From positions 1-64,000 of the forward strand of contig JARGFI010000007.1 of assembly GCA_029210745.1 (NCBI GenBank): 64,000 bases of DNA, given 5' to 3'. Positions 1-64,000 of the stretch are shown one piece after another (positions within the stretch are counted from its first letter, which is position 1; each line of letters opens with the position of its first letter). Origin of the DNA: Desulfuromonadales bacterium (GTDB lineage Bacteria; Desulfobacterota; Desulfuromonadia; Desulfuromonadales; JAHYIW01). A program made the position numbers and the translations under genes. The notes under the pieces are model-generated. The model had not been told where the DNA came from, made no database searches, and was given only the letters and a program-made list of their open reading frames with translations.

Positions 1-120
1 ATCGACGGTGTAAAGAGTCTTCCGTAACAGACTCATAGTCTCTGATAATTTCTACACAATGGTCAACTTAAACTGAAAATATCTCGACTCTTCTGTATCG
101 TTTTTGGTGGGAATCAACAG

Positions 121-197
121 GTACACGGCGGAAAGATCTGGATGGAGAGTGTCCCGGCGAGGGCACGACGGTGCATTTTTCTTTGCCACTCACATAA
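121..197 (+). pseudogene. Decayed histidine-kinase C-terminal fragment
   Basis: Codons from 124 read HGGKIWMESV. After a one-base shift at the CCC run near 153 the reading continues PGEGTTVHFSLPLT and stops at 195-197. Together this matches the end of a HATPase domain (HGG-x-I-W-x-ES-x-PG-x-GT-x-F-x-LP). Upstream, all three frames contain stops and no G1/G2 boxes are seen before the window edge, so at most the last 25 codons survive. A loss of one C (four to three) would explain the shift. It could be a sequencing error, but the missing upstream domain argues for a real remnant. Confidence 0.4.
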
Positions 198-235
198 CTC
201 AGCGGGATTCCCTTGCCAAATATATTAATAGTAAT

Positions 236-275
236 ATCAAACGGGCGGATGATTTTAATCATCCGCCCGTTTGAT
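236..275 (-). terminator. Perfect 18-bp stem terminator-like hairpin after the FKBP gene
   Basis: Arms 236-253 and 258-275 are perfect inverted repeats around a 4-nt loop (TTTA). The hairpin lies 22 bases downstream of the FKBP stop. The sequence beyond it on the minus strand is AT-rich but lacks a pure T run, so it may work as a processing or stability hairpin as well as a terminator. Confidence 0.6.
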
Positions 276-297
276 AGTTTGCGTCTGGCGATAAAGA

Positions 298-726
298 TCA
301 GCCTATAGCAACCAGATCCAGGTCGAAGGTCAGGTCTTTCCCCGCTAACGGGTGATTGGCGTCTATGGTGATGGTCTTGTCATCCATTTCAGTGACCGTG
401 ACGATCAGCGGTTCGCCTGCTTCCTGCATCATCTGTAATTGCATACCCAGTTCAGGGGTCAGATCTTCAGGCAGTTGTTCACGGCCAACCTGCGCGATTA
501 GTTGATCCATGAGCGGACCGTAGGCGTCTTCCGCCGCAATGGTGACCGTCTTTTTTTCATTGATTGACATACCGATCACAGCTTTTTCAAAACCGGGGAT
601 AACTTGTTGTTCACCGATCTTGAATTCAAGTGGGTCACGGTCCCTGGATGAGTCGAAAAGCTCACCATCGCTCAAAGCGCCCTGATAATGAATTTTTACG
701 GAATCCCCTTGTTTAGCATACGTCAT
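298..726 (-). CDS. FKBP-type peptidyl-prolyl cis-trans isomerase (SlyD-like)
   Basis: A 142-residue protein-folding isomerase, probably cytoplasmic since no signal peptide is seen. The FKBP signature is visible near the N terminus (VKIHYQGALSDGELFDSS, then IPGFEKAVIGM). The middle carries an inserted IF-type flap as in SlyD (AAEDAYGPLMDQLIAQV onward), so it is likely a chaperone-isomerase hybrid. The histidine-rich metal tail of E. coli SlyD is absent. I chose the ATG at 726 because an AAGAAAGAAG stretch precedes it; an upstream in-frame start would add 11 residues without family similarity. A good sigma-70 promoter lies about 100 bases upstream, and the gene is monocistronic before a strong hairpin. 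Confidence 0.88.
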   Translation of the reverse strand: MTYAKQGDSVKIHYQGALSDGELFDSSRDRDPLEFKIGEQQVIPGFEKAVIGMSINEKKTVTIAAEDAYGPLMDQLIAQVGREQLPEDLTPELGMQLQMMQEAGEPLIVTVTEMDDKTITIDANHPLAGKDLTFDLDLVAIG

Positions 727-827
727 GTTTTCTTCTTTCTTCCGAGGTTGTTGGATCACACCGGAGCAGCCATCCCTCGCTCATGGCTGAGGCTGTCGGA
801 AACAGCCGACGGTGGAGATGAGTGAGG

Positions 828-856
828 ACTATAACGTTTTTTTCATCATTTGTAAA
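828..856 (-). promoter_or_regulatory. Sigma-70 promoter for the FKBP gene
   Basis: On the minus strand, -35 TTTACA (851-856) and -10 TATAGT (828-833) are separated by 17 bases. The predicted transcript has a leader of about 95 bases, with a small GGCTGT/ACAGCC hairpin at 791-807. Confidence 0.6.
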
Positions 857-880
857 ATTCAGGCCCGCAGCCCCAAAAGT

Positions 881-1696
881 TTACGTCTGATTCCCGTCGG
901 TTCGTTGCTGTTGCGGATCAGGGCGCAATTGTTTGGCTTGCGTGAAGTACCCTCGATAACCGAGCAGGACAATAAGAAAAGATGTCACGCCAACGCTGCC
1001 GACAATGGCACACATGATCACGATCTGGTAGCGGACCGCAATCATCGGTTCAATGCCCGAAAGAATCTGCCCGGTCATCATCCCCGGCATGGCGACGATC
1101 CCCATCGCTGCCATGGTGTTGGTCGAAGGGATCAGCGCGGCGCGAAACGCCTCACGGATCGCTTCACGGCAGGCCCGCCGGGGCGTGGCACCGAGACACA
1201 GCCAGCACTCGATTTCTTCACGGCGATTGCGAATCTCACTCGCCAGTCGTTCGGCGGCAAGGCTGGCGGCGTTCATGGTGTTGCCGATAATCATCCCGGC
1301 CAGCGGGATCAGGTATTGGGGGTTATACCAGGGGGTAAAGCCGACGATCGCGATGCAGAGGATAAAGGTCACCGCGCCGCAGCCGACCAGCAAGGATCCA
1401 CCGATAATGCGATAAAAACGCGGCATGCGATCTTTGACCCGTTCGCCGATGACTTGCATGGCAAAGCCGAGCATCACCAGCAGGATGAGCAGGATTGCGC
1501 CGGGGTGGGGGATGGCGAAGACCAGATGAAGGACATAACCGACCGCCAGTAACTGGGCGACCATGCGAAATGAAGCCCAGAGCAGTTGACGTTCACGACC
1601 GATACGTTGCCAGCGTGACAGGGCGAGGCTGACCAGTATCAGGGTATAGGCCAGTGCAAGGTCAGACAGACTGAGATCGACGATGGCATTATTCAT
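881..1696 (-). CDS. fetB: FetB-type ABC transporter permease (UPF0014)
   Basis: A 271-residue, strongly hydrophobic protein with about seven membrane segments, matching the UPF0014/YbbM family. E. coli FetB works with FetA to export iron and relieve oxidative iron stress. Visible family segments include LLWASFRMVAQLLAVGYVL near the N terminus and the cytoplasmic stretch GATPRRACREAIREAFRAAL that probably contacts the ATPase. Its start overlaps the end of the ATPase gene by 8 bases, so translation is coupled. It is the last gene of a three-gene transcript (glycosylase, ATPase, permease). The substrate is inferred from family only. Confidence 0.85.
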   Translation of the reverse strand: MNNAIVDLSLSDLALAYTLILVSLALSRWQRIGRERQLLWASFRMVAQLLAVGYVLHLVFAIPHPGAILLILLVMLGFAMQVIGERVKDRMPRFYRIIGGSLLVGCGAVTFILCIAIVGFTPWYNPQYLIPLAGMIIGNTMNAASLAAERLASEIRNRREEIECWLCLGATPRRACREAIREAFRAALIPSTNTMAAMGIVAMPGMMTGQILSGIEPMIAVRYQIVIMCAIVGSVGVTSFLIVLLGYRGYFTQAKQLRPDPQQQRTDGNQT

Positions 1697-2426
1697 CGGC
1701 GACCTTCACTGTTTCGGGCTCGGCCAGAAAGTCGCGAAGCGCGACGCTTCGCGGATGGTTCAGTAATCGCGTTGGCGGCCCGGTTTCAATCAGCTTGCCG
1801 TTTTCAAGATAGAGCAGTTGCGTGGCGACACGTTCACACAGCCGCAGGTCGTGACTGATCATCACGACCGTCAGGCCGCTCTCGATCAGCAGATTCGCAA
1901 GGCGATCCGCCGTGCGCCGGTCGAGGGCGCCGGTCGGTTCGTCGAGGAGCAGCACCTGTGGTTCAAGGAGCAGGGTTCGGGCGAGGGCGACACGTTGCTG
2001 TTGGCCGATTGAGAGAGTCTTGGCAATTTGCCCGAGCAGCTCCGGTTCGAGCTGGCAGCGACGGAGAAGCTCGTCTTGTTGCGTATCGGTCTTTTGCGGC
2101 AGTCCGTGCAGGGCCAGGGGCATCCGCAGGTTGTCGCGGACAGTGCCGGGAAACATCAGCGGTTTTTGCGGCAGCAGGGAGACGGTACGGCGCAGCAGCA
2201 GCGGGTCGATGGTGGTGATATCTTGTTCGTCGAGAAATATTTTTCCGGAGGTCGGATCGTCGAGACGGTTAAGCAGGCGCAGCAGGGTGGTCTTCCCCCC
2301 TCCGGACGGACCGATCAGAGCGCTAATGGTGCCGCTCGGGATGGTCGCGGAAATATCGTCGAGAACGACCTTCAAGCCGTAAGGCAGGGGGCAGGTTTTG
2401 GAGATATTTATAAAACGCAGGGTCAT
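1689..2426 (-). CDS. fetA: FetA-type ABC transporter ATP-binding protein
   Basis: A 245-residue ABC ATPase that pairs with the downstream permease. It has Walker A GPSGGGKT (about residues 39-46), signature LSIGQQQRVALAR, Walker B VLLLDEPTGALD and the switch histidine in MISHD. Length and partner match FetA/YbbL iron exporters. The start ATG overlaps the glycosylase stop as ATGA. Specificity for iron is inferred from the FetB partner, and no metal-binding motif is visible in this subunit. Confidence 0.87.
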   Translation of the reverse strand: MTLRFINISKTCPLPYGLKVVLDDISATIPSGTISALIGPSGGGKTTLLRLLNRLDDPTSGKIFLDEQDITTIDPLLLRRTVSLLPQKPLMFPGTVRDNLRMPLALHGLPQKTDTQQDELLRRCQLEPELLGQIAKTLSIGQQQRVALARTLLLEPQVLLLDEPTGALDRRTADRLANLLIESGLTVVMISHDLRLCERVATQLLYLENGKLIETGPPTRLLNHPRSVALRDFLAEPETVKVADE

Positions 2427-3181
2427 GTCAGCGGCTTATGATCTTTGTGACTGAAACGTTCTCCGTTTTCTCGCAACCGCCGCATCACCTGTTTCATGTC
2501 CTCCCAAACCTCACGTTTGGATGAGGGATTGCGCAGCAGGTACGCCGGATGAAAAGTTGGCATGAGTGGAATCCCTGCGTACTCCTCCCAATGTCCGCGT
2601 AACTGGCTGATCGGGATCGTCTTGCGCAACAAACTCTGGGCGGCAAATTTTCCCAGTGCAACAATCATCTCTGGTTGAATCGCAGCCAGTTGCCGGCGCA
2701 GAAACACTTCACACGTCGCGATTTCTTCAGGGTGAGGATCGCGATTGCCGGGGGGGCGGCACTTGACGACATTGCAGATGTAGACCTCCGCCCGACTCAG
2801 GCCGATGGCGTCAATGATGCGGTCAAGGAGCTGTCCCGCTTCACCGACAAACGGTTCACCACGTTGATCCTCTTCGCGCCCTGGTCCCTCGCCTACAAAG
2901 ACCAGCCGCGCATTCGAGTCGCCGACGCCAAAGACCAGTCTGGTGCGTTTTTCACAGAGCGGACAACGTTGACAATCACCGAGCTCAACGGCAATTTCTT
3001 CAAGCGTTTCTTGCCGACAAGGGACGCCGTTGTGAGAGATGGTTTCTCCCGGAGGGCAAGGGGCTGGTTCACGTGGTGCGGAAGCAATAAACTCAGTGAC
3101 TCCGTAATCATGTAACTGGGTCAAGAGCGCCCGTGCCGCGCCGACCGCTTCATGGATATCGTTGGTGCTTTGATCGGGCAT
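2423..3181 (-). CDS. Uracil-DNA glycosylase, family 4 (Fe-S type)
   Basis: A 252-residue enzyme that removes uracil from DNA. Family-4 motifs are present: GEGPGREEDQRGEPFVG (about residues 97-113) and HPAYLL (201-206). Candidate 4Fe-4S ligands are C70 and C73 (CQRC) with C121 (VVKCRPPGNRDP) and C137. The first 60 residues are a poorly conserved extension, common in the long Geobacter-type members, rich in Pro and Ala. It is the first gene of a coupled operon with fetA and fetB; the 4-base ATGA overlap links a DNA-repair enzyme to an iron exporter, perhaps through a shared oxidative-stress role. Confidence 0.9.
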   Translation of the reverse strand: MPDQSTNDIHEAVGAARALLTQLHDYGVTEFIASAPREPAPCPPGETISHNGVPCRQETLEEIAVELGDCQRCPLCEKRTRLVFGVGDSNARLVFVGEGPGREEDQRGEPFVGEAGQLLDRIIDAIGLSRAEVYICNVVKCRPPGNRDPHPEEIATCEVFLRRQLAAIQPEMIVALGKFAAQSLLRKTIPISQLRGHWEEYAGIPLMPTFHPAYLLRNPSSKREVWEDMKQVMRRLRENGERFSHKDHKPLT

Positions 3182-3404
3182 GGTCCTTTACAACTCCCGT
3201 GGGCTGAACTATTCTCTAAGGAGCTGCAAACAAATAACATGGGCATCTTGCATCTCATCTTCAGGCCACCTTGAGCCGAACTTCAATCGCCAAATCCTCG
3301 ACGTAACCCTTCTACGTCTGTGGTTTGGCTCAATCAGTGCGGCCAAATCTGACCTAAATCTGAGCGCAATCTTGAACCATATTATTCATTTACAACTCCT
3401 AAGC

Positions 3405-4325
3405 ATGAAGGGTAACGTGCTGAAAATATTATTTATCCTCGTTTTACTGCTGTTCTCCCCCGACTGCGTCTGGGCCTGGGGGGTCGGTGCGCACTTGCAG
3501 TTCGGCGCGGAAATTCTCGGTGCCTTACAGGCCCTGCCTGAGGCGACGGCGGCGTTGTTGCGTGCCTGGCCGCACGATTTCCTCTATGGCTGTATCAGCG
3601 CCGATATCACCCTTGCCAAAAAATATACCCATCATTCGAAGCATTGTCATTCGTGGCGGATGGGAAGAAAAATTCTTGCTGCCGCGAAAAACGATGCGCA
3701 ACGCGCTTGTGGCTACGGCTACCTGGCTCACCTGGCCGCCGATTCGGTTGCTCATTGCTATTTTGTGCCGTACAAACTGGTGCGGACGTACAATACCGTT
3801 ATCCATCGTCATGCTTATTGGGAGATGCGCTTTGAAAGTCGGGTTCCGGCAGAAATCTGGGAGCTGGCACGCGATGTTGCCCGGCGCAAATTCCGCCAGC
3901 ACGATGCGATGATGCGCATGGTGTTGTCCGATACCATTTTTTCGTTTAAAACCAATAAGCATTTATTTAACTCGTTGTTGCTGCTCAATCGTCTCCATCA
4001 GTGGCAACAGGTGTTGCGCGCGATGGAAAGCTCCTCGCGCTGGCGAATTGCAGATGTCGATCATGAAGAATATCTGACCCATTCGGTGCAGGCAATTTTC
4101 AGTATTTTGAACGAGGGGGACGACAGCCCTTTTTTCAAAGCTGATCCGACCGGAGAGCGGGCGTTGACCGCTGCCGCCATCCTGCGGAAAAACCTCCATC
4201 ATCTGTGGCTCGAAGGGAAACTCTCCACTGAAGACGCAACACTTATTCTCGACGGGTTGAAAATCCGTTTTCGCGACGGGGTGCTCAATCCAGACGAGAT
4301 TCTTGATCTGATTGCCGTCACCTGA
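3405..4325 (+). CDS. Secreted zinc-dependent phospholipase C-like protein
   Basis: A 306-residue protein with a signal peptide (MKGNVLKILFILVLLLFSP...VWA, cleaved before WGVGAH). The mature part begins with the Trp-Gly and early His typical of the bacterial zinc-dependent PLC fold, and continues with many spaced His and Asp residues (WPHDFLYGCISAD, HHSKHCHSW, GYLAHLAADSVAHCYFVP) that would ligand zinc. Lipid hydrolysis is inferred. Such genes are frequent in Desulfuromonadia as uncharacterised envelope proteins. An alternative GTG start at 3417 is preceded by GAAGGG and would give a slightly shorter signal peptide. It is transcribed divergently from the glycosylase operon. Confidence 0.75.
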   Translation: MKGNVLKILFILVLLLFSPDCVWAWGVGAHLQFGAEILGALQALPEATAALLRAWPHDFLYGCISADITLAKKYTHHSKHCHSWRMGRKILAAAKNDAQRACGYGYLAHLAADSVAHCYFVPYKLVRTYNTVIHRHAYWEMRFESRVPAEIWELARDVARRKFRQHDAMMRMVLSDTIFSFKTNKHLFNSLLLLNRLHQWQQVLRAMESSSRWRIADVDHEEYLTHSVQAIFSILNEGDDSPFFKADPTGERALTAAAILRKNLHHLWLEGKLSTEDATLILDGLKIRFRDGVLNPDEILDLIAVT

Positions 4326-4357
4326 TCGTCGTTAGCTGTCCGCATCAACCTCACGCA

Positions 4358-5551
4358 TCACAAAGTCAAACCCAGGATTCGGTCGAGAAGCTGGTTCGCG
4401 ACGGCCTCTTTCGTCATCAGAGGAAGCTCCTCAATCCGCCCGCCACGGTAAAGCAGTCGCACGATGTTGGTGTCACCATCGAAACCGGCCCCTTCCTGAC
4501 TGATGTCATTGGCGACAATCAGATCAAGATTCTTCTGCTCCAGCTTCGCGGCAGCGTTGTCGAGCAAATTTTCCGTTTCTGCGGCAAAACCGACCAGAAT
4601 GGCCCGTCCTTTATCCTCGCCGATCTCTGCCAGGATGTCGGGGGTTTTCTCCAGCGCCAAGATCATGTCGAGATCGTCGCTCTTTTTGATCTTTTGATCG
4701 GCCCGCGTTGCCGGGCGGTAATCGGCCACCGCCGCGGCCTTGATAATGATGTCCGCCTGAGGCGCGTGGTTCAGCATCGCGGTGCGCATCTGTTGTGCCG
4801 AGGTGACGTCGATGCGCTCTACTCCATGCGGCTGCGGCAAACAGGTCGGGCCGGAGACAAGAATGGTGCGGGCACCTCGCTGGCAGGCAGCGGCGGCGAT
4901 TGCATAGCCCATTTTGCCGGAGGAGTAATTGCTGATGAAGCGCACCGGATCAATTTCCTCGCGGGTCGGTCCCGCGCTGATCAGCACCGTTCGCCCGGCC
5001 AGATCATTGGGCGTCAGCAGCTCCAGTGTCTTTGCGAAGATTGCTGCCGGTTCGGGAAGCTTGCCTTTCCCTTCCCAACCGCAGGCAAGCATTCCGCTGA
5101 TCGGGTCAAGGATGCGGTAGCCGTTGTTCTGCAGCCGCTGACGATTGTCGGTACAGATCGAATTTTCCCACATATTGACGTTCATGGCCGGGGCAAGGAG
5201 AATCGGTGCCCTGGTTGCCATCAGGGTTGTGGTCAGCAGGTCGTCCGCAATGCCGCCCGCCAGTTTGCCGATGACGTTGGCGGTCGCGGGGGCAACGACG
5301 CAAATGTCGGCGCGCTCGGCAAGCGAAATATGGCTGATCTCACTCTCCTGATAAAGATTGAACAGATCCGTATGAACGGGGTTGCCACTGAGGGTCTGGA
5401 ACGTCAGCGGCGTGATAAACTCTTGCGCCGCCCTGGTCATCACCACATGGACATTCGCGTTGGCCTTGATATAGAGGCGGGTCAGCTCGGCCGCTTTGTA
5501 AGCGGCAATCCCGCCGCACACACCGAGAATGATTTCTTTGCCTTGCAGCAT
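4358..5551 (-). CDS. coaBC: Bifunctional phosphopantothenoylcysteine decarboxylase / phosphopantothenate-cysteine ligase
   Basis: A 397-residue fusion enzyme carrying out two consecutive steps of coenzyme A synthesis. The N-terminal half is the FMN-dependent CoaC domain (GVCGGIAAYKAAEL, VAPATANVIGKLAGGIADDLL, APAMNVNMW). The C-terminal half is the CoaB ligase (ISAGPTREEIDPVRFISN, SSGKMGYAIA, KAAAVADYRP). Length is normal. The start at 5551 is preceded by GGAGCACGCC. It lies 9 bases after the metallo-hydrolase gene and probably shares its transcript. Confidence 0.96.
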   Translation of the reverse strand: MLQGKEIILGVCGGIAAYKAAELTRLYIKANANVHVVMTRAAQEFITPLTFQTLSGNPVHTDLFNLYQESEISHISLAERADICVVAPATANVIGKLAGGIADDLLTTTLMATRAPILLAPAMNVNMWENSICTDNRQRLQNNGYRILDPISGMLACGWEGKGKLPEPAAIFAKTLELLTPNDLAGRTVLISAGPTREEIDPVRFISNYSSGKMGYAIAAAACQRGARTILVSGPTCLPQPHGVERIDVTSAQQMRTAMLNHAPQADIIIKAAAVADYRPATRADQKIKKSDDLDMILALEKTPDILAEIGEDKGRAILVGFAAETENLLDNAAAKLEQKNLDLIVANDISQEGAGFDGDTNIVRLLYRGGRIEELPLMTKEAVANQLLDRILGLTL

Positions 5552-5560
5552 GGCGTGCTC

Positions 5561-6184
5561 CTATGGGCGTAAAAACGGATTATGTTTCCGTTCCGCGCCG
5601 ATGGTGGTGTCCGGACCATGCCCCGGATGGACGATAGTGTTATCGGAAAAGGGTAACAGGCGGTGTTGAATACTGTCGATCAGGGTCTGATGATCGCCTC
5701 CCGGCAGGTCGGTACGACCGACGGATCCGGCAAACAAGGTGTCTCCAACAAAGAGGTGACCGTGCCCGGCGAGGCAGATCCCCCCCGGAGAGTGCCCCGG
5801 GGTGTGGAGGACTGTAAACGAAAGGGTGCCAACATCAATGATATCACCATCCTTGAGCAGCCGGTTCGGTTGTGGTGACGGGTCGGTGCTCAGGCCGAAA
5901 GCGGCGGCATGTTGCGTTACGCGGTCGAGCAGGGGGCGGTCGAGCTGGTGAATCAACAGCTCAGCGCCGGTGGCTTCAGTCAGCCGCAGGTTGCCGCCAA
6001 CGTGATCGAAGTGACCATGGGTATTGACGATCAGCGTCGGCTGCCAGTCGTCTGCTGCCAGCACGCGCAAAATATCTTCGCTGTCGCCGCCGGGGTCGAT
6101 CACCAGTGCGGTGCGGGTTGCCGGGCAGGCAACCAGGTAGCAATTGACTTGCAGTGGACCAACCGGCAAGGTTTTAAGTAACAT
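5561..6184 (-). CDS. Metallo-beta-lactamase-fold hydrolase (glyoxalase II-like)
   Basis: A 207-residue MBL-fold enzyme. The zinc motif THGHFDHVGG is at about residues 55-64; further ligands are in HTPGHSPGG and VHPGHGPDTT. The size matches the short YcbL-type group rather than full hydroxyacylglutathione hydrolase, which carries a C-terminal substrate domain absent here. Likely substrates are thioesters, but this is inference. An AAGGAG ribosome site precedes the start. The gene sits between the YhaM-like nuclease and coaBC in a compact run. Confidence 0.85.
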   Translation of the reverse strand: MLLKTLPVGPLQVNCYLVACPATRTALVIDPGGDSEDILRVLAADDWQPTLIVNTHGHFDHVGGNLRLTEATGAELLIHQLDRPLLDRVTQHAAAFGLSTDPSPQPNRLLKDGDIIDVGTLSFTVLHTPGHSPGGICLAGHGHLFVGDTLFAGSVGRTDLPGGDHQTLIDSIQHRLLPFSDNTIVHPGHGPDTTIGAERKHNPFLRP

Positions 6185-6202
6185 TCAGCACTCCTTGAAA
6201 AT

Positions 6203-7339
6203 TTATTCGTCGGTATCGAACAGACTGAGATTTTTATCCTTCAGCTGCTCGCCGAGGCTGTAGCCAAATTTTTTTTCAGGTCGACGATCTTCACTCGGGC
6301 GTTCTTCTCTTTTGCGTTCCTGCGGCAGAGACGCGGCGGTTGGCGGTGATGCGAGGATGACCGGCGGTTCACCCTGGGGGGGCTGCTGCGCCGGGAAGCC
6401 TTTAAAGAAGTAACGATCGTAGAGGCGGTGATAGGCTGTCCATGATTTTTCGCTGTCCGGCTCTTTGGCGATATGGGTGCGAATGCCGTTGATCTTTGAA
6501 TCGAGATCATCAAGGTAGTTCAGGATGATCGCTTCAATCGTTTTCGGGCGTTTCGGTGAACCATATTCATACTGACCGTGGTGTGACAGGATCAGATGCT
6601 TGAGCAGCAACGCGACATCCGGTTGAAAGTCGGGCAAGGTACGGATGCGGGCTTCAATCAGTTCAACCCCGAGAACGATATGACCGAGAAGCTTGCCCGC
6701 GTCGGTGTAATCGAAGCTGCGATTGTAATCGAGTTCGACGATTTTGCCCACATCGTGCAGCAGCGCCCCGACAACCAGCAGATCGCGATCAAGCTCCGGG
6801 TAGCGTTTGCTGACATCTGTTGCCAAGGCCACAATCGCCAGTGAATGTTCGAGTAATCCGCCGAGATAGACATGATGCATGGCTTTGGCCGCCGGTGCCT
6901 TGCAATAGCTGGCCATAAATACTTCATCGGCGAGCAGGGCGTTCATCAAGGCGCGTAATGATTTGTTGGTCAAACTGTCGACGACACGGTGCAGTTCGGT
7001 GATCATCTCGGCGACCGGACGGGGAGCTGTGGGCAGAAAATCAGCCAGATCGACATCCTTTTCGTTGACCGGAAAAATTTCCTGCACAACCAGCTGCATC
7101 TTGCCGAGATAGACACTCGTTTTTCCGGTGACCTGAATAAAATCGTCGCGTTCAAAAAGGGCGGAGAATTGCTCCACCCGATCCCACACGCGCCCTTCGA
7201 TTTCACCGCTCTTGTCCATTAACTTCAAAGTCAGGTAAGGTTTGCCATTCTTGGCCATGGCGGTGATTTTTTCGCGCACCAGAAAGATACTGTCAACCCA
7301 GTCGCGTTCGCGAATCCGGGCAGCAAAAATAGATTTCAT
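6203..7339 (-). CDS. YhaM-like 3'-5' exoribonuclease (OB fold + HD domain)
   Basis: A 378-residue protein. The first ~100 residues form an OB-fold nucleic-acid-binding domain (DSIFLVREKITAMAKNGKPY, LTLKLMDKSGEIEGRVWD). An HD phosphohydrolase domain follows, with the pair in LLHDVGK and flanking histidines in HHVYLGGLLEHS and LSHHGQYEYGS. This order defines YhaM/CBF1-type nucleases. The last ~70 residues are a charged, Pro-rich tail (PQGEPPVILASPPTAA, then KREERPSEDRRPEKK), probably disordered, not typical of Bacillus YhaM. The start overlaps the stop of the FAD oxidoreductase gene upstream by an ATGA. Confidence 0.83.
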   Translation of the reverse strand: MKSIFAARIRERDWVDSIFLVREKITAMAKNGKPYLTLKLMDKSGEIEGRVWDRVEQFSALFERDDFIQVTGKTSVYLGKMQLVVQEIFPVNEKDVDLADFLPTAPRPVAEMITELHRVVDSLTNKSLRALMNALLADEVFMASYCKAPAAKAMHHVYLGGLLEHSLAIVALATDVSKRYPELDRDLLVVGALLHDVGKIVELDYNRSFDYTDAGKLLGHIVLGVELIEARIRTLPDFQPDVALLLKHLILSHHGQYEYGSPKRPKTIEAIILNYLDDLDSKINGIRTHIAKEPDSEKSWTAYHRLYDRYFFKGFPAQQPPQGEPPVILASPPTAASLPQERKREERPSEDRRPEKKFGYSLGEQLKDKNLSLFDTDE

Positions 7340-8931
7340 TCAGTGGTACTCCCGTGGTTAAAACGTGCTGCAAGTCGATCGACGACGCGCAGACCGTCAA
7401 GGGCGGCACTCATGATCCCGCCAGCATATCCGGCCCCTTCGCCGACCGGGTAAAGACCGGGATGACTGACCGATTCGCCGTGTTCATCGCGCACGATTCG
7501 CAGCGGCGCCGAGGTTCGGGTTTCGACCCCGGTCAGGGTTGCTTCCCGGCTAATAAAGCCCCGCATCCGCCGCTCAAAACAGGGCAGGGCGGTGCGCAGG
7601 CCGTGGGTGATAAATGCGGGCAGCAGCGCCGCCAGATCAGCTTCGCGGATCCCTGGACGACAACTGGAATGCAATGGCCCGGTGCCGGATTCGAGAAAAG
7701 TGAGCAGATTTTGCGCCGGGGCGTGGTAGTCCCCGCCCCCCGCGATAAAGGCACTCTGTTCCAAACGCCGTTGCCAATACATCCCCGCCAGCGGGCCGGG
7801 GGGGATATCTTGCGTGACACAATCGTGCGGAAGAACGCTGACGACCAGTGCGCTGTTGGAAAAAGGTGCCGCCCGGCGAAGTTTACTCATGCCATTGACA
7901 ACGACGCCGCCGGTTTCGGAACTGGCGACAACCACTTCACCGCCGGGGCACATGCAGAAGGAATAACAGCCGCGCCCGGTCGCCGGGTCGTTCCAGCTCA
8001 GTGCGTAGTCAGCGGCAGGCAGTTTGTCGGTATTGCTGCCGAATTGAATGCGGTTGATCAGCTCAACCGGATGTTCAATACGCAAACCGGCGGCAAAGGC
8101 TTTCGCCGCAAGTGCAACGCCCTTGGCATGGAGCATTTCGTAGGTGTCGCGAGCACTGTGGCCGGGGGCCAGCAGCAACGCATCACAGGGAACCTCCCCG
8201 CAATCGTTTACGATCCCCGCAGCGACCCGACCATGGTTGACAACGATCCCGGTCAGGGTCGCATCATAACGGATATCGACCCCTTTTTCCAGCAACTTTC
8301 GCCGAAAATTAATCAGCACCAGACGCAAGCGATCGGTCCCGATGTGCGGTTTGGCATCGATCACAATATCCGGCGGCGCACCGCAGTCAACCAGGGTGCG
8401 CAGAATCAGGGCGATTCCGGGATGGCGCAGGCGGGTCGTCAGTTTCCCGTCGGAAAAAGTACCGGCCCCCCCCTCGCCAAACTGGATATTGCTGCGTGGG
8501 TCGAAGTGACCCTTCTGCCAGAAATCCTGCACGTTGCGCACGCGTTGTTCCACCGGTCGCCCCCGTTCCAGCAGCGTCACCTTGAAGCCGCTGTGCGCGG
8601 CGCGCCAGGCGGCAAAAAGTCCGGCTGGCCCCATGCCGACAACAAGCAACTGGCGGGGCGCTAACAGGTGTTGCTGCGGCAGTGGCTGGTCAGGTACAAC
8701 CTGCTCCAGGCGCCGATGCGATGGTGCGGGAAGATCATCGGAAAGGTCGAACTCAACGGAGTAAATAACGTTGATTCGTGGTTTTTTTCGCGCGTCGAGA
8801 CCGCGGCGGATGATCCGTACATTGGTGACGCAAGAAGCGCAGAGCGACAGCTCAGCAGCGATTTTAAGAGGTAAAAGTTCAACCGGTTCATCCGGCAGAA
8901 GCCGCAGCTCACGAAGACAATATCTCATCAT
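7336..8931 (-). CDS. FAD-dependent dehydrogenase (COG2509-type)
   Basis: A 531-residue flavoprotein. The dinucleotide fold is at about residues 97-115 (VVGMGPAGLFAAW), preceded by an N-terminal ~90-residue region typical of the group, and followed by GEGGAGTFSDGKLTTR. The C terminus carries the second FAD site (GLYPVGEGAGYAGGIMSAALDGL). Members are conserved but uncharacterised. It is the first gene of the run leading through the YhaM-like nuclease towards coaBC. Substrate is unknown; the sequence shows no iron-sulfur or thioredoxin-type redox motif. Confidence 0.85.
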   Translation of the reverse strand: MMRYCLRELRLLPDEPVELLPLKIAAELSLCASCVTNVRIIRRGLDARKKPRINVIYSVEFDLSDDLPAPSHRRLEQVVPDQPLPQQHLLAPRQLLVVGMGPAGLFAAWRAAHSGFKVTLLERGRPVEQRVRNVQDFWQKGHFDPRSNIQFGEGGAGTFSDGKLTTRLRHPGIALILRTLVDCGAPPDIVIDAKPHIGTDRLRLVLINFRRKLLEKGVDIRYDATLTGIVVNHGRVAAGIVNDCGEVPCDALLLAPGHSARDTYEMLHAKGVALAAKAFAAGLRIEHPVELINRIQFGSNTDKLPAADYALSWNDPATGRGCYSFCMCPGGEVVVASSETGGVVVNGMSKLRRAAPFSNSALVVSVLPHDCVTQDIPPGPLAGMYWQRRLEQSAFIAGGGDYHAPAQNLLTFLESGTGPLHSSCRPGIREADLAALLPAFITHGLRTALPCFERRMRGFISREATLTGVETRTSAPLRIVRDEHGESVSHPGLYPVGEGAGYAGGIMSAALDGLRVVDRLAARFNHGSTTE

Positions 8932-8964
8932 TATTGGCCAGGTCGATTCATGGTCGAAACGGAT

Positions 8965-10152
8965 TCAGGCTTGCCGGTCGTTATCGGAAAGATAAAAAGG
9001 AAACTCAAGATGGAAGGTTGTGCCGCTGCCGACCTCGCTGTGGACGGTAATGCGTCCACCGTGGTCACGGACAGAACGGTGGACAATCGATAAACCGATC
9101 CCCGTCCCTTTTTGACGCGTACTGAAAAAGGGGTCAAAGATCCGGTTCAGGTTTTTTTCCGGGATGCCACAGCCATCGTCGCAGATCGATACGAACATCC
9201 GGGTATCATCGTGGTCAAGCTCGGCGACGATCGTGCCACCGGGATTTGTTGCATGGAGTGCATTGTTGATCAGGTTGGAAAAGATAACGGCAATTTCATT
9301 TTTCGCCGCCTGTAATGGCGGGGGCAGACGGAGGAATCGGGTGCTGACGTTGATATTCCTGGCAGCAATGCGTGCCTGATTGTCGGCAATGACCTGTTCG
9401 ATGATTTCGTTGATCATGACCGGGGTGCGTTCATTGTCGGTCGGTCGTTGTAACGCCAGGAGGTTGATCAGCGTTTCATCGATGCGATCGACTTCGCGCA
9501 TGATATTTTCGAGATATTCACTTTTTTCGCTGTCGTTGGCGAGTTCGGTCTGTAGCAATTGGGTAAACAGTCCGATGGCGTTCAGGGGGTTGCGAATTTC
9601 ATGGGCCATGCCGGCGGAGAGATGACCGAGGGACGCAAGTTTTTCAATCTGGAGAATTTCGGCATGGGCCTTTTCGAGTTCTCGCGATTTTTCGTCAATA
9701 CGCTGTTCAAGCTCACTGTTCCAGTTCGCAATTTTGGCGATCAGTTTTTCGCGTTCCTGGCGGAGTTCGATGTTATGGAGCTCGGCCTCGCGCAAGCGCA
9801 GGACAGCTTCAATTCGATCAATCAGATCCTGATTGGAAAATGGCTTGAGAATGTAATCGGAAGCTCCCGCTTTCATCAGTTCAACGGCAATTTTTTCACT
9901 CCCCTTGCCGGTGAACATGACGACGTAAGTACGCGGGAACTGCTCACGGATTGTGCGCAAGGTGGTGATGCCGTCCACTTCTGGCAACATGTAGTCAAGC
10001 ACAACCAGAGCCGGTTGCTCACGAGCAACGATGGCGAGTCCTTCCATCGCGCTGTCCGCAGTAAAAACCACATGTCCCCGGTCTTTGAGAATCATGCAGG
10101 TGAGATTGAGAATAACCCTCTCATCGTCGATGATGAGTATGCGCTCGCCCAT
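8965..10152 (-). CDS. Response regulator-histidine kinase hybrid (REC + HisKA + HATPase)
   Basis: A 395-residue soluble protein with an N-terminal receiver (DDERVILN, phosphorylatable Asp in VVLDYMLPEVDG, Lys in YILKPFSN), a coiled coil at about 125-170, a dimerisation domain with the phospho-acceptor His in GMAHEIRNPLNAIG, and a HATPase domain (N box NLINNALHA, G1 DDGCGIPE, G2 GTGIGLSIVH). No membrane segment is present. Receivers placed before the kinase core often take a phosphate from another kinase and regulate the kinase in cis. It has its own promoter at 10196-10224. Signal and partner are unknown. Confidence 0.93.
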   Translation of the reverse strand: MGERILIIDDERVILNLTCMILKDRGHVVFTADSAMEGLAIVAREQPALVVLDYMLPEVDGITTLRTIREQFPRTYVVMFTGKGSEKIAVELMKAGASDYILKPFSNQDLIDRIEAVLRLREAELHNIELRQEREKLIAKIANWNSELEQRIDEKSRELEKAHAEILQIEKLASLGHLSAGMAHEIRNPLNAIGLFTQLLQTELANDSEKSEYLENIMREVDRIDETLINLLALQRPTDNERTPVMINEIIEQVIADNQARIAARNINVSTRFLRLPPPLQAAKNEIAVIFSNLINNALHATNPGGTIVAELDHDDTRMFVSICDDGCGIPEKNLNRIFDPFFSTRQKGTGIGLSIVHRSVRDHGGRITVHSEVGSGTTFHLEFPFYLSDNDRQA

Positions 10153-10195
10153 AATCTGCCCCTGGTTGATGAATGACTAAAACCGTTTGTCGGTC

Positions 10196-10224
10196 AGCAT
10201 AGTCGGCGGCGGTCTGTTTGACAA
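10196..10224 (-). promoter_or_regulatory. Sigma-70 promoter for the REC-kinase hybrid
   Basis: Minus strand: -35 TTGTCA (10219-10224) and -10 TATGCT (10196-10201), spacer 17 bases, about 45 bases upstream of the start at 10152. Confidence 0.65.
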
Positions 10225-10276
10225 GAGGGTATTCCCCTGTGAACAGGTAACGGAAAGAGAGTGGTTTTTTACAGCA

Positions 10277-10723
10277 TCAGTCACCGGTTCGAATGGTCAA
10301 TACCGGGATGGTTGATTTACGGACCACCTTTTCAGCCGTGCTGCCGAAGAGCATGTGGTCGATGCCGGTACGACCGTGGGTGCCGATGACAATCAAATCA
10401 CTGTCGGTCTCAATGGCTTTACGAATAATTTCATCGTAAGGGATGCCGGGGACGATAAATGTTTCAACGTTGGCGTAATCTTTAATATGTGTCGCACAAA
10501 AGTGTTCCATCATTTTGTGCGCCCCCGCTTCGATTTCCTCTTCAAGTTTGTCGAATGAAATATGCGGAACGTAAAAGCCGCGCAGATCGACAGGCTCGTT
10601 AATGACATGAAGCATCAGCAGGCGTGCTGAAAATTTCCTGGTCAACGCAAAAGCATGTTCAAAGGCGTGATCAGAACTTTCGGAAAAATCGGTTGCAAAG
10701 AGAATCGTACGATAATCGCTCAT
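10277..10723 (-). CDS. Universal stress protein (UspA family)
   Basis: A 148-residue single-domain Usp. The N-terminal strand is ILFATDFSESSDHA, and the ATP-binding motif G-x2-G-x9-G-S appears as GTHGRTGIDHMLFGS near residue 115, so this is the ATP-binding subclass. It is only 2 bases downstream of the CheY-like gene and is certainly co-transcribed with it. The link to the regulator implies joint control of a stress response; the stress itself cannot be read from the sequence. Confidence 0.93.
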   Translation of the reverse strand: MSDYRTILFATDFSESSDHAFEHAFALTRKFSARLLMLHVINEPVDLRGFYVPHISFDKLEEEIEAGAHKMMEHFCATHIKDYANVETFIVPGIPYDEIIRKAIETDSDLIVIGTHGRTGIDHMLFGSTAEKVVRKSTIPVLTIRTGD

Positions 10724-10725
10724 GG

Positions 10726-11136
10726 TTAAGCCTCCCGTGTGTCTCCACCGGATGGAGCGGTGGAACAGTGAGTGAGTTTATGCATGACGGATGTCAGTTC
10801 TTTAATCCTCACCGGTTTGTTCAGGTATTCAGATGCTCCGAAGTTCATCGCTTCGAGGTATGAACTGATATCACCGTAGGCGGTGACCATGATGATTTTT
10901 ATTTCCGGTCGAAGTTTTTGCGCTCGTTTAAGAAAATCGAGGCCGTTCATTCCCGGCATGTTGACATCACTGATAACCAGTTGATAGTTTGTCGTATGTA
11001 GCATGTCCAGAGCTTCATCGCCGTTTCCTGCACTGCTGACGTTATACCCTTCGTTCTGCAATAATTTGCACAGGACAACGCGGGAATTTTCCTCATCATC
11101 GAGAACGAGTATGTTGTGGAATTGTAGTTGCGCCAT
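10726..11136 (-). CDS. CheY-like single-domain response regulator
   Basis: A 136-residue stand-alone receiver: acidic pair in VLDDEENS, phospho-acceptor Asp in VISDVNMPGMNG, Thr in MVTAYGD and Lys in YLNKPVR. No output domain is present, so it acts by protein contact or in a phosphorelay. I chose the ATG at 11136 because AAAGGGA precedes it by six bases; an upstream in-frame codon would add 16 unconserved residues and overlap the promoter. The downstream neighbour is uspA-like. Confidence 0.9.
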   Translation of the reverse strand: MAQLQFHNILVLDDEENSRVVLCKLLQNEGYNVSSAGNGDEALDMLHTTNYQLVISDVNMPGMNGLDFLKRAQKLRPEIKIIMVTAYGDISSYLEAMNFGASEYLNKPVRIKELTSVMHKLTHCSTAPSGGDTREA

Positions 11137-11156
11137 GACGTCCCTTTCATGAGTGA

Positions 11157-11184
11157 ATGGTAGCATGGCGTTGCTGTCTGTCAA
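11157..11184 (-). promoter_or_regulatory. Sigma-70 promoter for the regulator-Usp operon
   Basis: Minus strand: -35 TTGACA (11179-11184), perfect consensus, and -10 TACCAT (11157-11162), spacer 16 bases. It ends 20 bases before the chosen ATG at 11136, which supports that start over the longer frame. Confidence 0.65.
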
Positions 11185-11275
11185 GCTGATACATCCAAAT
11201 AAATCACGCTATTACAGCGGGTTGGAAGAGGTCCAGGGGGCATGATCACGGTCGATTGACGGGCCGGATCTGGCA

Positions 11276-11809
11276 TCATTTCTTGAGCAGGGCCGCGACG
11301 CGTTCCCGCAGTTGCTCAGGTTTGAATGATTTTGAGGAAAAGGCGTCGGCACCGCAGTTAGCGAGTTCGGGCGTCGGGGTGTCGTTCACGATTGTGCCGC
11401 TGAGAATCAAAAAACGGGTTGCACTCAAGGACCTGAACGATTTAATTTTTTGAACGATTACGGCGCCGCTGATGTCCGGCAGGACGAGATCCAGAATTAC
11501 CAGCTGAGGATGTTCCTGGGCAATCATTTGTAAAGCGTCGTTGCCGCTGGCTGCGGTTAAAATATTCACGTCCAGTGAAGACAAAATGTCTGACAGGATA
11601 TTGCGAAATACGTTTGAGTCGTCCACGATGAGGATCTTCGGACGAGCAGCGTTGTTCGTTTCCTGGCTAGCGACGGTCGCTTTGTCGGCCAGTGAAATCG
11701 AAAAAACATGCTCACAGGCAGGGCATTTGATACTGGTTGTCAGTTTCCGGGTTTTTCCCGGCTTGACCTTGTAGCGCGCTGCGCAGGAAGGGCATTCAAT
11801 CAACAGCAT
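11276..11809 (-). CDS. Zinc-ribbon + receiver-domain protein
   Basis: A 177-residue protein with an N-terminal MJ0042-type zinc ribbon (CPSC at residues 6-9, CPAC near 29-32), a short linker and a complete receiver domain (DDSNVFRN, Asp in LVILDLVLPDISG, Lys in SSKSFKP). The combination is seen in Geobacter-type genomes, where the ribbon may bind protein or nucleic acid. The GGAGGAG site before the start is strong. It sits 15 bases downstream of the RodZ-like gene and probably shares its transcript, hinting at a role in cell-surface or polarity control. Confidence 0.85.
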   Translation of the reverse strand: MLLIECPSCAARYKVKPGKTRKLTTSIKCPACEHVFSISLADKATVASQETNNAARPKILIVDDSNVFRNILSDILSSLDVNILTAASGNDALQMIAQEHPQLVILDLVLPDISGAVIVQKIKSFRSLSATRFLILSGTIVNDTPTPELANCGADAFSSKSFKPEQLRERVAALLKK

Positions 11810-11824
11810 GCGCTCCTCCGTGAA

Positions 11825-12571
11825 TCAGTTCGCCGGGCGAAAAAAGATGATATCGTGGTTGCCTTGTAACAGGATGGGCTCTTGATTAAGTTGCAGCTTA
11901 ACCTGCGCAGGATCAGTAATGTGGACCGTGGCCTGAGTGTTGATTTTCCAGCGCAAACGTGAACCCTGACTCAGATTATAGCGTTGCTGAGGGCGATTGT
12001 CGATGGTCAGAACGATTTGTGTCGCCCCCGTTGCGCTCAATTGCAACACCCCCCGGCGAGCCAGCGATATTTTTATGGGGAGCGCTTGCTCCGGCTTTGC
12101 AACTTTCATCGGTAGTGCAGCGGGAGCTACAGGTGGGGACAATTCCGGCGCCGGTAAAGTGTCTGCTGGCGGTGGTGCCGTCGGTATCTGCAAAGAAGAG
12201 ATTTGCTCTGATAAAAAAAACCAGTAGCCGACCAACAGCAGCGCTGATAATACGACAACGACAAAATGGATTCTCCATCGCGGCAGAACTTCTTGCCGTG
12301 GCGGGGGCACGCTGTCGGTTGCTGAGGCGTCGCGTTGGGAAATATATGCAGCCACCATCCGGTCGGCGTCAAGCCCGAGGAAATCAGCGTAATTGCGCAG
12401 AAAACCGGTGACAAATGTTGTGCCTGGAAGTTTGGTGTAGTCCTCAGCTTCAAGGGCGGCGAGATATTCCCGGCGGATGCGTGTTTTGGCAGCAATCTCG
12501 TCAAGAGACAAGCCAAGCGTTGTGCGCCGCTCTTCCAGCGTGGTTCCGATAGCGAGGTCTGTTGTCATCAT
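11825..12571 (-). CDS. RodZ-like membrane protein (HTH + TM + DUF4115)
   Basis: A 248-residue protein. An N-terminal helix-turn-helix (TLEERRTTLGLSLDEIAAKT through LGLDADRMVAAYI) is followed by a single membrane helix (IHFVVVVLSALLLVGYWFFL), a Pro/Ala-rich periplasmic linker and a C-terminal DUF4115 beta domain. This is RodZ architecture, in which the HTH binds MreB and supports rod shape; it is shorter than E. coli RodZ (337). No mre genes are in the window. It is one base downstream of the TPR lipoprotein gene, a common arrangement for PilF-like genes. Confidence 0.82.
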   Translation of the reverse strand: MMTTDLAIGTTLEERRTTLGLSLDEIAAKTRIRREYLAALEAEDYTKLPGTTFVTGFLRNYADFLGLDADRMVAAYISQRDASATDSVPPPRQEVLPRWRIHFVVVVLSALLLVGYWFFLSEQISSLQIPTAPPPADTLPAPELSPPVAPAALPMKVAKPEQALPIKISLARRGVLQLSATGATQIVLTIDNRPQQRYNLSQGSRLRWKINTQATVHITDPAQVKLQLNQEPILLQGNHDIIFFRPAN

Positions 12572-12572
12572 G

Positions 12573-13319
12573 TTACTTCAGCAGCCGCAGATAATCTTTG
12601 CTCAGACGCCCGATTTCATTGTCAGGCACAAGCGCCAGAACACGCATGAAATCAGCTCTGGCCGCTACGTTGTTTTTCAGCTTCAGATAGGTCAGTGCCC
12701 GTTTGTAATATGCTCCCGCATAAGCGGGAGAAAGATCGATGGCGTGATTTAACTGGAACAAGGCAAGATCAGGTTTGTCGAGCGCAAAATAAGTTTCACC
12801 GAGATGGTAGTAAGTTTGCGCAAAGCGCGGTGCCAGATTGATCGATTTTTCAAATTGTATAATCGCTTGAAGATATTCGCCTTTTTGGTAATAGGCGACG
12901 CCCAGCCCGGTCAGGGCTATTTCCGGGGTAGTAAAAAGCAGATTGTCAGCAGCCTGATTGAAATATTTGATCGCGGCATCCCAACGGCCCATATCGAGAT
13001 AAAGTGCGGCCAGGTTGTTGGCAAATTGCGGGTTATCTTCATCCCTTCGCAAAGCAGCTTTGTAATGCTCTTCAGCTTCCTTGAACGCGCGCTTCAGCTG
13101 GTATGCCTGGCCGAGTCCGGAATGAACTCGACCACTGTCTTCTGAATTGTACGCGATCAGAAATTCCTTCAGGGCTAACGTCGGATTGTTCTCGCGCAAG
13201 TACGATACGCCGAGAATATAGTGGACTTCCCCTGCGTCAACTTTTTCCTTTGTGGCGCTGCAGGAAATCAGCAGCAGAGTGCAAAGAACGATAGTCAATA
13301 TACCTTTGACACGGGTCAC
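12573..13319 (-). CDS. TPR lipoprotein (PilF/PilW-like)
   Basis: A 248-residue lipoprotein. The signal peptide ends in the lipobox LLISC (cysteine about residue 20), followed by five to six tetratricopeptide repeats (for example VHYILGVSYLRENNPTLALK and AQTYYHLGETYFALDKPDLA). PilF-type proteins are outer-membrane pilotins for the type IV pilus secretin, and this length fits; without pil genes in the window the specific role is inferred. The start is GTG at 13319 with AGGAG five bases upstream; an ATG overlapping it is followed at once by a stop. Confidence 0.82.
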   Translation of the reverse strand: MTRVKGILTIVLCTLLLISCSATKEKVDAGEVHYILGVSYLRENNPTLALKEFLIAYNSEDSGRVHSGLGQAYQLKRAFKEAEEHYKAALRRDEDNPQFANNLAALYLDMGRWDAAIKYFNQAADNLLFTTPEIALTGLGVAYYQKGEYLQAIIQFEKSINLAPRFAQTYYHLGETYFALDKPDLALFQLNHAIDLSPAYAGAYYKRALTYLKLKNNVAARADFMRVLALVPDNEIGRLSKDYLRLLK

Positions 13320-13327
13320 ATGGGCTC

Positions 13328-14008
13328 CTAAAACGAGGCGAGTAAACGCCCGAGGTTTTCTTTCAGCGTGTTATCCGGGGAACGAGGTGTTTCTGCAGAG
13401 AGTTCATTTGCGGTCGATTCCGATGCTGCGGGTTCCATTCTTTCCGGCGCAGATTCTGGCTCATCGTTGAGGTTGCTCTCAATGTCTTCAACCTCAACAA
13501 CCTCTTCAACTTCCTCCGTTAAAGTTTCAAGCGGGAGCTCAATGACTTCAGCAGGCGGTTCATCAGGGGGTTCATTCGCCACGTCCTGAATGTCATCAAT
13601 TTCTTCAGGGGTTTCGATCGCCCCCTCCGGGGGGAAGCCTTTACTGAGCGGGGACTCGGCCCATAATTTTTCCTGCAGTGATGCCGATGCGAGATGATAA
13701 TCGGTGTCGGATAGCGAGAAGCCCATCGATTCTGCGTAGTCAAGGGCGTCCTGCACGAGTTCTTTGGCCGAGCGCCCGGCGATGTCATGGCGATGGAAAA
13801 AAAAAGCAATTTTATTGCTGCTCTTCAGGTGCAGGGCGACGGTTACCTTGAGGCCTGACTTGGCACTGAAAGCGCAGACGTAAGCTTTTGCTTCCTGCGA
13901 AGGAACGCCGGGGAGTGCGACCTGAACCTGGTTTTGTGATTGATGCAGTCGCAAGACCCGGTGTGCCGGAAGATCAAGATGATCGATAGCCTCTTGCCAT
14001 TTGAACAC
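13328..14008 (-). CDS. Hypothetical protein with very acidic Glu/Pro-rich C-terminal tail
   Basis: A 226-residue protein with no recognised function. The first ~125 residues look globular (MFKWQEAIDHLDLPAHRVLR ... HLASASLQEKLWAES). Residues from about 130 are low-complexity Glu/Asp/Pro/Ala (PEEIDDIQDVANEPPDEPPA and similar), likely disordered. No signal peptide or membrane segment is seen. The start is GTG at 14008 with AAGGA eight bases upstream. It lies between the sugar-kinase gene (12 bases) and the TPR lipoprotein (8 bases), so it belongs to the same transcript and probably the same envelope or pilus process. Confidence 0.75.
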   Translation of the reverse strand: MFKWQEAIDHLDLPAHRVLRLHQSQNQVQVALPGVPSQEAKAYVCAFSAKSGLKVTVALHLKSSNKIAFFFHRHDIAGRSAKELVQDALDYAESMGFSLSDTDYHLASASLQEKLWAESPLSKGFPPEGAIETPEEIDDIQDVANEPPDEPPAEVIELPLETLTEEVEEVVEVEDIESNLNDEPESAPERMEPAASESTANELSAETPRSPDNTLKENLGRLLASF

Positions 14009-14020
14009 GAAGCGATTCCT

Positions 14021-14929
14021 TTACAGGTCGTCGAAGTGGGTCAGGAGTTTAAAGGTACGAAAGCGTTCTTCAATTTCCGACGAATTGAGAAGCCGGAGGC
14101 GGTTAAGGCTGAAGTCTTCGACGGTGAATGAGGCCATCACACTGCCGAATACGATTGCCTGGCGCAGACAGGCTTCTGACTGATTGCGGGTTGATGCCAG
14201 GTAGCCGATGAACCCGCCAGCAAATGTGTCACCGGCTCCGGTCGGGTCAAAAACTGATTCGAGAGGGTAGGCCGGCGCGGAAAATACAGCATGCTCCGAC
14301 ACCATCAGTGCACCGTATTCCCCTCGCTTGACGACCAGTGTTTTCGGCCCGAAGGTGAGGATTTTACGTGCCGCCTTGATCACATTCGGTTCGTCTGCGA
14401 GCTGACGGGCTTCAGCATCATTGATGATCAGAATGTCAACATGAGGCAACGTTTTCAGCAGGGCATCGCGCTTTCCTTCAATCCAGAAGTTCATTGTATC
14501 GCAGGCGACCAGTTGCGGGTTTTTGACCTGCTTCAGGACTTCGAGCTGCAACTCCGGATCGATGTTGGCCAGAAAAACGTATTCCGCGTCCCGATAGTTT
14601 TCCGGCAGTTCAGGACGAAATGACTCGAAGACATTGAGATGCGTTTCCAGCGTCTGCGCCTCGTTCAAATCGTACCCGTAACGACCCTTCCAACGAAATG
14701 TTTCCCCTGGCATCGTTTGCAGACCGGAAAGATCGATATTGCGTGAACGAAGAAAATCCAGATGATCGTCCGGAAAATCTTCACCGACAACCGCCACCAG
14801 ATTGACATCGGTGAAAAAGCTGGCGGAGGTGGAAAAATAGGTGGCAGAACCACCAAGAATATCTTCGACTTTTCCAAAAGGTGTTTCGACCGAATCGAAA
14901 GCAACCGACCCAATAACCAGAATACTCAT
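14021..14929 (-). CDS. PfkB-family carbohydrate/nucleoside kinase
   Basis: A 302-residue ribokinase-fold enzyme. It has an N-terminal GSVAFDSVETPFG strand, the Gly-rich region GGSATYFSTSASFF, and the PfkB C-terminal signature DPTGAGDTFAGGFIGYL with the catalytic Asp. Related genes lie beside methylthioadenosine phosphorylase in Geobacter-type genomes, and this one is followed upstream by mtnP, so adenosine or a methylthio-sugar is a reasonable substrate guess. The sequence alone does not separate adenosine kinase from other PfkB enzymes. Confidence 0.83.
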   Translation of the reverse strand: MSILVIGSVAFDSVETPFGKVEDILGGSATYFSTSASFFTDVNLVAVVGEDFPDDHLDFLRSRNIDLSGLQTMPGETFRWKGRYGYDLNEAQTLETHLNVFESFRPELPENYRDAEYVFLANIDPELQLEVLKQVKNPQLVACDTMNFWIEGKRDALLKTLPHVDILIINDAEARQLADEPNVIKAARKILTFGPKTLVVKRGEYGALMVSEHAVFSAPAYPLESVFDPTGAGDTFAGGFIGYLASTRNQSEACLRQAIVFGSVMASFTVEDFSLNRLRLLNSSEIEERFRTFKLLTHFDDL

Positions 14930-15023
14930 TCAATTCTCCAGACTGTTGCAAATATTTTATGCAGCGCTTTGAATTTAACCAAATAGATCCGAAAAACGCA
15001 ATAACTAAACCAGAATTACACGG

Positions 15024-15890
15024 TTATTTCAAGTATTTGCCGATGATTGGTTGCAGGTTTTTCCGGGTTGATTCTGGGATCAGATCTTTTTGGGTCATAA
15101 TCGCATATTCGAGCGCTCCGCCGCAGGGACAGCCGGGTTGCTTGTCAAGGCGCCGCGCGGCGGTCTTGATTATGGTGCGGGCCGTGGCGACATTCTGCTC
15201 GATAATTGCAATCACCGCTTCAACGGAAACATCATCGTGCGTCTCGTGCCAGCAGTCATAATCGGTCGCCAGGGCGATCGTTCCGTAACAGATTTCAGCT
15301 TCCCTTGCCAGTCGGGCTTCCGGGATATTGGTCATGCCGATGATATCAACCCCCCAGCTGCGGTAGATGTTGGATTCGGCACGGGTTGAAAAATTTGGGC
15401 CTTCAATACAGATGTAGGTTCCCCCCCGGTGCGTTATCGCGCCGCTTGCAACCGAAGAGGCATAGAGAACCTCGGCCAGATCGCTGCAAACCGGATCGGC
15501 AAACTGGACATGACCGACGATCCCGTCGCCAAAGAAGGTTGCCGCGCGTTTTCCCTGGGTCCGGTCAAAAAACTGGTCTGGAATAACGATATGTCCCGGC
15601 ATGATCTCTTCCCGCATGCTGCCAACGGCAGAAACCGAAATGATTCGCTGCACGCCGAGCTTTTTCATGCCGAAAATGTTTGCGCGGTAGTTGACTTCCG
15701 AGGGGAGCAAGTGGTGCCCGCGACCGTGGCGCGGCAAAAAAACCAGCTTGATGTTGTCCAGGGTGCCGGTCATATAGCGATCGGAAGGATCTCCGAACGG
15801 AGTTTCAACCCGGATGTCCTGTACGTTCGTCAGTTCGTCCATCGCGTAAAGTCCGCTGCCGCCAATAACTCCAATAACTGTTTCTTCCAT
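15024..15890 (-). CDS. mtnP: S-methyl-5'-thioadenosine phosphorylase
   Basis: A 288-residue PNP-type phosphorylase of the MTAP group: GVIGGSGLYAMDEL at the N terminus, phosphate-binding RHGRGH, VSAVGSMREE, and the substrate region GTYICIEGPNFSTRAES and GMTNIPEARLAREAEICY. It splits methylthioadenosine into adenine and methylthioribose-1-phosphate for methionine salvage. Length is normal. An alternative reading as 5'-methylthioinosine phosphorylase cannot be excluded from sequence. It lies between rlmN and the PfkB kinase, all on the same strand. Confidence 0.92.
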   Translation of the reverse strand: MEETVIGVIGGSGLYAMDELTNVQDIRVETPFGDPSDRYMTGTLDNIKLVFLPRHGRGHHLLPSEVNYRANIFGMKKLGVQRIISVSAVGSMREEIMPGHIVIPDQFFDRTQGKRAATFFGDGIVGHVQFADPVCSDLAEVLYASSVASGAITHRGGTYICIEGPNFSTRAESNIYRSWGVDIIGMTNIPEARLAREAEICYGTIALATDYDCWHETHDDVSVEAVIAIIEQNVATARTIIKTAARRLDKQPGCPCGGALEYAIMTQKDLIPESTRKNLQPIIGKYLK

Positions 15891-15911
15891 GGCAAATCTC
15901 CTTATTATTGA

Positions 15912-16982
15912 TCAATCCAGTTGATTCAAAGGTTTTGCTGCCAGCGGCTGGCGAAGTTCCAGGCGCCCCTTCAGTTGACCACAGGCGGCGGAAATATCCA
16001 GCCCCTTGCCAGCGCGCCGAATAGCGACAATATCCCGGTCGAGTAAATAGCTTTGAAACGTACGGATGGTGCTTTCATCGGGGGTTCGATAGGGCGATTC
16101 CGGATGTTCGTTAAAAGGGATCAGATTGACCTTGGCACGAATGCCGTGCAGCAACTTGACCAGTCGTTTGGCATCGGCAGGGGTGTCGTTGAGGTCCCTG
16201 ATTAAAATGTACTCGAAGGTAATCCGGCGACTTGGTTTCAATGGAAAATCACGACACGCTCTCATCAACTGATCCAGTGGATAACGCCGGTTGATCGGCA
16301 TGAGGCGGTTGCGGAGTTCGTCGGTGGTGGCGTTGAGAGAGATCGCCAGATTTACTTCGATGCGGCGTCCCAGTTCAGCCATTTCCGGGACAAGCCCGGA
16401 GGTTGAAAGTGTTACCCGGCGCGGGCCGTAATCAAGCCCGATCGGGAGATAGATGATATTCAATGCCTTAATGACATTGTCGAGGTTATGCAGGGGCTCG
16501 CCCATCCCCATCAGGACAATGTTATTGATCGGGCCGTCCTTGCGGGCAGCGCAAACCTGATTGACAATCTCTGCCGGAAGCAGATTGCGGGTCAGACCAA
16601 ATGTGCCGGTGAGACAAAAATCACACTGCATGGCGCAACCGACCTGGGTTGAGATGCAGAGTGTTGCGCGGCCCTCATCCATCGGGATACGAACCGTTTC
16701 GATCGATTCACCGTCCGCCAGTCTGAAAAGATATTTGCGTGTGCCGTCGATCGAGGTCTCAACCGCCTCCGGATTCCAGTCGGAAATGACGAAGCGGCGC
16801 TGTAATTCGGTGCGAAATGCTTTCGACAGGTCGGTCATGGCCGTAAAGTCCGTAACCGCGCGCGCATAAATCCACTGCATGATCTGACGGGCACGAAATT
16901 TTTCCTTGCCGAGTCCGGTGAGTAATTGCGCCAACTCGGGCAATGAAAGGTTCTTGATATCGATAAGAGGCGTTTCAGTCAT
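15912..16982 (-). CDS. rlmN: 23S rRNA (adenine2503-C2)-methyltransferase RlmN
   Basis: A 356-residue radical-SAM enzyme methylating C2 of A2503 in 23S rRNA (and A37 of some tRNAs). The 4Fe-4S motif is CAMQCDFC (about residues 116-123), the SAM-binding GMGEPLHN follows, and the methylated Cys lies in the C-terminal SAACGQL. Length is normal. It is a dual-specificity methylase by family knowledge. The start overlaps no neighbour; the next gene upstream is 62 bases away. Confidence 0.96.
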
Positions 16983-17044
16983 GTTGTCTTTGTGGTCCGT
17001 AGCAGGCAGCAGTTAACCGCTCGCGGTAAAGAAAAGAAGGTTAT

Positions 17045-18157
17045 TCATTCAAAGCGAAACTGTTCAAAGATTGCCCTGGAGGCCTTCCAGCTCCAGTGGG
17101 TATCGTCGATCCAGTAGAGGTCTTTGACGCCGGTTTTCAGTTCCTGCGCCAGAATCGCATCGGTGTCGATGAGTTGATACACTTTCGGCTGCCAACGCAG
17201 GTGTTCAAAAAAAGCACTGCGGGAATAATTCTTTTCGCGTAAATAGGGGCGATAGAGCGAGTATTTGTCCGGCACCGGCATAAATACCAGGCGGATGTTT
17301 GTCTCCGCGAGGAGCGAAGCCAGACGGTTCAGATTTTCATTGATCCGGCGCACTGAGCGTTCGTCCAACGCTTTTTGTTTGTCACGATGTTTGTCCAGAT
17401 CCTGATCCGAGAACAGAAGAGAATCTCCATGTTCACCGCTGAAAAGAGGACGATCAAGCTCCTCCCGGTAAACCCTTGAGTTAAAGGCGTTGCGAGAAAA
17501 GAAATAACCGATTTTATACCAGAGCCATTTAAGGTTGGCCGGGTCCAAAAAGCGGTTACACGAAAGGTTTTCGGCACCGAGGTCGGTATCGCTGTCAAGG
17601 GGGGAGCGTGGATTGATGAGCGCATTTGTTAATTGCTCAGGAGTCAAGCTTTTCCCTAAATCGGTGGTTTCGGCGAATTTATAAATACTTTTTTCGCTGC
17701 GTTGCAGGAGGATGAAACGGGGGTTGATGCGTTCGATAAAGCCGCTGTTGACAAGGATTGCGACGCTTTCAAGTAAATTATTGGCGCAATTAATTTTTAC
17801 CGGGAGGTTCAGCACGGTCAGGTTTTGCACAGATGCGATGTAGTCCTGGTAAAATCGGTTGGGGCCGTTACCGCTTCCCTGGGAGAACGAATCACCGATC
17901 GTCAGCACGTCAATTTTCTGTCCTGTGTATTGGGCATAACTTAGATGCCTGTGCGGCAGGTCGATGGTGTTGCGACGTGGTGCCGTGTGCTCATACAGAT
18001 AGCCTGCTTGCGCCAGTTCTCCGATATAAACCCCCTTTTCAGGGGTCAGTAACTGACAGTTAAACAGCCGCCACGCAAGCAGATTGAATAGCAGCACCCC
18101 GGCAATAATCAGGACGGTAATCAGGCAAAAACGCTGGTAAGTGAAATTACGCTTCAT
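17045..18157 (-). CDS. AlgJ/AlgX-like SGNH-type O-acetyltransferase, membrane anchored
   Basis: A 370-residue protein with one N-terminal membrane helix (FCLITVLIIAGVLLFNLLAW) and a periplasmic SGNH-hydrolase-like domain. The nucleophile is in IGDSFSQGSG (about residues 86-95) and the catalytic Asp/His in DDTHWSWK near the C terminus. Proteins of this kind receive acetyl groups from an MBOAT partner to O-acetylate polysaccharide, as in alginate AlgJ/AlgX. The MBOAT gene is immediately upstream (5 bases). No alginate synthesis genes are present, so the acceptor polymer is unknown. Confidence 0.82.
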   Translation of the reverse strand: MKRNFTYQRFCLITVLIIAGVLLFNLLAWRLFNCQLLTPEKGVYIGELAQAGYLYEHTAPRRNTIDLPHRHLSYAQYTGQKIDVLTIGDSFSQGSGNGPNRFYQDYIASVQNLTVLNLPVKINCANNLLESVAILVNSGFIERINPRFILLQRSEKSIYKFAETTDLGKSLTPEQLTNALINPRSPLDSDTDLGAENLSCNRFLDPANLKWLWYKIGYFFSRNAFNSRVYREELDRPLFSGEHGDSLLFSDQDLDKHRDKQKALDERSVRRINENLNRLASLLAETNIRLVFMPVPDKYSLYRPYLREKNYSRSAFFEHLRWQPKVYQLIDTDAILAQELKTGVKDLYWIDDTHWSWKASRAIFEQFRFE

Positions 18158-18162
18158 AATCG

Positions 18163-19593
18163 TTAAAACCGCAGATAGAGGAATTCAGTCACCCGATTCA
18201 AATTGGCCAGACTTACAGCAATGACTGTCGCAATAAATAAAGTCCAAACTAAATTCGGTCGAAAGCGTTCTTTGAGCTCCATGGAATTCGGGGCAAACAC
18301 CACAACAAGAAGGACGGTAAAGACAAGCGTCAAGGATATTGCCGGGAAGGCATCCGGCATCCCGAAGCCACTGGCCCCGATCATTCCGCGATACACCTTT
18401 AACGCATCATCCAGCGATAATGCCCGGAAAAAGACCCAGGAGGCGTTTACAAAACCGAACGTCAGCAGCCATGCCGACCAACGAGGCAGGGGCGTTTTAC
18501 GCTTTTGCCAGAATCTGTGGACAATTGAGGCTGCCCCGTGGAGCAGTCCCCAAATAAAAAAAGTCCAGCTCGCGCCGTGCCACACCCCGTACAGCACGAA
18601 CACAATAAAGACCGCCTGCACCGCGCGGCAACTTGTCCGTTGGTTATGGTGGGGGATGTTTTCACGCAGCTTTGCGGATTCAGACTGACAACTGAGCGGG
18701 ACGTACAGATAGTCATACAACCAGCGTGACAGGGTTATGTGCCAGCGTCTCCAGAACTCCTGGATATTGAACGCTTTGTACGGCGAATTGAAGTTTGGTG
18801 GCAAGTTGATATTGAGCATACAGGCTGAACCGATGGCCATATCCGTGTAGCCGCTGAAATCAAAGTAGAGCTGAATCGAATAACTGAGCGATGTTACCCA
18901 GGCGTTGCCAAAATTGAGGACCGTCATCTGGTCAAAACCCTGAGTTGCCCAAACCGCAAAAGTATCGGCAATAACAACTTTTTTGAACAGTCCGATGAAA
19001 AAGATCAGCAGCCCGAGAGCAAGGTTGCGATAGTTGGGCAATACGGTTCGCAAGCGCGCAAACTGCGGCATCATCTCGCCATGACGGACAATCGGTCCGG
19101 CAATCAACTGCGGAAAAAACGTAACAAACAGGCTGTAGTTGAGGAAGTTGCCTTCGCGAGTTCGTTGATAATAGCTGTCAACCAGATAGGCAACCTGCTG
19201 CAACGTAAAAAAACTGATCGCCAACGGCAGCGCCAAATGCAGCAGATCATAGGACCTGACTGGATGGGCAGTGACAGTCGTGAGAAAAAAATCTGCGTAC
19301 TTGAAGTAGCCGAGGAGCAGAATATTTAACATTATCCCGACACACAACAGTATGCGCCGGATTCTGCCCCGCTGTGCAGGACGGCCTAACAGGAGACCGA
19401 AAGTGAAATTGACGCCGATTGACCCGGCCAGTAAGGGGATGTAAAACGGGTTCCAGAAACCGTAAAAAAAGAGCGATGCCGTCAGCAGCCAATATTTTCC
19501 CAGTTTAACCAGGTGTCTTTGGTTAAAGAAGAAATAAACCAGAAGCACAACGGGTAAAAAGAAAAATATGTAAACCGGCGAATTGAAAAGCAT
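18163..19593 (-). CDS. AlgI-type MBOAT O-acyltransferase
   Basis: A 476-residue polytopic protein with about 10 membrane segments. The MBOAT core is present (FWRRWHITLSRWLYDYLYVP, active-site His in YGVWHGASWTFFIWG), matching AlgI/DltB-type proteins that pass acetyl groups across the membrane. I chose ATG at 19593 (MLFNSPVYIFFFLP), the usual AlgI beginning; the longer frame would begin inside the ndk terminator hairpin. No strong ribosome site is visible. It forms a two-gene unit with the SGNH acetyltransferase. Confidence 0.88.
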   Translation of the reverse strand: MLFNSPVYIFFFLPVVLLVYFFFNQRHLVKLGKYWLLTASLFFYGFWNPFYIPLLAGSIGVNFTFGLLLGRPAQRGRIRRILLCVGIMLNILLLGYFKYADFFLTTVTAHPVRSYDLLHLALPLAISFFTLQQVAYLVDSYYQRTREGNFLNYSLFVTFFPQLIAGPIVRHGEMMPQFARLRTVLPNYRNLALGLLIFFIGLFKKVVIADTFAVWATQGFDQMTVLNFGNAWVTSLSYSIQLYFDFSGYTDMAIGSACMLNINLPPNFNSPYKAFNIQEFWRRWHITLSRWLYDYLYVPLSCQSESAKLRENIPHHNQRTSCRAVQAVFIVFVLYGVWHGASWTFFIWGLLHGAASIVHRFWQKRKTPLPRWSAWLLTFGFVNASWVFFRALSLDDALKVYRGMIGASGFGMPDAFPAISLTLVFTVLLVVVFAPNSMELKERFRPNLVWTLFIATVIAVSLANLNRVTEFLYLRF

Positions 19594-19601
19594 AAGGTCT
19601 C

Positions 19602-19641
19602 GTTTGAAAAAGAAAAATCCCATCGATAGTAACCGATGGGA
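19602..19641 (-). terminator. Rho-independent terminator after ndk
   Basis: Minus strand: stem TCCCATCG/CGATGGGA (arms 19634-19641 and 19618-19625, 8-base loop) followed by a T-rich run (TTTTTCTTTTTC). It lies 30 bases after the ndk stop and immediately before the AlgI-like start, so that gene needs its own promoter or read-through. Confidence 0.75.
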
Positions 19642-19671
19642 CTTGTTCCGGCAACAGTTATTCGCGTCAGA

Positions 19672-20085
19672 TCAGAGCAGTTCAAGTCCGTTGAAAAAAT
19701 ATCCCAATTCAAACGCGGCGGTTTCCGGTGCATCGGAACCGTGGGTCGCATTTTCACCGATCGATGTGCCGAATTCTTTACGCAACGTTCCTGTTGCTGC
19801 TTCAGCCGGGTTGGTGGCACCCATCAAGTCGCGCCACTTGCGGATAGCATCCTTGGCTTCAAGCGCCATGACGACGCAGGGGGCACTGCTCATGAACTCG
19901 GTCAACTCGCCAAAGAACGGACGCTCTTTATGGACATAGTAGAATCCTTCGGCTTCCACCTTGCTCATGTAGAGTTTTTTGAGTCCGACGACCGTGAATC
20001 CTTCGGCGTAGATGCGTGCGAGAATTTTCCCGGCATTACCCGCGGCGAACGCGTCAGGTTTGATAATTGCGAATGTTCTTTCCAT
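19672..20085 (-). CDS. ndk: Nucleoside diphosphate kinase
   Basis: A 137-residue enzyme balancing nucleoside triphosphate pools. Family motifs: [11 protein letters not shown], and the region around the catalytic His in [20 protein letters not shown]. Length is typical. A perfect GGAGG lies upstream of the ATG, a promoter is at 20129-20157, and a terminator follows, so ndk is a monocistronic unit. Confidence 0.97.
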
Positions 20086-20128
20086 TGATTATACCTCCAG
20101 TTAATAGTGTCGGTCTGCATGCCGCGTT

Positions 20129-20157
20129 CTTGTAGCACCGGGATCGATAAAAGTCAA
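20129..20157 (-). promoter_or_regulatory. Sigma-70 promoter for ndk
   Basis: Minus strand: -35 TTGACT (20152-20157), -10 TACAAG (20129-20134), spacer 17 bases. The start is about 44 bases downstream. Confidence 0.5.
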
Positions 20158-20235
20158 GCTGTTGGCGCCGCGTTTATCTCTGTGCCGGGCACGAAAAAAT
20201 ATCCACAATTTAAACAAATTTGTTATGCTACGCGC

Positions 20236-21198
20236 ATGATAACACGACATAAACTTTTTGTATTAATTACCCTCATCTTTAGTCTGTCGACCCCCAGCTT
20301 TGCTGCCGACCCACGAACCCCGGAGAATGGATATCTGGTGAACGCTGCTCGCCTGCCGGAAATGATCGCGATTCACCGGGAACATCGGGTAATGAAGGAT
20401 GAAACACTGATTGAGGTTGCACGGGTGGCGCGGATCGGTTTTGAGGCGATAAAGAACGCCAATCCCGAACTTGATGTCTGGCTTCCACCACCCGATAGCC
20501 CGGTCTTGCTGCCGTACGCGACCCTTTTGCCAGGAGCTCCAAAAGCGGGGATTGTGGTGAATCTGGCGGAGTTCAAACTTTATTATTTGTGGACTGAAAA
20601 CGGACGTTTGCGCGTCAAGTATTATCCTGTCGGTATCGGCATTGACGGTGCCGACAGCCCGGAGGGCCGTTATCAGGTCGATAAAAAAATACGTGATCCG
20701 CGCTGGGCGGTACCGCCATCGATTCGTAAGGAACGCCCTGAGCTGGGGCGTGTTGTTAACCCCGGGCCGGATAACCCTTTGGGAAACTATTGGCTCGGTT
20801 TGACCAAAAAAGGATACGGCATTCATGGGACCAACGAGCCGTACGGGGTAGGTCGTCGGGTCAGCCATGGTTGTTTGCGTATGTACCCCGAGGATATTGA
20901 AGATTTATTCGGTCGGGTTGCGCTCGGCACACCGGTGCGAATAATCTACCAGCCCATCAAGGTTGGTGTTCGCAAAAGCGCTCTGTTTGTCGAAGCTCAC
21001 CCGGATTTTCTCCAGCGGTTTGACGATCCCGCAGCTGAAGCACGACGGTTGATTGGCGACCTTGGCTGGCAAGAACCATTAAATGAAACAGCGTTGATCG
21101 AAACGATCTCCGCGGCGCGTGGGTTGCCCTATATGGTCGGACGACCATCCGACAATAGCCGGTGGACATTTCGATCGGCGTCCACCGCCAAACAATAG
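20236..21198 (+). CDS. L,D-transpeptidase (YkuD/ErfK family), exported
   Basis: A 320-residue periplasmic enzyme. A signal peptide (MITRHKLFVLITLIFSLSTP, cleaved after SFA) precedes a LysM-like region (residues 40-90, REHRVMKDETLIEVARVARI), then the YkuD domain with catalytic Cys and His in GIHGTNEPYGVG and VSHGCLRMYPEDIEDL. It would link peptidoglycan peptides or attach lipoprotein to them, as ErfK/YbiS/YcfS do. I chose the ATG at 20236 from the signal peptide; no convincing ribosome site precedes it. A strong bidirectional terminator follows, and beyond it lies a converging Lys-ended lipoprotein gene. Confidence 0.9.
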   Translation: MITRHKLFVLITLIFSLSTPSFAADPRTPENGYLVNAARLPEMIAIHREHRVMKDETLIEVARVARIGFEAIKNANPELDVWLPPPDSPVLLPYATLLPGAPKAGIVVNLAEFKLYYLWTENGRLRVKYYPVGIGIDGADSPEGRYQVDKKIRDPRWAVPPSIRKERPELGRVVNPGPDNPLGNYWLGLTKKGYGIHGTNEPYGVGRRVSHGCLRMYPEDIEDLFGRVALGTPVRIIYQPIKVGVRKSALFVEAHPDFLQRFDDPAAEARRLIGDLGWQEPLNETALIETISAARGLPYMVGRPSDNSRWTFRSASTAKQ

Positions 21199-21216
21199 CA
21201 AAAAGGTTGACGATGC

Positions 21217-21250
21217 AATAAAAAACCCGGCGATCGCCGGGTTTTTTATT
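21217..21250. terminator. Perfect 34-bp palindromic bidirectional terminator
   Basis: Arms 21217-21233 and 21234-21250 are exact reverse complements: an A-run, CCCGGCGA, TCGCCGGG and a T-run. Both strands therefore give a G+C stem followed by T6. It separates the converging L,D-transpeptidase and alanine-zipper lipoprotein genes. Confidence 0.9.
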
Positions 21251-21281
21251 GCGTGATAAAGCGGAAGATTGTGGTAACCGG

Positions 21282-21626
21282 CTATTTGCGCAGCCCCATT
21301 TCAAAGACTTTTTCTGCCTTGACCGCGCTTTCCTGAGCCATTGTCGCGGTTGATGATGCCTGCATGGCGGCCTCTTCGGCGCGTTGCGCGGCACTTGTGG
21401 CGCGGTCGGCAGCGGCTTGAGCGCGTGATGCCGCAACGTTGGTGCGGTTTGAGGTCGCTTGCGCCTCAGCAACGGCAGCTTGCGCCTGTGCGGACGCTGC
21501 TTGCGCCTGCTGCGCTGCTTCAATGGCCTGATTCATCAGTTCTCGATCAGTTGATTGAAGTTGCCCCGCACAACCGGCCATCAACAGTCCGGTTGCAAGC
21601 AGAAGCAGAAAACTACGTAGTTTCAT
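21282..21626 (-). CDS. Alanine-zipper outer-membrane lipoprotein (Lpp/OprI-like) ending in Arg-Lys
   Basis: A 114-residue lipoprotein. The signal ends in lipobox LMAGC (Cys about residue 19). The mature part is almost wholly an alanine-rich coiled coil (AIEAAQQAQAASAQAQAAVA, repeated in heptads), and the last residues are GLRK. Braun's lipoprotein likewise is a trimeric coiled coil ending in Arg-Lys, whose terminal lysine is joined to peptidoglycan by L,D-transpeptidases. An L,D-transpeptidase gene is the convergent neighbour. Covalent anchoring is inferred; OprI-type proteins are similar. Confidence 0.85.
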   Translation of the reverse strand: MKLRSFLLLLATGLLMAGCAGQLQSTDRELMNQAIEAAQQAQAASAQAQAAVAEAQATSNRTNVAASRAQAAADRATSAAQRAEEAAMQASSTATMAQESAVKAEKVFEMGLRK

Positions 21627-21726
21627 GTATCGTCCTCCTGAAAAAAGTTAGCGCCGCAAGGCGACAGACAACGTGCCTATTCTATACCTGACTGCCCGTT
21701 CGGACCAAGAAAAAAAGAAAAAACAA

Positions 21727-21764
21727 GATGGAACACCACCGAAGACCTTGATGCGAGTGCATCA
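21727..21764 (+). repeat. Dispersed short repeat, copy C (degenerate)
   Basis: Shares the GATGG beginning and the core TGCGAGTGCATCA with the copies at 32636 and 33877. One gap is needed to align it to the other two. It overlaps the last codon of rdgB. Confidence 0.4.
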
Positions 21765-22355
21765 ATCGTGATGAGTTAAGAAACTGATTACCTGACGTAG
21801 CGCTGCGCCCCGATGGCTGATGCGATTTTTTGTTGCTAACGACAGCTCGGCCATCGTCTTGCCGTATGCGGGGACGAGGAACAGTGGATCGTAACCGAAA
21901 CCACCGTCCCCCCGGGCATCATTCTGGATCCGTCCGGAAACCTGCCCGGCAAAAATTCGGCAGCTGTTGTCGTCCGGATCGAACAGAGCCATTCGGCACA
22001 CAAAAGCGGCACTGCGTTGCTCAACCGGGACTGCCGCCAGTTCGGCAAGCAATTTGGCGTTGTTGGCAGCGTCATCCGCAGCGGGACCGGCATAACGAGC
22101 GGAGTGAACTCCCGGACGGCCATCAAGGGCCGCAACCGTCAGTCCCGAGTCGTCAGCCAGGGTGAGCACACCGGTAATGTGGGCAACGGTTTCGGCTTTC
22201 AGCCGCGCATTGTCCTCAAATGTCGCGCCGGTTTCTTCAATCTCACCAATCTGTGGAAAGCGGTCAAGTCCGACGACCTCAATTCCGGAGGGTGCCAAAA
22301 GACGGTAAATTTCTTTGAGCTTTCCTTGATTGCGCGTTGCTACGACCAACTTCAT
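21762..22355 (-). CDS. rdgB: XTP/dITP diphosphatase RdgB
   Basis: A 197-residue house-cleaning pyrophosphatase removing ITP and XTP from the nucleotide pool. Motifs: VVATRNQGKLKEI at the N terminus, DDSGLTVAALDGRPGVHSARYAG and GDGGFGYDPLF, then MAELSLATKNRISHRGAA. I chose the ATG at 22355 (family start MKLVVATRN); the upstream in-frame extension of 51 residues is encoded over rph. It lies 4 bases downstream of rph, a conserved rph-rdgB pairing. Confidence 0.96.
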   Translation of the reverse strand: MKLVVATRNQGKLKEIYRLLAPSGIEVVGLDRFPQIGEIEETGATFEDNARLKAETVAHITGVLTLADDSGLTVAALDGRPGVHSARYAGPAADDAANNAKLLAELAAVPVEQRSAAFVCRMALFDPDDNSCRIFAGQVSGRIQNDARGDGGFGYDPLFLVPAYGKTMAELSLATKNRISHRGAALRQVISFLTHHD

Positions 22356-22359
22356 GACA

Positions 22360-23088
22360 CTATTCCAACGCTTCTTTCTGCAGGATTGCCAACGTTTGAC
22401 AGCCGCGAATGGCAAGGTCGCGCATTTTTTCGAGATCTGCTGCCGTGAACGGCTTTTCTTCGGCGGTGCCTTGTATCTCAACAAAATTTCCGGCGCCAGT
22501 AATGACAAAATTCATATCAACATCAGCGGTAGAATCTTCGGTGTAGTTCAGATCCAGCAACGGAACCCCCTTGACCATACCGACACTGATTGCGGCGACA
22601 CTGTCAAGTAATGGCGATTTTATCAGATCACCATGACGAATCAGCGTTCCAATGGCATCACATAGCGCGATGTAGGCACCGCTAATCGATGCTGTCCGGG
22701 TCCCGCCGTCAGCTTGCAGAACATCGCAATCGATCTGAATCGTCCGTTCCCCCAGTGCATCAAGATCGGTAATCGCGCGCAGCGAGCGACCGATCAGGCG
22801 TTGAATCTCATGCGTCCGTCCGCCAATCTTGCCCCGCGTCGCCTCCCGTGGTGAACGGCTGTGGGTCGCACGGGGAAGCATCGAATATTCGGCCGTCACC
22901 CAGCCACGCCCGGAACCGCGCATAAATGGCGGGACGTGATCTTCGACCGAAGCAGTGCAGAGCACTTTTGTGCCGCCGCAGGTGATGAGAACCGAGCCTT
23001 CTGCATAACAGGTAAAGTTGCGGTTAAAGGTGATCGGACGAAGGGCGTCGGGGGGGCGTTGGTCGATGCGGGTCGGGATCTGTGTCAT
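22360..23088 (-). CDS. rph: Ribonuclease PH
   Basis: A 242-residue phosphorolytic 3'-5' exoribonuclease that trims tRNA ends. Motifs: [52 protein letters not shown] and [19 protein letters not shown]. Length is normal. The ATG at 23088 overlaps the stop of the amidase gene as TGATG, so translation is coupled. Downstream is rdgB. Confidence 0.96.
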
Positions 23089-24167
23089 CAAGGGGACTCC
23101 GAGGTGGTATGGATATAAGTGTCGAGACCGGTATAGAGTGCGGCAACCATTTTGTCGCGTTCCTCCGGCGTAGTCAGCGTGGTTGCGTCTTTCGGGTTGG
23201 TAAGATAACCGAGTTCAATGAGGACTGTTGGCAGGTCGCCGCGGCCGAGCGGGACAAGCGGTGCGGAATGCACCTCATTGACATCAAATCCGGCGCGAAG
23301 CAACGCGCTCCTTAGCTCCCGCGCCAGTCTCAAGCTCTCGCTGAGGTCATCCCCCCCCATTTTTTCGGAACGTTCATCCGGGCGGACAAAGAGGTCAATG
23401 CCGTGTGTGCGTGCGTCAAATGCTGCCTGGGCGTGGAAGATCAGAAAAACGTCAACATCGGTGCGTTGGGCCGGTTTGGCGCGATCTCCCGCAGCGGGGG
23501 CGTAATCGTCATCGCGGCTTAAATAGACCGGGATGCCGAGTTTCATTTTCGTCAGTCGGGCAAGACGAGCTGCCATCGCCAGGGTCATATCTTTTTCTTT
23601 GACCCCGGAGGCGTTGAGCGTGCCGGGATCGTTCCCGCCATGACCGGGGTCAATCGCCAGCGCGCGCATCCGGGGACGATCCGGAGAAGAATCCTTACGC
23701 GACAAAAACGAAAAAAAACCTTCCAGCGTTGCTTCTTTCGAGGTTGTGTCAGCTGTTTGCGGATTGAGATTGCGATAGTAGAGGGGATAGCCGAGCACCA
23801 GCGGCAGCTGGGTGGTGACGAACCCCTCAGACACACGGAGCTTTCCGTCGATAAAGCGTGGTTTGTGCTCCAGTGGAATGAAGCGCTCGCCGAAGCGCAC
23901 ATAGTTGCTGCCAGGGGAAATGATGGCCTTACCGTCGTGCAGATTCAGTCGGTAGACATGCTCCGTTGAATCCCATTGACCACTGAGTCCCAGAATCTTT
24001 TCCACCTCGTCGATCGGCAGATAAGAAATCCCCTGCTGCTGGTAGACTTCCTCGATCAATACCGGGGGTTCTCCCGGCGGAGCCAATTCAACAACGGCCA
24101 CAACACCGGTGGGGGTCAATGCCAAAAAGAGCAGTGTAAATAAAAAGTTTTGCAGCGCATGGTGCAT
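23088..24167 (-). CDS. N-acetylmuramoyl-L-alanine amidase (AmiC-type), exported
   Basis: A 359-residue cell-wall amidase with a signal peptide ([20 protein letters not shown]). An N-terminal region (residues 30-150) resembles copper-amine-oxidase-like/AMIN-type domains; an amidase-3 domain follows with zinc ligands in [14 protein letters not shown], a later Glu, and HAQAAFD, and final Glu in [15 protein letters not shown]. It cleaves peptide stems from peptidoglycan. Its end overlaps rph by one base, unusual company for a wall enzyme. Confidence 0.9.
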
Positions 24168-24237
24168 CGCGTTTATCCTTCTACCGCTTCGACCGGTTGT
24201 CTGTGCTCCGGTTTTATACGTTACTCTTCGCTATCTG

Positions 24238-25290
24238 TCAACGCGTTGCTCCGTGGTCATCCGGGAGCAAGCGCACCGCCGTGACAACGGGGCGTTCAAG
24301 GCTTTCCAGCAGTCGTTTCGCAAAAAGTTCAAGTAGCTCATCCAGGTTTACATCATCGGCAAGAGGTTTGATCTGCCCGCCGGCAGTCATGCCATGACCG
24401 CCGCCACTGCCGTAACCGTCGATCGTACGGCGCATCAAACGCCCGGCGGAAAGATCGTAACTGGCGACCCGCAGTGACAAAATCCCTTCGTGCTGGTAAC
24501 GACCCATGGCAAGAACACTATCCACGCCCTCTACGCGCAATAGAAAATCAGCCATTTCCGCGACTATGTCGGGGTTGTTGATCTGGCCGAGGTTGCAGGT
24601 CAACAGTGAATTATACAGCTGCGCCTTGGCCAGCGCCCGGTGAAAGAGATGAAAATACGAGCGCGGCAGTGACGGGTGGGTAATCCGGTAGAGGATCTGG
24701 TTGTTGGCCAGGTGGAGCAGATTCAGGTAAGATGCTCGATCTGATGGCGACCATTCGCGACCGAGATCCTGGGTTTCCGTTTTGATGGCGTAAAAAAGGA
24801 TTGTCGCCAGTTTGGTGCCGATATAAACCTTGCTGGCGAGCAGATATTCATAAAGGATCGTTGCACAGGCACCGTAATCTTCGCGAATATCATGCCAGCG
24901 GCAAAGATCGATGGACTGCTGCCGAGGATGATGGTCGATAACAATATCGATCTTGCGGTCGGCAGGGAAAGAGTTGTTGCCGGTCCCCGGCTGGGTATCG
25001 ACCAGGCAGGTAATCGCATAATCGTCAAAATTGATTCGATCTATCGGGACAGTACAGATTTCCAGCTCCCGAACCATGGTGCGGTTCTCGCCGCGACCGA
25101 TAATGCCGCCGAAAGTGATGGTTGCTTCCTGCCTGGTTTCGCAGCTAAATATCTGCTGCAGAGCATACGCCGAAGCCAGCGCGTCAGGATCGGGATTATC
25201 ATGCGTCACGATCAGAATGCGCCCTTTGCCGCGCACCCAGTCAATGATGGCAGAAGATATTTCGCTGGAACGGGCCGAGTCAATAAGCAT
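24238..25290 (-). CDS. DHH-family phosphoesterase (NrnA-like)
   Basis: A 350-residue protein with the DHH active-site motifs: HDNPDPDALASAYAL (about residues 30-44), an Asp in CLVDTQPG, DHHPR in VIDHHPRQ, and the C-terminal DHHA1 motif GGGHGMTAGG. NrnA enzymes degrade nanoRNA and pAp, and related ones c-di-AMP products. This group commonly carries extra length in the middle (AIKTETQDLGREWSPSDRAS). It overlaps the TIGR00725-type gene by one base. Confidence 0.87.
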   Translation of the reverse strand: MLIDSARSSEISSAIIDWVRGKGRILIVTHDNPDPDALASAYALQQIFSCETRQEATITFGGIIGRGENRTMVRELEICTVPIDRINFDDYAITCLVDTQPGTGNNSFPADRKIDIVIDHHPRQQSIDLCRWHDIREDYGACATILYEYLLASKVYIGTKLATILFYAIKTETQDLGREWSPSDRASYLNLLHLANNQILYRITHPSLPRSYFHLFHRALAKAQLYNSLLTCNLGQINNPDIVAEMADFLLRVEGVDSVLAMGRYQHEGILSLRVASYDLSAGRLMRRTIDGYGSGGGHGMTAGGQIKPLADDVNLDELLELFAKRLLESLERPVVTAVRLLPDDHGATR

Positions 25291-25754
25291 CAGTCGTCTT
25301 TCGCAACAGCGGTGAGAACGGCAGTAACAGCCTCCGCCGGAGAGGTGACGGTCAACAGACCGGCAACGTGATGTTGACAGTTGAGCGCGAAGACCGGCTT
25401 GTTGAGTTTCAAGCCGATGGCAATTTCGGAGAGGGTACCGAGTTCCCCCTCAATGGCGATGAGTGCCTGGGCGCTGTGGGCAATAATGATATTGCGTGCG
25501 TGCCCCATGTTGGTTGCAATCGGGTAGGTGACATAGGGATTGGCGGCGGCAACGTCAGCTCCGGGAAGGATGCCCAGCACGGTGCCGCCCGCCTGCGTAC
25601 AGCCGCGTGCGGCAGCGGTCATGATGCCACCGAGACCGCCGCAGACAATTGTACACTTATGCTCGGCAAGCAGAGCCCCGACCTGCTCGGCAAGTTCACA
25701 CCCCTTAACCGACGCATGTGCCGCGCCGATGATGCCGATAATCGGTTGTTGCAT
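25290..25754 (-). CDS. TIGR00725-type nucleotide-binding protein (LOG/YpsA-like)
   Basis: A 154-residue Rossmann-fold protein: GVLGAAHASVK-like beginning (GIIGAAHASVKGCELAEQ), the conserved GGLGGIMTAAARGCTQAGGTVLGILPG and EGELGTLSEIAIGLKL. Related proteins are putative nucleotide hydrolases or DprA-like binders; no activity is proven for the short group. One-base overlap with the DHH phosphoesterase suggests a coupled nucleotide-related function. Confidence 0.82.
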   Translation of the reverse strand: MQQPIIGIIGAAHASVKGCELAEQVGALLAEHKCTIVCGGLGGIMTAAARGCTQAGGTVLGILPGADVAAANPYVTYPIATNMGHARNIIIAHSAQALIAIEGELGTLSEIAIGLKLNKPVFALNCQHHVAGLLTVTSPAEAVTAVLTAVAKDD

Positions 25755-25877
25755 TAAACCTCCTCAGTATCCGAATGGGTTAATCTAGTATGTCGATGGC
25801 CGGATACAAGTGGTTTTGTCACCAGGTTGTCTCACCAGAGAAGGCTGCGTTGCCCCGCATGTCGGGGTTTGTAAAAG

Positions 25878-26096
25878 CTATTTGGGGGAAACGCCTGAAT
25901 CCCCCCTGGCCCGCAACGTAGCGACCGGAAGACCGCGAATGCCCCAGTTTTCCGGGGGGATTTCTTCAATAACGACATGTGTCGAAGCGGGGTTCTTTTT
26001 TAAAATTTTGGTGAGCAGATCAGTGATCCCCTCGATCAATTGTGCTTTCTGCTCGGCACTGGCACCGGTGGTGATTTTGACGTTAACGAACGGCAT
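25878..26096 (-). CDS. 4-oxalocrotonate tautomerase family protein
   Basis: A 72-residue protein starting Met-Pro, which leaves the catalytic N-terminal Pro of the tautomerase family after Met removal. Sequence PFVNVKITTGASAEQKAQLI and the C-terminal PENWGIRGLPV are typical. It is a little longer than the ~62-residue canonical enzymes, with a 10-residue tail. Substrate unknown; no degradation genes are nearby. Confidence 0.85.
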   Translation of the reverse strand: MPFVNVKITTGASAEQKAQLIEGITDLLTKILKKNPASTHVVIEEIPPENWGIRGLPVATLRARGDSGVSPK

Positions 26097-26262
26097 GAGA
26101 GTTTCCTTTCCAGAGGATTGAGATTAGCAGTCTAACGCAATTTCTTCCCGGCCACAATTACCGACGCATATTCTGCCTCAGCAAATCGTTGCACTCAATG
26201 AATATTCCGCATACAATGCCGATTCAATTTCGTTGACTGGACGTAACATTCTGGAGGTTCCC

Positions 26263-26706
26263 TTGATTCCCAAGCAATTTCGTATTCATGCCGTTCTCGC
26301 TCTTGCCGTTCTGGTGATGATTATTTTCCCGTTGTTGAGCAATAAACCTGAAGGGTATAAAGCTGAAGAAGCTACCGCTGCCGCAAGTGAGTTCCTTGCC
26401 CTGATCGATGCGGGCAGGTTTGATCAAAGCTGGCAGGTGTCTGCACAAGTGCTGAAGGAGAAAATCACCCAGGCCGACTGGAACAAACATCTGGCCACTT
26501 CGCGTCAGCGTACCGGGGCCATTGTTGCGCGGCAGGAACCGGATCTCAGCTATGCGTCGATGGCCGCGGACAGCACCGCCAAGGGGGAGTATATCGTGCT
26601 CCTTTACTCCTCTGACTTCGAGCAGGTAAAAGATCTTTCGGAGACGATCACGGTAATGCTTGAGGAGGACAAGGTCTGGCGCGTCGCCGGGTACTTCATC
26701 CAATAA
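26263..26706 (+). CDS. DUF4019 protein, membrane anchored
   Basis: A 147-residue protein with one N-terminal hydrophobic segment (FRIHAVLALAVLVMIIFPLL) and a periplasmic DUF4019-type domain (AASEFLALIDAGRFDQSWQV ... DKVWRVAGYFIQ). The start is a TTG at 26263: GGAGG precedes it by five bases, whereas an earlier in-frame TTG at 26233 has no such site. Function of DUF4019 is unknown. It is monocistronic, convergent with gltD. Confidence 0.75.
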   Translation: MIPKQFRIHAVLALAVLVMIIFPLLSNKPEGYKAEEATAAASEFLALIDAGRFDQSWQVSAQVLKEKITQADWNKHLATSRQRTGAIVARQEPDLSYASMAADSTAKGEYIVLLYSSDFEQVKDLSETITVMLEEDKVWRVAGYFIQ

Positions 26707-26769
26707 ATAGTCGTCCGCTGCAATCACATCAAACCGGAAATTGCGCGGATTGCGCCTTTGGCGTGATGC

Positions 26770-28155
26770 TTATTCCAGCAATTCCGCCATGATCGCCAAC
26801 GCCGCCCGGCGTCCATCGGCCGCTGCCGTTACGACCAGATCAGCGCCGCGCTGACAATCACCCCCCGCAAAGACCTTGGGGTGAGAGGTTCTGCCGGTGG
26901 CGGGATCGACAAGGATTTCACCCCACGCTCCCTGTTTGATGTGTGCGTCGTCAATAAATGGCAACGGTGCAACGTCAAAACCCAGTGCCATGATCACGAC
27001 ATCGGCCGGAATGCAATGTTCACTGCCACTTGTTATGCTGACGCGTCGACGCCCCGAGTCGTCCGCTTCGCCCAATGTGGTACGCATTGCATCGACGCCG
27101 ACCACTGCGTCGTTTACGATATCGATACCACAAGGGGCGGTGTGAAACATGAAATTGACCCCCTCTTCGACCGCGTTCAAATATTCTTTGCGACTCCCCG
27201 GCATATTCTCCTCATCACGTCGATAGAGGCAGATAACACTTTCCGCCCCCTCACGCATGGCGCTGCGGACGCAGTCCATCGCCGTGTCCCCGCCGCCGAT
27301 CACCACCACCCGCTTGCCCAGCACACTGAACCGTTCCGACCAGTCCTTGCCGTAGAGGCGACGTTGCACGTTGGTCAAAAAATCCATGGCCAGGTGGACC
27401 TGCGGATGATCATCATGCGGGAGATTCGCCGCTCTGCCCTGGGTGGCACCGACTCCGAGAAAGACCGCATCGTGGGTGTCAAGCAGTTCGGTAAACGAGA
27501 TGTTGTCACCGACCGCACTGTTCAGGAGCAGGGTCAGTCCGGCCTGTTTGAGAAGTGCAAAGCGCCGCCGTACCGTTTCCTTGTCCATCTTGAAGCCGGG
27601 AATGCCGTAGGTCAGCAGCCCCCCGGGAAGATCCGCGCGTTCATACGTCGTCACGCCGATTCCGGCGCGAAGCAGGAAATGGGCACAACTCATTCCCGCC
27701 GGCCCCGAACCGATCACGGCAACCTTTTTGTTACTGGTAATGCCGGGGAAGGGGAGACGGTAGCCCGCCTTGAAGGCCAGATCGGTAATTGAGGCTTCGA
27801 TCGGGCCGATGGTAATGGCGCCGTAACCATCTTCCAGGGTACAGGCGCCCTCGCAAAGGCGGTTATGGGGGCAAACCCGACCAAGAATTTCCGGAAAGGG
27901 GGAACTCTCGTTCGAGAGCAAAAAGGCTTTTTCGAGATCTTTTTCCGCAATGGCTTCGAGCCACTGCGGGATATAGTTGTGCAGCGGGCAGCCGAGCGTG
28001 GTGCAGAACGGATCGCCGCATTGGACGCAACGTTCCGCCTGCCGTGCGACGATGCGATCATTGAAAAATTGATAGATCTCGTCGAAGGTGTGCAGCCGAA
28101 TGCTGACATCTTCCTTATAGGGGTCGTGGCGCTGGTGCTCGATAAATCCTTGCAT
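26770..28155 (-). CDS. gltD: Glutamate synthase small (beta) subunit
   Basis: A 461-residue flavoprotein supplying electrons from NAD(P)H to the large subunit. N-terminal Fe-S cysteines are CVQCGDPFC and CPLHNYIP, then CPHNRLCEGACT. Dinucleotide sites are VIGSGPAGMSCAHFLL and VVIGGGDTAMDC. It lies 3 bases downstream of gltB and forms the classical gltBD ammonia-assimilation pair. NADPH versus NADH cannot be read confidently. Confidence 0.95.
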   Translation of the reverse strand: MQGFIEHQRHDPYKEDVSIRLHTFDEIYQFFNDRIVARQAERCVQCGDPFCTTLGCPLHNYIPQWLEAIAEKDLEKAFLLSNESSPFPEILGRVCPHNRLCEGACTLEDGYGAITIGPIEASITDLAFKAGYRLPFPGITSNKKVAVIGSGPAGMSCAHFLLRAGIGVTTYERADLPGGLLTYGIPGFKMDKETVRRRFALLKQAGLTLLLNSAVGDNISFTELLDTHDAVFLGVGATQGRAANLPHDDHPQVHLAMDFLTNVQRRLYGKDWSERFSVLGKRVVVIGGGDTAMDCVRSAMREGAESVICLYRRDEENMPGSRKEYLNAVEEGVNFMFHTAPCGIDIVNDAVVGVDAMRTTLGEADDSGRRRVSITSGSEHCIPADVVIMALGFDVAPLPFIDDAHIKQGAWGEILVDPATGRTSHPKVFAGGDCQRGADLVVTAAADGRRAALAIMAELLE

Positions 28156-28158
28156 CGA

Positions 28159-31100
28159 TCAATCCCCTTCCTTGGGATTCAATGGGGCTTTCATGTTTTT
28201 CGGGGTGACCATCCAGAAATAGGCCATTTCTTCTCGAAAATCGTTGAGAATAAAGTGTGCCTTGGGGCTGCGCGTGCGATTGTGGAAGCTGGTCAGGATC
28301 TGTTTAAGGTAGAGTTTGGCCTCGCTGTCTTCGTCGACGTCAATGCGGCGCGCTTCGACCAGCTCGCGATTGAGATTATCCATGAAAGTTTTGTTGCGAT
28401 CGTAGACGAAAGCCGCACCGCCAGTCATCCCGGCTCCGAAGTTGATGCCGGTTTCACCCAGCACGACCACGGTGCCGCCGGTCATATACTCACAGGGGTG
28501 ATCGCCGGTGCCTTCAACCACCGCCAGGGCGCCGGAATTGCGCACGGCGAAACGTTCTCCGGCCCGCCCGGCAACGAACAGTTTACCGCCCGTCGCGCCG
28601 TAAAGACAGGTATTGCCGACGGCAGCTCCGCCTTCGGAGTAAACGCGCGGCGTGACTATAATCCGTCCGGCGCTCATCCCTTTGCCGACATAGTCGTTGG
28701 CCACGCCGGTGAGAAAAATGCTTACGCCGTGAATCAGAAATGCGCCGAGTGATTGTCCGGCAACCCCGGTGAGTTTAAAGGTGATGGCGTCTTTCGGCAA
28801 CCCCGAGTCGCCGTAATATTTGGCAATTTCACCGCTGGTCAGCGCTCCGAAAGAGCGGTTGAGATTGCAGATCTCGCGTTCAACCACCAGCTCCTCGCGT
28901 GGATTACGAATGACCGCCGAGACCTCCTTCAAGATCTCTTTTTCGAAGCTGTTGCTATCGTAGGGGTGGTTGCGGCGTTGCCAGGTGTTGATCCCGTCGA
29001 TCGGTCTTAATACCTCAGAAAAGTCGAACGGCGTGGCACCTTCGTCAGTACTTTTGCGCAGCAGTTCGACGTGGCCGATGATTTCGTCGAGGGAGCGATA
29101 ACCGAGTTCAGCGAGAATTTCACGCACATCTTCAGCAACGTTCTGCAGGTAGGCAACGACCTTGTCGACGGTTCCGACGAAGTGGCTGCGTAAGGTCTGG
29201 TCTTGTGTTGCCACACCGACGGTACAGCGATTGAGGTGGCAGATACGCAACAGCTTGCAGCCCAGCATCACCAGCAGCGGGGTGCCAAAACCGAAGTATT
29301 CGGCCCCGAGAATGGCCGCCTTGACGACATCCTGGCCGATTTTAAGGCCACCGTCAGTCTGGAGTTCGACCAACTCGCGCAGGTTGTTGGCTTTGAGGCT
29401 CTGGTGCGCCTCACTCAGTCCCAGTTCCCAGGGATTCCCGGCGTGTTTGATCGAAGTGCGTGGGGCTGCGCCGGTGCCGCCGTCGGCTCCGGAGATGATG
29501 ATGCGATCGGCATAGGCCTTGACAACGCCAGCGGCGATGGTGCCGACCCCTTCACTGGAAACCAGCTTGACACTGATCCGGGCATCGGGATTGACCTGCT
29601 TAAGGTCAAAAATTAACTGCGCCAGATCTTCAATAGAGTAGATGTCGTGGTGTGGCGGAGGGGAAATCAGCGTCACTCCCGGCACCGTAAAGCGCAGTGC
29701 CGCAATCAGTGGCGAAACTTTTTCACCGGGCAGTTGCCCCCCTTCACCTGGTTTCGCCCCCTGAGCGATCTTGATCTGAATCTCCTCGGCACTGCGCAGA
29801 TAGGCGGGGGTAACGCCGAAACGGCCTGAGGCGATCTGCTTGATCTTGCTGTTCAGCGGAGAATTCAAACGTTCGGGAGCCTCGCCTCCTTCACCGCTGT
29901 TGGAACAGCCACCGAGTATGCGCATCGCCTCGGCGAGTGCCTGGTGGGCCTCGGGGGAAATTGATCCGAGCGACATTGCCGCTGAATCAAAACGTCGGGT
30001 AATCGCGGCAACCGGCTCGACCTGCTCAAGGGGAATGGGCTGACGCGACGATTGGAAATCGAGAAAATCACGGACAAAGCGCAGTCCGCGACCGGCGATC
30101 ATCTCACGAAAACGCAGGTAATCGGAGCGCATGCGGGTTTCTGCAAAATGGTGAATGGTGGTGATGACCTGCGAGTTGAAGTCGTGATATTCGCCGCCGG
30201 GATTATCACGGTTGGCGCTGCCAATCAACAGGGGATAGATCGGCAGGAGGTGGTTTTCCTTGAAAACCTGGTGATGAATTTTATTGATCCGCGCCTCAAG
30301 GGCTGCAAAATCGAGTCCTGGAAGGAGCCCGGCTGAAGCGGGAAAACAACGGTCAACAACCTCGTCGGCCAGGCCAATGATGTCAAAGAGAGCCGCATTA
30401 CGGTAGCTTGAAACGGTGCTGATGCCCATTTTCGAGATGATTTTGAGGACCCCTTTGGTCATTGCATCGTACACATTTTTCAGTCCCTGACGGGTTTCCC
30501 GATGCCCCGCATGATTGCGTTCCAGGGTGCGCAGCGCGGTGGCATAAAGCAGCCAGGGGTAGATGGCGAGGGCACCGCAGCCGACCAGGACACAGGCGTC
30601 GTGAGTGTTGGTTACTTCAGCGCTGACCGCGACCAGTGCGGTCAGATGACGCAGCTGCTCGTCGAGCAGACGCTGATTGAGATAGCCGACAGCGAGTGCC
30701 ATCGGCATCAGTCGATGGTCTGCGTCCAGGCCGCGATCATCCAGAATGACGATCCTCACGCCATCATTTCGAACCGCCGCAACAACCTGATCACCAAGCT
30801 GTCGCAGTGCGCCGTCAAGATCGGTGTGGAAGGTGATCGAAAAGGTTGCGTGCCGGTAGTCGGGTTCAAAACGGGGTTTACTTGGGTCGCCGAACGAAAG
30901 GAGGGCATCAAAAATGTCACTCGACAGTAACGGGGAGATGCTCTTCAGCCGGCGACCGCGATCGGGGGTTTCGATCAACGGATTGCCGATCAGGCCAAAA
31001 CCAATCGTTGACGACATTATCGCGCGCTCGCGATAGGGGTCGATGGGGGGATTGGTCACCTGGGCAAATTTCTGGCGGAAGAAATCGCTGAAATTACGCT

Positions 31101-32604
31101 GCACTTCAGAAAAAGCTGCCAGTGGAGCGTCGTCTCCCATGGATGACGTCGGTTCGCGACCGTCACGCAACATCGGTTTGATATTTTCTTCAACCGTCTC
31201 ATGGGTAATGTTGTGGTAGCGTTGGAAGAGATTCAGTTGCGGCAGGTCGTCGTAGTGAATATCTCCCAGTTCCTCGAACTGATGTTCGATAAATTCCTGC
31301 AAATAACGGGTGTTGTCAGTCAGCCAATCGCTATACGGTTGTGATTCCATCAGATAGCGGTCGATATCGCTGGTCTTGAAAATCTCCCCGCTCTTCAGGT
31401 CGGCGGCAATCATTTCACCACTCTGGAGCCGTCCCCGTTCGCGGATTTTTCCCGGCGGGGTACCAAGAACGCCGTATTCGCTGGTCAGCAACAGGAGGTC
31501 ATCAGTCGTCAGGACATATTTGGCCGGGCGCAGTCCGTTACGGTCAAGCATGCAGGCCACATAGCGGCCATTGGTCAGACTGACCGCCGCAGGTCCATCC
31601 CAGGGTTCCCATGCGGCAGAGATATACTCGTAGAACGCCCGTAATTTGGCGGGCATGTTGGCGACGTTGTGGCGTGCCGGAGGGATGAGCATCCGCGCCG
31701 CCTTGAAGAAATCGACGCCGTTGACGAGCAGAAATTCGAACATATTGTCAAGATTGGCACTGTCACTCACCCCTCCCTGCAAAACCGGCAACAACCGCGC
31801 CAGCTCCTCGTCGGAAAAGATTTGACTGCGAAACGCTGCTGATTTGGCGACAGCATTGAAGCGGTTGGCGCGAATCGAGTTGATTTCGCCGTTATGGGCC
31901 AGATTGCGAAATGGTTGCGCCAGTCGCCACTGCGGCAGGGTGTTTGTTGAAAAACGCTGGTGAAAGAGGATGTAACCGGTGGTAAAAGCCGGGTCAGCAA
32001 GATCAGGATAAAGTTGGCGCAGGCGATTTGGTATCACCAGCCCCTTGTAGGAGATCAGTTCGCGGGACAGGGTCGAGATGTAAAAATCCCGTTCATCACG
32101 CAGTTCCCGTTCAATATCTTTGCGTGTCAGGTAGAGGAGTGCATCGAAGCGTTTGGTGGCGATCAGCTCACGCGGGGTGACAAAAACCTGAACAATGCGC
32201 GGCAGACGGTCGCGCGCGTAAGCGCCGAGCGCATCAAGCTCCAGCGGCACATCGCGGTGCAGCAGAAGCTGAAGGTCATTCTGTTCACAGGTCGCGGCAA
32301 AAGCGGCAAGTTGTGGTTCCGGGTTACTGAGAAAAAGCGTGCCGACGGCGAAACATGCGGGCAATGAAACGCCCATCTTTTCGGCTGCCTGGCGCATGAA
32401 CTGCGTCGGCATGGCACAGAGAATCCCGCAACCATCGCCGCTCTTGCCATCGGCAGCGATCGCGCCGCGATGCATCATCCGGCTCAGGGCGTAAATGGCG
32501 TCCTCGACAAGTTGGTGGCTTGGTTCGGCACGCAGGTGGGCCAGTAGACCGAAACCGCAATTGTCGCGGTAATCCTCGGCGGGGTTTTGATTGCGTCTAT
32601 TCAT
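28159..32604 (-). CDS. gltB: Glutamate synthase large (alpha) subunit
   Basis: A 1481-residue enzyme converting glutamine plus 2-oxoglutarate to two glutamates. The N-terminal glutamine amidotransferase begins at Cys16 (DNCGFGLLAHL), exposed after removal of a 15-residue propeptide. The central domain and the FMN-binding synthase domain follow (GGQLPGEKVSPLIAALRFT, ISGADGGTGAAPRTSIKHAG), with a cysteine cluster (CKLLRICHLNRCTVG) for the 3Fe-4S centre, and a C-terminal GXGXG beta-helix. Full length. A 346-base leader region without coding lies upstream. Confidence 0.97.
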   Translation of the reverse strand: MNRRNQNPAEDYRDNCGFGLLAHLRAEPSHQLVEDAIYALSRMMHRGAIAADGKSGDGCGILCAMPTQFMRQAAEKMGVSLPACFAVGTLFLSNPEPQLAAFAATCEQNDLQLLLHRDVPLELDALGAYARDRLPRIVQVFVTPRELIATKRFDALLYLTRKDIERELRDERDFYISTLSRELISYKGLVIPNRLRQLYPDLADPAFTTGYILFHQRFSTNTLPQWRLAQPFRNLAHNGEINSIRANRFNAVAKSAAFRSQIFSDEELARLLPVLQGGVSDSANLDNMFEFLLVNGVDFFKAARMLIPPARHNVANMPAKLRAFYEYISAAWEPWDGPAAVSLTNGRYVACMLDRNGLRPAKYVLTTDDLLLLTSEYGVLGTPPGKIRERGRLQSGEMIAADLKSGEIFKTSDIDRYLMESQPYSDWLTDNTRYLQEFIEHQFEELGDIHYDDLPQLNLFQRYHNITHETVEENIKPMLRDGREPTSSMGDDAPLAAFSEVQRNFSDFFRQKFAQVTNPPIDPYRERAIMSSTIGFGLIGNPLIETPDRGRRLKSISPLLSSDIFDALLSFGDPSKPRFEPDYRHATFSITFHTDLDGALRQLGDQVVAAVRNDGVRIVILDDRGLDADHRLMPMALAVGYLNQRLLDEQLRHLTALVAVSAEVTNTHDACVLVGCGALAIYPWLLYATALRTLERNHAGHRETRQGLKNVYDAMTKGVLKIISKMGISTVSSYRNAALFDIIGLADEVVDRCFPASAGLLPGLDFAALEARINKIHHQVFKENHLLPIYPLLIGSANRDNPGGEYHDFNSQVITTIHHFAETRMRSDYLRFREMIAGRGLRFVRDFLDFQSSRQPIPLEQVEPVAAITRRFDSAAMSLGSISPEAHQALAEAMRILGGCSNSGEGGEAPERLNSPLNSKIKQIASGRFGVTPAYLRSAEEIQIKIAQGAKPGEGGQLPGEKVSPLIAALRFTVPGVTLISPPPHHDIYSIEDLAQLIFDLKQVNPDARISVKLVSSEGVGTIAAGVVKAYADRIIISGADGGTGAAPRTSIKHAGNPWELGLSEAHQSLKANNLRELVELQTDGGLKIGQDVVKAAILGAEYFGFGTPLLVMLGCKLLRICHLNRCTVGVATQDQTLRSHFVGTVDKVVAYLQNVAEDVREILAELGYRSLDEIIGHVELLRKSTDEGATPFDFSEVLRPIDGINTWQRRNHPYDSNSFEKEILKEVSAVIRNPREELVVEREICNLNRSFGALTSGEIAKYYGDSGLPKDAITFKLTGVAGQSLGAFLIHGVSIFLTGVANDYVGKGMSAGRIIVTPRVYSEGGAAVGNTCLYGATGGKLFVAGRAGERFAVRNSGALAVVEGTGDHPCEYMTGGTVVVLGETGINFGAGMTGGAAFVYDRNKTFMDNLNRELVEARRIDVDEDSEAKLYLKQILTSFHNRTRSPKAHFILNDFREEMAYFWMVTPKNMKAPLNPKEGD

Positions 32605-32950
32605 CGGGCTGATCTCTTTCGGCGTTGTTCATGAAGATGGCTCAGCCATCGAATTCTTTTTTGCGAGTACATCAATGAAGATAGAATCTTACCTGTCTTT
32701 TGCCCGGAAATAAAGGGGCGAGAAAGAAAAGTTGTGAATTGCGCCCGTGCCAGCGCACCCTGGGTGCAATCGCGGACAACAGCCTTTGCCATCGTAACGG
32801 ACAGAAAACGGGGAGCGAGGTTCCGGGGATTGACTGACAAATACGTTGGCGGAGATTACTACCGATAGACGACCGGAAAAGGAACAGAAACAGGAGCACT
32901 CAGCTGGCAAAACAGACACAAGAACGCTGCATCTGCTTTTCGCCAACGAA
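32605..32950. other. 346-base noncoding region upstream of gltB
   Basis: No credible gene is seen. It holds one copy of a dispersed repeat (32636-32674), whose first part forms a 7-bp hairpin (GATGGCT/AGCCATC, 32636-32650). I recognised no sigma-70 promoter of high quality and no known riboswitch. It presumably contains the gltBD promoter. Confidence 0.4.
32636..32674 (+). repeat. Dispersed 39-nt repeat, copy A
   Basis: Aligns without gaps to the reverse complement of 33877-33915 over 39 bases: GATGGC, a short variable stretch, GCCA, then TT-x-TTTTTTGCGAGT-R-CATCA. Core TGCGAGTRCATCA is shared with a third copy at 21727. Confidence 0.55.
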
Positions 32951-33739
32951 TTACTTTTTCCCTGGACGGGTCGCGTAGATTAACAGTTTGCGATCGGTAT
33001 AACTTTCAACTTCACCGGCAAATGTCTCAATTTGAAAGAAATCCTGAATTTTCATCGGTGCCTCAGCGAAGAACCGGTTAAGTTGCTGAGTCGCTTCACG
33101 CTTCATTCCCGCGCGTGCCGCCCATTCGGGAAAATCATGGGTTTTGGGAATGATCCGCGTTTCGTGCAGGATCAGCCCGGAGTCATCGATCATTTTAACC
33201 CACTCATCTCGGGTGTAAGCGCGGATATGCGTCGGATCGCGCATCTTTTCCATTGTTTGATAGAACTCGACAATCTCGGGGTCTTCCGGCATCAGGGTGT
33301 CGATGATCACCATGCGTCCGTCACGTCGCAGTACGCGATGAAATTCTTTCAACGCACGCGGCACATCGGGGAAGTGGTGCGGGGCAATGCGGCAGGTCAG
33401 TAATGTGAAAGCTCCGGCGGGGAAGGGCAGGTCCTCGGCATCGGCCTCGCGAAAGGTAACGTTGTCGACGCCACCTTCCTCGGCAACATATTCCTGGGCT
33501 TTCTTGAGCATTTGCATGGTCAAATCGGAGGCCACGACGTTGCGCACCAGCGGTGCGAAGAAGAGGGCCGTGTGTCCGCCACCGCAGGCGATGTCAAGGA
33601 GGTTATCATCCAACGTTGGCTGCAACAGTTCGCGAGCGGCAAGCAGGTCGTCACCGGTGGCAAAACCTTTATTGCGGATATAACTGTCGGCGGACTTGCC
33701 GAACTGTTCACGGACTTTATCTTTAAAGCGCTCACCCAT
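32951..33739 (-). CDS. SAM-dependent methyltransferase (class I, UbiE-like)
   Basis: A 262-residue methyltransferase. The SAM-binding motif is LLDIACGGGHTALFFAP (about residues 43-59), followed by motif II DAEDLPFPAGAFTLLTCRI and VLRRDGRMVIIDTLMPED. The fold resembles UbiE/Coq5-type enzymes, but sequence alone does not fix the substrate. Spacing from gltB is 346 bases, so it is an independent gene. Confidence 0.82.
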   Translation of the reverse strand: MGERFKDKVREQFGKSADSYIRNKGFATGDDLLAARELLQPTLDDNLLDIACGGGHTALFFAPLVRNVVASDLTMQMLKKAQEYVAEEGGVDNVTFREADAEDLPFPAGAFTLLTCRIAPHHFPDVPRALKEFHRVLRRDGRMVIIDTLMPEDPEIVEFYQTMEKMRDPTHIRAYTRDEWVKMIDDSGLILHETRIIPKTHDFPEWAARAGMKREATQQLNRFFAEAPMKIQDFFQIETFAGEVESYTDRKLLIYATRPGKK

Positions 33740-33876
33740 CAGTTACTCCCCGGTTTTTTGATCAACACTCAATAAGCGATAAAAAGTTCTGTTGTTCAGG
33801 CAGTTGTTCGCCTGACGAGGTGCGTCAATAATTCAGGACAGTATAGCAACCAAATAGAAAAATGTTTGTCAAAGTA

Positions 33877-33915
33877 TGATGCACTCGCAAAAAATAACCA
33901 GCTGGCGATGCCATC
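33877..33915 (-). repeat. Dispersed 39-nt repeat, copy B
   Basis: Reverse complement aligns without gaps to 32636-32674. The T-run and core TGCGAGTGCATCA are intact. It lies in the long intergenic region before the ArsP-like permease. Confidence 0.55.
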
Positions 33916-34080
33916 AAGTATGGGCCTTATATTTTGAAAGGGCAAGAAAGAGTGGAAAAGTTCAGAAAAAACAGTATTTTGACTCAATCCTATGCGGTCA
34001 GTATTTTTTGTCTTATCCTGTCATTGTTGTAACGGTATTTTTTTGTGTTTAATTGCCAGGCGGCGCGGTGAAAGTCGACA

Positions 34081-34096
34081 TGGTATAGCCTTTGCT
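34081..34096 (+). promoter_or_regulatory. Sigma-54 (RpoN) -24/-12 promoter
   Basis: TGGTATAGCCTTTGCT: GG at 34082-34083 and GC at 34094-34095 separated by exactly 10 bases, with TTGCT at the -12 side. It lies 122 bases upstream of the permease start on the same strand. Seen directly; use in vivo is inferred. Confidence 0.6.
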
Positions 34097-34217
34097 AGTT
34101 AGCGACCAGTCGGACAGCGTGTTTAATGATGACGCTGTTTTGTTGATCGGTTGGGCGAAAAATTGTCTGGCGGATGCTTCGCACGACAAATTTTAATCAA
34201 ATGAGGCCTCACATCTT

Positions 34218-35210
34218 ATGGAATCTGTACTCAGTCTGTTGGCTGAACTTGGCGCGGAACTGCTGCGCGAGTTTTTGTATATCCTGCCTTATCTGGCGTT
34301 TGGCGTGTTTCTCGAAGCAGTCATCCGGACACTCAAATGGCATGTCAAGATTCGCACAGCGTTAACCCGCTACGGGTTGCTGGCGATACCATTGGCGGCA
34401 TTGCTCGGGGTGGCCAGCCCGCTCTGTGCGTGTGCGACCCTGCCGCTGGTTATCTCGCTTCTGGTGGGGGGCTTGCCCCTTGCTCCAGCCATGGCGTTGC
34501 TGGTGACGTCACCACTGATGAGTCCGGCATCGTTTACGATGCTCTCCGGCATGCTCGGGGGGGAGTGGGCGCTAACCGTGGCCGTTTGTGCGGTAGTTCT
34601 TGGCCTTTTCGCCGGTTATGTCACGCACTTTCTCGGTCGCTACGGGTTCTCCACCGAAGTTGTCTTTCGTCAGGAACTCCCCAAAGGGAACTTTCATGAT
34701 CCCGCCTATCCGGTGGAAGAGCTGCGCTGTGATTGTGGACAGCAACTCTCACATCGCGTCGATCGCTGCACCCATAACAAGTTTCTGGTCTTTGGCGCGC
34801 GGTTCTGGGAAGGCAGCCTCAAAATCGGCAAGTTTGCACTGATCGGCCTGGTGATTGAGGTGGTGGCGATGAAGTTTATCCCCAATGGCTGGATTACCGG
34901 GCTACTGGAGGGGGAGGGGATTGCACCGATTTTTACCCTGACGCTGGCAGCGATACCGTTGCATCTGCCGCAGGTCACCGCAGCTTCCATGGTGTACGGT
35001 TTTTACCTCCCCGATCCGGGGCAAACAATCCCCCTTGCGGCCGGGCCGGGAATTGCGATGCTGGTCGGTGGCCCGGTGACGGCGTTACCGGTGATGGCGG
35101 TCTTTATCTCGATGTTCAAACCACGGGTTCTGGCTTTGTATATCACCCTCTGTGTCGGGGGAACGATTTCACTGGCGTTGCTATGGCGTCTGGTGTCGCC
35201 ACTGGTGTGA
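34218..35210 (+). CDS. ArsP/SO_0444-type metal(loid) permease
   Basis: A 330-residue polytopic membrane protein of the ArsP_1 (DUF318) permease family: YILPYLAFGVFLEAVI, then ASPLCACATLPLVISLLVGGL with the paired Cys typical of arsenic and Cu/Zn efflux members, and LVTSPLMSPASF. A cytoplasmic loop holds C-D-C and His residues (RCDCGQQLSHRVDRCTHNK), a likely metal-binding site. Substrate (trivalent organoarsenic, Cu or Zn) is inferred from relatives. A sigma-54-type promoter is upstream. Confidence 0.82.
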   Translation: MESVLSLLAELGAELLREFLYILPYLAFGVFLEAVIRTLKWHVKIRTALTRYGLLAIPLAALLGVASPLCACATLPLVISLLVGGLPLAPAMALLVTSPLMSPASFTMLSGMLGGEWALTVAVCAVVLGLFAGYVTHFLGRYGFSTEVVFRQELPKGNFHDPAYPVEELRCDCGQQLSHRVDRCTHNKFLVFGARFWEGSLKIGKFALIGLVIEVVAMKFIPNGWITGLLEGEGIAPIFTLTLAAIPLHLPQVTAASMVYGFYLPDPGQTIPLAAGPGIAMLVGGPVTALPVMAVFISMFKPRVLALYITLCVGGTISLALLWRLVSPLV

Positions 35211-35252
35211 TGGCGAAGTCCTGAATTGATGATCAAGGTGAGAACAGGCCGT

Positions 35253-36296
35253 TCAGGTCATCTTGATGAGCAACCGCCCCGGTTCCGCGTTCGTGACTGC
35301 GCCGATGCCCCAGCAGCCGGTCTCTCTCGCCGTCAACTCAGCACATAATGGCGCAGCTTTCTCCGGCGCAACCGCGATCAGCAAGCCGCCGGAGGTTTGC
35401 GGGTCGCTGATGATGTCGAGGATATCGGGCGCGATGCGGTCGGCATCGATCACTTTCCCCAGATAGTAATCACGATTATTGTAGCCACCCGCCGGGATCA
35501 TGCCGATCGCCGCCATCTCCCGGACCTGCGGATAGACCGGTAGCGCGGCGCCGTCAAGCGTCAGGCCGACATTGCTGGCCAGAGCAAGTTCCAGTGCGTG
35601 GCCGAGGAGGCCGAAGCCGGTGATGTCGGTGCAGGCATGAACCCCGATCGTCAGCATCGCCTCGGCGGCGGCGCGGTTGAGGGTATTCATCCCGGCAATC
35701 GCGGCACTGATGTCGGTTGCGGTGAGAATCTCCCCCTTGAGGGCAGTGGCGAGGATGCCGGTGCCGAGGGGCTTGGTGAGAATCAGCTGATCTCCCGGTT
35801 GCGCCCCGACCGTTGAAATCAGGTGCGCCGGGTTGACCAGTCCGGTCACCGCCAGCCCGTACTTCGGTTCGTCATCCTCGACCGTATGCCCACCGACGAT
35901 GGTGGCCCCGGCATCATGGCAGGCGTCCGCCCCGCCGCGCAGAATCTCGACCAGAAGCGATCGGTCGAGGCACTTGGGAAAGCCGATCAGGTTGAGTGCG
36001 GTCAAGGGACGCGCACCCATGGCGTAGAGGTCAGAAAGCGCATTGGCGGCGGCGATGCGCCCGAACAGATAAGGGTCATCGACAATCGGCGTGAAAAAAT
36101 CGACCGACTGCACCAGCGCGAGGTCGGCGGCAATACGATAGACCCCGGCATCGGCGGAGGGGATCGCGGCACTGAGGAAATTTTCATCCGGATAATTTGG
36201 TAATTGACGCAGCACCTGCGCCAACGGCTCAGGAGCCAGTTTGGCGGCTCAACCGCTGGAGCGGGACAGGCTGGTCAGCTTGATATGATCTGCCAC
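35253..36296 (-). CDS. selD: Selenide, water dikinase SelD, a selenoprotein (UGA = Sec16)
   Basis: A 347-residue enzyme making selenophosphate from selenide and ATP. The frame runs from a GTG at 36296 (AAGGAAGTCT upstream) to 35253, reading through one UGA at 36249-36251. Around it the sequence reads SSG-U-AAKLAPEPL, the catalytic GCAAK motif of the family with Sec in place of Cys. Downstream motifs HTVEDDEPKYGLAVTG and GFGLLGHALELA are normal. Ordinary translation would begin at the TTG at 36224 and lose the active site. A hairpin suitable as SECIS follows the UGA. It is the last gene after selA and selB, 33 bases from selB. Confidence 0.9.
36219..36251 (-). promoter_or_regulatory. Bacterial SECIS-like hairpin after the selD UGA
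   Basis: Minus strand: lower stem CGCCAA (36241-36246) pairs with TTGGCG (36219-36224); upper stem GGCT (36234-36237) pairs with AGCC (36226-36229) around the loop CCTG. The apical loop begins 15 bases after the UGA, close to bacterial SECIS geometry. Confidence 0.6.
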
Positions 36297-36329
36297 AGAC
36301 TTCCTTTCATAAAAGCGTCGCTTGATTTA

Positions 36330-38234
36330 TTAGTTCAACTGCCACGCCACGCGGACGTCGTCTTGGCGCAGAGTGTACTTTAATTCGTCGAAATGTTCCA
36401 GCAATGCCTGGGTCTGTTTGCGGGCGCTGCCGATCAGGTCGCGAAACTCTGCCAGGGTCAGGGTTTTATGCTGTGAAAAGTGCGCTCGCAGCTGGTTGAG
36501 CGCCTGCGCGTAGCTGTCACGATGGAGAAAGCTTTCGGCGTTGAGCCGCACCAGCTCTCCCTGGGCAAAGAGGTAGCCGAACAGATCGTCGCACCCGGCC
36601 AGCTCCAGTCCCAGGCGTTCGAGCATCTCCTGGCGATTCTTTGCCTGCATGCCGTCCTCCCGGTAAAGCTGTTCAATCCGATCGATCTGTTCCTGCTGGG
36701 CAGGCGTCGGTCGGGGCGTGAAGTCAGGGAGGGCAATAGTGCCATTGGTCTCACATAATCTTCCGGTTGCGGTCAGGTCATTGAGCAGTTGATCGAAACT
36801 CTTCGGCGCCAGCTGTCTGGGCAGTGAACTTTTCAGGGTTGCGCGGGGAATGCCAGTCAGGAGCGGTTGCCGGTGGTGAAATGCGGCGGTTACATCATGC
36901 AGGCGGCGTTGCCAGGCGCGGTGCGTGGCAACGGTCAGCCATTGTTCACCGAGCTGGACAATGTGGTCCTGAGCGGCGAGTGCCTGGAGATTTTCCTGAA
37001 TGCGCTCTTGCCCCAGACCGGCGAGCTGTTCCAGTTCCTTGAGCTTGCAGCAGGTCGCCTGCTCGATTTTCTGGAGCAGAAAGGCCTTCTCGCCAGATTC
37101 CAGCTCCTGCAGCGCGTGCATGACGTCGGCACGGAAGCGGCGATGTTTGACCGGTCGCGAGTCGAGGACTTTGCCACCGCCGATGGTTGTCATCGGTGAG
37201 TAAGAGCGGATGATGAAGTGATCTTCACGATGGGCAACCAACGGCCGGTCGAGATGAATCTGGGCGATGGCACTCTCCCCCGGTTGCAACTCATCGCGGT
37301 CAAGGAGGGCGACCAGTCCGACCACGTGGGCGGTGCCGAGATAAAAGTGCACCGGGTCGCGAAACTTTAGCCGCCGTGGCGCGTTGGCGAGCAAGGTCAG
37401 GCGGACATCGATGCGTTCGGTCTGTTCAAAAATACCGGGGGTGGCGGCGACCGCGCCGCGCTGCAAAAGGGCGCGTTCAACGCCGGTCAGATTCAGGGCG
37501 GCGCGCTGTCCGGCGCGGGCGGCAGGAATTTTTTTGCCGTGGACCTGAACTTCCCTGACGCGGGTTTCGATCCCGCGGGGCAATAATTCCAGCGTGTCGC
37601 CAACCTGAACGGTACCGGCGAGCAGCGTTCCGGTGACGACAGTGCCGAAACCGGGGACGCTGAAATGGCGGTCAATCGGCAGCCGCAACGGCCCCTCATG
37701 ATCTTTGATTGCCAGTGCCGCGGCTTCGGTTGCGATCCGAGCCTTGAGTGCAGCGATGCCGTCCCCCGTAATCGCCGAGACCCGCAGCAGTGGGGCGCCT
37801 TTCAACAAGGTGGCAGCAACCTCCTCGCGCACTTCTTCCTCGACAATATCGATCCAGTCCTCCTCGGCGAGATCACATTTGGTCAGTACGATAATGCCGC
37901 GTTCGATGTCGAGCAAGTTGAGGATCTGGAGATGTTCGCGGGTCTGCGGCATCACCCCTTCATTGACGTCGATCACCAGCAGCACCAGATCGATCCCGCC
38001 GATACCGGCGAGCATGGTGCTGATGAAACGCTCATGACCAGGGACATCGACCACCCCGGCGAGGCTGCCATCCGGCAGGCGAAAGGGGGCGAATCCGAGT
38101 TCAATCGAAATGCCGCGTTCTTTTTCTTCGCGCAGGCGGTCGGTTTCAATCCCGGTCAGGGCGCGGATCAGTTCGGTCTTGCCGTGATCAACATGCCCGG
38201 CGGTACCGATAATTAGATGATTAACAGGATTCAT
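36330..38234 (-). CDS. selB: Selenocysteine-specific elongation factor SelB
   Basis: A 634-residue GTPase that delivers Sec-tRNA(Sec) to UGA/SECIS. The GTP site is [14 protein letters not shown] (about residues 10-23), with [10 protein letters not shown] and [11 protein letters not shown]-Tu-like domains 2-3 follow, then the C-terminal winged-helix domains that bind the mRNA hairpin (from about residue 400). The start ATG overlaps the selA stop as ATGA. Length matches E. coli SelB (614). Confidence 0.95.
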
Positions 38235-39646
38235 TGCGCCGGGGACGGCAGCAATGCTGCGGCGAGAGATGTGACGAGGGCAGGTTCTTCGTCGGGGTGC
38301 AGGGTACGCAGGTGGAGCAATAAGCGCTCGTCGCGGATACAGCCGATGACCGGGGGAGCGGTGTGGCGCAGATGTTTGGCGAGGGTGTCGACCGAGCAAT
38401 CGGTCGGCGCCACGGCGACGGCGTAGCCGGGGAGTTCGGTCAGGGGCAGAGCTCCCCCACCGATGGCGGCGCTGGCGGTGATCGTATCGATTCGGGCAGT
38501 GGCGCCAAGCGCTGCGGCCAGCTTGCCGGTGAGTATTGTGGCACGCTGGTGTAATGCCTCCTCCGGCGCGGTGAGCATCCGCAACGTCGGTATCTCACGT
38601 GCGGCGCGGTCACGGTCGAGGTAAAGCATCAGCGTTGCCTCAAGCGCCGCCAGCGTCATTTTGTCGATACGCAAGGCGCGCGCCAGCGGGTGCTGGCGAA
38701 TCTTGTCGAGCGCCCATTTCTGGCCGACGATAATCCCCGCCTGCGGGCCGCCGAAGAGTTTGTCGCCACTACAGGTGACGACATCGAGTCCCGTCTTGAC
38801 GGTGTCCGCGACCGTCGGTTCAGCGGGCAATCCGTAAGCACTGAGGTCAAAGAGCAGCCCGCTCCCCAGATCTTCCATCACCGGAACTTTGGCTTCGGCG
38901 CCGAGCTTGACCAGCTGTGCGCCGCTGACCTCGGCGGTGAAGCCGACGATGCGGTAGTTGCTGGTGTGGATTTTGAGCAGCAGTCCGGTTTCGGCGTTGA
39001 GGGCGTCGCGATAATCTTGCAGATGGGTTTTGTTGGTGGTGCCGATTTCGCGCAAACGCACGCCGCTGGCGGCCATGACATCGGGAACCCGGAAGGAACC
39101 GCCGATCTCAATCAGTTCGCCGCGTGAGACCGGCGCTTCTTTCCCCTGTGCCAGTGCCGCCAGCGCCAGCAGCACGGCACCGGCGTTGTTGTTGACGACC
39201 GTCGCGGCTTCAGCCCCGGTGAGGCGACAGAGCAACGCCTCCACATGGCTGTAGCGGTGCCCACGGGAGCCGGTCGCCAGATCATATTCCAGATTCGAAT
39301 AACTGCGTGAGATCGCGGTTGCCGCGTTAAGGGCGGCTTCGCACAGTGGTGCGCGGCCGAGATTGGTATGGAGCAGGGTGCCGGTGGCGTTGATCACCGG
39401 GCGCAACGAGGGGCGCATTTTCTGTTGCGCCAGCTGTGCCGCGCGGTGGGCGACGGCGGCAGGAGAAAGGTCGAGCGTCGCTGTCGGCGCATCAAGGAGT
39501 TCGCGGCGCAGTTGCGCCACCGTTTCGCGAGCCGCCTCGGTCAGCAAGAGCGCCGGGCAGTCCTTCGCCAACTCGGTCAGCGGCGAAGTGGCGAGGAGCC
39601 GGTCGATGGCGGGAAGATCTTTTAACCGCTGCTGGGTCAGATTCAT
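38231..39646 (-). CDS. selA: L-seryl-tRNA(Sec) selenium transferase SelA
   Basis: A 471-residue PLP enzyme that converts Ser-tRNA(Sec) to Sec-tRNA(Sec). The PLP lysine is in SGDKLFGGPQAGIIVG; the family stretch PVINATGTLLHTNLGRAPL and VVNNNAGAVLLALAALA are present. I chose ATG at 39646; the only earlier in-frame start is a TTG without family similarity. A promoter lies at 39710-39738. The ribosome site is weak. Four-base overlap with selB. Confidence 0.95.
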   Translation of the reverse strand: MNLTQQRLKDLPAIDRLLATSPLTELAKDCPALLLTEAARETVAQLRRELLDAPTATLDLSPAAVAHRAAQLAQQKMRPSLRPVINATGTLLHTNLGRAPLCEAALNAATAISRSYSNLEYDLATGSRGHRYSHVEALLCRLTGAEAATVVNNNAGAVLLALAALAQGKEAPVSRGELIEIGGSFRVPDVMAASGVRLREIGTTNKTHLQDYRDALNAETGLLLKIHTSNYRIVGFTAEVSGAQLVKLGAEAKVPVMEDLGSGLLFDLSAYGLPAEPTVADTVKTGLDVVTCSGDKLFGGPQAGIIVGQKWALDKIRQHPLARALRIDKMTLAALEATLMLYLDRDRAAREIPTLRMLTAPEEALHQRATILTGKLAAALGATARIDTITASAAIGGGALPLTELPGYAVAVAPTDCSVDTLAKHLRHTAPPVIGCIRDERLLLHLRTLHPDEEPALVTSLAAALLPSPAQ

Positions 39647-39709
39647 CGGTCGGGGCTTTCCGGGCTGGCGGGTTAAAGGCAACGCAATGACGGCGTGAAA
39701 GTATTCAGG

Positions 39710-39738
39710 AATCTACATGAAATGGCAGTGTTTTTCAA
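39710..39738 (-). promoter_or_regulatory. Sigma-70 promoter for selA-selB-selD
   Basis: Minus strand: -35 TTGAAA (39733-39738) and -10 TAGATT (39710-39715), spacer 17 bases; leader about 55 bases to the selA ATG. Confidence 0.5.
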
Positions 39739-39817
39739 GCGCCGGTTCAGTGCATGAGTTTTTTGATTTTTCCGGTTCCAGAAGAGTAGCTATGCGCGGG
39801 ATTTATATCAGGGGAGA

Positions 39818-39920
39818 TTATTCAGCAGTTGACGACGCGGCAAGGCCATAGTTCAGGGATGCCGCTGAATTGGCGATCACCTGGACGGGATTCGATCCGC
39901 TCTTGTCGAGGGCTGCTGTT
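39818..39920 (-). pseudogene. Possible remnant of a YedF/TusA-type sulfur/selenium carrier
   Basis: One minus-strand frame ends TAALDKSGSNPVQVIANSAA and then SLNYGLAASSTAE before a stop. This resembles the middle of TusA/YedF domains (ALDxG-x-PVQVI-x-N-AASLNN). The upstream CPxP half is missing, displaced by the ArsR gene read in another frame. YedF proteins are linked to selenium metabolism. Similarity is short and judged by eye. Confidence 0.25.
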
Positions 39921-39923
39921 GAA

Positions 39924-40226
39924 TCAGCACACGTTTTTAAGCGTGAACAGGGTACCGATAATGTCGCGTGTCTGATCACAGGTGACACGATAAAACACTT
40001 CGACGCCGTCGCGGTGTCCTTCAATGATACCTTTGTTTTTAAGCAGCGCCAGGTGCTGTGAAACCGTTGCCTGAGGCAGTTCCAGACATTCCCATATTTT
40101 TTTGACGTTGCAACTTTGTGACATCAAGCCGGCCACAATTTTCAATCTTATCGGGTGACCAAGCACCTTGAGGATTTCCGCCTCGCGATCCAGATTGATC
40201 GTCTTGTCAAATTCGACTTCTGCCAT
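39924..40226 (-). CDS. ArsR-family transcriptional regulator
   Basis: A 100-residue winged-helix repressor: EILKVLGHPIRLKIVAGLMS, the recognition region LPQATVSQHLALLKNKGIIEG and the wing DGVEVFYRV. Cysteines in SQSCNVKKIWECLEL and the terminal KNVC could sense a metal(loid), thiol or polysulfide; they do not match the classic ELCVCD box exactly. The start ATG at 40226 has GAGG seven bases upstream. A TATGA/TCATA palindrome just upstream is a candidate operator for autoregulation. Confidence 0.87.
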   Translation of the reverse strand: MAEVEFDKTINLDREAEILKVLGHPIRLKIVAGLMSQSCNVKKIWECLELPQATVSQHLALLKNKGIIEGHRDGVEVFYRVTCDQTRDIIGTLFTLKNVC

Positions 40227-40242
40227 GACATACCTCAATGAT

Positions 40243-40256
40243 TATGATTATTCATA
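40243..40256. promoter_or_regulatory. Palindrome upstream of the ArsR gene (candidate operator)
   Basis: TATGA-TTAT-TCATA, arms exact, 17 bases upstream of the ArsR start; size and position fit an ArsR/SmtB autoregulatory site. Confidence 0.4.
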
Positions 40257-40325
40257 TATAGTTAAAAGTTGATTATTATCGAAAGACTAATTCGTGTCGG
40301 ACGGGGTTGTCAAGTGCAAATTATT

Positions 40326-41981
40326 TCAACAGGAAGTTTCCCTGGTAACCGGCAAGGTGAAGCAAACACAGGTGCCGATGCCAGGTTTGCTGGAGATGTT
40401 GATCTCTCCGCCATGTTCTTCGATAAAGTGTTTGACAATAGTCATCCCCAGTCCGGTGCCGCCGATTGAGGTGTGCAGTGCGCTGCCACGATAAAATTTG
40501 TCAAAAACGCGGGCCACCTGCTCCTCCGTCATGCCGATCCCCTGGTCGTGAACGGCAATCTGACATTGATCTTTGTCACCGGTGCAGACAATGCGAATCG
40601 TGCCGCCAGCGGGGGAATATTTTACCGCATTGCCAAGGATATTTTCCAAAACCTGAATGATCGCTTCGGCGTCGACATCAAGGATCGGGTCGTCAGCAAG
40701 CTCGGTTACAAACTGGTGCTGCGTACTGCTTTTGGCAAAGCCGGGAATGGTGCGATCAAGTAGAAACTGCAACGCGGTGGGCGTTTTTTTCAGGGACAAT
40801 TTCTCTCCGGCTTCGATGCGGCTGATATCGAGCAGGTTGTTGACCAGATGTGACAGGCTCTGTGCCTTGTCGTGGATCATGGTGAGAAATTCGTGTTGCT
40901 CGTCGCGGGGAAATTCATCGTTGAGCATGAGTTCGGAAAAACCGATGATTGCCGTCAGCGGGGTGCGAAACTCATGTGCTGCGGTTGAAACGAATTCACT
41001 TTTCATACGCTCGATGGTCCGCTCCCGCGTGACATCGCGCAAGGCAATGACCGTCCCGCCTGATTGGGGGGTAGACCTTGGCAGCAGGGATATTTTTGTT
41101 GCCAGAACAGTTTCGTCCTTATCCGTACCGATGGAAATATCAACAGACCCCAAAGTTTTTCCTGAGTCAATCAGCTCAAGACAAGCAGGCCAGAGACGAT
41201 TGCGATGATCAAACAGCTGGTCCAGTGTTTTTCCCTGACTGGTAAGGGGGATGCGGAGGAGCTCAGCCGCCGCGTGATTCATCAACGCGATCCGACCGTC
41301 AAGGTCGGTCACCAGCAGACCATCACCCGACGCAGAAAAGATGGCCTTGATGCGTTCCTTGGTTTCATTGGTCGTTTCGAGGGCCTGGCGCAGCGCTTGC
41401 TCATTACTGATGCGGGCGGTGATATCACTGTAAAGGATAATGACATGGGTTAATTGTTTATTTTTATGATCGTGAATGGCTGTGCCAATGACTTCGTAGC
41501 AGCGCCCGTTCAAGGTGACTTCGTTGCGCTGTTCAACCTGGTCGTTGGCGAGGACGTTTTGCAGGACGCAGACTGGCGGGGAGTCTTTTTCATGACAGAC
41601 GATCTCATGGCAAAAGGAACCAATCAGGGGGAGACCGCCGGGGTTGAAAAATTCGTTGACTTTGTTGTTGCCGGCGACAATCCGGCCGGTCGGATCAACG
41701 ACCATGATGGCTGCGCCGACCGCATTGAGAATGGCGTGGATCTCATCATGGGCCAGTGTCAGTCGTTGATTTGTTTCTTCCAGGTGGGCGAGAATATGCT
41801 TGAACGATTCGCTGACGATGCCGATCGGGTCGAGTGATATCAGCGCTTCGTTATCAAGCTCGTCTGGATTAAGGGGCAAGGTGCCGATGGTGTCGAGCAG
41901 TTGATCAACTTTTGACCGGATATAGTGGTAAGCCCGTTCTTCGACAGGAGAGGGCTGCTGCGGTATAACAGGACTAGTCAT
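40326..41981 (-). CDS. PAS-containing soluble sensor histidine kinase
   Basis: A 551-residue cytoplasmic kinase. An N-terminal helical region (residues 1-75), a PAS domain (about 80-190, AILNAVGAAIMVVDPTGRIV), a second PAS (about 205-320, IFSASGDGLLVTDLDGRI), dimerisation His in STAAHEFRTPLTAIIGFSEL, and HATPase motifs DQGIGMTEE and GGTGLGMTIVKHF. The first PAS holds Cys-rich segments (FCHEIVCHEKDSPPVCVLQN) that could bind an iron cofactor. No membrane segment. The start overlaps the TusA-like stop by 8 bases, so it is coupled to the yeeE-tusA pair. Confidence 0.9.
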   Translation of the reverse strand: MTSPVIPQQPSPVEERAYHYIRSKVDQLLDTIGTLPLNPDELDNEALISLDPIGIVSESFKHILAHLEETNQRLTLAHDEIHAILNAVGAAIMVVDPTGRIVAGNNKVNEFFNPGGLPLIGSFCHEIVCHEKDSPPVCVLQNVLANDQVEQRNEVTLNGRCYEVIGTAIHDHKNKQLTHVIILYSDITARISNEQALRQALETTNETKERIKAIFSASGDGLLVTDLDGRIALMNHAAAELLRIPLTSQGKTLDQLFDHRNRLWPACLELIDSGKTLGSVDISIGTDKDETVLATKISLLPRSTPQSGGTVIALRDVTRERTIERMKSEFVSTAAHEFRTPLTAIIGFSELMLNDEFPRDEQHEFLTMIHDKAQSLSHLVNNLLDISRIEAGEKLSLKKTPTALQFLLDRTIPGFAKSSTQHQFVTELADDPILDVDAEAIIQVLENILGNAVKYSPAGGTIRIVCTGDKDQCQIAVHDQGIGMTEEQVARVFDKFYRGSALHTSIGGTGLGMTIVKHFIEEHGGEINISSKPGIGTCVCFTLPVTRETSC

Positions 41982-42222
41982 TGTTGCCCTCGACCGTAAT
42001 TTGATACGTATTGTCCGTTTTGACCACTTCACAGTGCAAACCCATGTTGATCACCGCCTGCGGAACCGTGACTGTTGCGTGGCGATTATCGGTAAGGAAG
42101 ATCAGCACAATACGTCGTTCTTTGAGCTCACTCTGGCGGAGGTTGATCTCCCGTAGTGCGGTCAGCAGTGTCGATGGGCAGACCTGCCCGCGTAAGTCGA
42201 ACTCACAGGTTGGAGTGTTCAT
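41974..42222 (-). CDS. TusA-family sulfur-carrier protein
   Basis: An 82-residue TusA/SirA-like protein, with DLRGQVCPSTLLTALREI. The active-site Cys is kept, but the usual CPxP motif reads CPST here, so the second Pro is lost. The C-terminal part continues normally. Such proteins transfer sulfur (or selenium) sulfane atoms. I chose the ATG at 42222, with AAGGGAG six bases upstream. It overlaps the 3' end of the yeeE gene by 20 bases and the kinase start by 8 bases. Confidence 0.85.
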   Translation of the reverse strand: MNTPTCEFDLRGQVCPSTLLTALREINLRQSELKERRIVLIFLTDNRHATVTVPQAVINMGLHCEVVKTDNTYQITVEGNND

Positions 42223-43348
42223 GGGCAACTCCCTTCATGGGGACAGTGGCAGTCAGGACGAAGCGCGTCAGCAGCAGCCCGCCCAGCCAGGCACCAGGCA
42301 GCAGGCCGACAAGGAAGAGCAGGCTTTGCAGCGCGAAGATCGGCAGCCCTCCCCACAGATGCCAGATATTGCAGCCGGGAGTGATGCGCGAACCGAGGGC
42401 CATGATGATCCCGCCGATAAAGGCTCCGAGCAATTGGCGTCGCGGCGGCCATGGAGTTAGCCGCCATTCGTTGAGGAGCAAGGCCGAAAACGCCGCCCCC
42501 CCGGTAATCCCGATCAGCAGCGGATATTGGATGGCGGCGATACCGTCGAACGCCGGGCCTGCTCCGCCGCTCAGATGAACCTTGCCGAGTGGCGCGACAT
42601 AATCCAGCGGCAGTGCCTGGAAAAATGCCGTAGCTTCAACATGGGCGGGCCATAATAAATATTCCACCTGGGCGGCGACCTTGGCGTAGGCGGTGGTAAT
42701 TCCTAACGGCATACCGGTCGCCATTACCGATACGATGCCGATCAGCGCCAGCAGCAACGCCGCCTGATACGGCGTCATATGTCCTGCGGGCAAGAATGTT
42801 CGTGCTGTGGAGGCGGGTGCTTTGCGGCGATAAACAATGGTGCATGTTGCTGCTGTCAGGAGAACCAGGAAAATTTCTTCTGGCAGATGGAGCGCCTGTG
42901 GCAAGGTAATAATATCCGCTCGCCATGGTTTTGTCACCACCAGGCTTTTCCACCAGGGATGAATTTCTGCGTACAGGGCGCTGCCGCAAATCAGCCCGAA
43001 CAGAGCCACGGCGGCCAGCTTGCTCCCCGCTCCAAGGCGATAAAGGGTGCCAACGACGCAACTACCGCACAAGACCATCCCGATGCCAAAGAGAATTCCG
43101 CCGATAACGTTTGTCGGTGCGGCAGCACCAAATAATGGATAAGGGGAGTCAGTGATAAAGCCGTAGCGTCGGCCCAGATAGCTGGCCAGCGCAGTAGCGG
43201 TGACCAGCAACAGCAGAGCTTGAAGCATCTTCACATGACGAAACAAAAAGAGATCACGAAATGCGCCAGTCATGCAAAAGTCAGCGCGGTGCATGACAAA
43301 TCCGGACAAAATGCCCAAAATCAGTGTGATCAAAACGACGGGCCACAT
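42203..43348 (-). CDS. YeeE/YedE-family thiosulfate/sulfur transporter
   Basis: A 381-residue polytopic membrane protein: WPVVLITLILGILSGFVMHR, DFCMTGAFRDLFLF, then GMVLCGSCVVGTLYRLGAGS, matching PF04143. E. coli YeeE takes up thiosulfate using conserved cysteines; the YedE branch is linked to selenium. I chose the ATG at 43348 (GGGGGA upstream); a longer start at 43417 adds 23 residues without a ribosome site. It is followed by a TusA-like gene with overlap, the typical YeeE-TusA pair. Confidence 0.82.
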   Translation of the reverse strand: MWPVVLITLILGILSGFVMHRADFCMTGAFRDLFLFRHVKMLQALLLLVTATALASYLGRRYGFITDSPYPLFGAAAPTNVIGGILFGIGMVLCGSCVVGTLYRLGAGSKLAAVALFGLICGSALYAEIHPWWKSLVVTKPWRADIITLPQALHLPEEIFLVLLTAATCTIVYRRKAPASTARTFLPAGHMTPYQAALLLALIGIVSVMATGMPLGITTAYAKVAAQVEYLLWPAHVEATAFFQALPLDYVAPLGKVHLSGGAGPAFDGIAAIQYPLLIGITGGAAFSALLLNEWRLTPWPPRRQLLGAFIGGIIMALGSRITPGCNIWHLWGGLPIFALQSLLFLVGLLPGAWLGGLLLTRFVLTATVPMKGVAHEHSNL

Positions 43349-43637
43349 AAGATTAATCCCCCAGCCTTCGAATGATGAACATTCTCCAGTGCTTTGTAGC
43401 TTAAATTGCGTAAACATGCAACTATTCTAACTTTGGTTGCTCTCGCCTTGCGGCAGCGGAAAGGGCTCGACATTCATTGGCGCAGCGACTAGAATCGCCC
43501 AGGATTTTCTGATCAGGGGATAGCCGTCTGTCCCGTCAAGTCATCCCCGGGCAGAGGGCAACCACGAGACAATCCGCTCTTGCTAAAGGGCGGAAGATCA
43601 ATTTTTTTCGGCAACGGTAATTGCACGAGAGGCGTCA

Positions 43638-44579
43638 ATGACACTGAATATTATTCTTTTTTTCGCGGGATTGTTATTGCTCTACTATGGAGCTGAATAT
43701 CTGGTTACCGGAAGTACCCACCTGGCATTGTCCTATGGAGTCAGGCCATTGGTGATTGGACTGACGGTCGTCTCTTTCGCCACCAGCATGCCGGAGTTGA
43801 TGGTGTCGCTCTTTGCCTCGATCAAGGGGTCATCGGCGATCGCCGCAGGAAATATTATTGGTTCAAACGTTGCCAACATCGGTTTGATCCTGGGGAGCGC
43901 GGCTTTGCTTTTCCCGCTACGGAGCGGGCGGGGGATCCTGTTTCGCGAATTGCCTTACATGGTGTTGGCCTCTGTTGTTGTTTACGGGTTTTCCTGGGAT
44001 AGCCAGCTGACCGCCGGTGAAGGCGTTGTGCTGCTGTTTATGCTGGTGGCTTTTCTTTATTACTGCATCCGTACCGCCCGTGAGGTGGAGGTTGACACCT
44101 CTTTTGTTGACGATACCAGGGAGATCGTTGTGCCGACGCGGGGGCGCTGGGTTGTCTATGTGATCCTCGGTATCGTTGGTCTCGGTGTCGGCGCGGAGCT
44201 GATGGTGCGCTCAGCCGTAGCGATTGCCCTCACCCTCGGTGTCTCCGAGGCGGTGATCGGCATGAGTGTCGTTGCCGTTGGAACCAGTCTGCCAGAACTG
44301 GCGGCGTCGGTAGTGAGTGCCTGGAAGGGTGAAATGGAATTGAGTATCGGCAATGTGATCGGCAGCAACATCTTTAATCTGCTCTTTGTGTTTGGTTTTT
44401 GCACGCTGATTCGCCCTGTTGAGATCGAACGATCCTTGCTTTTTTGTGAATTGCCGGTGATGCTGCTCTTCAGTATGGCCCTCTGGCCGTTGATGTACTT
44501 TGGTCATGCTCTTGATCGCAAAAAAGGATTTGGCCTGCTGGTGGCCTATGCCGGATTTATGGTAATGATCTTTCAATGA
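43638..44579 (+). CDS. Calcium/sodium-type cation antiporter (CaCA family, YrbG-like)
   Basis: A 313-residue membrane exchanger with about ten segments and the two inverted alpha repeats: SMPELMVSLFAS with GNIIGSNVANIGLILG, and SLPELAASVVSA with GNVIGSNIFNLLFVFG. Acidic residues of both repeats are intact, so it should be active; the exact ions are inferred. Its stop overlaps the next start as ATGA, so the two genes are coupled. A GAGAGG site precedes the ATG. Confidence 0.9.
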   Translation: MTLNIILFFAGLLLLYYGAEYLVTGSTHLALSYGVRPLVIGLTVVSFATSMPELMVSLFASIKGSSAIAAGNIIGSNVANIGLILGSAALLFPLRSGRGILFRELPYMVLASVVVYGFSWDSQLTAGEGVVLLFMLVAFLYYCIRTAREVEVDTSFVDDTREIVVPTRGRWVVYVILGIVGLGVGAELMVRSAVAIALTLGVSEAVIGMSVVAVGTSLPELAASVVSAWKGEMELSIGNVIGSNIFNLLFVFGFCTLIRPVEIERSLLFCELPVMLLFSMALWPLMYFGHALDRKKGFGLLVAYAGFMVMIFQ

Positions 44580-45403
44580 AAACTTTTACGAAAATTTTTA
44601 TCGCCCTGATAGTGCTGTGCGTCCCGACGCTGGTCATGGCCAACGCGCCAGACCGTCCACCGGCGTTCCTTAACGGGAGTCATTACCGTTACGATATTTC
44701 CTTTCTTTGGTTTGATCGCCTGGCGTCAGGGGAGCTGAGTCTTGCCGCCACGGCGATCCCTGGGCAATATCAGGCGACGCTCGAAGCGCGCACCCTGGGT
44801 GTTGCCGCCTGGTTAACCGGAAATCGCGTGCATCGTTACGTTGCGTTGATGGAAGCAACCCCTGATGATGGCAGGCTGAGGACGCTGCGTTTTGAATCAC
44901 ACGTGATCAAGGGACAAGGCAAAAAACTGAAAGATCGTGCCAAGGAGTATGTTTTTAACTACGAAAAAAAGCGGGTCGATTTTCGTCGCGCCAGTAACGG
45001 TCAGTTCGGTCCGATCGAGGTGCTGCCCATGGGGGATACCCCGCTGAACGATTTTCTGACCGTCTTTACAAATTTCAGGATGGGATTTTTCGGTTCCCCC
45101 GCGCCGGGAGAAACTCTCGAACTGGATACCTTTGAGCGTGGTCATCCTGCCAAAATAATCGTCACGGCAACGCCGTTGTCCCCTGCTGAGCACCAAACGT
45201 TTTTTCCATCAGAGGGAAAGCTTTTTCAGATCAGCATGGGGGAGGATATTCTTGATACTGGTGGCGGAAAAGTTTTTCTCTGGTTTGATTCCTTGGAACG
45301 ACCAGCGCGCGCGGTGGTGGAAAACGTGATCGGGACAGGGGACGTCAAGGGCACGTTGCGTGAAGAACAGGTAGCCGGGGAGGGTGGACAGATAAAAAAA
45401 TGA
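44576..45403 (+). CDS. DUF3108 periplasmic protein
   Basis: A 275-residue exported protein: signal peptide MKTFTKIFIALIVLCVPTLV, cut after VMA, then a DUF3108 beta-rich domain (FLWFDRLASGELSLAATAIP, EARTLGVAAWLTGNRVHRYV, PMGDTPLNDFLTVFTNFRMG). No function is known; members are outer-membrane- or periplasm-associated in Geobacter-type bacteria. It is coupled to the antiporter. Confidence 0.8.
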   Translation: MKTFTKIFIALIVLCVPTLVMANAPDRPPAFLNGSHYRYDISFLWFDRLASGELSLAATAIPGQYQATLEARTLGVAAWLTGNRVHRYVALMEATPDDGRLRTLRFESHVIKGQGKKLKDRAKEYVFNYEKKRVDFRRASNGQFGPIEVLPMGDTPLNDFLTVFTNFRMGFFGSPAPGETLELDTFERGHPAKIIVTATPLSPAEHQTFFPSEGKLFQISMGEDILDTGGGKVFLWFDSLERPARAVVENVIGTGDVKGTLREEQVAGEGGQIKK

Positions 45404-45434
45404 CCCCATGCACGGAGGGGGGGCGCATGGGGTC
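45394..45434 (-). terminator. Terminator hairpin with T7 on the minus strand
   Basis: Stem GACCCCATGC (45402-45411) / GCATGGGGTC (45425-45434); on the minus strand it is followed by TTTTTTT (45394-45400). It also ends the DUF3108 transcript region by its position. Confidence 0.55.
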
Positions 45435-45540
45435 GCCTCTTGCGTTATAAAAACGTTCGAGACAGTGTCACTATACAAAAATAAAATGGTGATAGCAAGA
45501 AAATTTTTCAGAATTTTGTAAGATAATGCGCTTGCGGATA

Positions 45541-45580
45541 AAAGCCGGGGGAAACCGATGAACGGCTTCCCCCGGCTTTT
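45541..45580. terminator. Bidirectional terminator hairpin between converging genes
   Basis: Left arm AAAGCCGGGGGAA starts at 45541; right arm TTCCCCCGGCTTT ends at 45579. T-rich sequence follows on the plus strand (TTTTGTTT). It lies 20 bases after the cytochrome gene stop. Confidence 0.7.
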
Positions 45581-45599
45581 GTTTATGGATCAAAGTGTT

Positions 45600-45914
45600 T
45601 TACTTAACGTGGCAATCTTTACAGCCGGTCGGGCCACCGTCTTTTTTGTGGCAGTTTTTGCACAGCTTGTGGAACGCGTTTTTAGCTTTTGGCGCTTTTT
45701 TGCCGTCGTGGCAGCTGGCGCAGGCTCCGGCTTCAACACCTTTGTGGTGGCAGGTGGTGCAGTCGGCAACTGTAGCCTGGTGAGCCTGGTGCGGGAAAGT
45801 GACCGTGCCCATTTTGGCTTCGAGGGTGATCGTTTCCGGGCCATTGTTGGCGATGGCGATCGCGGCGACGCTCAAAAAGCAGACAGCGACCAGAGTGATG
45901 ATAATGCGTTTCAT
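45600..45914 (-). CDS. Compact tetraheme cytochrome c3/c7-family protein, periplasmic
   Basis: A 104-residue precursor; signal peptide of about 22 residues (MKRIIITLVAVCFLSVAAIA). The ~82-residue mature protein has four heme motifs (CTTCH, CASCH, CKNCH, CKDCH) and four additional histidines (FPHQAH, the second His of CHH, AFH), exactly enough for four bis-His hemes. The start TFPHQAHQ resembles PpcA/cytochrome c7, which has three hemes, so this keeps the heme II site as in cytochrome c3. It would shuttle electrons through the periplasm. ATG at 45914 has GGAGG upstream. A CGTGAAA palindrome lies 35 bases upstream. Confidence 0.9.
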   Translation of the reverse strand: MKRIIITLVAVCFLSVAAIAIANNGPETITLEAKMGTVTFPHQAHQATVADCTTCHHKGVEAGACASCHDGKKAPKAKNAFHKLCKNCHKKDGGPTGCKDCHVK

Positions 45915-45948
45915 ACCTGTTACCTCCATTGAAAAGAATGAATATGCT

Positions 45949-45966
45949 CGTGAAATCATTTTCACG
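45949..45966. promoter_or_regulatory. Palindrome upstream of the tetraheme cytochrome gene
   Basis: CGTGAAA-TCAT-TTTCACG, seven-base arms exact, about 35 bases upstream of the cytochrome ATG. Candidate operator; the regulator is unknown. Confidence 0.4.
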
Positions 45967-46029
45967 TTGTCGCAAATATAGTCAAATTTGTTATTTGTGT
46001 ATAGCCGACATCAGGCCTAGCGTCGCTAG

Positions 46030-46043
46030 ATGTCTATAGACAT
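46030..46043. promoter_or_regulatory. Palindrome ATGTCTATAGACAT upstream of the XRE regulator
   Basis: Perfect 14-bp palindrome about 118 bases upstream of the XRE start. A related degenerate form (TGTGTATAGCCGACA) occurs at about 45996-46010. Candidate autoregulatory operator sites. Confidence 0.4.
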
Positions 46044-46106
46044 TTCAAAAATATCAGCATGTTACACGTTGTAATGTCGGGTTGTTTATATCATTATTTT
46101 TGTTGT

Positions 46107-46135
46107 TTGCGATTTTTTGGCGTCTTTGTTATAGT
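46107..46135 (+). promoter_or_regulatory. Sigma-70 promoter for the XRE regulator
   Basis: -35 TTGCGA (46107-46112), -10 TATAGT (46130-46135), spacer 17 bases; start 27 bases downstream of the -10. Confidence 0.6.
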
Positions 46136-46161
46136 CCCTCCGATCAAGTGGAGAAATACGT

Positions 46162-47091
46162 ATGCCCCCAATTTGCAACCCGACAGTTGAACTGGATGGT
46201 GCCGCTGTTCGTCGTATTCGTGAGACGAAGCGTTTGACGCAACTGTATGTTGCCAAAGTTGTCGGGGTGACTACCGACACAATCTCACGTTGGGAAAACA
46301 ACCGTTATCCATCCATCAAGCGGGAGAATCTTCTCGGGTTGGCTCAGGCGCTGGAAGTTTCTCCCGAAACTCTGATTCATGGCACCGATGCTGACGCCGA
46401 AATCTCCCCTGCACCGGCATCTCTACACCCCTCTCTGCTGCGCCGGAACCACTGGCTGTTGTGGTCAGGGATAATATTTTTTCTCTTTCTTTTTGTTTTT
46501 TATTATTTTTTTCAGGAACCTGCAATCACGTTCGTCCCCGAAATCAATGCCTGGCGCATATTGCCGACTTATGCTGCTCCGGGAGCTGTTGTTCCGGTGC
46601 GGATTACGCTGGCGGTTGATGCCTCGACCGGCGGTTTTATCGTGCGGGAACACTTTCCGGTCGGCTGGAAATTGATCGAAGCAAGCCCGCCGGCATCAAG
46701 TCTGGATAATGTCGAAGGGATGGCTCGCTGGATTGTCAAGGCAGGTGACGTGCCGCCGGTGATCTCCTATTTAATCAGGGTGAACAGTGTCGCTACAAGC
46801 GGCAACAAGGGGATATTTAAAGGGGATGTTGTCTTGCGCCAGAATAAAAATAATACCCCTGCGGTGATTAATGGTGATGACGAGGCATATATTCAGCCCT
46901 ATCATTGGGCCGATGATGATGGCAATTCAGTGATCGATGATCGTGAAGTCCTGGAAGCTTTTGACGCTGTCGAAGCGATGAAAGATGTACATCTGGACTG
47001 GGACGGTCTGAGTGCTCTGTGGGATGATGGCACCTATCGTTGGGATCAAAAGAAGGGGAAGTTTGTTTCAACCCGTTCAACTTCGCAGTAA
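46162..47091 (+). CDS. Membrane-spanning XRE-type regulator with extracytoplasmic EF-hand-like domain
   Basis: A 309-residue protein. Residues 10-65 are an XRE helix-turn-helix (AAVRRIRETKRLTQLYVAKV, TDTISRWENNRYPSIK). A membrane helix follows at about 95-115 (WLLWSGIIFFLFLFVFYYFF), preceded by Arg-Arg, placing the HTH inside the cell. The outer part holds a beta-sandwich-like domain (VPVRITLAVDASTGGFIVRE) resembling dockerin-associated surface modules, then an EF-hand-like loop (DDDGNSVIDDREVLEAFD). This looks like a one-component sensor with outside calcium or ligand binding. Target genes are unknown; a palindrome upstream suggests autoregulation. Confidence 0.78.
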   Translation: MPPICNPTVELDGAAVRRIRETKRLTQLYVAKVVGVTTDTISRWENNRYPSIKRENLLGLAQALEVSPETLIHGTDADAEISPAPASLHPSLLRRNHWLLWSGIIFFLFLFVFYYFFQEPAITFVPEINAWRILPTYAAPGAVVPVRITLAVDASTGGFIVREHFPVGWKLIEASPPASSLDNVEGMARWIVKAGDVPPVISYLIRVNSVATSGNKGIFKGDVVLRQNKNNTPAVINGDDEAYIQPYHWADDDGNSVIDDREVLEAFDAVEAMKDVHLDWDGLSALWDDGTYRWDQKKGKFVSTRSTSQ

Positions 47092-47199
47092 CTCACTTTT
47101 TTCTTATATTAATTTTTTCATCTCTTGTTCGTTTTGCCAGGCGGGCCGTCGCTTTTCCATCAGCTATCTATTTTTTACAGTTTGATTTCGTTCTCAAGT

Positions 47200-47600
47200 T
47201 TCGTTTGAAGTAGAAACCCACACCCTGTGGGTGTGGTGATGTGGACTGGCTACGCCGGTCCCGGATGGGTATGGCTGAAAGCCGCTCACTGTTATTCTTT
47301 TTTTCGAGTTGTGCCGCAACTTCGAAAAGAAAGGAGGAAACAGTGAGCAGCCGATTTCGTAAGTTATCACACTCGATATGGCACTGCCAGTATCACATTG
47401 TTTGGGTCCCAAAGTACCGGTTTCGGATTTTGCAAGGAAAAGTGAAAGAGGCCGTTGAGTTAGGTATTCATGCGATATGTGGTTATGCCGGGTGTGAAGT
47501 CGTGGAGTTGAATGTTCAGCCCGCCCCCTTGGGGCAGGGCCAGCCCCCCTATGGGGGGCGAACTACAAAGCCACGTCCTGTGGGCGTGGATTCTTTACTT
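47200..47600 (+). mobile_element. IS200/IS605-type element, internally deleted, both ends present
   Basis: Left-end hairpin 47218-47236 (CCACACCC-TGT-GGGTGTGG) and right-end hairpin 47571-47589 (CCACGTCC-TGT-GGGCGTGG, one G-T pair) have the same TGT loop, as in IS200/IS605 imperfect end palindromes. Between them lies a truncated transposase gene. Total length about 400 bases instead of ~700, so it cannot move by itself. Exact outer limits are uncertain. Confidence 0.65.
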
Positions 47601-47630
47601 ATCAATGATCGCTCCCCAGCGCAGAATTAA
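47343..47630 (+). pseudogene. tnpA: Truncated IS200-type transposase TnpA
   Basis: GTG start at 47343 with a strong AGGAGG upstream. The first ~57 residues match IS200-type TnpA (SSRFRKLSHSIWHCQYHIVW, VPKYRFRILQGKVKEAVE, CEVVELNVQ). Similarity breaks exactly where the HUH motif (DHVH) should come; the rest reads through right-end repeats (PAPLGQGQPPYGGRTTKPRP). Catalytic His pair and Tyr are lost, so it is inactive. The deletion leaves the end hairpin intact. Confidence 0.8.
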
Positions 47631-47878
47631 GCTTGCTTGGGGAGGGGTGTAATTCTAAGCTTCAGTGTGAAATGAAACGTAAAATAAACTCTATTATTTT
47701 TTTATATTACAGGTTATTATCTGCGGATTAGTATTGTCTTAGTGTCTTGTGGTTGGCGAGGTTTTATCCCCAGCGCTTTTTACGAGCGGAGAGTAATTCC
47801 TCATTTTGGTGATGAAACTGTTCGAGTTGCTTGATTGTGCGGTGGCCGGCGTAGTAGTCCTAGCAGGAGGTCATTTCA

Positions 47879-50257
47879 ATGTCTAAACAATGGTCCATAT
47901 TCACTCTTGTGCTTCTGGCGTCTTTTCTTCTGTCGAGCTGCGGCAGTGAACAAAGTAGCGATTCTGCGACACTGACGCCGTTTTCTGCCGTCGATGCGCA
48001 GAAAAGCGGGGATTGTACATCGTGTCACGCCATCGATGTTCATACCAAAATCAACGGTATTGTCGGTGTCAATACTGATGCCGCTGGTGTTGGTCTGGGC
48101 TCAGCCATTACCCATGACTGCGAAGATTGTCACGGTGGTGGCCAATATCACCGCGGAGTGGGACCGATCCCTTATCCGTCACCTGACCTTGCGCGCTGTG
48201 CAGTCTGCCACAATAACCAGACCACCAAAGTTATAACATCGAAACACAATGCGGCACGAACCGACAACACAGATATGCTTGTTGATTCCGGTGAGCACTA
48301 TCTGCATGGCTATTGTCAGCGCTGCCATACAGCAGAAGGTTCGATTGCCTTCAAGGACGTTTATGGCACAGGTCCTCAGATTGAAGCAGCAATCGTCGAT
48401 CATGGAACAGCCGTTGTCGCTCCTGCGAAATACGAAGCGCTTGTCGCCGAGGATGCCGATGGTAACGTCGTTCTTCATGAACCGGCTTGTGGTGCCTGTC
48501 ACAATGCCTTGACCAAAAAAATGGTTACTGTTGACGCCGGATGGGATCCGAACCAGAACGGAACTTCCGACCAGCTCGACCTGTGCACCAGCTGCCACAA
48601 CTACAAATCAGCCGATGGCGCAGCCGTCTATGGTTCTGGCGATGAAATTGTTAACGGCGCCGCTACCGTCGAGTACTACCACAACAACTCCTGGTACCGC
48701 CAGATTCCGACCACTCACTACGATGATCCGACAACACTTTCGGGGCAGGGTAATGAGAACTTGACAGTCGTTCCACCAATCATCAACAAAGTCGAAGGTT
48801 ATGTCATCCGCGAAAACTCGGAAAACCCCTGCTTCGACTGCCATGGGCATGAACTCTTGACCAACTCGCGCTCTGCCGATGATCCAACCAAACTTACCAT
48901 CCAAACTGCCTGGGCCAAGTCCGCCCACGGCGGCAAGATTCTCACCCAGGTGATGGATGCTGTTGCGGCAATCGATTGCACTACCGTCAACGGAGGCTAC
49001 AACTCGCTCTCACTCTCACGCGGCAAGTGTAATGAGCAGGTGAGTGCAGCCCTGGCGGCCTACACATCAGACAGCGTGACCCCGGCCTGGACCCATTACG
49101 ACTGGGACAAGACCAATGACACCGTAGCTGGTGATCGAACCGGCCGTGCTGCTTGTCAGATGTGCCACACCGCCACCGGCGCGGCCAACTTCATGAGCGA
49201 CCAGGCCAACTACAATCCAGCCAACAACGACTACTCACATCTCTCCGGCTGGAGCAATGTCGCTGGCGTGGTCACCTCTTCACCGCAGAACGAAGTCATC
49301 TACTGCTGGGCCTGCCACACCAGCGCCGAGTCCGGTGCGCTGCGCACTCCGGGTGCTATCACCCTGGCTTACCAGGCTGACGGTGCGGATATCACTCTGC
49401 CCGACATGGGTAACTCCAACGTCTGCTACAACTGTCACAGCGGTCGTGGCAACATGGACTCACTCATCGGGGCAGCAGCTGCTGACCCGGCCGGAGCCGC
49501 TGTTACCGGTGGCACCAAAACCCACTACTTCGCCAGCGGTGCCACCATCTACCAGTCGCAGACCAAGGTCGGCTACATGTATGCTGGTCAGAGCTACACC
49601 GACAAACCCTACTTTGCCCACGACACCCTTGGCTGCGCTGAGTGTCACATGACCGGGGAAACTCCGACCGACCAGGCCAGTCATACCTTTGATGTGGTCG
49701 AGAAGGACGGTAGTGGCGTCATCACGGCAATTGCATCGAAGAAATGCGTCGAATGCCATGATGGTGAACATGCTCTGTTCGTCTCTGATTCCCAGGTTGG
49801 CGACACACTGAATATCTGGGATGGAAGTGCGGCTGTCCCGACTGTCGTGACGCAGTTGATGGCTGATGATGCAGCTGCCGAGATGGAGCACGAAGCCCAC
49901 GGCTATCACAATGCTGTCGAGGTGCTCGGTGCAGTTCTGACTGCTGCGGGGACACCGCCACAGGCCAATTACCCCTACTTTAGTGGAACGGCTACCGATC
50001 AGGGTCACGGTGGTGCCATGCACAACTGGAGCTACCTGCATCATGAGCCGGGCGCTTATGCTCACAACCGCTACTACGCCAAGCGCCTGATTTTTGATTC
50101 TATTGACTGGCTGACCAATGCCACGAATGGCAGCGTTGATGCAGCCGGCAGCAGGACCCTCGACGGGGCCTTGTACCTTGATCCTGCTACCTATGGCGCA
50201 GCCATCACATGGCTGGGTGGCGACACAACTACGGGGATTGTCAGTACCCGTCCGTAA
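47879..50257 (+). CDS. Dodecaheme c-type cytochrome, outer-membrane lipoprotein
   Basis: A 792-residue lipoprotein (lipobox LLSSC, Cys about residue 21) with 12 CXXCH heme motifs: CTSCH, CEDCH, CAVCH, CQRCH, CGACH, CTSCH, CFDCH, CQMCH, CWACH, CYNCH, CAECH, CVECH. Many extra histidines can supply distal ligands. Heme motifs are spread widely, with ~100-residue stretches lacking them around 230-330 and at the C terminus. It is likely exposed on the outer membrane for extracellular electron transfer, comparable in heme number and lipidation to Geobacter OmcB, but I do not claim orthology; no porin partner is adjacent. GGAGG precedes the ATG; a UUCG terminator follows. Confidence 0.9.
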   Translation: MSKQWSIFTLVLLASFLLSSCGSEQSSDSATLTPFSAVDAQKSGDCTSCHAIDVHTKINGIVGVNTDAAGVGLGSAITHDCEDCHGGGQYHRGVGPIPYPSPDLARCAVCHNNQTTKVITSKHNAARTDNTDMLVDSGEHYLHGYCQRCHTAEGSIAFKDVYGTGPQIEAAIVDHGTAVVAPAKYEALVAEDADGNVVLHEPACGACHNALTKKMVTVDAGWDPNQNGTSDQLDLCTSCHNYKSADGAAVYGSGDEIVNGAATVEYYHNNSWYRQIPTTHYDDPTTLSGQGNENLTVVPPIINKVEGYVIRENSENPCFDCHGHELLTNSRSADDPTKLTIQTAWAKSAHGGKILTQVMDAVAAIDCTTVNGGYNSLSLSRGKCNEQVSAALAAYTSDSVTPAWTHYDWDKTNDTVAGDRTGRAACQMCHTATGAANFMSDQANYNPANNDYSHLSGWSNVAGVVTSSPQNEVIYCWACHTSAESGALRTPGAITLAYQADGADITLPDMGNSNVCYNCHSGRGNMDSLIGAAAADPAGAAVTGGTKTHYFASGATIYQSQTKVGYMYAGQSYTDKPYFAHDTLGCAECHMTGETPTDQASHTFDVVEKDGSGVITAIASKKCVECHDGEHALFVSDSQVGDTLNIWDGSAAVPTVVTQLMADDAAAEMEHEAHGYHNAVEVLGAVLTAAGTPPQANYPYFSGTATDQGHGGAMHNWSYLHHEPGAYAHNRYYAKRLIFDSIDWLTNATNGSVDAAGSRTLDGALYLDPATYGAAITWLGGDTTTGIVSTRP

Positions 50258-50287
50258 TCTAGCTGATTATCGCTAAGCATGATATTG

Positions 50288-50313
50288 CCGGGCCCTTCGG
50301 GGCCCGGTTTTTT
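50288..50313 (+). terminator. Strong Rho-independent terminator with UUCG loop
   Basis: Perfect 8-bp stem CCGGGCCC/GGGCCCGG with TTCG loop, followed by TTTTTT, 30 bases after the dodecaheme cytochrome stop. Confidence 0.95.
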
Positions 50314-50335
50314 ATTTGAAATGATCTGAAAAGGG

Positions 50336-50478
50336 GGTAACTATTCAGCGCCTGCGAAAAGGGTGTCATTCCCGAGGGGGGTAGACGGGAATCCAGCTTT
50401 TAAGGTCATGGATCCCCGATAAAAGAATTCGGGGATGACAGAATCTCCAATGACCGATAATAGTGCTGAATAGTTACC
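50336..50478. mobile_element. MITE-like element with 14-bp terminal inverted repeats
   Basis: GGTAACTATTCAGC (50336-50349) and GCTGAATAGTTACC (50465-50478) are exact inverse copies. Inside are nested repeats of TGTCATTCCCG / CGGGGATGACA type and a GGATCCCCG...CGGGG hairpin, as in widespread palindromic intergenic repeats. Total 143 bases, no coding. No clear flanking direct duplication was found. Confidence 0.7.
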
Positions 50479-50498
50479 TTCAGCCTTTGTCTATCTCC

Positions 50499-51206
50499 CT
50501 ATCCCATATCCATCCCTGCCGCCTTGCCGATCCAGCCGAACATTTTCAGATGCCGATAGAGGTTGTAGCACCCCATCAATGCCACCATTGCCCCCGCAGC
50601 ACGAATCATCCAGCGACGTGATGCCGTGCCGAGACGTTGCGCGGCGGTGCCGAACAGCAACAGTGCCGGGGCGGTACCGAGGCCGAAAAAGAACATGGTC
50701 AGTGCGCCTTTGACTGGTGAGGCACTTTGTGCGGCGGTGATAAACATGGCGTAAAGAAAACCGCACGGTAAAAAACCGAAAAGCATGCCCAGCGGGAGCG
50801 CGGCAAGGGCGGGGGGCAAGTGGTTGCGCAACGAACCGACCGCTTGACTCATCGCTTGCAGTGGGCCGGGGAATTCCAGTTTCATCACATTCAGCCAGGT
50901 CAGCAGTCCGGCGGTGCCGATGCCGATGAGAATGACAAAAAGATCGGAGCCAAGGAGCAAGTAGCGGGTGATCTGCCTGAAATGGTCGGTGTAGGCCATG
51001 GCCGAGCCAACCCAGCCGACCGCCAAACCGATAACCGTGTAGGTCATTGTGCGCCCCAGGTTGTAGAGGAGGTGGAATGTTATCCCCCCGGCGCGACCGT
51101 CGTGGGACAAGGACAGCGCCCCCACCAGCCCGCCGCACATGCCAATACAGTGGCCAAAGCCAAGCAGTCCGGTCATGAATGCCATCGTGTATAAAGGGTC
51201 AATCAT
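50499..51206 (-). CDS. TauE/SafE-like membrane protein of the cbb3 cluster
   Basis: A 235-residue polytopic protein, COG2836-type: FGHCIGMCGGLVGALSLSHD near the N terminus and PLGMLFGFLPCGFLYAMF with Cys residues. Genes of this kind accompany ccoGHIS clusters and are thought to take part in copper handling or oxidase assembly. It is the last gene of the cco operon, 63 bases after ccoS. Confidence 0.85.
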   Translation of the reverse strand: MIDPLYTMAFMTGLLGFGHCIGMCGGLVGALSLSHDGRAGGITFHLLYNLGRTMTYTVIGLAVGWVGSAMAYTDHFRQITRYLLLGSDLFVILIGIGTAGLLTWLNVMKLEFPGPLQAMSQAVGSLRNHLPPALAALPLGMLFGFLPCGFLYAMFITAAQSASPVKGALTMFFFGLGTAPALLLFGTAAQRLGTASRRWMIRAAGAMVALMGCYNLYRHLKMFGWIGKAAGMDMG

Positions 51207-51269
51207 CGTTGCCTCCCTGAATCGGTTTTGTTATCGCTGGGGTATGCGTGACATTGGTGGCCCGCTGTT

Positions 51270-51416
51270 TTATTCATCGTCATCATCCAGCATCCGATGC
51301 TTCGGCCCTTCAATATCGTCAAAATCACCCCGTTTGACGGTGTGCATGAAGAACAGCCAGGCACCGAGCCCGATGCAGAACGACAGAATAATTAAAATCA
51401 CGATCGATTTAAACAT
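51270..51416 (-). CDS. ccoS: cbb3-type oxidase assembly protein CcoS
   Basis: A 48-residue protein with one membrane helix (SIVILIILSFCIGLGAWLFF) and an acidic tail (DFDDIEGPKHRMLDDDDE), the typical CcoS pattern. It is needed for heme/copper insertion into CcoN in model bacteria. I chose ATG at 51416 (AGAAAGGA upstream). It follows ccoI by 2 bases. Confidence 0.9.
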   Translation of the reverse strand: MFKSIVILIILSFCIGLGAWLFFMHTVKRGDFDDIEGPKHRMLDDDDE

Positions 51417-51418
51417 CG

Positions 51419-53815
51419 TCAGTCCTTTCTGAGCCGTTTGAGTCGCAACGAATTGGCCACGACGCAAACGGAACTGAGCGCCATGGCTGCTGCACCGTAG
51501 ACCGGGGCGAGTTTGCCGCTGGCGGCGAGGGGGATGGCCACCAGGTTGTAGCTGAAGGCCCAGAGCAGATTTTGGCGAATAATGCGCACTGTCTGCCGGG
51601 CCAGACGCAAGGCGAAAGGGATGTTCGTCAGGTCGGCACGGGCCAGAACCAGATCAGCGCTTTCAATGGCGATATCGGTTCCTCCGCTGATGGCACAACC
51701 GACGTGGGCGCTGACAAGGGCCGGTGCGTCGTTGATGCCGTCGCCAACCATCAGCGTATGTTGCCCGCTACGTTCCGCATCTTTAATCAGCGCCGCTTTG
51801 TCCGCCGGGGTCAGTTCAGCGTGATACTTGTCCAGCCGGAGGATGGTGGCGATGTACGCGGCAACACCAGTTTGATCGCCGGTCAGCAGCAGCGTCCCCA
51901 TGCCCATTCTTTTCAGGGCCGCGACGGCGGTTGCAGCTTCGTCGCGGAGTTGATCGGCAAGACTGATGCAACCAATATATTTCCCGTGCAGAGCAACGTG
52001 GACTTCGCTGCGCTCGTGTTCAGTCCGCGCGGCGGTGACTCCCTGTTCATGAAGATAGCGCCAGCTCCCGGTGAGCAGCAGTCCTGCATCGGTATGCAGC
52101 GCAGTCCCGCGTCCCGGAATCGTTTGGACATGCGCTGCGGGAAGGGTGCTGACGCCGCGTTCCACAGCCGCTTGAGTAATGCCGCGCGCCAGCGGATGGG
52201 AACTTCCGGCTGCGGCGCGGGCGGCAAGTTCGAGTAAACGTTCTGCGCTGCATTCATGGGGGGAAAGGTGTGTCACCAGCGGGCGACCGTCGGTAAGCGT
52301 GCCGGTTTTGTCAAAGGCGACCAGATCGACCTGGGCGCAACCTTCAAGGATATCGCCGCCGCGAAAAAGGATGCCGTGTTCGGCGGCATTCCCGGTTGCA
52401 ACCATCACCGCCATCGGCGTTGCCAGGCCCAGTGCGCAGGGGCAGGCGACGACCAGAACGGTCATCGCATGGAGCCACCCGCCGGGCTGGTCAAACCAGT
52501 AGAGCCAGGTCCCGACTGCGACAAGCAGGACCAGCGGGATGAAGATCATGGCGACACGATCTGCCAGACGTTGCAGCGGCGCTTTGCACGCCTGAGCCTG
52601 TTCGACCAGTCGGGCGACGCGGGCAATAAACGATTCATTGGCGACCGCGGTGACCAGGATTTCGACATTCCCGCTCAAATTCAGTGTTCCGGCAACAATT
52701 TTCATGCCTGGTTCACGCACCACCGGCAGCGGTTCGCCATTGACCGCCGCCTCGTCCACTTCGGTACATCCGCTGAGAATCTGGCCATCGACGGGGAAAC
52801 GTTCCCCGGCGCCGACCAGAATATGGTCAGCAACCAGCAACTGATGGCTGTCGATCTCAACAACGCCCTCGCCCGTTATCCGCCGGGCACGGGAGGGTGC
52901 GAGTTGTAATAGGCGATCAATCCCCGATGAGGCCTGGCGGCGTGCCCCGCTTTCGTAAAGACGTCCGGCAAGAATCAAGGTGACAATCATCGCGGCGGTG
53001 TCAAAATAGACTTCACCCCCCCGGCTCAGGGCATACAGACTGTAACTGTAAGCGGAAACGGTGCCGAGGGTAATCAGCAGGTCCATATTCGCACTGCGGT
53101 TGCGCAGACTGAACCAGGCCCCACGCAGAAAAGGAAATCCGCCATAGAAGACGACCGGGGTCGCGACCAGCGCCGCAAGGATTTGCAGTAACTGGCGCGT
53201 GTCGGGGTCGATGCCGCGCAGATAGCCGCCGTAAAGGGCAATAGAAAACCCCATCAGTTGCATGGAGAGGAATGCCGCAGTGCCGAAACGCAAGAGCAGG
53301 GAACGGCGCTCGCGTTCAACCGCGCGTTGCAGCTCATCGGGGGTGTAGGGGCGAGGCAGGTAACCGATTTCGGCGAGGCGGGTGCAGATCGCAGACGGGG
53401 TCGTTCGGGTCGGGTCAAAACCGACCAGGAGCCGATGCGTCGCGAAATTAACCCGCGCGGTGATGATACCGGGATGCTCGTCGAGCAGTCGTTCAATCAG
53501 CCAGACACAGGCGGCACAATGAATCCCTTCGATAATCAGACTGATTTCGCTCTTGTCACCAGCGTGGGTGACATATCGTTGCAGATACTCGGCATCAAAT
53601 TGCCGGGTAAAAGCTTCCCGGATAATCCCTGCCTTACGCTTACGGCGACGGTAAAATGACTCCAGCCCCGCTCCGCGGATAATCAGATAGGCCCCGCGAC
53701 AGCCGTGACAACAGAAATTCAGCACGTCATCATCCACCGTTTCCGTTACCCGCTCAGCGGGGGAAAAGGGGAGATCGCAGTGGATACAGCGCAGTTGAGG
53801 GTTTTCGGCCATCAT
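51419..53815 (-). CDS. ccoI: Copper-translocating P-type ATPase CcoI/FixI
   Basis: A 798-residue P1B ATPase. The N terminus carries a Cys-rich zinc-ribbon-like part (CIHCDLPF, NFCCHGCRGAYL) and one HMA metal domain (GIHCAACVWLIERLL). The translocation motif CPC is in VVACPCALGLATPMAV, phosphorylation site in FDKTGTLTDGRP, and hinge in GDGINDAPALVSAH. It supplies copper for the oxidase. The start ATG overlaps the ccoH stop as TGATG, with GGAAG upstream. Confidence 0.94.
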   Translation of the reverse strand: MMAENPQLRCIHCDLPFSPAERVTETVDDDVLNFCCHGCRGAYLIIRGAGLESFYRRRKRKAGIIREAFTRQFDAEYLQRYVTHAGDKSEISLIIEGIHCAACVWLIERLLDEHPGIITARVNFATHRLLVGFDPTRTTPSAICTRLAEIGYLPRPYTPDELQRAVERERRSLLLRFGTAAFLSMQLMGFSIALYGGYLRGIDPDTRQLLQILAALVATPVVFYGGFPFLRGAWFSLRNRSANMDLLITLGTVSAYSYSLYALSRGGEVYFDTAAMIVTLILAGRLYESGARRQASSGIDRLLQLAPSRARRITGEGVVEIDSHQLLVADHILVGAGERFPVDGQILSGCTEVDEAAVNGEPLPVVREPGMKIVAGTLNLSGNVEILVTAVANESFIARVARLVEQAQACKAPLQRLADRVAMIFIPLVLLVAVGTWLYWFDQPGGWLHAMTVLVVACPCALGLATPMAVMVATGNAAEHGILFRGGDILEGCAQVDLVAFDKTGTLTDGRPLVTHLSPHECSAERLLELAARAAAGSSHPLARGITQAAVERGVSTLPAAHVQTIPGRGTALHTDAGLLLTGSWRYLHEQGVTAARTEHERSEVHVALHGKYIGCISLADQLRDEAATAVAALKRMGMGTLLLTGDQTGVAAYIATILRLDKYHAELTPADKAALIKDAERSGQHTLMVGDGINDAPALVSAHVGCAISGGTDIAIESADLVLARADLTNIPFALRLARQTVRIIRQNLLWAFSYNLVAIPLAASGKLAPVYGAAAMALSSVCVVANSLRLKRLRKD

Positions 53816-54261
53816 CACGCTTCCGGGAGATTAAGGAGCAATTGTCGTTCGAGGCGCGCGCCCTGATGTTCAAATTCAATCAAAACCCTGCATTCGCCAT
53901 GCAGCGTAGCGGGGAGTTGCAGGATATAGCGACCGCTACGCTCCTCGGCAAGTCGATACTGCTGCACCGCCGAACCATCGTTCGGGAAGATGAGGAGCAC
54001 CCCGTCAGCGGCACTGACCGGTTTCCTGCCGCTATCGAGGGCTATGGTGAGTTGTCGCCCGGTGAGGGTCGATGTGACCTGCCAGCCTAGGGTTCTTGCG
54101 GCATTTTTTTCAAGCCGGGTCTGGTTGTAACGCAACCCCTTGCTGTAATAATCAGCGTCGGTGACGCGACTCCCTTTCGTGCTCGCCTGCCAGGTGGCCC
54201 AGACGGAGAAAGCGAGGAAACAACCGATAAGGAGCAGAATCAACTGTTGATAACGGTTCAT
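53815..54261 (-). CDS. ccoH: FixH/CcoH-like assembly protein
   Basis: A 148-residue protein: one N-terminal membrane helix (LILLLIGCFLAFSVWATWQA), then the FixH periplasmic part (VTDADYYSKGLRYNQTRLEK, WQVTSTLTGRQLTIALDSG). It helps assemble the cbb3 oxidase with CcoI. I chose ATG at 54261, the typical FixH beginning, since earlier starts have no family similarity. One-base overlap with ccoI. Confidence 0.88.
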   Translation of the reverse strand: MNRYQQLILLLIGCFLAFSVWATWQASTKGSRVTDADYYSKGLRYNQTRLEKNAARTLGWQVTSTLTGRQLTIALDSGRKPVSAADGVLLIFPNDGSAVQQYRLAEERSGRYILQLPATLHGECRVLIEFEHQGARLERQLLLNLPEA

Positions 54262-54313
54262 GATCTGATGTGGGTCCCCTTGAGTTGGTCGTTTCAGTAC
54301 GATTGATGCGGTA

Positions 54314-55567
54314 TTACTCAGCAGGCGGCGGCAATGCAGGTAATTGCGCTGCCGCGCTGGCGACGATGGTTTCTTTGTCAACCAGGATAAATTCGATGTC
54401 TCGTCCTTGCGGAAGGGGAGAACCGACAACGACCACATCCAGGCGCCGATTTTCTCCCGGCTTGAGAAGGATTTGCGCGACCGGCCCCTTGACGCTCAGC
54501 GGCGACGGGTCTGGGCTGCGCACCTGCACGCGGTACATTGTGGTGAGTTTAGCGCGATTATTAACCCAGAGGTTGAAAAAAGTGGCCTGTTGACCGTCCG
54601 TGAGCAAACGACTGGCAACGGTGTGGGAGTGCGCCACTTTCAAAGTTGCGGAAGAACGATTGCCAACGGCAAACAGGAGCATGATCGTCAGGGCGAGCGT
54701 CGCGCCGGTCAGCAGCAGGCGGCGCGGGGTGATTAAAGCGCCAGCGCCTGTCGCGTGACGACCGAAACTGTAGCGGATCAAACCCGGTTCGTTGCGTCGG
54801 GCCATAACCTGGCGACAGGCATCCAGACAGCGGCCGCAGTTGATACAGGCGATCTGCTCACCGTCGCGAATATCGATCCCCATTGGACAGGCCCGCGCAC
54901 AGGCACCGCAATCGATGCAGCGCGCAATCTCAACATCGGGGCGAAGAAGAGTCAACGTAGACTGATCGGCAAGTGCGCTTTGAAATCGCCCGTAAGGGCA
55001 GAAATCACGGCACATCAAGCGGCGCAGAAATGCAAGGTCCAGGTAGACCGTCGCGGCGACGACAAGCAGCGTTCCGCTGGCAATCATATCCAGCTTGCCG
55101 TGCAGCAGCTCGCTGAAAAAGCGCGGCGGCTCGATAAAATACCAGAGAAGATTGGCCGCGACCAGCAACGACAAGGTCAGATAGATGCCGTGTAGAAGGA
55201 CCTGGTGAGAAGGTGACCCGGTCAGCGAGTTCCCGTTGACTTTGAGGTGCAGACGCCGTATCAGCCATTCGGTCATATCGTTGAGGGTGGTTTGCGGACA
55301 CCCCCAGCCGCACCAGACCCTGCCAAAGGTCAACGTCATCAGCAGGAAACCGAGAGTGAGCGTCAGGGTGAAGAAGAGGAACAGATAGAGTTCCTCGATT
55401 CGCAAGATTTGCCCAAACAGGTGGAGGCTGAGGGTGGGCAGATCGACCCGCACCAGACTGACTCCGTCGGGACGCACCCACGGCAGCAGCAGGATGAACA
55501 GGGTGGTTGCCCACTGCAAGGCGCGGCGGCGTGGCCCGATAAACGTCGTGAGGGGACGGTCAGTCAT
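54314..55567 (-). CDS. ccoG: Oxidase accessory protein CcoG (RdxA/FixG)
   Basis: A 417-residue membrane protein with about five helices and two 4Fe-4S clusters (CIDCGACARACPMGID, CINCGRCLDACRQVM), and early family stretch GFLLMTLTFGRVWCGWGCPQ. FixG-type C-terminal immunoglobulin-like domain ends the protein. It probably reduces copper for the oxidase. ATG at 55567 (MTDRPL); no clear ribosome site is visible. Confidence 0.92.
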   Translation of the reverse strand: MTDRPLTTFIGPRRRALQWATTLFILLLPWVRPDGVSLVRVDLPTLSLHLFGQILRIEELYLFLFFTLTLTLGFLLMTLTFGRVWCGWGCPQTTLNDMTEWLIRRLHLKVNGNSLTGSPSHQVLLHGIYLTLSLLVAANLLWYFIEPPRFFSELLHGKLDMIASGTLLVVAATVYLDLAFLRRLMCRDFCPYGRFQSALADQSTLTLLRPDVEIARCIDCGACARACPMGIDIRDGEQIACINCGRCLDACRQVMARRNEPGLIRYSFGRHATGAGALITPRRLLLTGATLALTIMLLFAVGNRSSATLKVAHSHTVASRLLTDGQQATFFNLWVNNRAKLTTMYRVQVRSPDPSPLSVKGPVAQILLKPGENRRLDVVVVGSPLPQGRDIEFILVDKETIVASAAAQLPALPPPAE

Positions 55568-55632
55568 GATAAGGGGTGATTGTTTCTGCGGAAACGTCGT
55601 AGGGGAGAGGCCGCCCTCTCCCCCATAGCGTA

Positions 55633-56109
55633 TCAAAGTTTGAGTAGATACTCTGCCAGGGCGGCAGCTTCTGCGGCACTGAGCTGATTGCCGAAGTTGG
55701 GCATGCCGTTCGGACGACCGGCCGTAATGCTTGCTTTAATCGCGGCGACATCTTTACCGTAAATGTAGTCGGCGCCGTTGAGGGCAGGACCGATCCCCCC
55801 CTCGCCGTGACTGCCGTGGCACACTGCACAGTTGTCGGCGAATAGCGTGGCCGCATCGATTGAGACGGGAGCTGTCGTGGTTGCAGCCGCTGCCGGGGCT
55901 GTCGGCTCGACTTGCGTCTTGTGCTCGGTCATTTTCTGTTGAAATTCAGCGTCGGACGACCACCCCGAAAAGAGATAATAGGCCATGAAGATGACCGCCC
56001 AGATAATCAGTCCGAAAAAGAGGATATAGAAATAGACTGGCGGACGTTGTTCGCGGTCCTCAATGATACCGTCTGCGTGCTCGTCGTGGTGCGGATCGTT
56101 GCTGCTCAT
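55633..56109 (-). CDS. ccoP: CcoP-like cbb3 subunit, single-heme form
   Basis: A 158-residue protein: acidic, hydrophilic N terminus, one membrane helix (VYFYILFFGLIIWAVIFMAY), an Ala/Pro/Thr-rich linker, then a single cytochrome c domain (CAVCHGSHGEGGIGPALNGA; Met ligand probably in NGMPNF). Typical CcoP has about 300 residues and two hemes, so this is a short form missing one c domain. The missing heme is found fused to CcoO. AAGGATAAACT precedes the ATG. Confidence 0.85.
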   Translation of the reverse strand: MSSNDPHHDEHADGIIEDREQRPPVYFYILFFGLIIWAVIFMAYYLFSGWSSDAEFQQKMTEHKTQVEPTAPAAAATTTAPVSIDAATLFADNCAVCHGSHGEGGIGPALNGADYIYGKDVAAIKASITAGRPNGMPNFGNQLSAAEAAALAEYLLKL

Positions 56110-56127
56110 AGTTTATCCTTTGGTAAA

Positions 56128-56268
56128 TTAGTCGTCTTCAAGCATGGTGTACTTGGGGGCCTCACCCGTCTCTTTATGCTTGTCGCGACAGGTGTGGATG
56201 ACGATAGCGACAAAGATTGCAAAGAGACCGAAGGTCACACCAAGGTAGAGGATCGCGGCCCAATCCAT
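56128..56268 (-). CDS. ccoQ: cbb3 oxidase subunit CcoQ (small)
   Basis: A 46-residue protein with one membrane helix (AAILYLGVTFGLFAIFVAIV) and a Lys/Glu-rich tail (HTCRDKHKETGEAPKYTML). CcoQ subunits are about 50-70 residues and stabilise the complex. The ATG overlaps the last base of the ccoO stop (TAATG). Too short for many gene finders. Confidence 0.85.
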   Translation of the reverse strand: MDWAAILYLGVTFGLFAIFVAIVIHTCRDKHKETGEAPKYTMLEDD

Positions 56269-57146
56269 TACGGATGATCCTCCCCCTGAACGTAGTATTT
56301 GACGAAATTGGTGATTTTCCAGACCTTGTTGGTTCCCAGGCTGGAAAAGGCCGGCATACCGCCATCCGGGATGCCGTTGAAGATCAGGCTGAACAACTCC
56401 TCATCGGTATAGTTTGCGCCGTCCAGATGCGGCCCGATTTCTCCCTCCAGGTGCCCCCCGTGACAAGCCGCGCAATGTTCGCTGTAAATAACTTCCCATT
56501 CCTCCATCGATCGATGCGCGGTGTCCGGGTAGGGATTTTTCAACTCACCGACAATAGTGACTTCAGCCGCTTTGCGCCACGCAATATCGCTGCCAAGTTT
56601 TTGCAGGTAGGCGACAACGGCGTCCAGCTCATTCTTGCCCTTCAGCTGGGCAAGTTGCTCCTGGGTATAGGGAAAGCCGAGAACCTTCATTTTACGTTCG
56701 CTCATGACCGGATCGAGGGTGCTTTTGCGCAGCCAGGCATAGTCGTACATGTTCGATTTCGGTACCATTGAACGGGGGGAATCCATGTGCTTGTAATGCC
56801 AGGCGTCGGGATATTTCCCGCCGATGCGGGCCAGATCGGGACCGGTGCGTTTGGACCCCCAGAGGAACGGCCGGTCGTAAACGAACTCTCCCGATTTGCT
56901 GTAATCCCCGTAACGCAATACTTCGGTGACCAGCGGACGGATCGTCTGGGTATGGCAATTGTTGCACCCTTCGCGAATGTAGATGTCGCGCCCTTCCTGT
57001 TGCAGGGGGGTATAGGGAGTCACACTTGCAATCCGGTCCGTTTCGGTATTGACCCAGGCGAAAGGCAGAACCATGGTAATCGTTGTCCCGACCAGGATCG
57101 CGGCGGTGGCGAGAGCGATCAACAGCAACGGTTTCTTTTCCCACAT
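56268..57146 (-). CDS. ccoO: CcoO subunit fused to a second cytochrome c domain
   Basis: A 292-residue protein, longer than typical CcoO (~200-240). The first ~205 residues are CcoO: membrane helix (LLLIALATAAILVGTTITMV), heme motif CNNCHTQTIRPL, and conserved GPDLARIGGKYPDAWHYKHM. Residues from about 210 form an extra class I cytochrome c domain (CAACHGGHLEGEIGPHLDGA with Met in GGMPAF), resembling a CcoP heme domain. With single-heme CcoP the total per enzyme remains three c-hemes. GGAGG upstream, inside the end of ccoN. Confidence 0.9.
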   Translation of the reverse strand: MWEKKPLLLIALATAAILVGTTITMVLPFAWVNTETDRIASVTPYTPLQQEGRDIYIREGCNNCHTQTIRPLVTEVLRYGDYSKSGEFVYDRPFLWGSKRTGPDLARIGGKYPDAWHYKHMDSPRSMVPKSNMYDYAWLRKSTLDPVMSERKMKVLGFPYTQEQLAQLKGKNELDAVVAYLQKLGSDIAWRKAAEVTIVGELKNPYPDTAHRSMEEWEVIYSEHCAACHGGHLEGEIGPHLDGANYTDEELFSLIFNGIPDGGMPAFSSLGTNKVWKITNFVKYYVQGEDHP

Positions 57147-57148
57147 GA

Positions 57149-58564
57149 TCAGTTCCTCCCCGCAGCAGTTACGATCGGAGCAACGACATCTTTCCCTTTA
57201 CGAACTGTCATGAACAGATTGTAGATGAAAATGATGATTCCGAGAAAGAAAATGAAACCGCCGGCAGCGCGCGCCCACCAGTAGGGGTACATTTCGACCA
57301 TCGTTTCCATAAAGGTATAGGTCAGGCTGCCGTCGCTGTTGGTTGCATTCCACATCCCCGCCTGGAGGACACCGGCAACCCATAACGAAATGGACCAGAC
57401 GAGTTGGCCGACCAGTGTCAACCAGAAATGCATGTTGGCAAGAGGAACGCTGTACAATTCGCGGCCATAAATACGCGGGACCAGATAATAGATGGAGGCG
57501 TAACTGATCATCGAGACCCAGCCCATCGTCCCCATGTGGATGTGCGCGGGAACCCAGTCGGTGTAATGGATAAATGCTGAAAAAGAGCGAATCGCCTGCA
57601 TCGGGCCTTGCAGCGTTTGCAGACCGTAGAAAGTCAGACCGATGATCAGGAATTTGACCAGATAATTTTCTTTCATTTGATGCCACTGACCGTTCATCGA
57701 CAGGTAGCCGTTAAAAACGCTCCCCCAACTGGGGGCAATCAGCATCACCGAAAAGGCCATCGCCAGCGTCTGCACCCAGTCCGGCACCGGCGTCCAGAGC
57801 AAGTGGTGGGCGCCGGTCCAGAGGTACATAAAAATCAGTGACCAGAAAGCGATGATCGACAGGCGGTGACTGTAAATCGGCACGCCGGTGGTCTTTGGCA
57901 AAAAATAGTAGAACATCGCCAGTGGCGGGGCGGTCAAGGCCATGGCGACAGCATTATGGCCGAACCACCAGTGAACATTGGCGTCGTTGGTGCCGGCGTA
58001 GGCGGAGTAAGATTTGAAGAGGGACACCGGGAGCGCCGCCGCGTTGACCAGATAGAGGATCGCCACCCCGACCAATGCCGCCATCATATACCAGAGCGAG
58101 ATGTACATCTGCTCCTCTTGGCGTTTAAGAATGGTCATGAGGATGTTCACCGCGAAAACCACCCAGAGGATGACGACCATCACGTCAATCGGCCACTCCA
58201 TCTCATGATATTCTTTCGAGGTGGTATAGCCGAGTAACAGGGTGATGGCTGAAGCGATAATCGTTGCGTTAAAGAACCAGAGCTGAAACTTTGCCAGTTT
58301 ATTACTCCACAGCGGGGTTTTACAGAGGCGCTGCACCATATAAATGAAGGTGGCGAAGATGACCCCGACCCCCCAGCCGTAAATACCGGCGTTGGTGTGA
58401 ATCGGACGCAGCCGCCCGAAGGTCAGATAGGGGGGGAAATTCAAGTCAGGTTCGACCATTTGCAGGGAGACGATCACTCCGACCAAAATGGCAACCAGCC
58501 CCCACAGGAGACTCCAGTGGACAAAACTTCTGACAATGTCTGTATTGTAAACAGGCTTTTCCAT
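57149..58564 (-). CDS. ccoN: cbb3-type cytochrome c oxidase subunit I CcoN
   Basis: A 471-residue, 12-helix catalytic subunit. Family stretches: IHTNAGIYGWGVGVIFATFI, VHWWFGHNAVAMALTAPPLA and YTDWVPAHIHMGTMGWVSMI, containing His ligands for the high-spin heme, Cu-B and low-spin heme. It reduces oxygen with high affinity and pumps protons. First gene of the operon, with promoter at 58593-58620 and GGAGG before the ATG. Confidence 0.97.
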   Translation of the reverse strand: MEKPVYNTDIVRSFVHWSLLWGLVAILVGVIVSLQMVEPDLNFPPYLTFGRLRPIHTNAGIYGWGVGVIFATFIYMVQRLCKTPLWSNKLAKFQLWFFNATIIASAITLLLGYTTSKEYHEMEWPIDVMVVILWVVFAVNILMTILKRQEEQMYISLWYMMAALVGVAILYLVNAAALPVSLFKSYSAYAGTNDANVHWWFGHNAVAMALTAPPLAMFYYFLPKTTGVPIYSHRLSIIAFWSLIFMYLWTGAHHLLWTPVPDWVQTLAMAFSVMLIAPSWGSVFNGYLSMNGQWHQMKENYLVKFLIIGLTFYGLQTLQGPMQAIRSFSAFIHYTDWVPAHIHMGTMGWVSMISYASIYYLVPRIYGRELYSVPLANMHFWLTLVGQLVWSISLWVAGVLQAGMWNATNSDGSLTYTFMETMVEMYPYWWARAAGGFIFFLGIIIFIYNLFMTVRKGKDVVAPIVTAAGRN

Positions 58565-58592
58565 GGAACCTCCAGGATAAAAAATTTATTGA

Positions 58593-58620
58593 ATGATAGC
58601 CAACCTCACCTGAAAGTCAA
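58593..58620 (-). promoter_or_regulatory. Sigma-70 promoter for the cco operon
   Basis: Minus strand: -35 TTGACT (58615-58620), -10 TATCAT (58593-58598), spacer 16 bases, about 29 bases upstream of ccoN. No FNR box (TTGAT-N4-ATCAA) was seen. Confidence 0.6.
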
Positions 58621-58837
58621 GCATCTGGAACAACACATTTTTTAAATCCTGATTGAGAGGTGAAACGGTCAGACAGAATGGGCCGTTGAAAAATATTCGG
58701 GTGTTTGATGGCAGGATAAAAAGTGGCCAGAGGGGGTCGCAGACAAAAATGGTTGGATATTCAGAATATTCAGAAGCACCTTGCTCCGTTTAAAAAAATG
58801 TGTTTTTATCGGCTTTCAATGGTGTGACAGGATGCGC

Positions 58838-60364
58838 ATGACCCTCGGTAAAAAACTCTATCTCTATACCAGTGCGGTGCTGGTTTTGTCGTTGTTGCTG
58901 GTGCTGCTGGTGCTGGAACGACAGCAGGCGCACATCTGGAATGACTATCTGCTGACGCGCAATGTTTCCTTTGCACGCTTTGCGACGCCAGAGCTCCTGA
59001 AAATTTTTCGCGGAAATTTTTTCCGTGACCACGAGATGACAGCGGTTTACGATTTTCTCGGCTATAATCGTGAACTCATACAATTCTCGATCATCACCTC
59101 CAGGGGGGGGCATGATTTTCTTTCCTTCCGCTTCCCTGATTTTATCGATTCTTCCTTTGATCCGCGCAGCGCGGTGAGTGTCGGGAAAGAATTTGAAACC
59201 CATGGGGTGGTGGGACGAACGTTGCGGTCGGTTGATGGAGGGCAGGTGCTGGAACTGACGGTACCGGCGTTCGGTCCGACCGGGGAACAGTTGTTGTCGG
59301 TTCGTTACTGGATTGCTTACGACAGTGTCGATGCTCGTCTGGCTGAACTGCGACGGCAATTTTTAGCCATCGCTCTGGTGGCCGTGATCGGTGTATTAAT
59401 CGTTGCTGCCGGCGTTGCACGGCGGGTAACGCGACCGCTGAAGCAGTTGACCGATGGCGTGCGGGCAGTGGGGCGGGATGAGCTGATGACCCGGATTGCG
59501 GTTGGCAGCCGTGATGAAATCGGTGCCTTGGCCACAGCTTTTAATGACATGGCTGCCAGTCTGGCGCGGAGTCGTGCTGAATTAACGACTAAAAACGAGG
59601 AGCTGTCGCGCGGCAATCAAGAGTTGCGCGGGTTACAGGAACAGCTGGTTCGCTCCACGCGACTGGCGGTTATCGGCCAACTGGCGGCGGGGGTGTCGCA
59701 CGAAATTGACAACCCGGTCGGGATCATCCTTGGCCACGCTGAGTTACTTCTTGAAGAGTTGCCGCAGGGTGATCCGCAGGCCAACGATTTACGGGCAATT
59801 ATCGACGAATGCAAACGTTGCAAGCGGATCACCGGCGGATTGCTCAGTTTTGCACGCAGCGGTTCGGTGCGGCATGAAGTGGTCTACTTTGACCAGTTGG
59901 TTCGGGAAACGGTTGCGTCCTTGCAACCGCAGAAAATTTTCAAGCGCATTGCCTTCAGTTTTAAGATCGACGAAGACCTCCCGCCGATTTGGGGGGATGC
60001 CGACCAGTTGCGTCAAGTGCTGGTTAACCTGTTGCTCAACGCTGCTCAGGCCATGGACGGTGAAGGGCGGATTGATTTCACTGTGTGTACCGCCGGCGAG
60101 TCATTACTGATCGATATCGACGACACTGGCCCGGGGATTTCCCCCGCTGAACGGGAACGTATTTTTGAGCCGTTTGTCTCAACCAAACCGCCCGGTGCCG
60201 GAACCGGGCTCGGTTTGTCAATCTGCCGCCGTTTGATCGATGATCACGATGGACACATCCAGGTGCTGTCGGCGCCGACTGGTGGCGCACGGTTTCAGCT
60301 GATTTTTCCGTTGGTTGTCGCTGAAAAAAACTTTGACAATGGATCACCTGATTCATTAGGATAG
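58838..60364 (+). CDS. Membrane sensor histidine kinase (HAMP + HATPase)
   Basis: A 508-residue kinase. TM1 near residues 8-28 (LYTSAVLVLSLLLVLLVLER), a periplasmic sensor region of about 140 residues, TM2 (FLAIALVAVIGVLIVAAGVA), HAMP (TRPLKQLTDGVRAVGRDELM), a coiled coil, dimerisation His in GVSHEIDNPVGIILGHAELL, and HATPase (DDTGPGISP, GAGTGLGLSICRRL). I chose the ATG at 58838 with AGGA upstream; earlier in-frame codons are less likely. Divergent from ccoN, but no sequence evidence links the two. No cognate regulator adjacent. Confidence 0.92.
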   Translation: MTLGKKLYLYTSAVLVLSLLLVLLVLERQQAHIWNDYLLTRNVSFARFATPELLKIFRGNFFRDHEMTAVYDFLGYNRELIQFSIITSRGGHDFLSFRFPDFIDSSFDPRSAVSVGKEFETHGVVGRTLRSVDGGQVLELTVPAFGPTGEQLLSVRYWIAYDSVDARLAELRRQFLAIALVAVIGVLIVAAGVARRVTRPLKQLTDGVRAVGRDELMTRIAVGSRDEIGALATAFNDMAASLARSRAELTTKNEELSRGNQELRGLQEQLVRSTRLAVIGQLAAGVSHEIDNPVGIILGHAELLLEELPQGDPQANDLRAIIDECKRCKRITGGLLSFARSGSVRHEVVYFDQLVRETVASLQPQKIFKRIAFSFKIDEDLPPIWGDADQLRQVLVNLLLNAAQAMDGEGRIDFTVCTAGESLLIDIDDTGPGISPAERERIFEPFVSTKPPGAGTGLGLSICRRLIDDHDGHIQVLSAPTGGARFQLIFPLVVAEKNFDNGSPDSLG

Positions 60365-60397
60365 ACCGAATTTTCTTCCTGCGAGGCCAACTACCCG

Positions 60398-61366
60398 ATG
60401 CAAACAGTCATGGCACTGATTCGTGACGATCTGGAACAGGTCGAAGCGCAATTTAAAAAAGATCTTGATTCACAGGTATCCCTGATTCGCAAAGTCGGCG
60501 AATATGTACTGTCGAGCGGCGGCAAGCGTGTTCGGCCAATGCTGTTGTTGCTGAGTGCCCGTCTGGCCGGTTATCAAGGCTCTGCGCATGTCAGCCTGGC
60601 GGGGGTGATCGAATTCATTCATACCGCGACGCTGTTGCATGACGATGTGGTCGACAGCGCGGTCCTGCGCCGTGGCAATGAATCCGCCAACTCTGTGTGG
60701 GGGAATCAGGCCTCGGTTCTGGTCGGCGATTTTCTTTTGGGCCGTTCTTTTTCGGTGATGGTGGAGAACGGTGATCTGGATGTGTTGCGGGTCGTTTCCG
60801 AAGCTTCGACGCAGATGGCGGAAGGGGAGATGCTGCAACTGATCGGCTCCTGCGATATCGATATGGACGAGACGCGTTATCTTGATGTGATTCGCAATAA
60901 AACGGCCGCGTTGATTGCTGCGGCCTGTCGTTGCGGTGCGATTCTCGGGCGTCTTGATGCCGCACATGAAGAAGCGCTTTCAATGTTTGGCATGGATCTC
61001 GGCATCGCTTTTCAGATGATGGACGATGCGCTCGATTATGTCGCTGACGAAGAGGATTTCGGCAAGACCCGTGGCCACGATCTTGCCGAAGGAAAGATGA
61101 CCCTGCCACTTATCCATACGCTTCAGAACTGTTCTTCCGCCGAACGAGAGCGGGTCGAGGAGATTATTGAGCGTGGCGAACTGTCCCCGGAAGAGCTGGC
61201 GGAAGTCTGTGCTCTGATTGCCAGTTACCGCGGGATTGATTATACGCGACAGCGCGCGCGCGAGCAGATTGATTCTGCCAAAGGCCGCTTGGCACCGTTT
61301 GACAACAATGTGGCGAAAGACGCCCTGTTTTGTCTGGCCGATTATGTGGTGGAGCGCACCCGATAA
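60398..61366 (+). CDS. ispB: Polyprenyl diphosphate synthase (IspB-like)
   Basis: A 322-residue trans-prenyltransferase making the side chain of menaquinone or ubiquinone. Aspartate-rich motifs: LLHDDVVDSAVLRRG and QMMDDALDYVADEEDFGKTR; GGKRVRP near the N terminus. Length and motifs match octaprenyl/long-chain synthases. It sits between two kinases. Chain length is not readable with certainty. Confidence 0.93.
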   Translation: MQTVMALIRDDLEQVEAQFKKDLDSQVSLIRKVGEYVLSSGGKRVRPMLLLLSARLAGYQGSAHVSLAGVIEFIHTATLLHDDVVDSAVLRRGNESANSVWGNQASVLVGDFLLGRSFSVMVENGDLDVLRVVSEASTQMAEGEMLQLIGSCDIDMDETRYLDVIRNKTAALIAAACRCGAILGRLDAAHEEALSMFGMDLGIAFQMMDDALDYVADEEDFGKTRGHDLAEGKMTLPLIHTLQNCSSAERERVEEIIERGELSPEELAEVCALIASYRGIDYTRQRAREQIDSAKGRLAPFDNNVAKDALFCLADYVVERTR

Positions 61367-61438
61367 ACCTCTCACCCTCCTGACGCAGCTTCTGATTTAT
61401 CTTTTCCCCGCCTTATCCGCATCTGCTATAGTGCAGCG

Positions 61439-63940
61439 ATGATCAATTTTAATCTGAATTTGCGGCAGAAGGTCCTTTACGCTTTTTTTGCCCTTTCGTT
61501 GATCCCGTTATTGATTCTGGCCTTTATGTCGAGTCATAGTTTGCGGCTGGTGGAAGCTATCCTGCATGACGCGACAACCGCAGCGCTCAATGTTCAGGCA
61601 GCGCGTGCCCTTGAGATGCGTGCCGAGCTGACCGCACGCAGTGTCTCCGATTTTCTGCGCAGTATTGAGGCGGATCTGGGTGAGTTTGCTCGACTGCAAC
61701 CGACCCCTGAAAATTATTTATCGTTCAGTGCCGGGCACCAACGGGAAATCTGGTATCGTGCCGGAACCAACGCCACACCGTCCGAGGTTCGCGAGCCGGT
61801 GCCGCTCTACAGTGAGCTTGCTTTTATCGACCGCAACGGCAATGAACTGTTGCGCGTGGTTGACGGCAGCCTGACGACCGCGTTGCGTAATGTCGCCGAT
61901 CCGTCCGCTACGACTTATCGCAGCGAGACCTACTTTCGTGATGCGCTGGCTTTGCCGCCGGGGGAGATTTACGTTTCCCATGTCACCGGGTGGCATGTCG
62001 GCAAGGCGGATCAGCTGCGTGGTGCATCAACGCCGGAAGGTGCGGTTGAGGGAGCAACTTTTCAGGGTGTTGTCCGTTTTGCCGTCGCGACGCGCAATCC
62101 CCACGGGGAGATAACCGGGGTGGTTGTTCTTTCCTGCGATCACCGTCACCTGATGGAATTTACCCAGCATATCGACCCGACCGATAAGCGCTGGGCTGTC
62201 TTCCCCTCCTACGACAGTGGCAATTACGCGTTCATGTTCGATAATGAGGGGTGGATCATCACCCATCCGAAATTCTGGGATATTCGCGGCGTTGATGCGC
62301 AGGGCCGATTGGTGCCGCCCTATACGGCACATTCAACCCCGGAGGATATTGCTGCCGGGTTGATCCCCTATAATCTGCTTCATGCCGGTTTTATTCATCC
62401 CAACTATCCAGTGGTCGCCGATGCTGTTCTTGCCGGACGTGCCGGGGTTGTCGATGTGACCAACGTTGGCGGTTCAGAGAAAATCATGGCGTTTGCACCA
62501 ATTTTCTTTGCGGCGGGGAGCTATGCCGAAAGTGGAGTGTTCGGCGGGATTACGATCGGCGCCGAACTGCGCCATTTTCACAAGGCGGCATTGTCAACTT
62601 CCGCCCTGATCACGCTTGAATTTACGCGCTTTGTCAGCCAGTCCTGGTTGCTGATCATAATGACCGCACTGCTTGTCCTGCTTGCGGCCACGTGGCTGGC
62701 GCGAAGTATCACCGGGCCGTTATTGCAACTTATTGAGGGAACCAGGGAGATGGCGCGCGGCAATCCTGCTCCGGCGGTGCAGGTCAAGTCTCACGATGAA
62801 GTCGGCACCCTGGCCAAGTCGTTCAGTGCGATGGCGACCGAATTGCACATCCGTCGTGAACGACTGATGAAAACACTTGAGGATTTGCGGCGTTCGCGAC
62901 AGGAGATCTTGCGCGAGAAAAACTTTAAAAAGACCATCGTCGAGAATATTGATATCGGCATCCTGACTCTTTCCGCAACAGGTGAAATCAGTTCAATGAA
63001 CGGTCCAGCGCGACGTATTCTGGATCTGGAGGGGGCTGAACAGTTGCACTATCGCCAGATTCTGCAATTCTGGCCGGAGGTTTTGGGAATGATTGAAGCC
63101 CCGCTGAACCTGCCCGCGCCAAAGCTGTGGAGTGATAGTGTTGAATTACGCCGCGGGGAGAAATCGCTGACCTTTCGTCTGGTTCTGTTACCGCTGGGTA
63201 CGCGTGCCGCCGGAGGGTTTATCCTGACCATTGGCGATATTACCGAACGGGTTCAGCTGCGCAACCGGGTTGAACGGATGCAGCGACTGGCGTCACTCGG
63301 ACGGCTCGCGGCAGGGGTGGCACACGAAATTCGGAATCCGTTAACCGGCGTCAATCTGCTGCTTGACGAGTTACACGACCGACTGCTCAACCACCCTGCC
63401 GATCAGCTGTTGATTCGTCGTGCGTTGGAGGAAATTGAGCGATTGGAGGGGCTGGTTAACGAACTCCTTAATTTTGCCACCTTGCCGCAGTCAAGGTTGC
63501 AGGTTGGTGACCTGGGCGGGGTGCTGATTGACACTCTCTTTCTGATTCAGAAACAGTGTCAGAAAACACACGTTGAGCTGGAGTACGATGTGCCTGAAAA
63601 TCTGCCGCCATTGCAGATCGACAAGGATAAACTGAAACAGGCATTCCTGAATATTTTGACTAATGCTCTCGATGCCATGCCGAACGGAGGGCGATTACGG
63701 GTCTGTGTTGTCACCATGGAGGATGCTCTTCAAGTGGTTATTGAGGACAGCGGCGAGGGGATGACGGAGGAGCGGATTGCTTTAATTTTTGAACCGTTCT
63801 ACACCGCCAAGGATGGTGGTATCGGTCTCGGGCTGTCGATCACGCACAATATTATCTCCGGACACGGTGGCCGGATCGAGGTGTCCAGCCAGCCCGACAG
63901 GGGAACCACCTTTACCCTCTGGTTTCCGTTACGGCAATGA
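61439..63940 (+). CDS. Cache-HAMP-PAS sensor histidine kinase
   Basis: An 833-residue kinase. TM1 (VLYAFFALSLIPLLILAFMS), a long periplasmic Cache-type sensor (about residues 40-395, with YRSETYFRDALALPPGEIYV), TM2 (WLLIIMTALLVLLAATWLAR), HAMP (ITGPLLQLIEGTREMARG), PAS (about 495-600, IDIGILTLSATGEISSMNG), dimerisation His in GVAHEIRNPLTGVNLLLDEL, and HATPase (DSGEGMTEE, GGIGLGLSITHNII). The ligand is unknown. The next gene would begin at the window end. Confidence 0.93.
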   Translation: MINFNLNLRQKVLYAFFALSLIPLLILAFMSSHSLRLVEAILHDATTAALNVQAARALEMRAELTARSVSDFLRSIEADLGEFARLQPTPENYLSFSAGHQREIWYRAGTNATPSEVREPVPLYSELAFIDRNGNELLRVVDGSLTTALRNVADPSATTYRSETYFRDALALPPGEIYVSHVTGWHVGKADQLRGASTPEGAVEGATFQGVVRFAVATRNPHGEITGVVVLSCDHRHLMEFTQHIDPTDKRWAVFPSYDSGNYAFMFDNEGWIITHPKFWDIRGVDAQGRLVPPYTAHSTPEDIAAGLIPYNLLHAGFIHPNYPVVADAVLAGRAGVVDVTNVGGSEKIMAFAPIFFAAGSYAESGVFGGITIGAELRHFHKAALSTSALITLEFTRFVSQSWLLIIMTALLVLLAATWLARSITGPLLQLIEGTREMARGNPAPAVQVKSHDEVGTLAKSFSAMATELHIRRERLMKTLEDLRRSRQEILREKNFKKTIVENIDIGILTLSATGEISSMNGPARRILDLEGAEQLHYRQILQFWPEVLGMIEAPLNLPAPKLWSDSVELRRGEKSLTFRLVLLPLGTRAAGGFILTIGDITERVQLRNRVERMQRLASLGRLAAGVAHEIRNPLTGVNLLLDELHDRLLNHPADQLLIRRALEEIERLEGLVNELLNFATLPQSRLQVGDLGGVLIDTLFLIQKQCQKTHVELEYDVPENLPPLQIDKDKLKQAFLNILTNALDAMPNGGRLRVCVVTMEDALQVVIEDSGEGMTEERIALIFEPFYTAKDGGIGLGLSITHNIISGHGGRIEVSSQPDRGTTFTLWFPLRQ

Positions 63941-64000
63941 AATTCTTTCGTGGCCAAAAGTTGCCATCTGGGGTATTCTTCCCCCATCGAACAACCCTCT

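Follow-up and report, generated by a model that had tools for sequence, protein, structure and literature searches.

The selD gene of this Desulfuromonadales genome, found in a 64,000-nucleotide stretch of one contig (hereafter the window), most probably encodes an ordinary selenocysteine (Sec)-type selenide, water dikinase (selenophosphate synthetase), predicted to be the last gene of a selA-selB-selD operon, to start at GTG 36296 and to have an in-frame UGA that is read as Sec (Table 1). From homology, codon conservation and RNA folding, the probability of this reading is estimated at about 0.97.

Table 1. Features of the sel operon in the window
Feature	Position	Strand	Details	Evidence
selD, selenide, water dikinase	35253..36296	-	347 residues, predicted Sec at residue 16	TIGR00476 and phmmer
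In-frame UGA, motif SSG-U-AAK	36249..36251	-	aligned with Cys of 2yye and 3u0o	same TGA in 30/30 order loci
GTG start codon of selD	36294..36296	-	sole canonical in-frame start after the SelB stops and before the UGA	
Shine-Dalgarno-like AAGGAAG	36300..36306	-		direct sequence reading
Putative bacterial SECIS-type hairpin	36203..36225	-	10 bp stem, loop GUG (36215-36213)	folding and covariation
selB, Sec-specific elongation factor	36330..38234	-	likely ATG 38234; longest ORF from TTG 38399	TIGR00475
selA, L-seryl-tRNA(Sec) selenium transferase	38231..39646	-	likely ATG 39646; longest ORF from TTG 39682	TIGR00474

Reading frame and active site of SelD

On the minus strand the frame runs from GTG 36296 through VADHIKLTSLSRSSG to the UGA (36251-36249) and continues with AAKLAPEPL; the part following the UGA, which opens with AAKLAPEPLAQVL, comprises 331 codons in total and runs to a TGA stop ending at 35253. 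Two TAA codons close selB in this frame, and GTG 36296 is the sole start codon (ATG, GTG and TTG being considered) from there to the UGA; the AAGGAAG motif is well placed, with its GGA core 5 nt from this GTG. The same GTG is present in a congener (G104), while other relatives mostly have ATG at or near this position. The preliminary description had proposed GTG 36296, preceded by AAGGAAG, as the true start, and both its coordinates and its frame were confirmed.

The read-through protein matches the selD profile TIGR00476 with 371.3 bits (cut-off 125), residues 6-313 covering profile positions 1-310 of 311. In phmmer comparisons it was aligned to the solved SelD proteins of Aquifex aeolicus (2yye, E=2e-69) and Escherichia coli (3u0o, E=2.4e-66), residue 16, encoded by the UGA, falling on the Cys of GCAAK in the former and of GCGCK in the latter, so the UGA indeed sits at the catalytic Cys position, as had been claimed. 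The family motif G-[CU]-x-x-K is present as G-U-A-A-K, and the UGA is also matched by Cys in 28 fetched homologues and by TGT in one orthologue from the order. The A. aeolicus enzyme (PDB 2yye/2zod/2zau) is the closest solved structure by sequence and has the same GxAAK motif, although it belongs to another phylum and its deposited chain carries Cys where the window gene has UGA. The E. coli enzyme (PDB 3u0o) is of the same family by sequence, with an aligned active-site position, but is of the Cys type, and the second Cys of its GCGCK is replaced by Ala in the window SelD, as it is in A. aeolicus.

The UGA might instead be a real stop, functional SelD then being made from TTG 36224 or another downstream start without the active-site residue. 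A mechanical ORF caller that treats UGA as a stop does place the start at TTG 36224 and returns a 323-aa ORF, which agrees with the earlier expectation that a normal gene call would begin there and lose the active site. The 15 codons upstream of the UGA, however, encode the conserved SelD N-terminus (LTxxSRSSG), alignable with the solved SelDs, and TTG 36224 lies inside a hairpin stem (see below) and lacks a clear ribosome site. The frame scan of the window revealed 90 frames of comparable size interrupted by a single TGA, so the selD frame alone proves nothing; it is raised above chance by homology, by conservation of the TGA and by a covarying hairpin. No second selenoprotein was singled out among these 90 frames.

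Conservation in the order and the Cys exceptions

A six-frame search for SelD in 136 genomes of the same order gave matches in 113 of them. Apart from five copies, every match that covers residue 16 contains a TGA in frame, and the TGA stood exactly at the residue-16 codon in each of the 30 order loci read out. The congener G104 (96% identical) keeps the TGA. A sequencing error or a pseudogene, that is, a misread Cys codon or a nonsense mutation, is a mere possibility in a 118-contig assembly and the least probable of the alternatives, being refuted by the comparative data: the same TGA recurs in this congener and in many other genomes, and the remaining frame is intact, with strong family scores.

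One of the five exceptions, in genome G131, is a true selD orthologue with TGT (Cys). In this genome, which is rated 100% complete, no tRNA-Sec was found at E<=1e-9 and no SelB match above the cut-off, whereas its congeners G129 and G130 keep the TGA, selC and SelB. This combination of Cys with undetected Sec machinery is as expected if the UGA means Sec. G131 retains MnmH, and this would account for the persistence of SelD there. A Cys in related genomes had been named beforehand as an observation that would speak against Sec; it occurs in a single orthologue, in a genome that appears to have lost the Sec machinery, and so supports the Sec reading instead. The genus offers a clean natural example of Sec-to-Cys exchange (Sec in G129 and G130, Cys in G131 with selC and SelB undetected), in which the exchange appears to go together with the loss of Sec decoding but not of MnmH. 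Since the UGA is kept throughout the order and gives way to Cys in a relative whose Sec machinery was not detected, termination at this codon is considered very improbable.

The other four exceptions (G109, G111, G115 and G116) are divergent Cys-type copies reading GGCSAK. The copy of G109 (L140:663-1937), the only one tested in this respect, is a fusion with an N-terminal Se_S_carrier domain (Pfam PF11823). G109 and G115 additionally have a TGA-type SelD.

A putative SECIS-type hairpin downstream of the UGA

The Sec reading of the preliminary description stands, and a hairpin that it had overlooked is added here. This structure (36225-36203) is a putative SelB-binding bacterial SECIS. Published rules for bacterial SECIS elements require a loop of 3-9 nt, a stem of 4-16 bp and a spacing of 16-37 nt, as well as a G within the first two loop positions and a minimum free energy of -7.5 kcal/mol or lower (PMC13188914). 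The hairpin, with its 3-nt GUG loop, 10 bp stem, 33 nt between the UGA and the loop and -12.5 kcal/mol when folded alone, agrees with all of them. No family matched it in an Rfam gathering scan of the window.

Covariation was assessed in 58 distinct TGA-type sequences from the order, Bacillota and other genomes, selected by an [AG][AC]K motif after the UGA, a few more distant SelDs (such as L072, L113 and L118) being excluded before folding. In this set 91.6% of cells were paired and 38 cells were changed on both sides, values that were reached by none of 500 shuffles, while slid controls paired at 26-47%; the shuffle test may be inflated by relatedness, against which the slid control and four compensatory stem positions guard in part. 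Compared with a synonymous-codon null, the hairpin region showed excess stability in 82 TGA genes (mean z -1.39, and -2.02 in the 30 order loci), whereas 28 Cys genes showed none (mean z 0.05); the window codon usage served as the null for all genomes, so these z values are rough for distant ones. The presence of the hairpin in Sec-type and not in Cys-type genes is an average trend, and some distant Sec-type genes lack a fold at precisely this position. In the Cys gene of G131 the stem has mismatches, and the 30-nt stretch compared folds at -7.8 kcal/mol there and at -13.1 kcal/mol in the window. The SECIS assignment rests on these comparative data, since the window hairpin by itself is moderately better than its synonymous null (271 of 5000 synonymous versions were as stable), a modest to weak significance for a single sequence.

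Sec pathway, predicted selenium dependence and known systems

The genes selA and selB lie directly upstream of selD; ATGA at 38234-38231 contains both the likely start of selB and the overlapping stop of selA. The SelA product scores 601 bits against TIGR00474 (cut-off 268) and SelB 378 bits against TIGR00475 (cut-off 242), with the SelB winged-helix domains present. As ARAGORN detected no tRNA anywhere in the window, selC does not neighbour the sel operon; it was identified by Rfam and ARAGORN downstream of a yedF-type gene on another contig (G000:C22:7860-7951, L002), and an orthologous locus exists in G104. The genome has selA, selB, selC and selD, as a selenoprotein producer should, and encodes MnmH. 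SelD would depend on the neighbouring selA and selB, as proposed earlier, and also on selC, which is sited elsewhere.

A Sulf_transp (YeeE/YedE-type) membrane protein (42203-43417), for which selen_YedE_FdhT was the best NCBIfam match, far below the cut-off, and an ArsR-type regulator (39924-40238) are encoded near the sel operon. They are possibly involved in selenium or sulfur uptake and its control.

A second, different tRNA-Sec is located at G000:C97:34-719 (L143), each of the two following its own yedF-type gene. Its 4.5 kb contig also carries a transposase and an AAA ATPase, and the YedF encoded there shares 87% identity with one from a genome of another family (G012), with no comparable match in the congener; the contig is probably foreign, or else recently transferred. 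In a relative, selC is found at the very end of two contigs (G047:C96:33539-33629 and G047:C101:4794-4884), which points to either a break in the assembly or the insertion of an element at selC.

The possibility that SelD is the only selenoprotein of the genome was dropped. The families covered were formate dehydrogenase, AhpC-TSA, thioredoxin and AhpD-like proteins; in the first three no in-frame TGA was found in the genome, and two AhpD-like (PF02627) genes each have a CxxU motif, its U encoded by an in-frame TGA, with a hairpin downstream (G000:C21:20756-20956 and G000:C25:43028-43276; L173, L174). Both genes and their hairpins are conserved in G104, and they are probable further selenoproteins. 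The Sec pathway thus appears to be complete and to serve other proteins besides SelD.

In insects, a SelD/SPS UGA has been described as read through without Sec (PMC4561486), and a near-cognate Trp or Cys route like that proposed for SPS1-UGA of Hymenoptera may be imagined here. Such a route is hardly to be expected, however, in a genome with selA, selB, selC and a covarying bacterial SECIS; those Hymenoptera that carry SPS1-UGA are reported to have no selenoproteins (PMC4561486).

If the UGA is read as Sec, translation would start at GTG 36296, and SelB with Sec-tRNA(Sec), bound to the hairpin, would insert Sec at the UGA instead of terminating. Sec16 would then be the catalytic nucleophile of the synthetase (GUAAK), as expected from the family. 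Selenophosphate from SelD would supply SelA for the making of Sec-tRNA(Sec), so that SelD would take part in making the residue of its own active site; very likely, selenophosphate would also feed MnmH for the selenouridine of tRNA. Sec insertion, catalysis and selenium dependence are thus predicted from family and pathway, and the dependence of SelD on its own product would follow from the known pathway. It is conceivable, though rather unlikely, that the UGA and the hairpin also act as a selenium-dependent valve, low selenium leading to termination after 15 codons and to a fall in SelD; all selenium use would then be shut down until the loop is set going again by a trace of Sec-tRNA. This circularity is known in principle, and a measured switch-like or bistable response in the order would, as far as checked, be new. 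For annotation, ORF calling with UGA as a stop yields a SelD without its active site.

The gene is already of a known kind, as the published records make clear. Zhang et al. (2006; PMC1794560) counted SelD among the selenoproteins of Geobacter, Desulfovibrio, Syntrophobacter and others, and discussed a loop that retains Sec decoding for the sake of SelD, an enzyme that in turn sustains both itself and selenouridine. According to Mariotti et al. (2015; PMC4561486), 19% of the SelD genes in their reference prokaryotes encode Sec, the position never varying, and a bacterial SECIS was detected. The SelD proteins of Geobacter sulfurreducens and G. metallireducens (PMC1794560, Table 3) differ from that of the window in the particular genome only, no functional difference having been found, and are likewise selenoproteins of Deltaproteobacteria whose members have the Sec machinery. 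Sec-type SelD is well known, with records from Deltaproteobacteria such as Geobacter going back to 2006 at the latest, and is normal in this group of bacteria.
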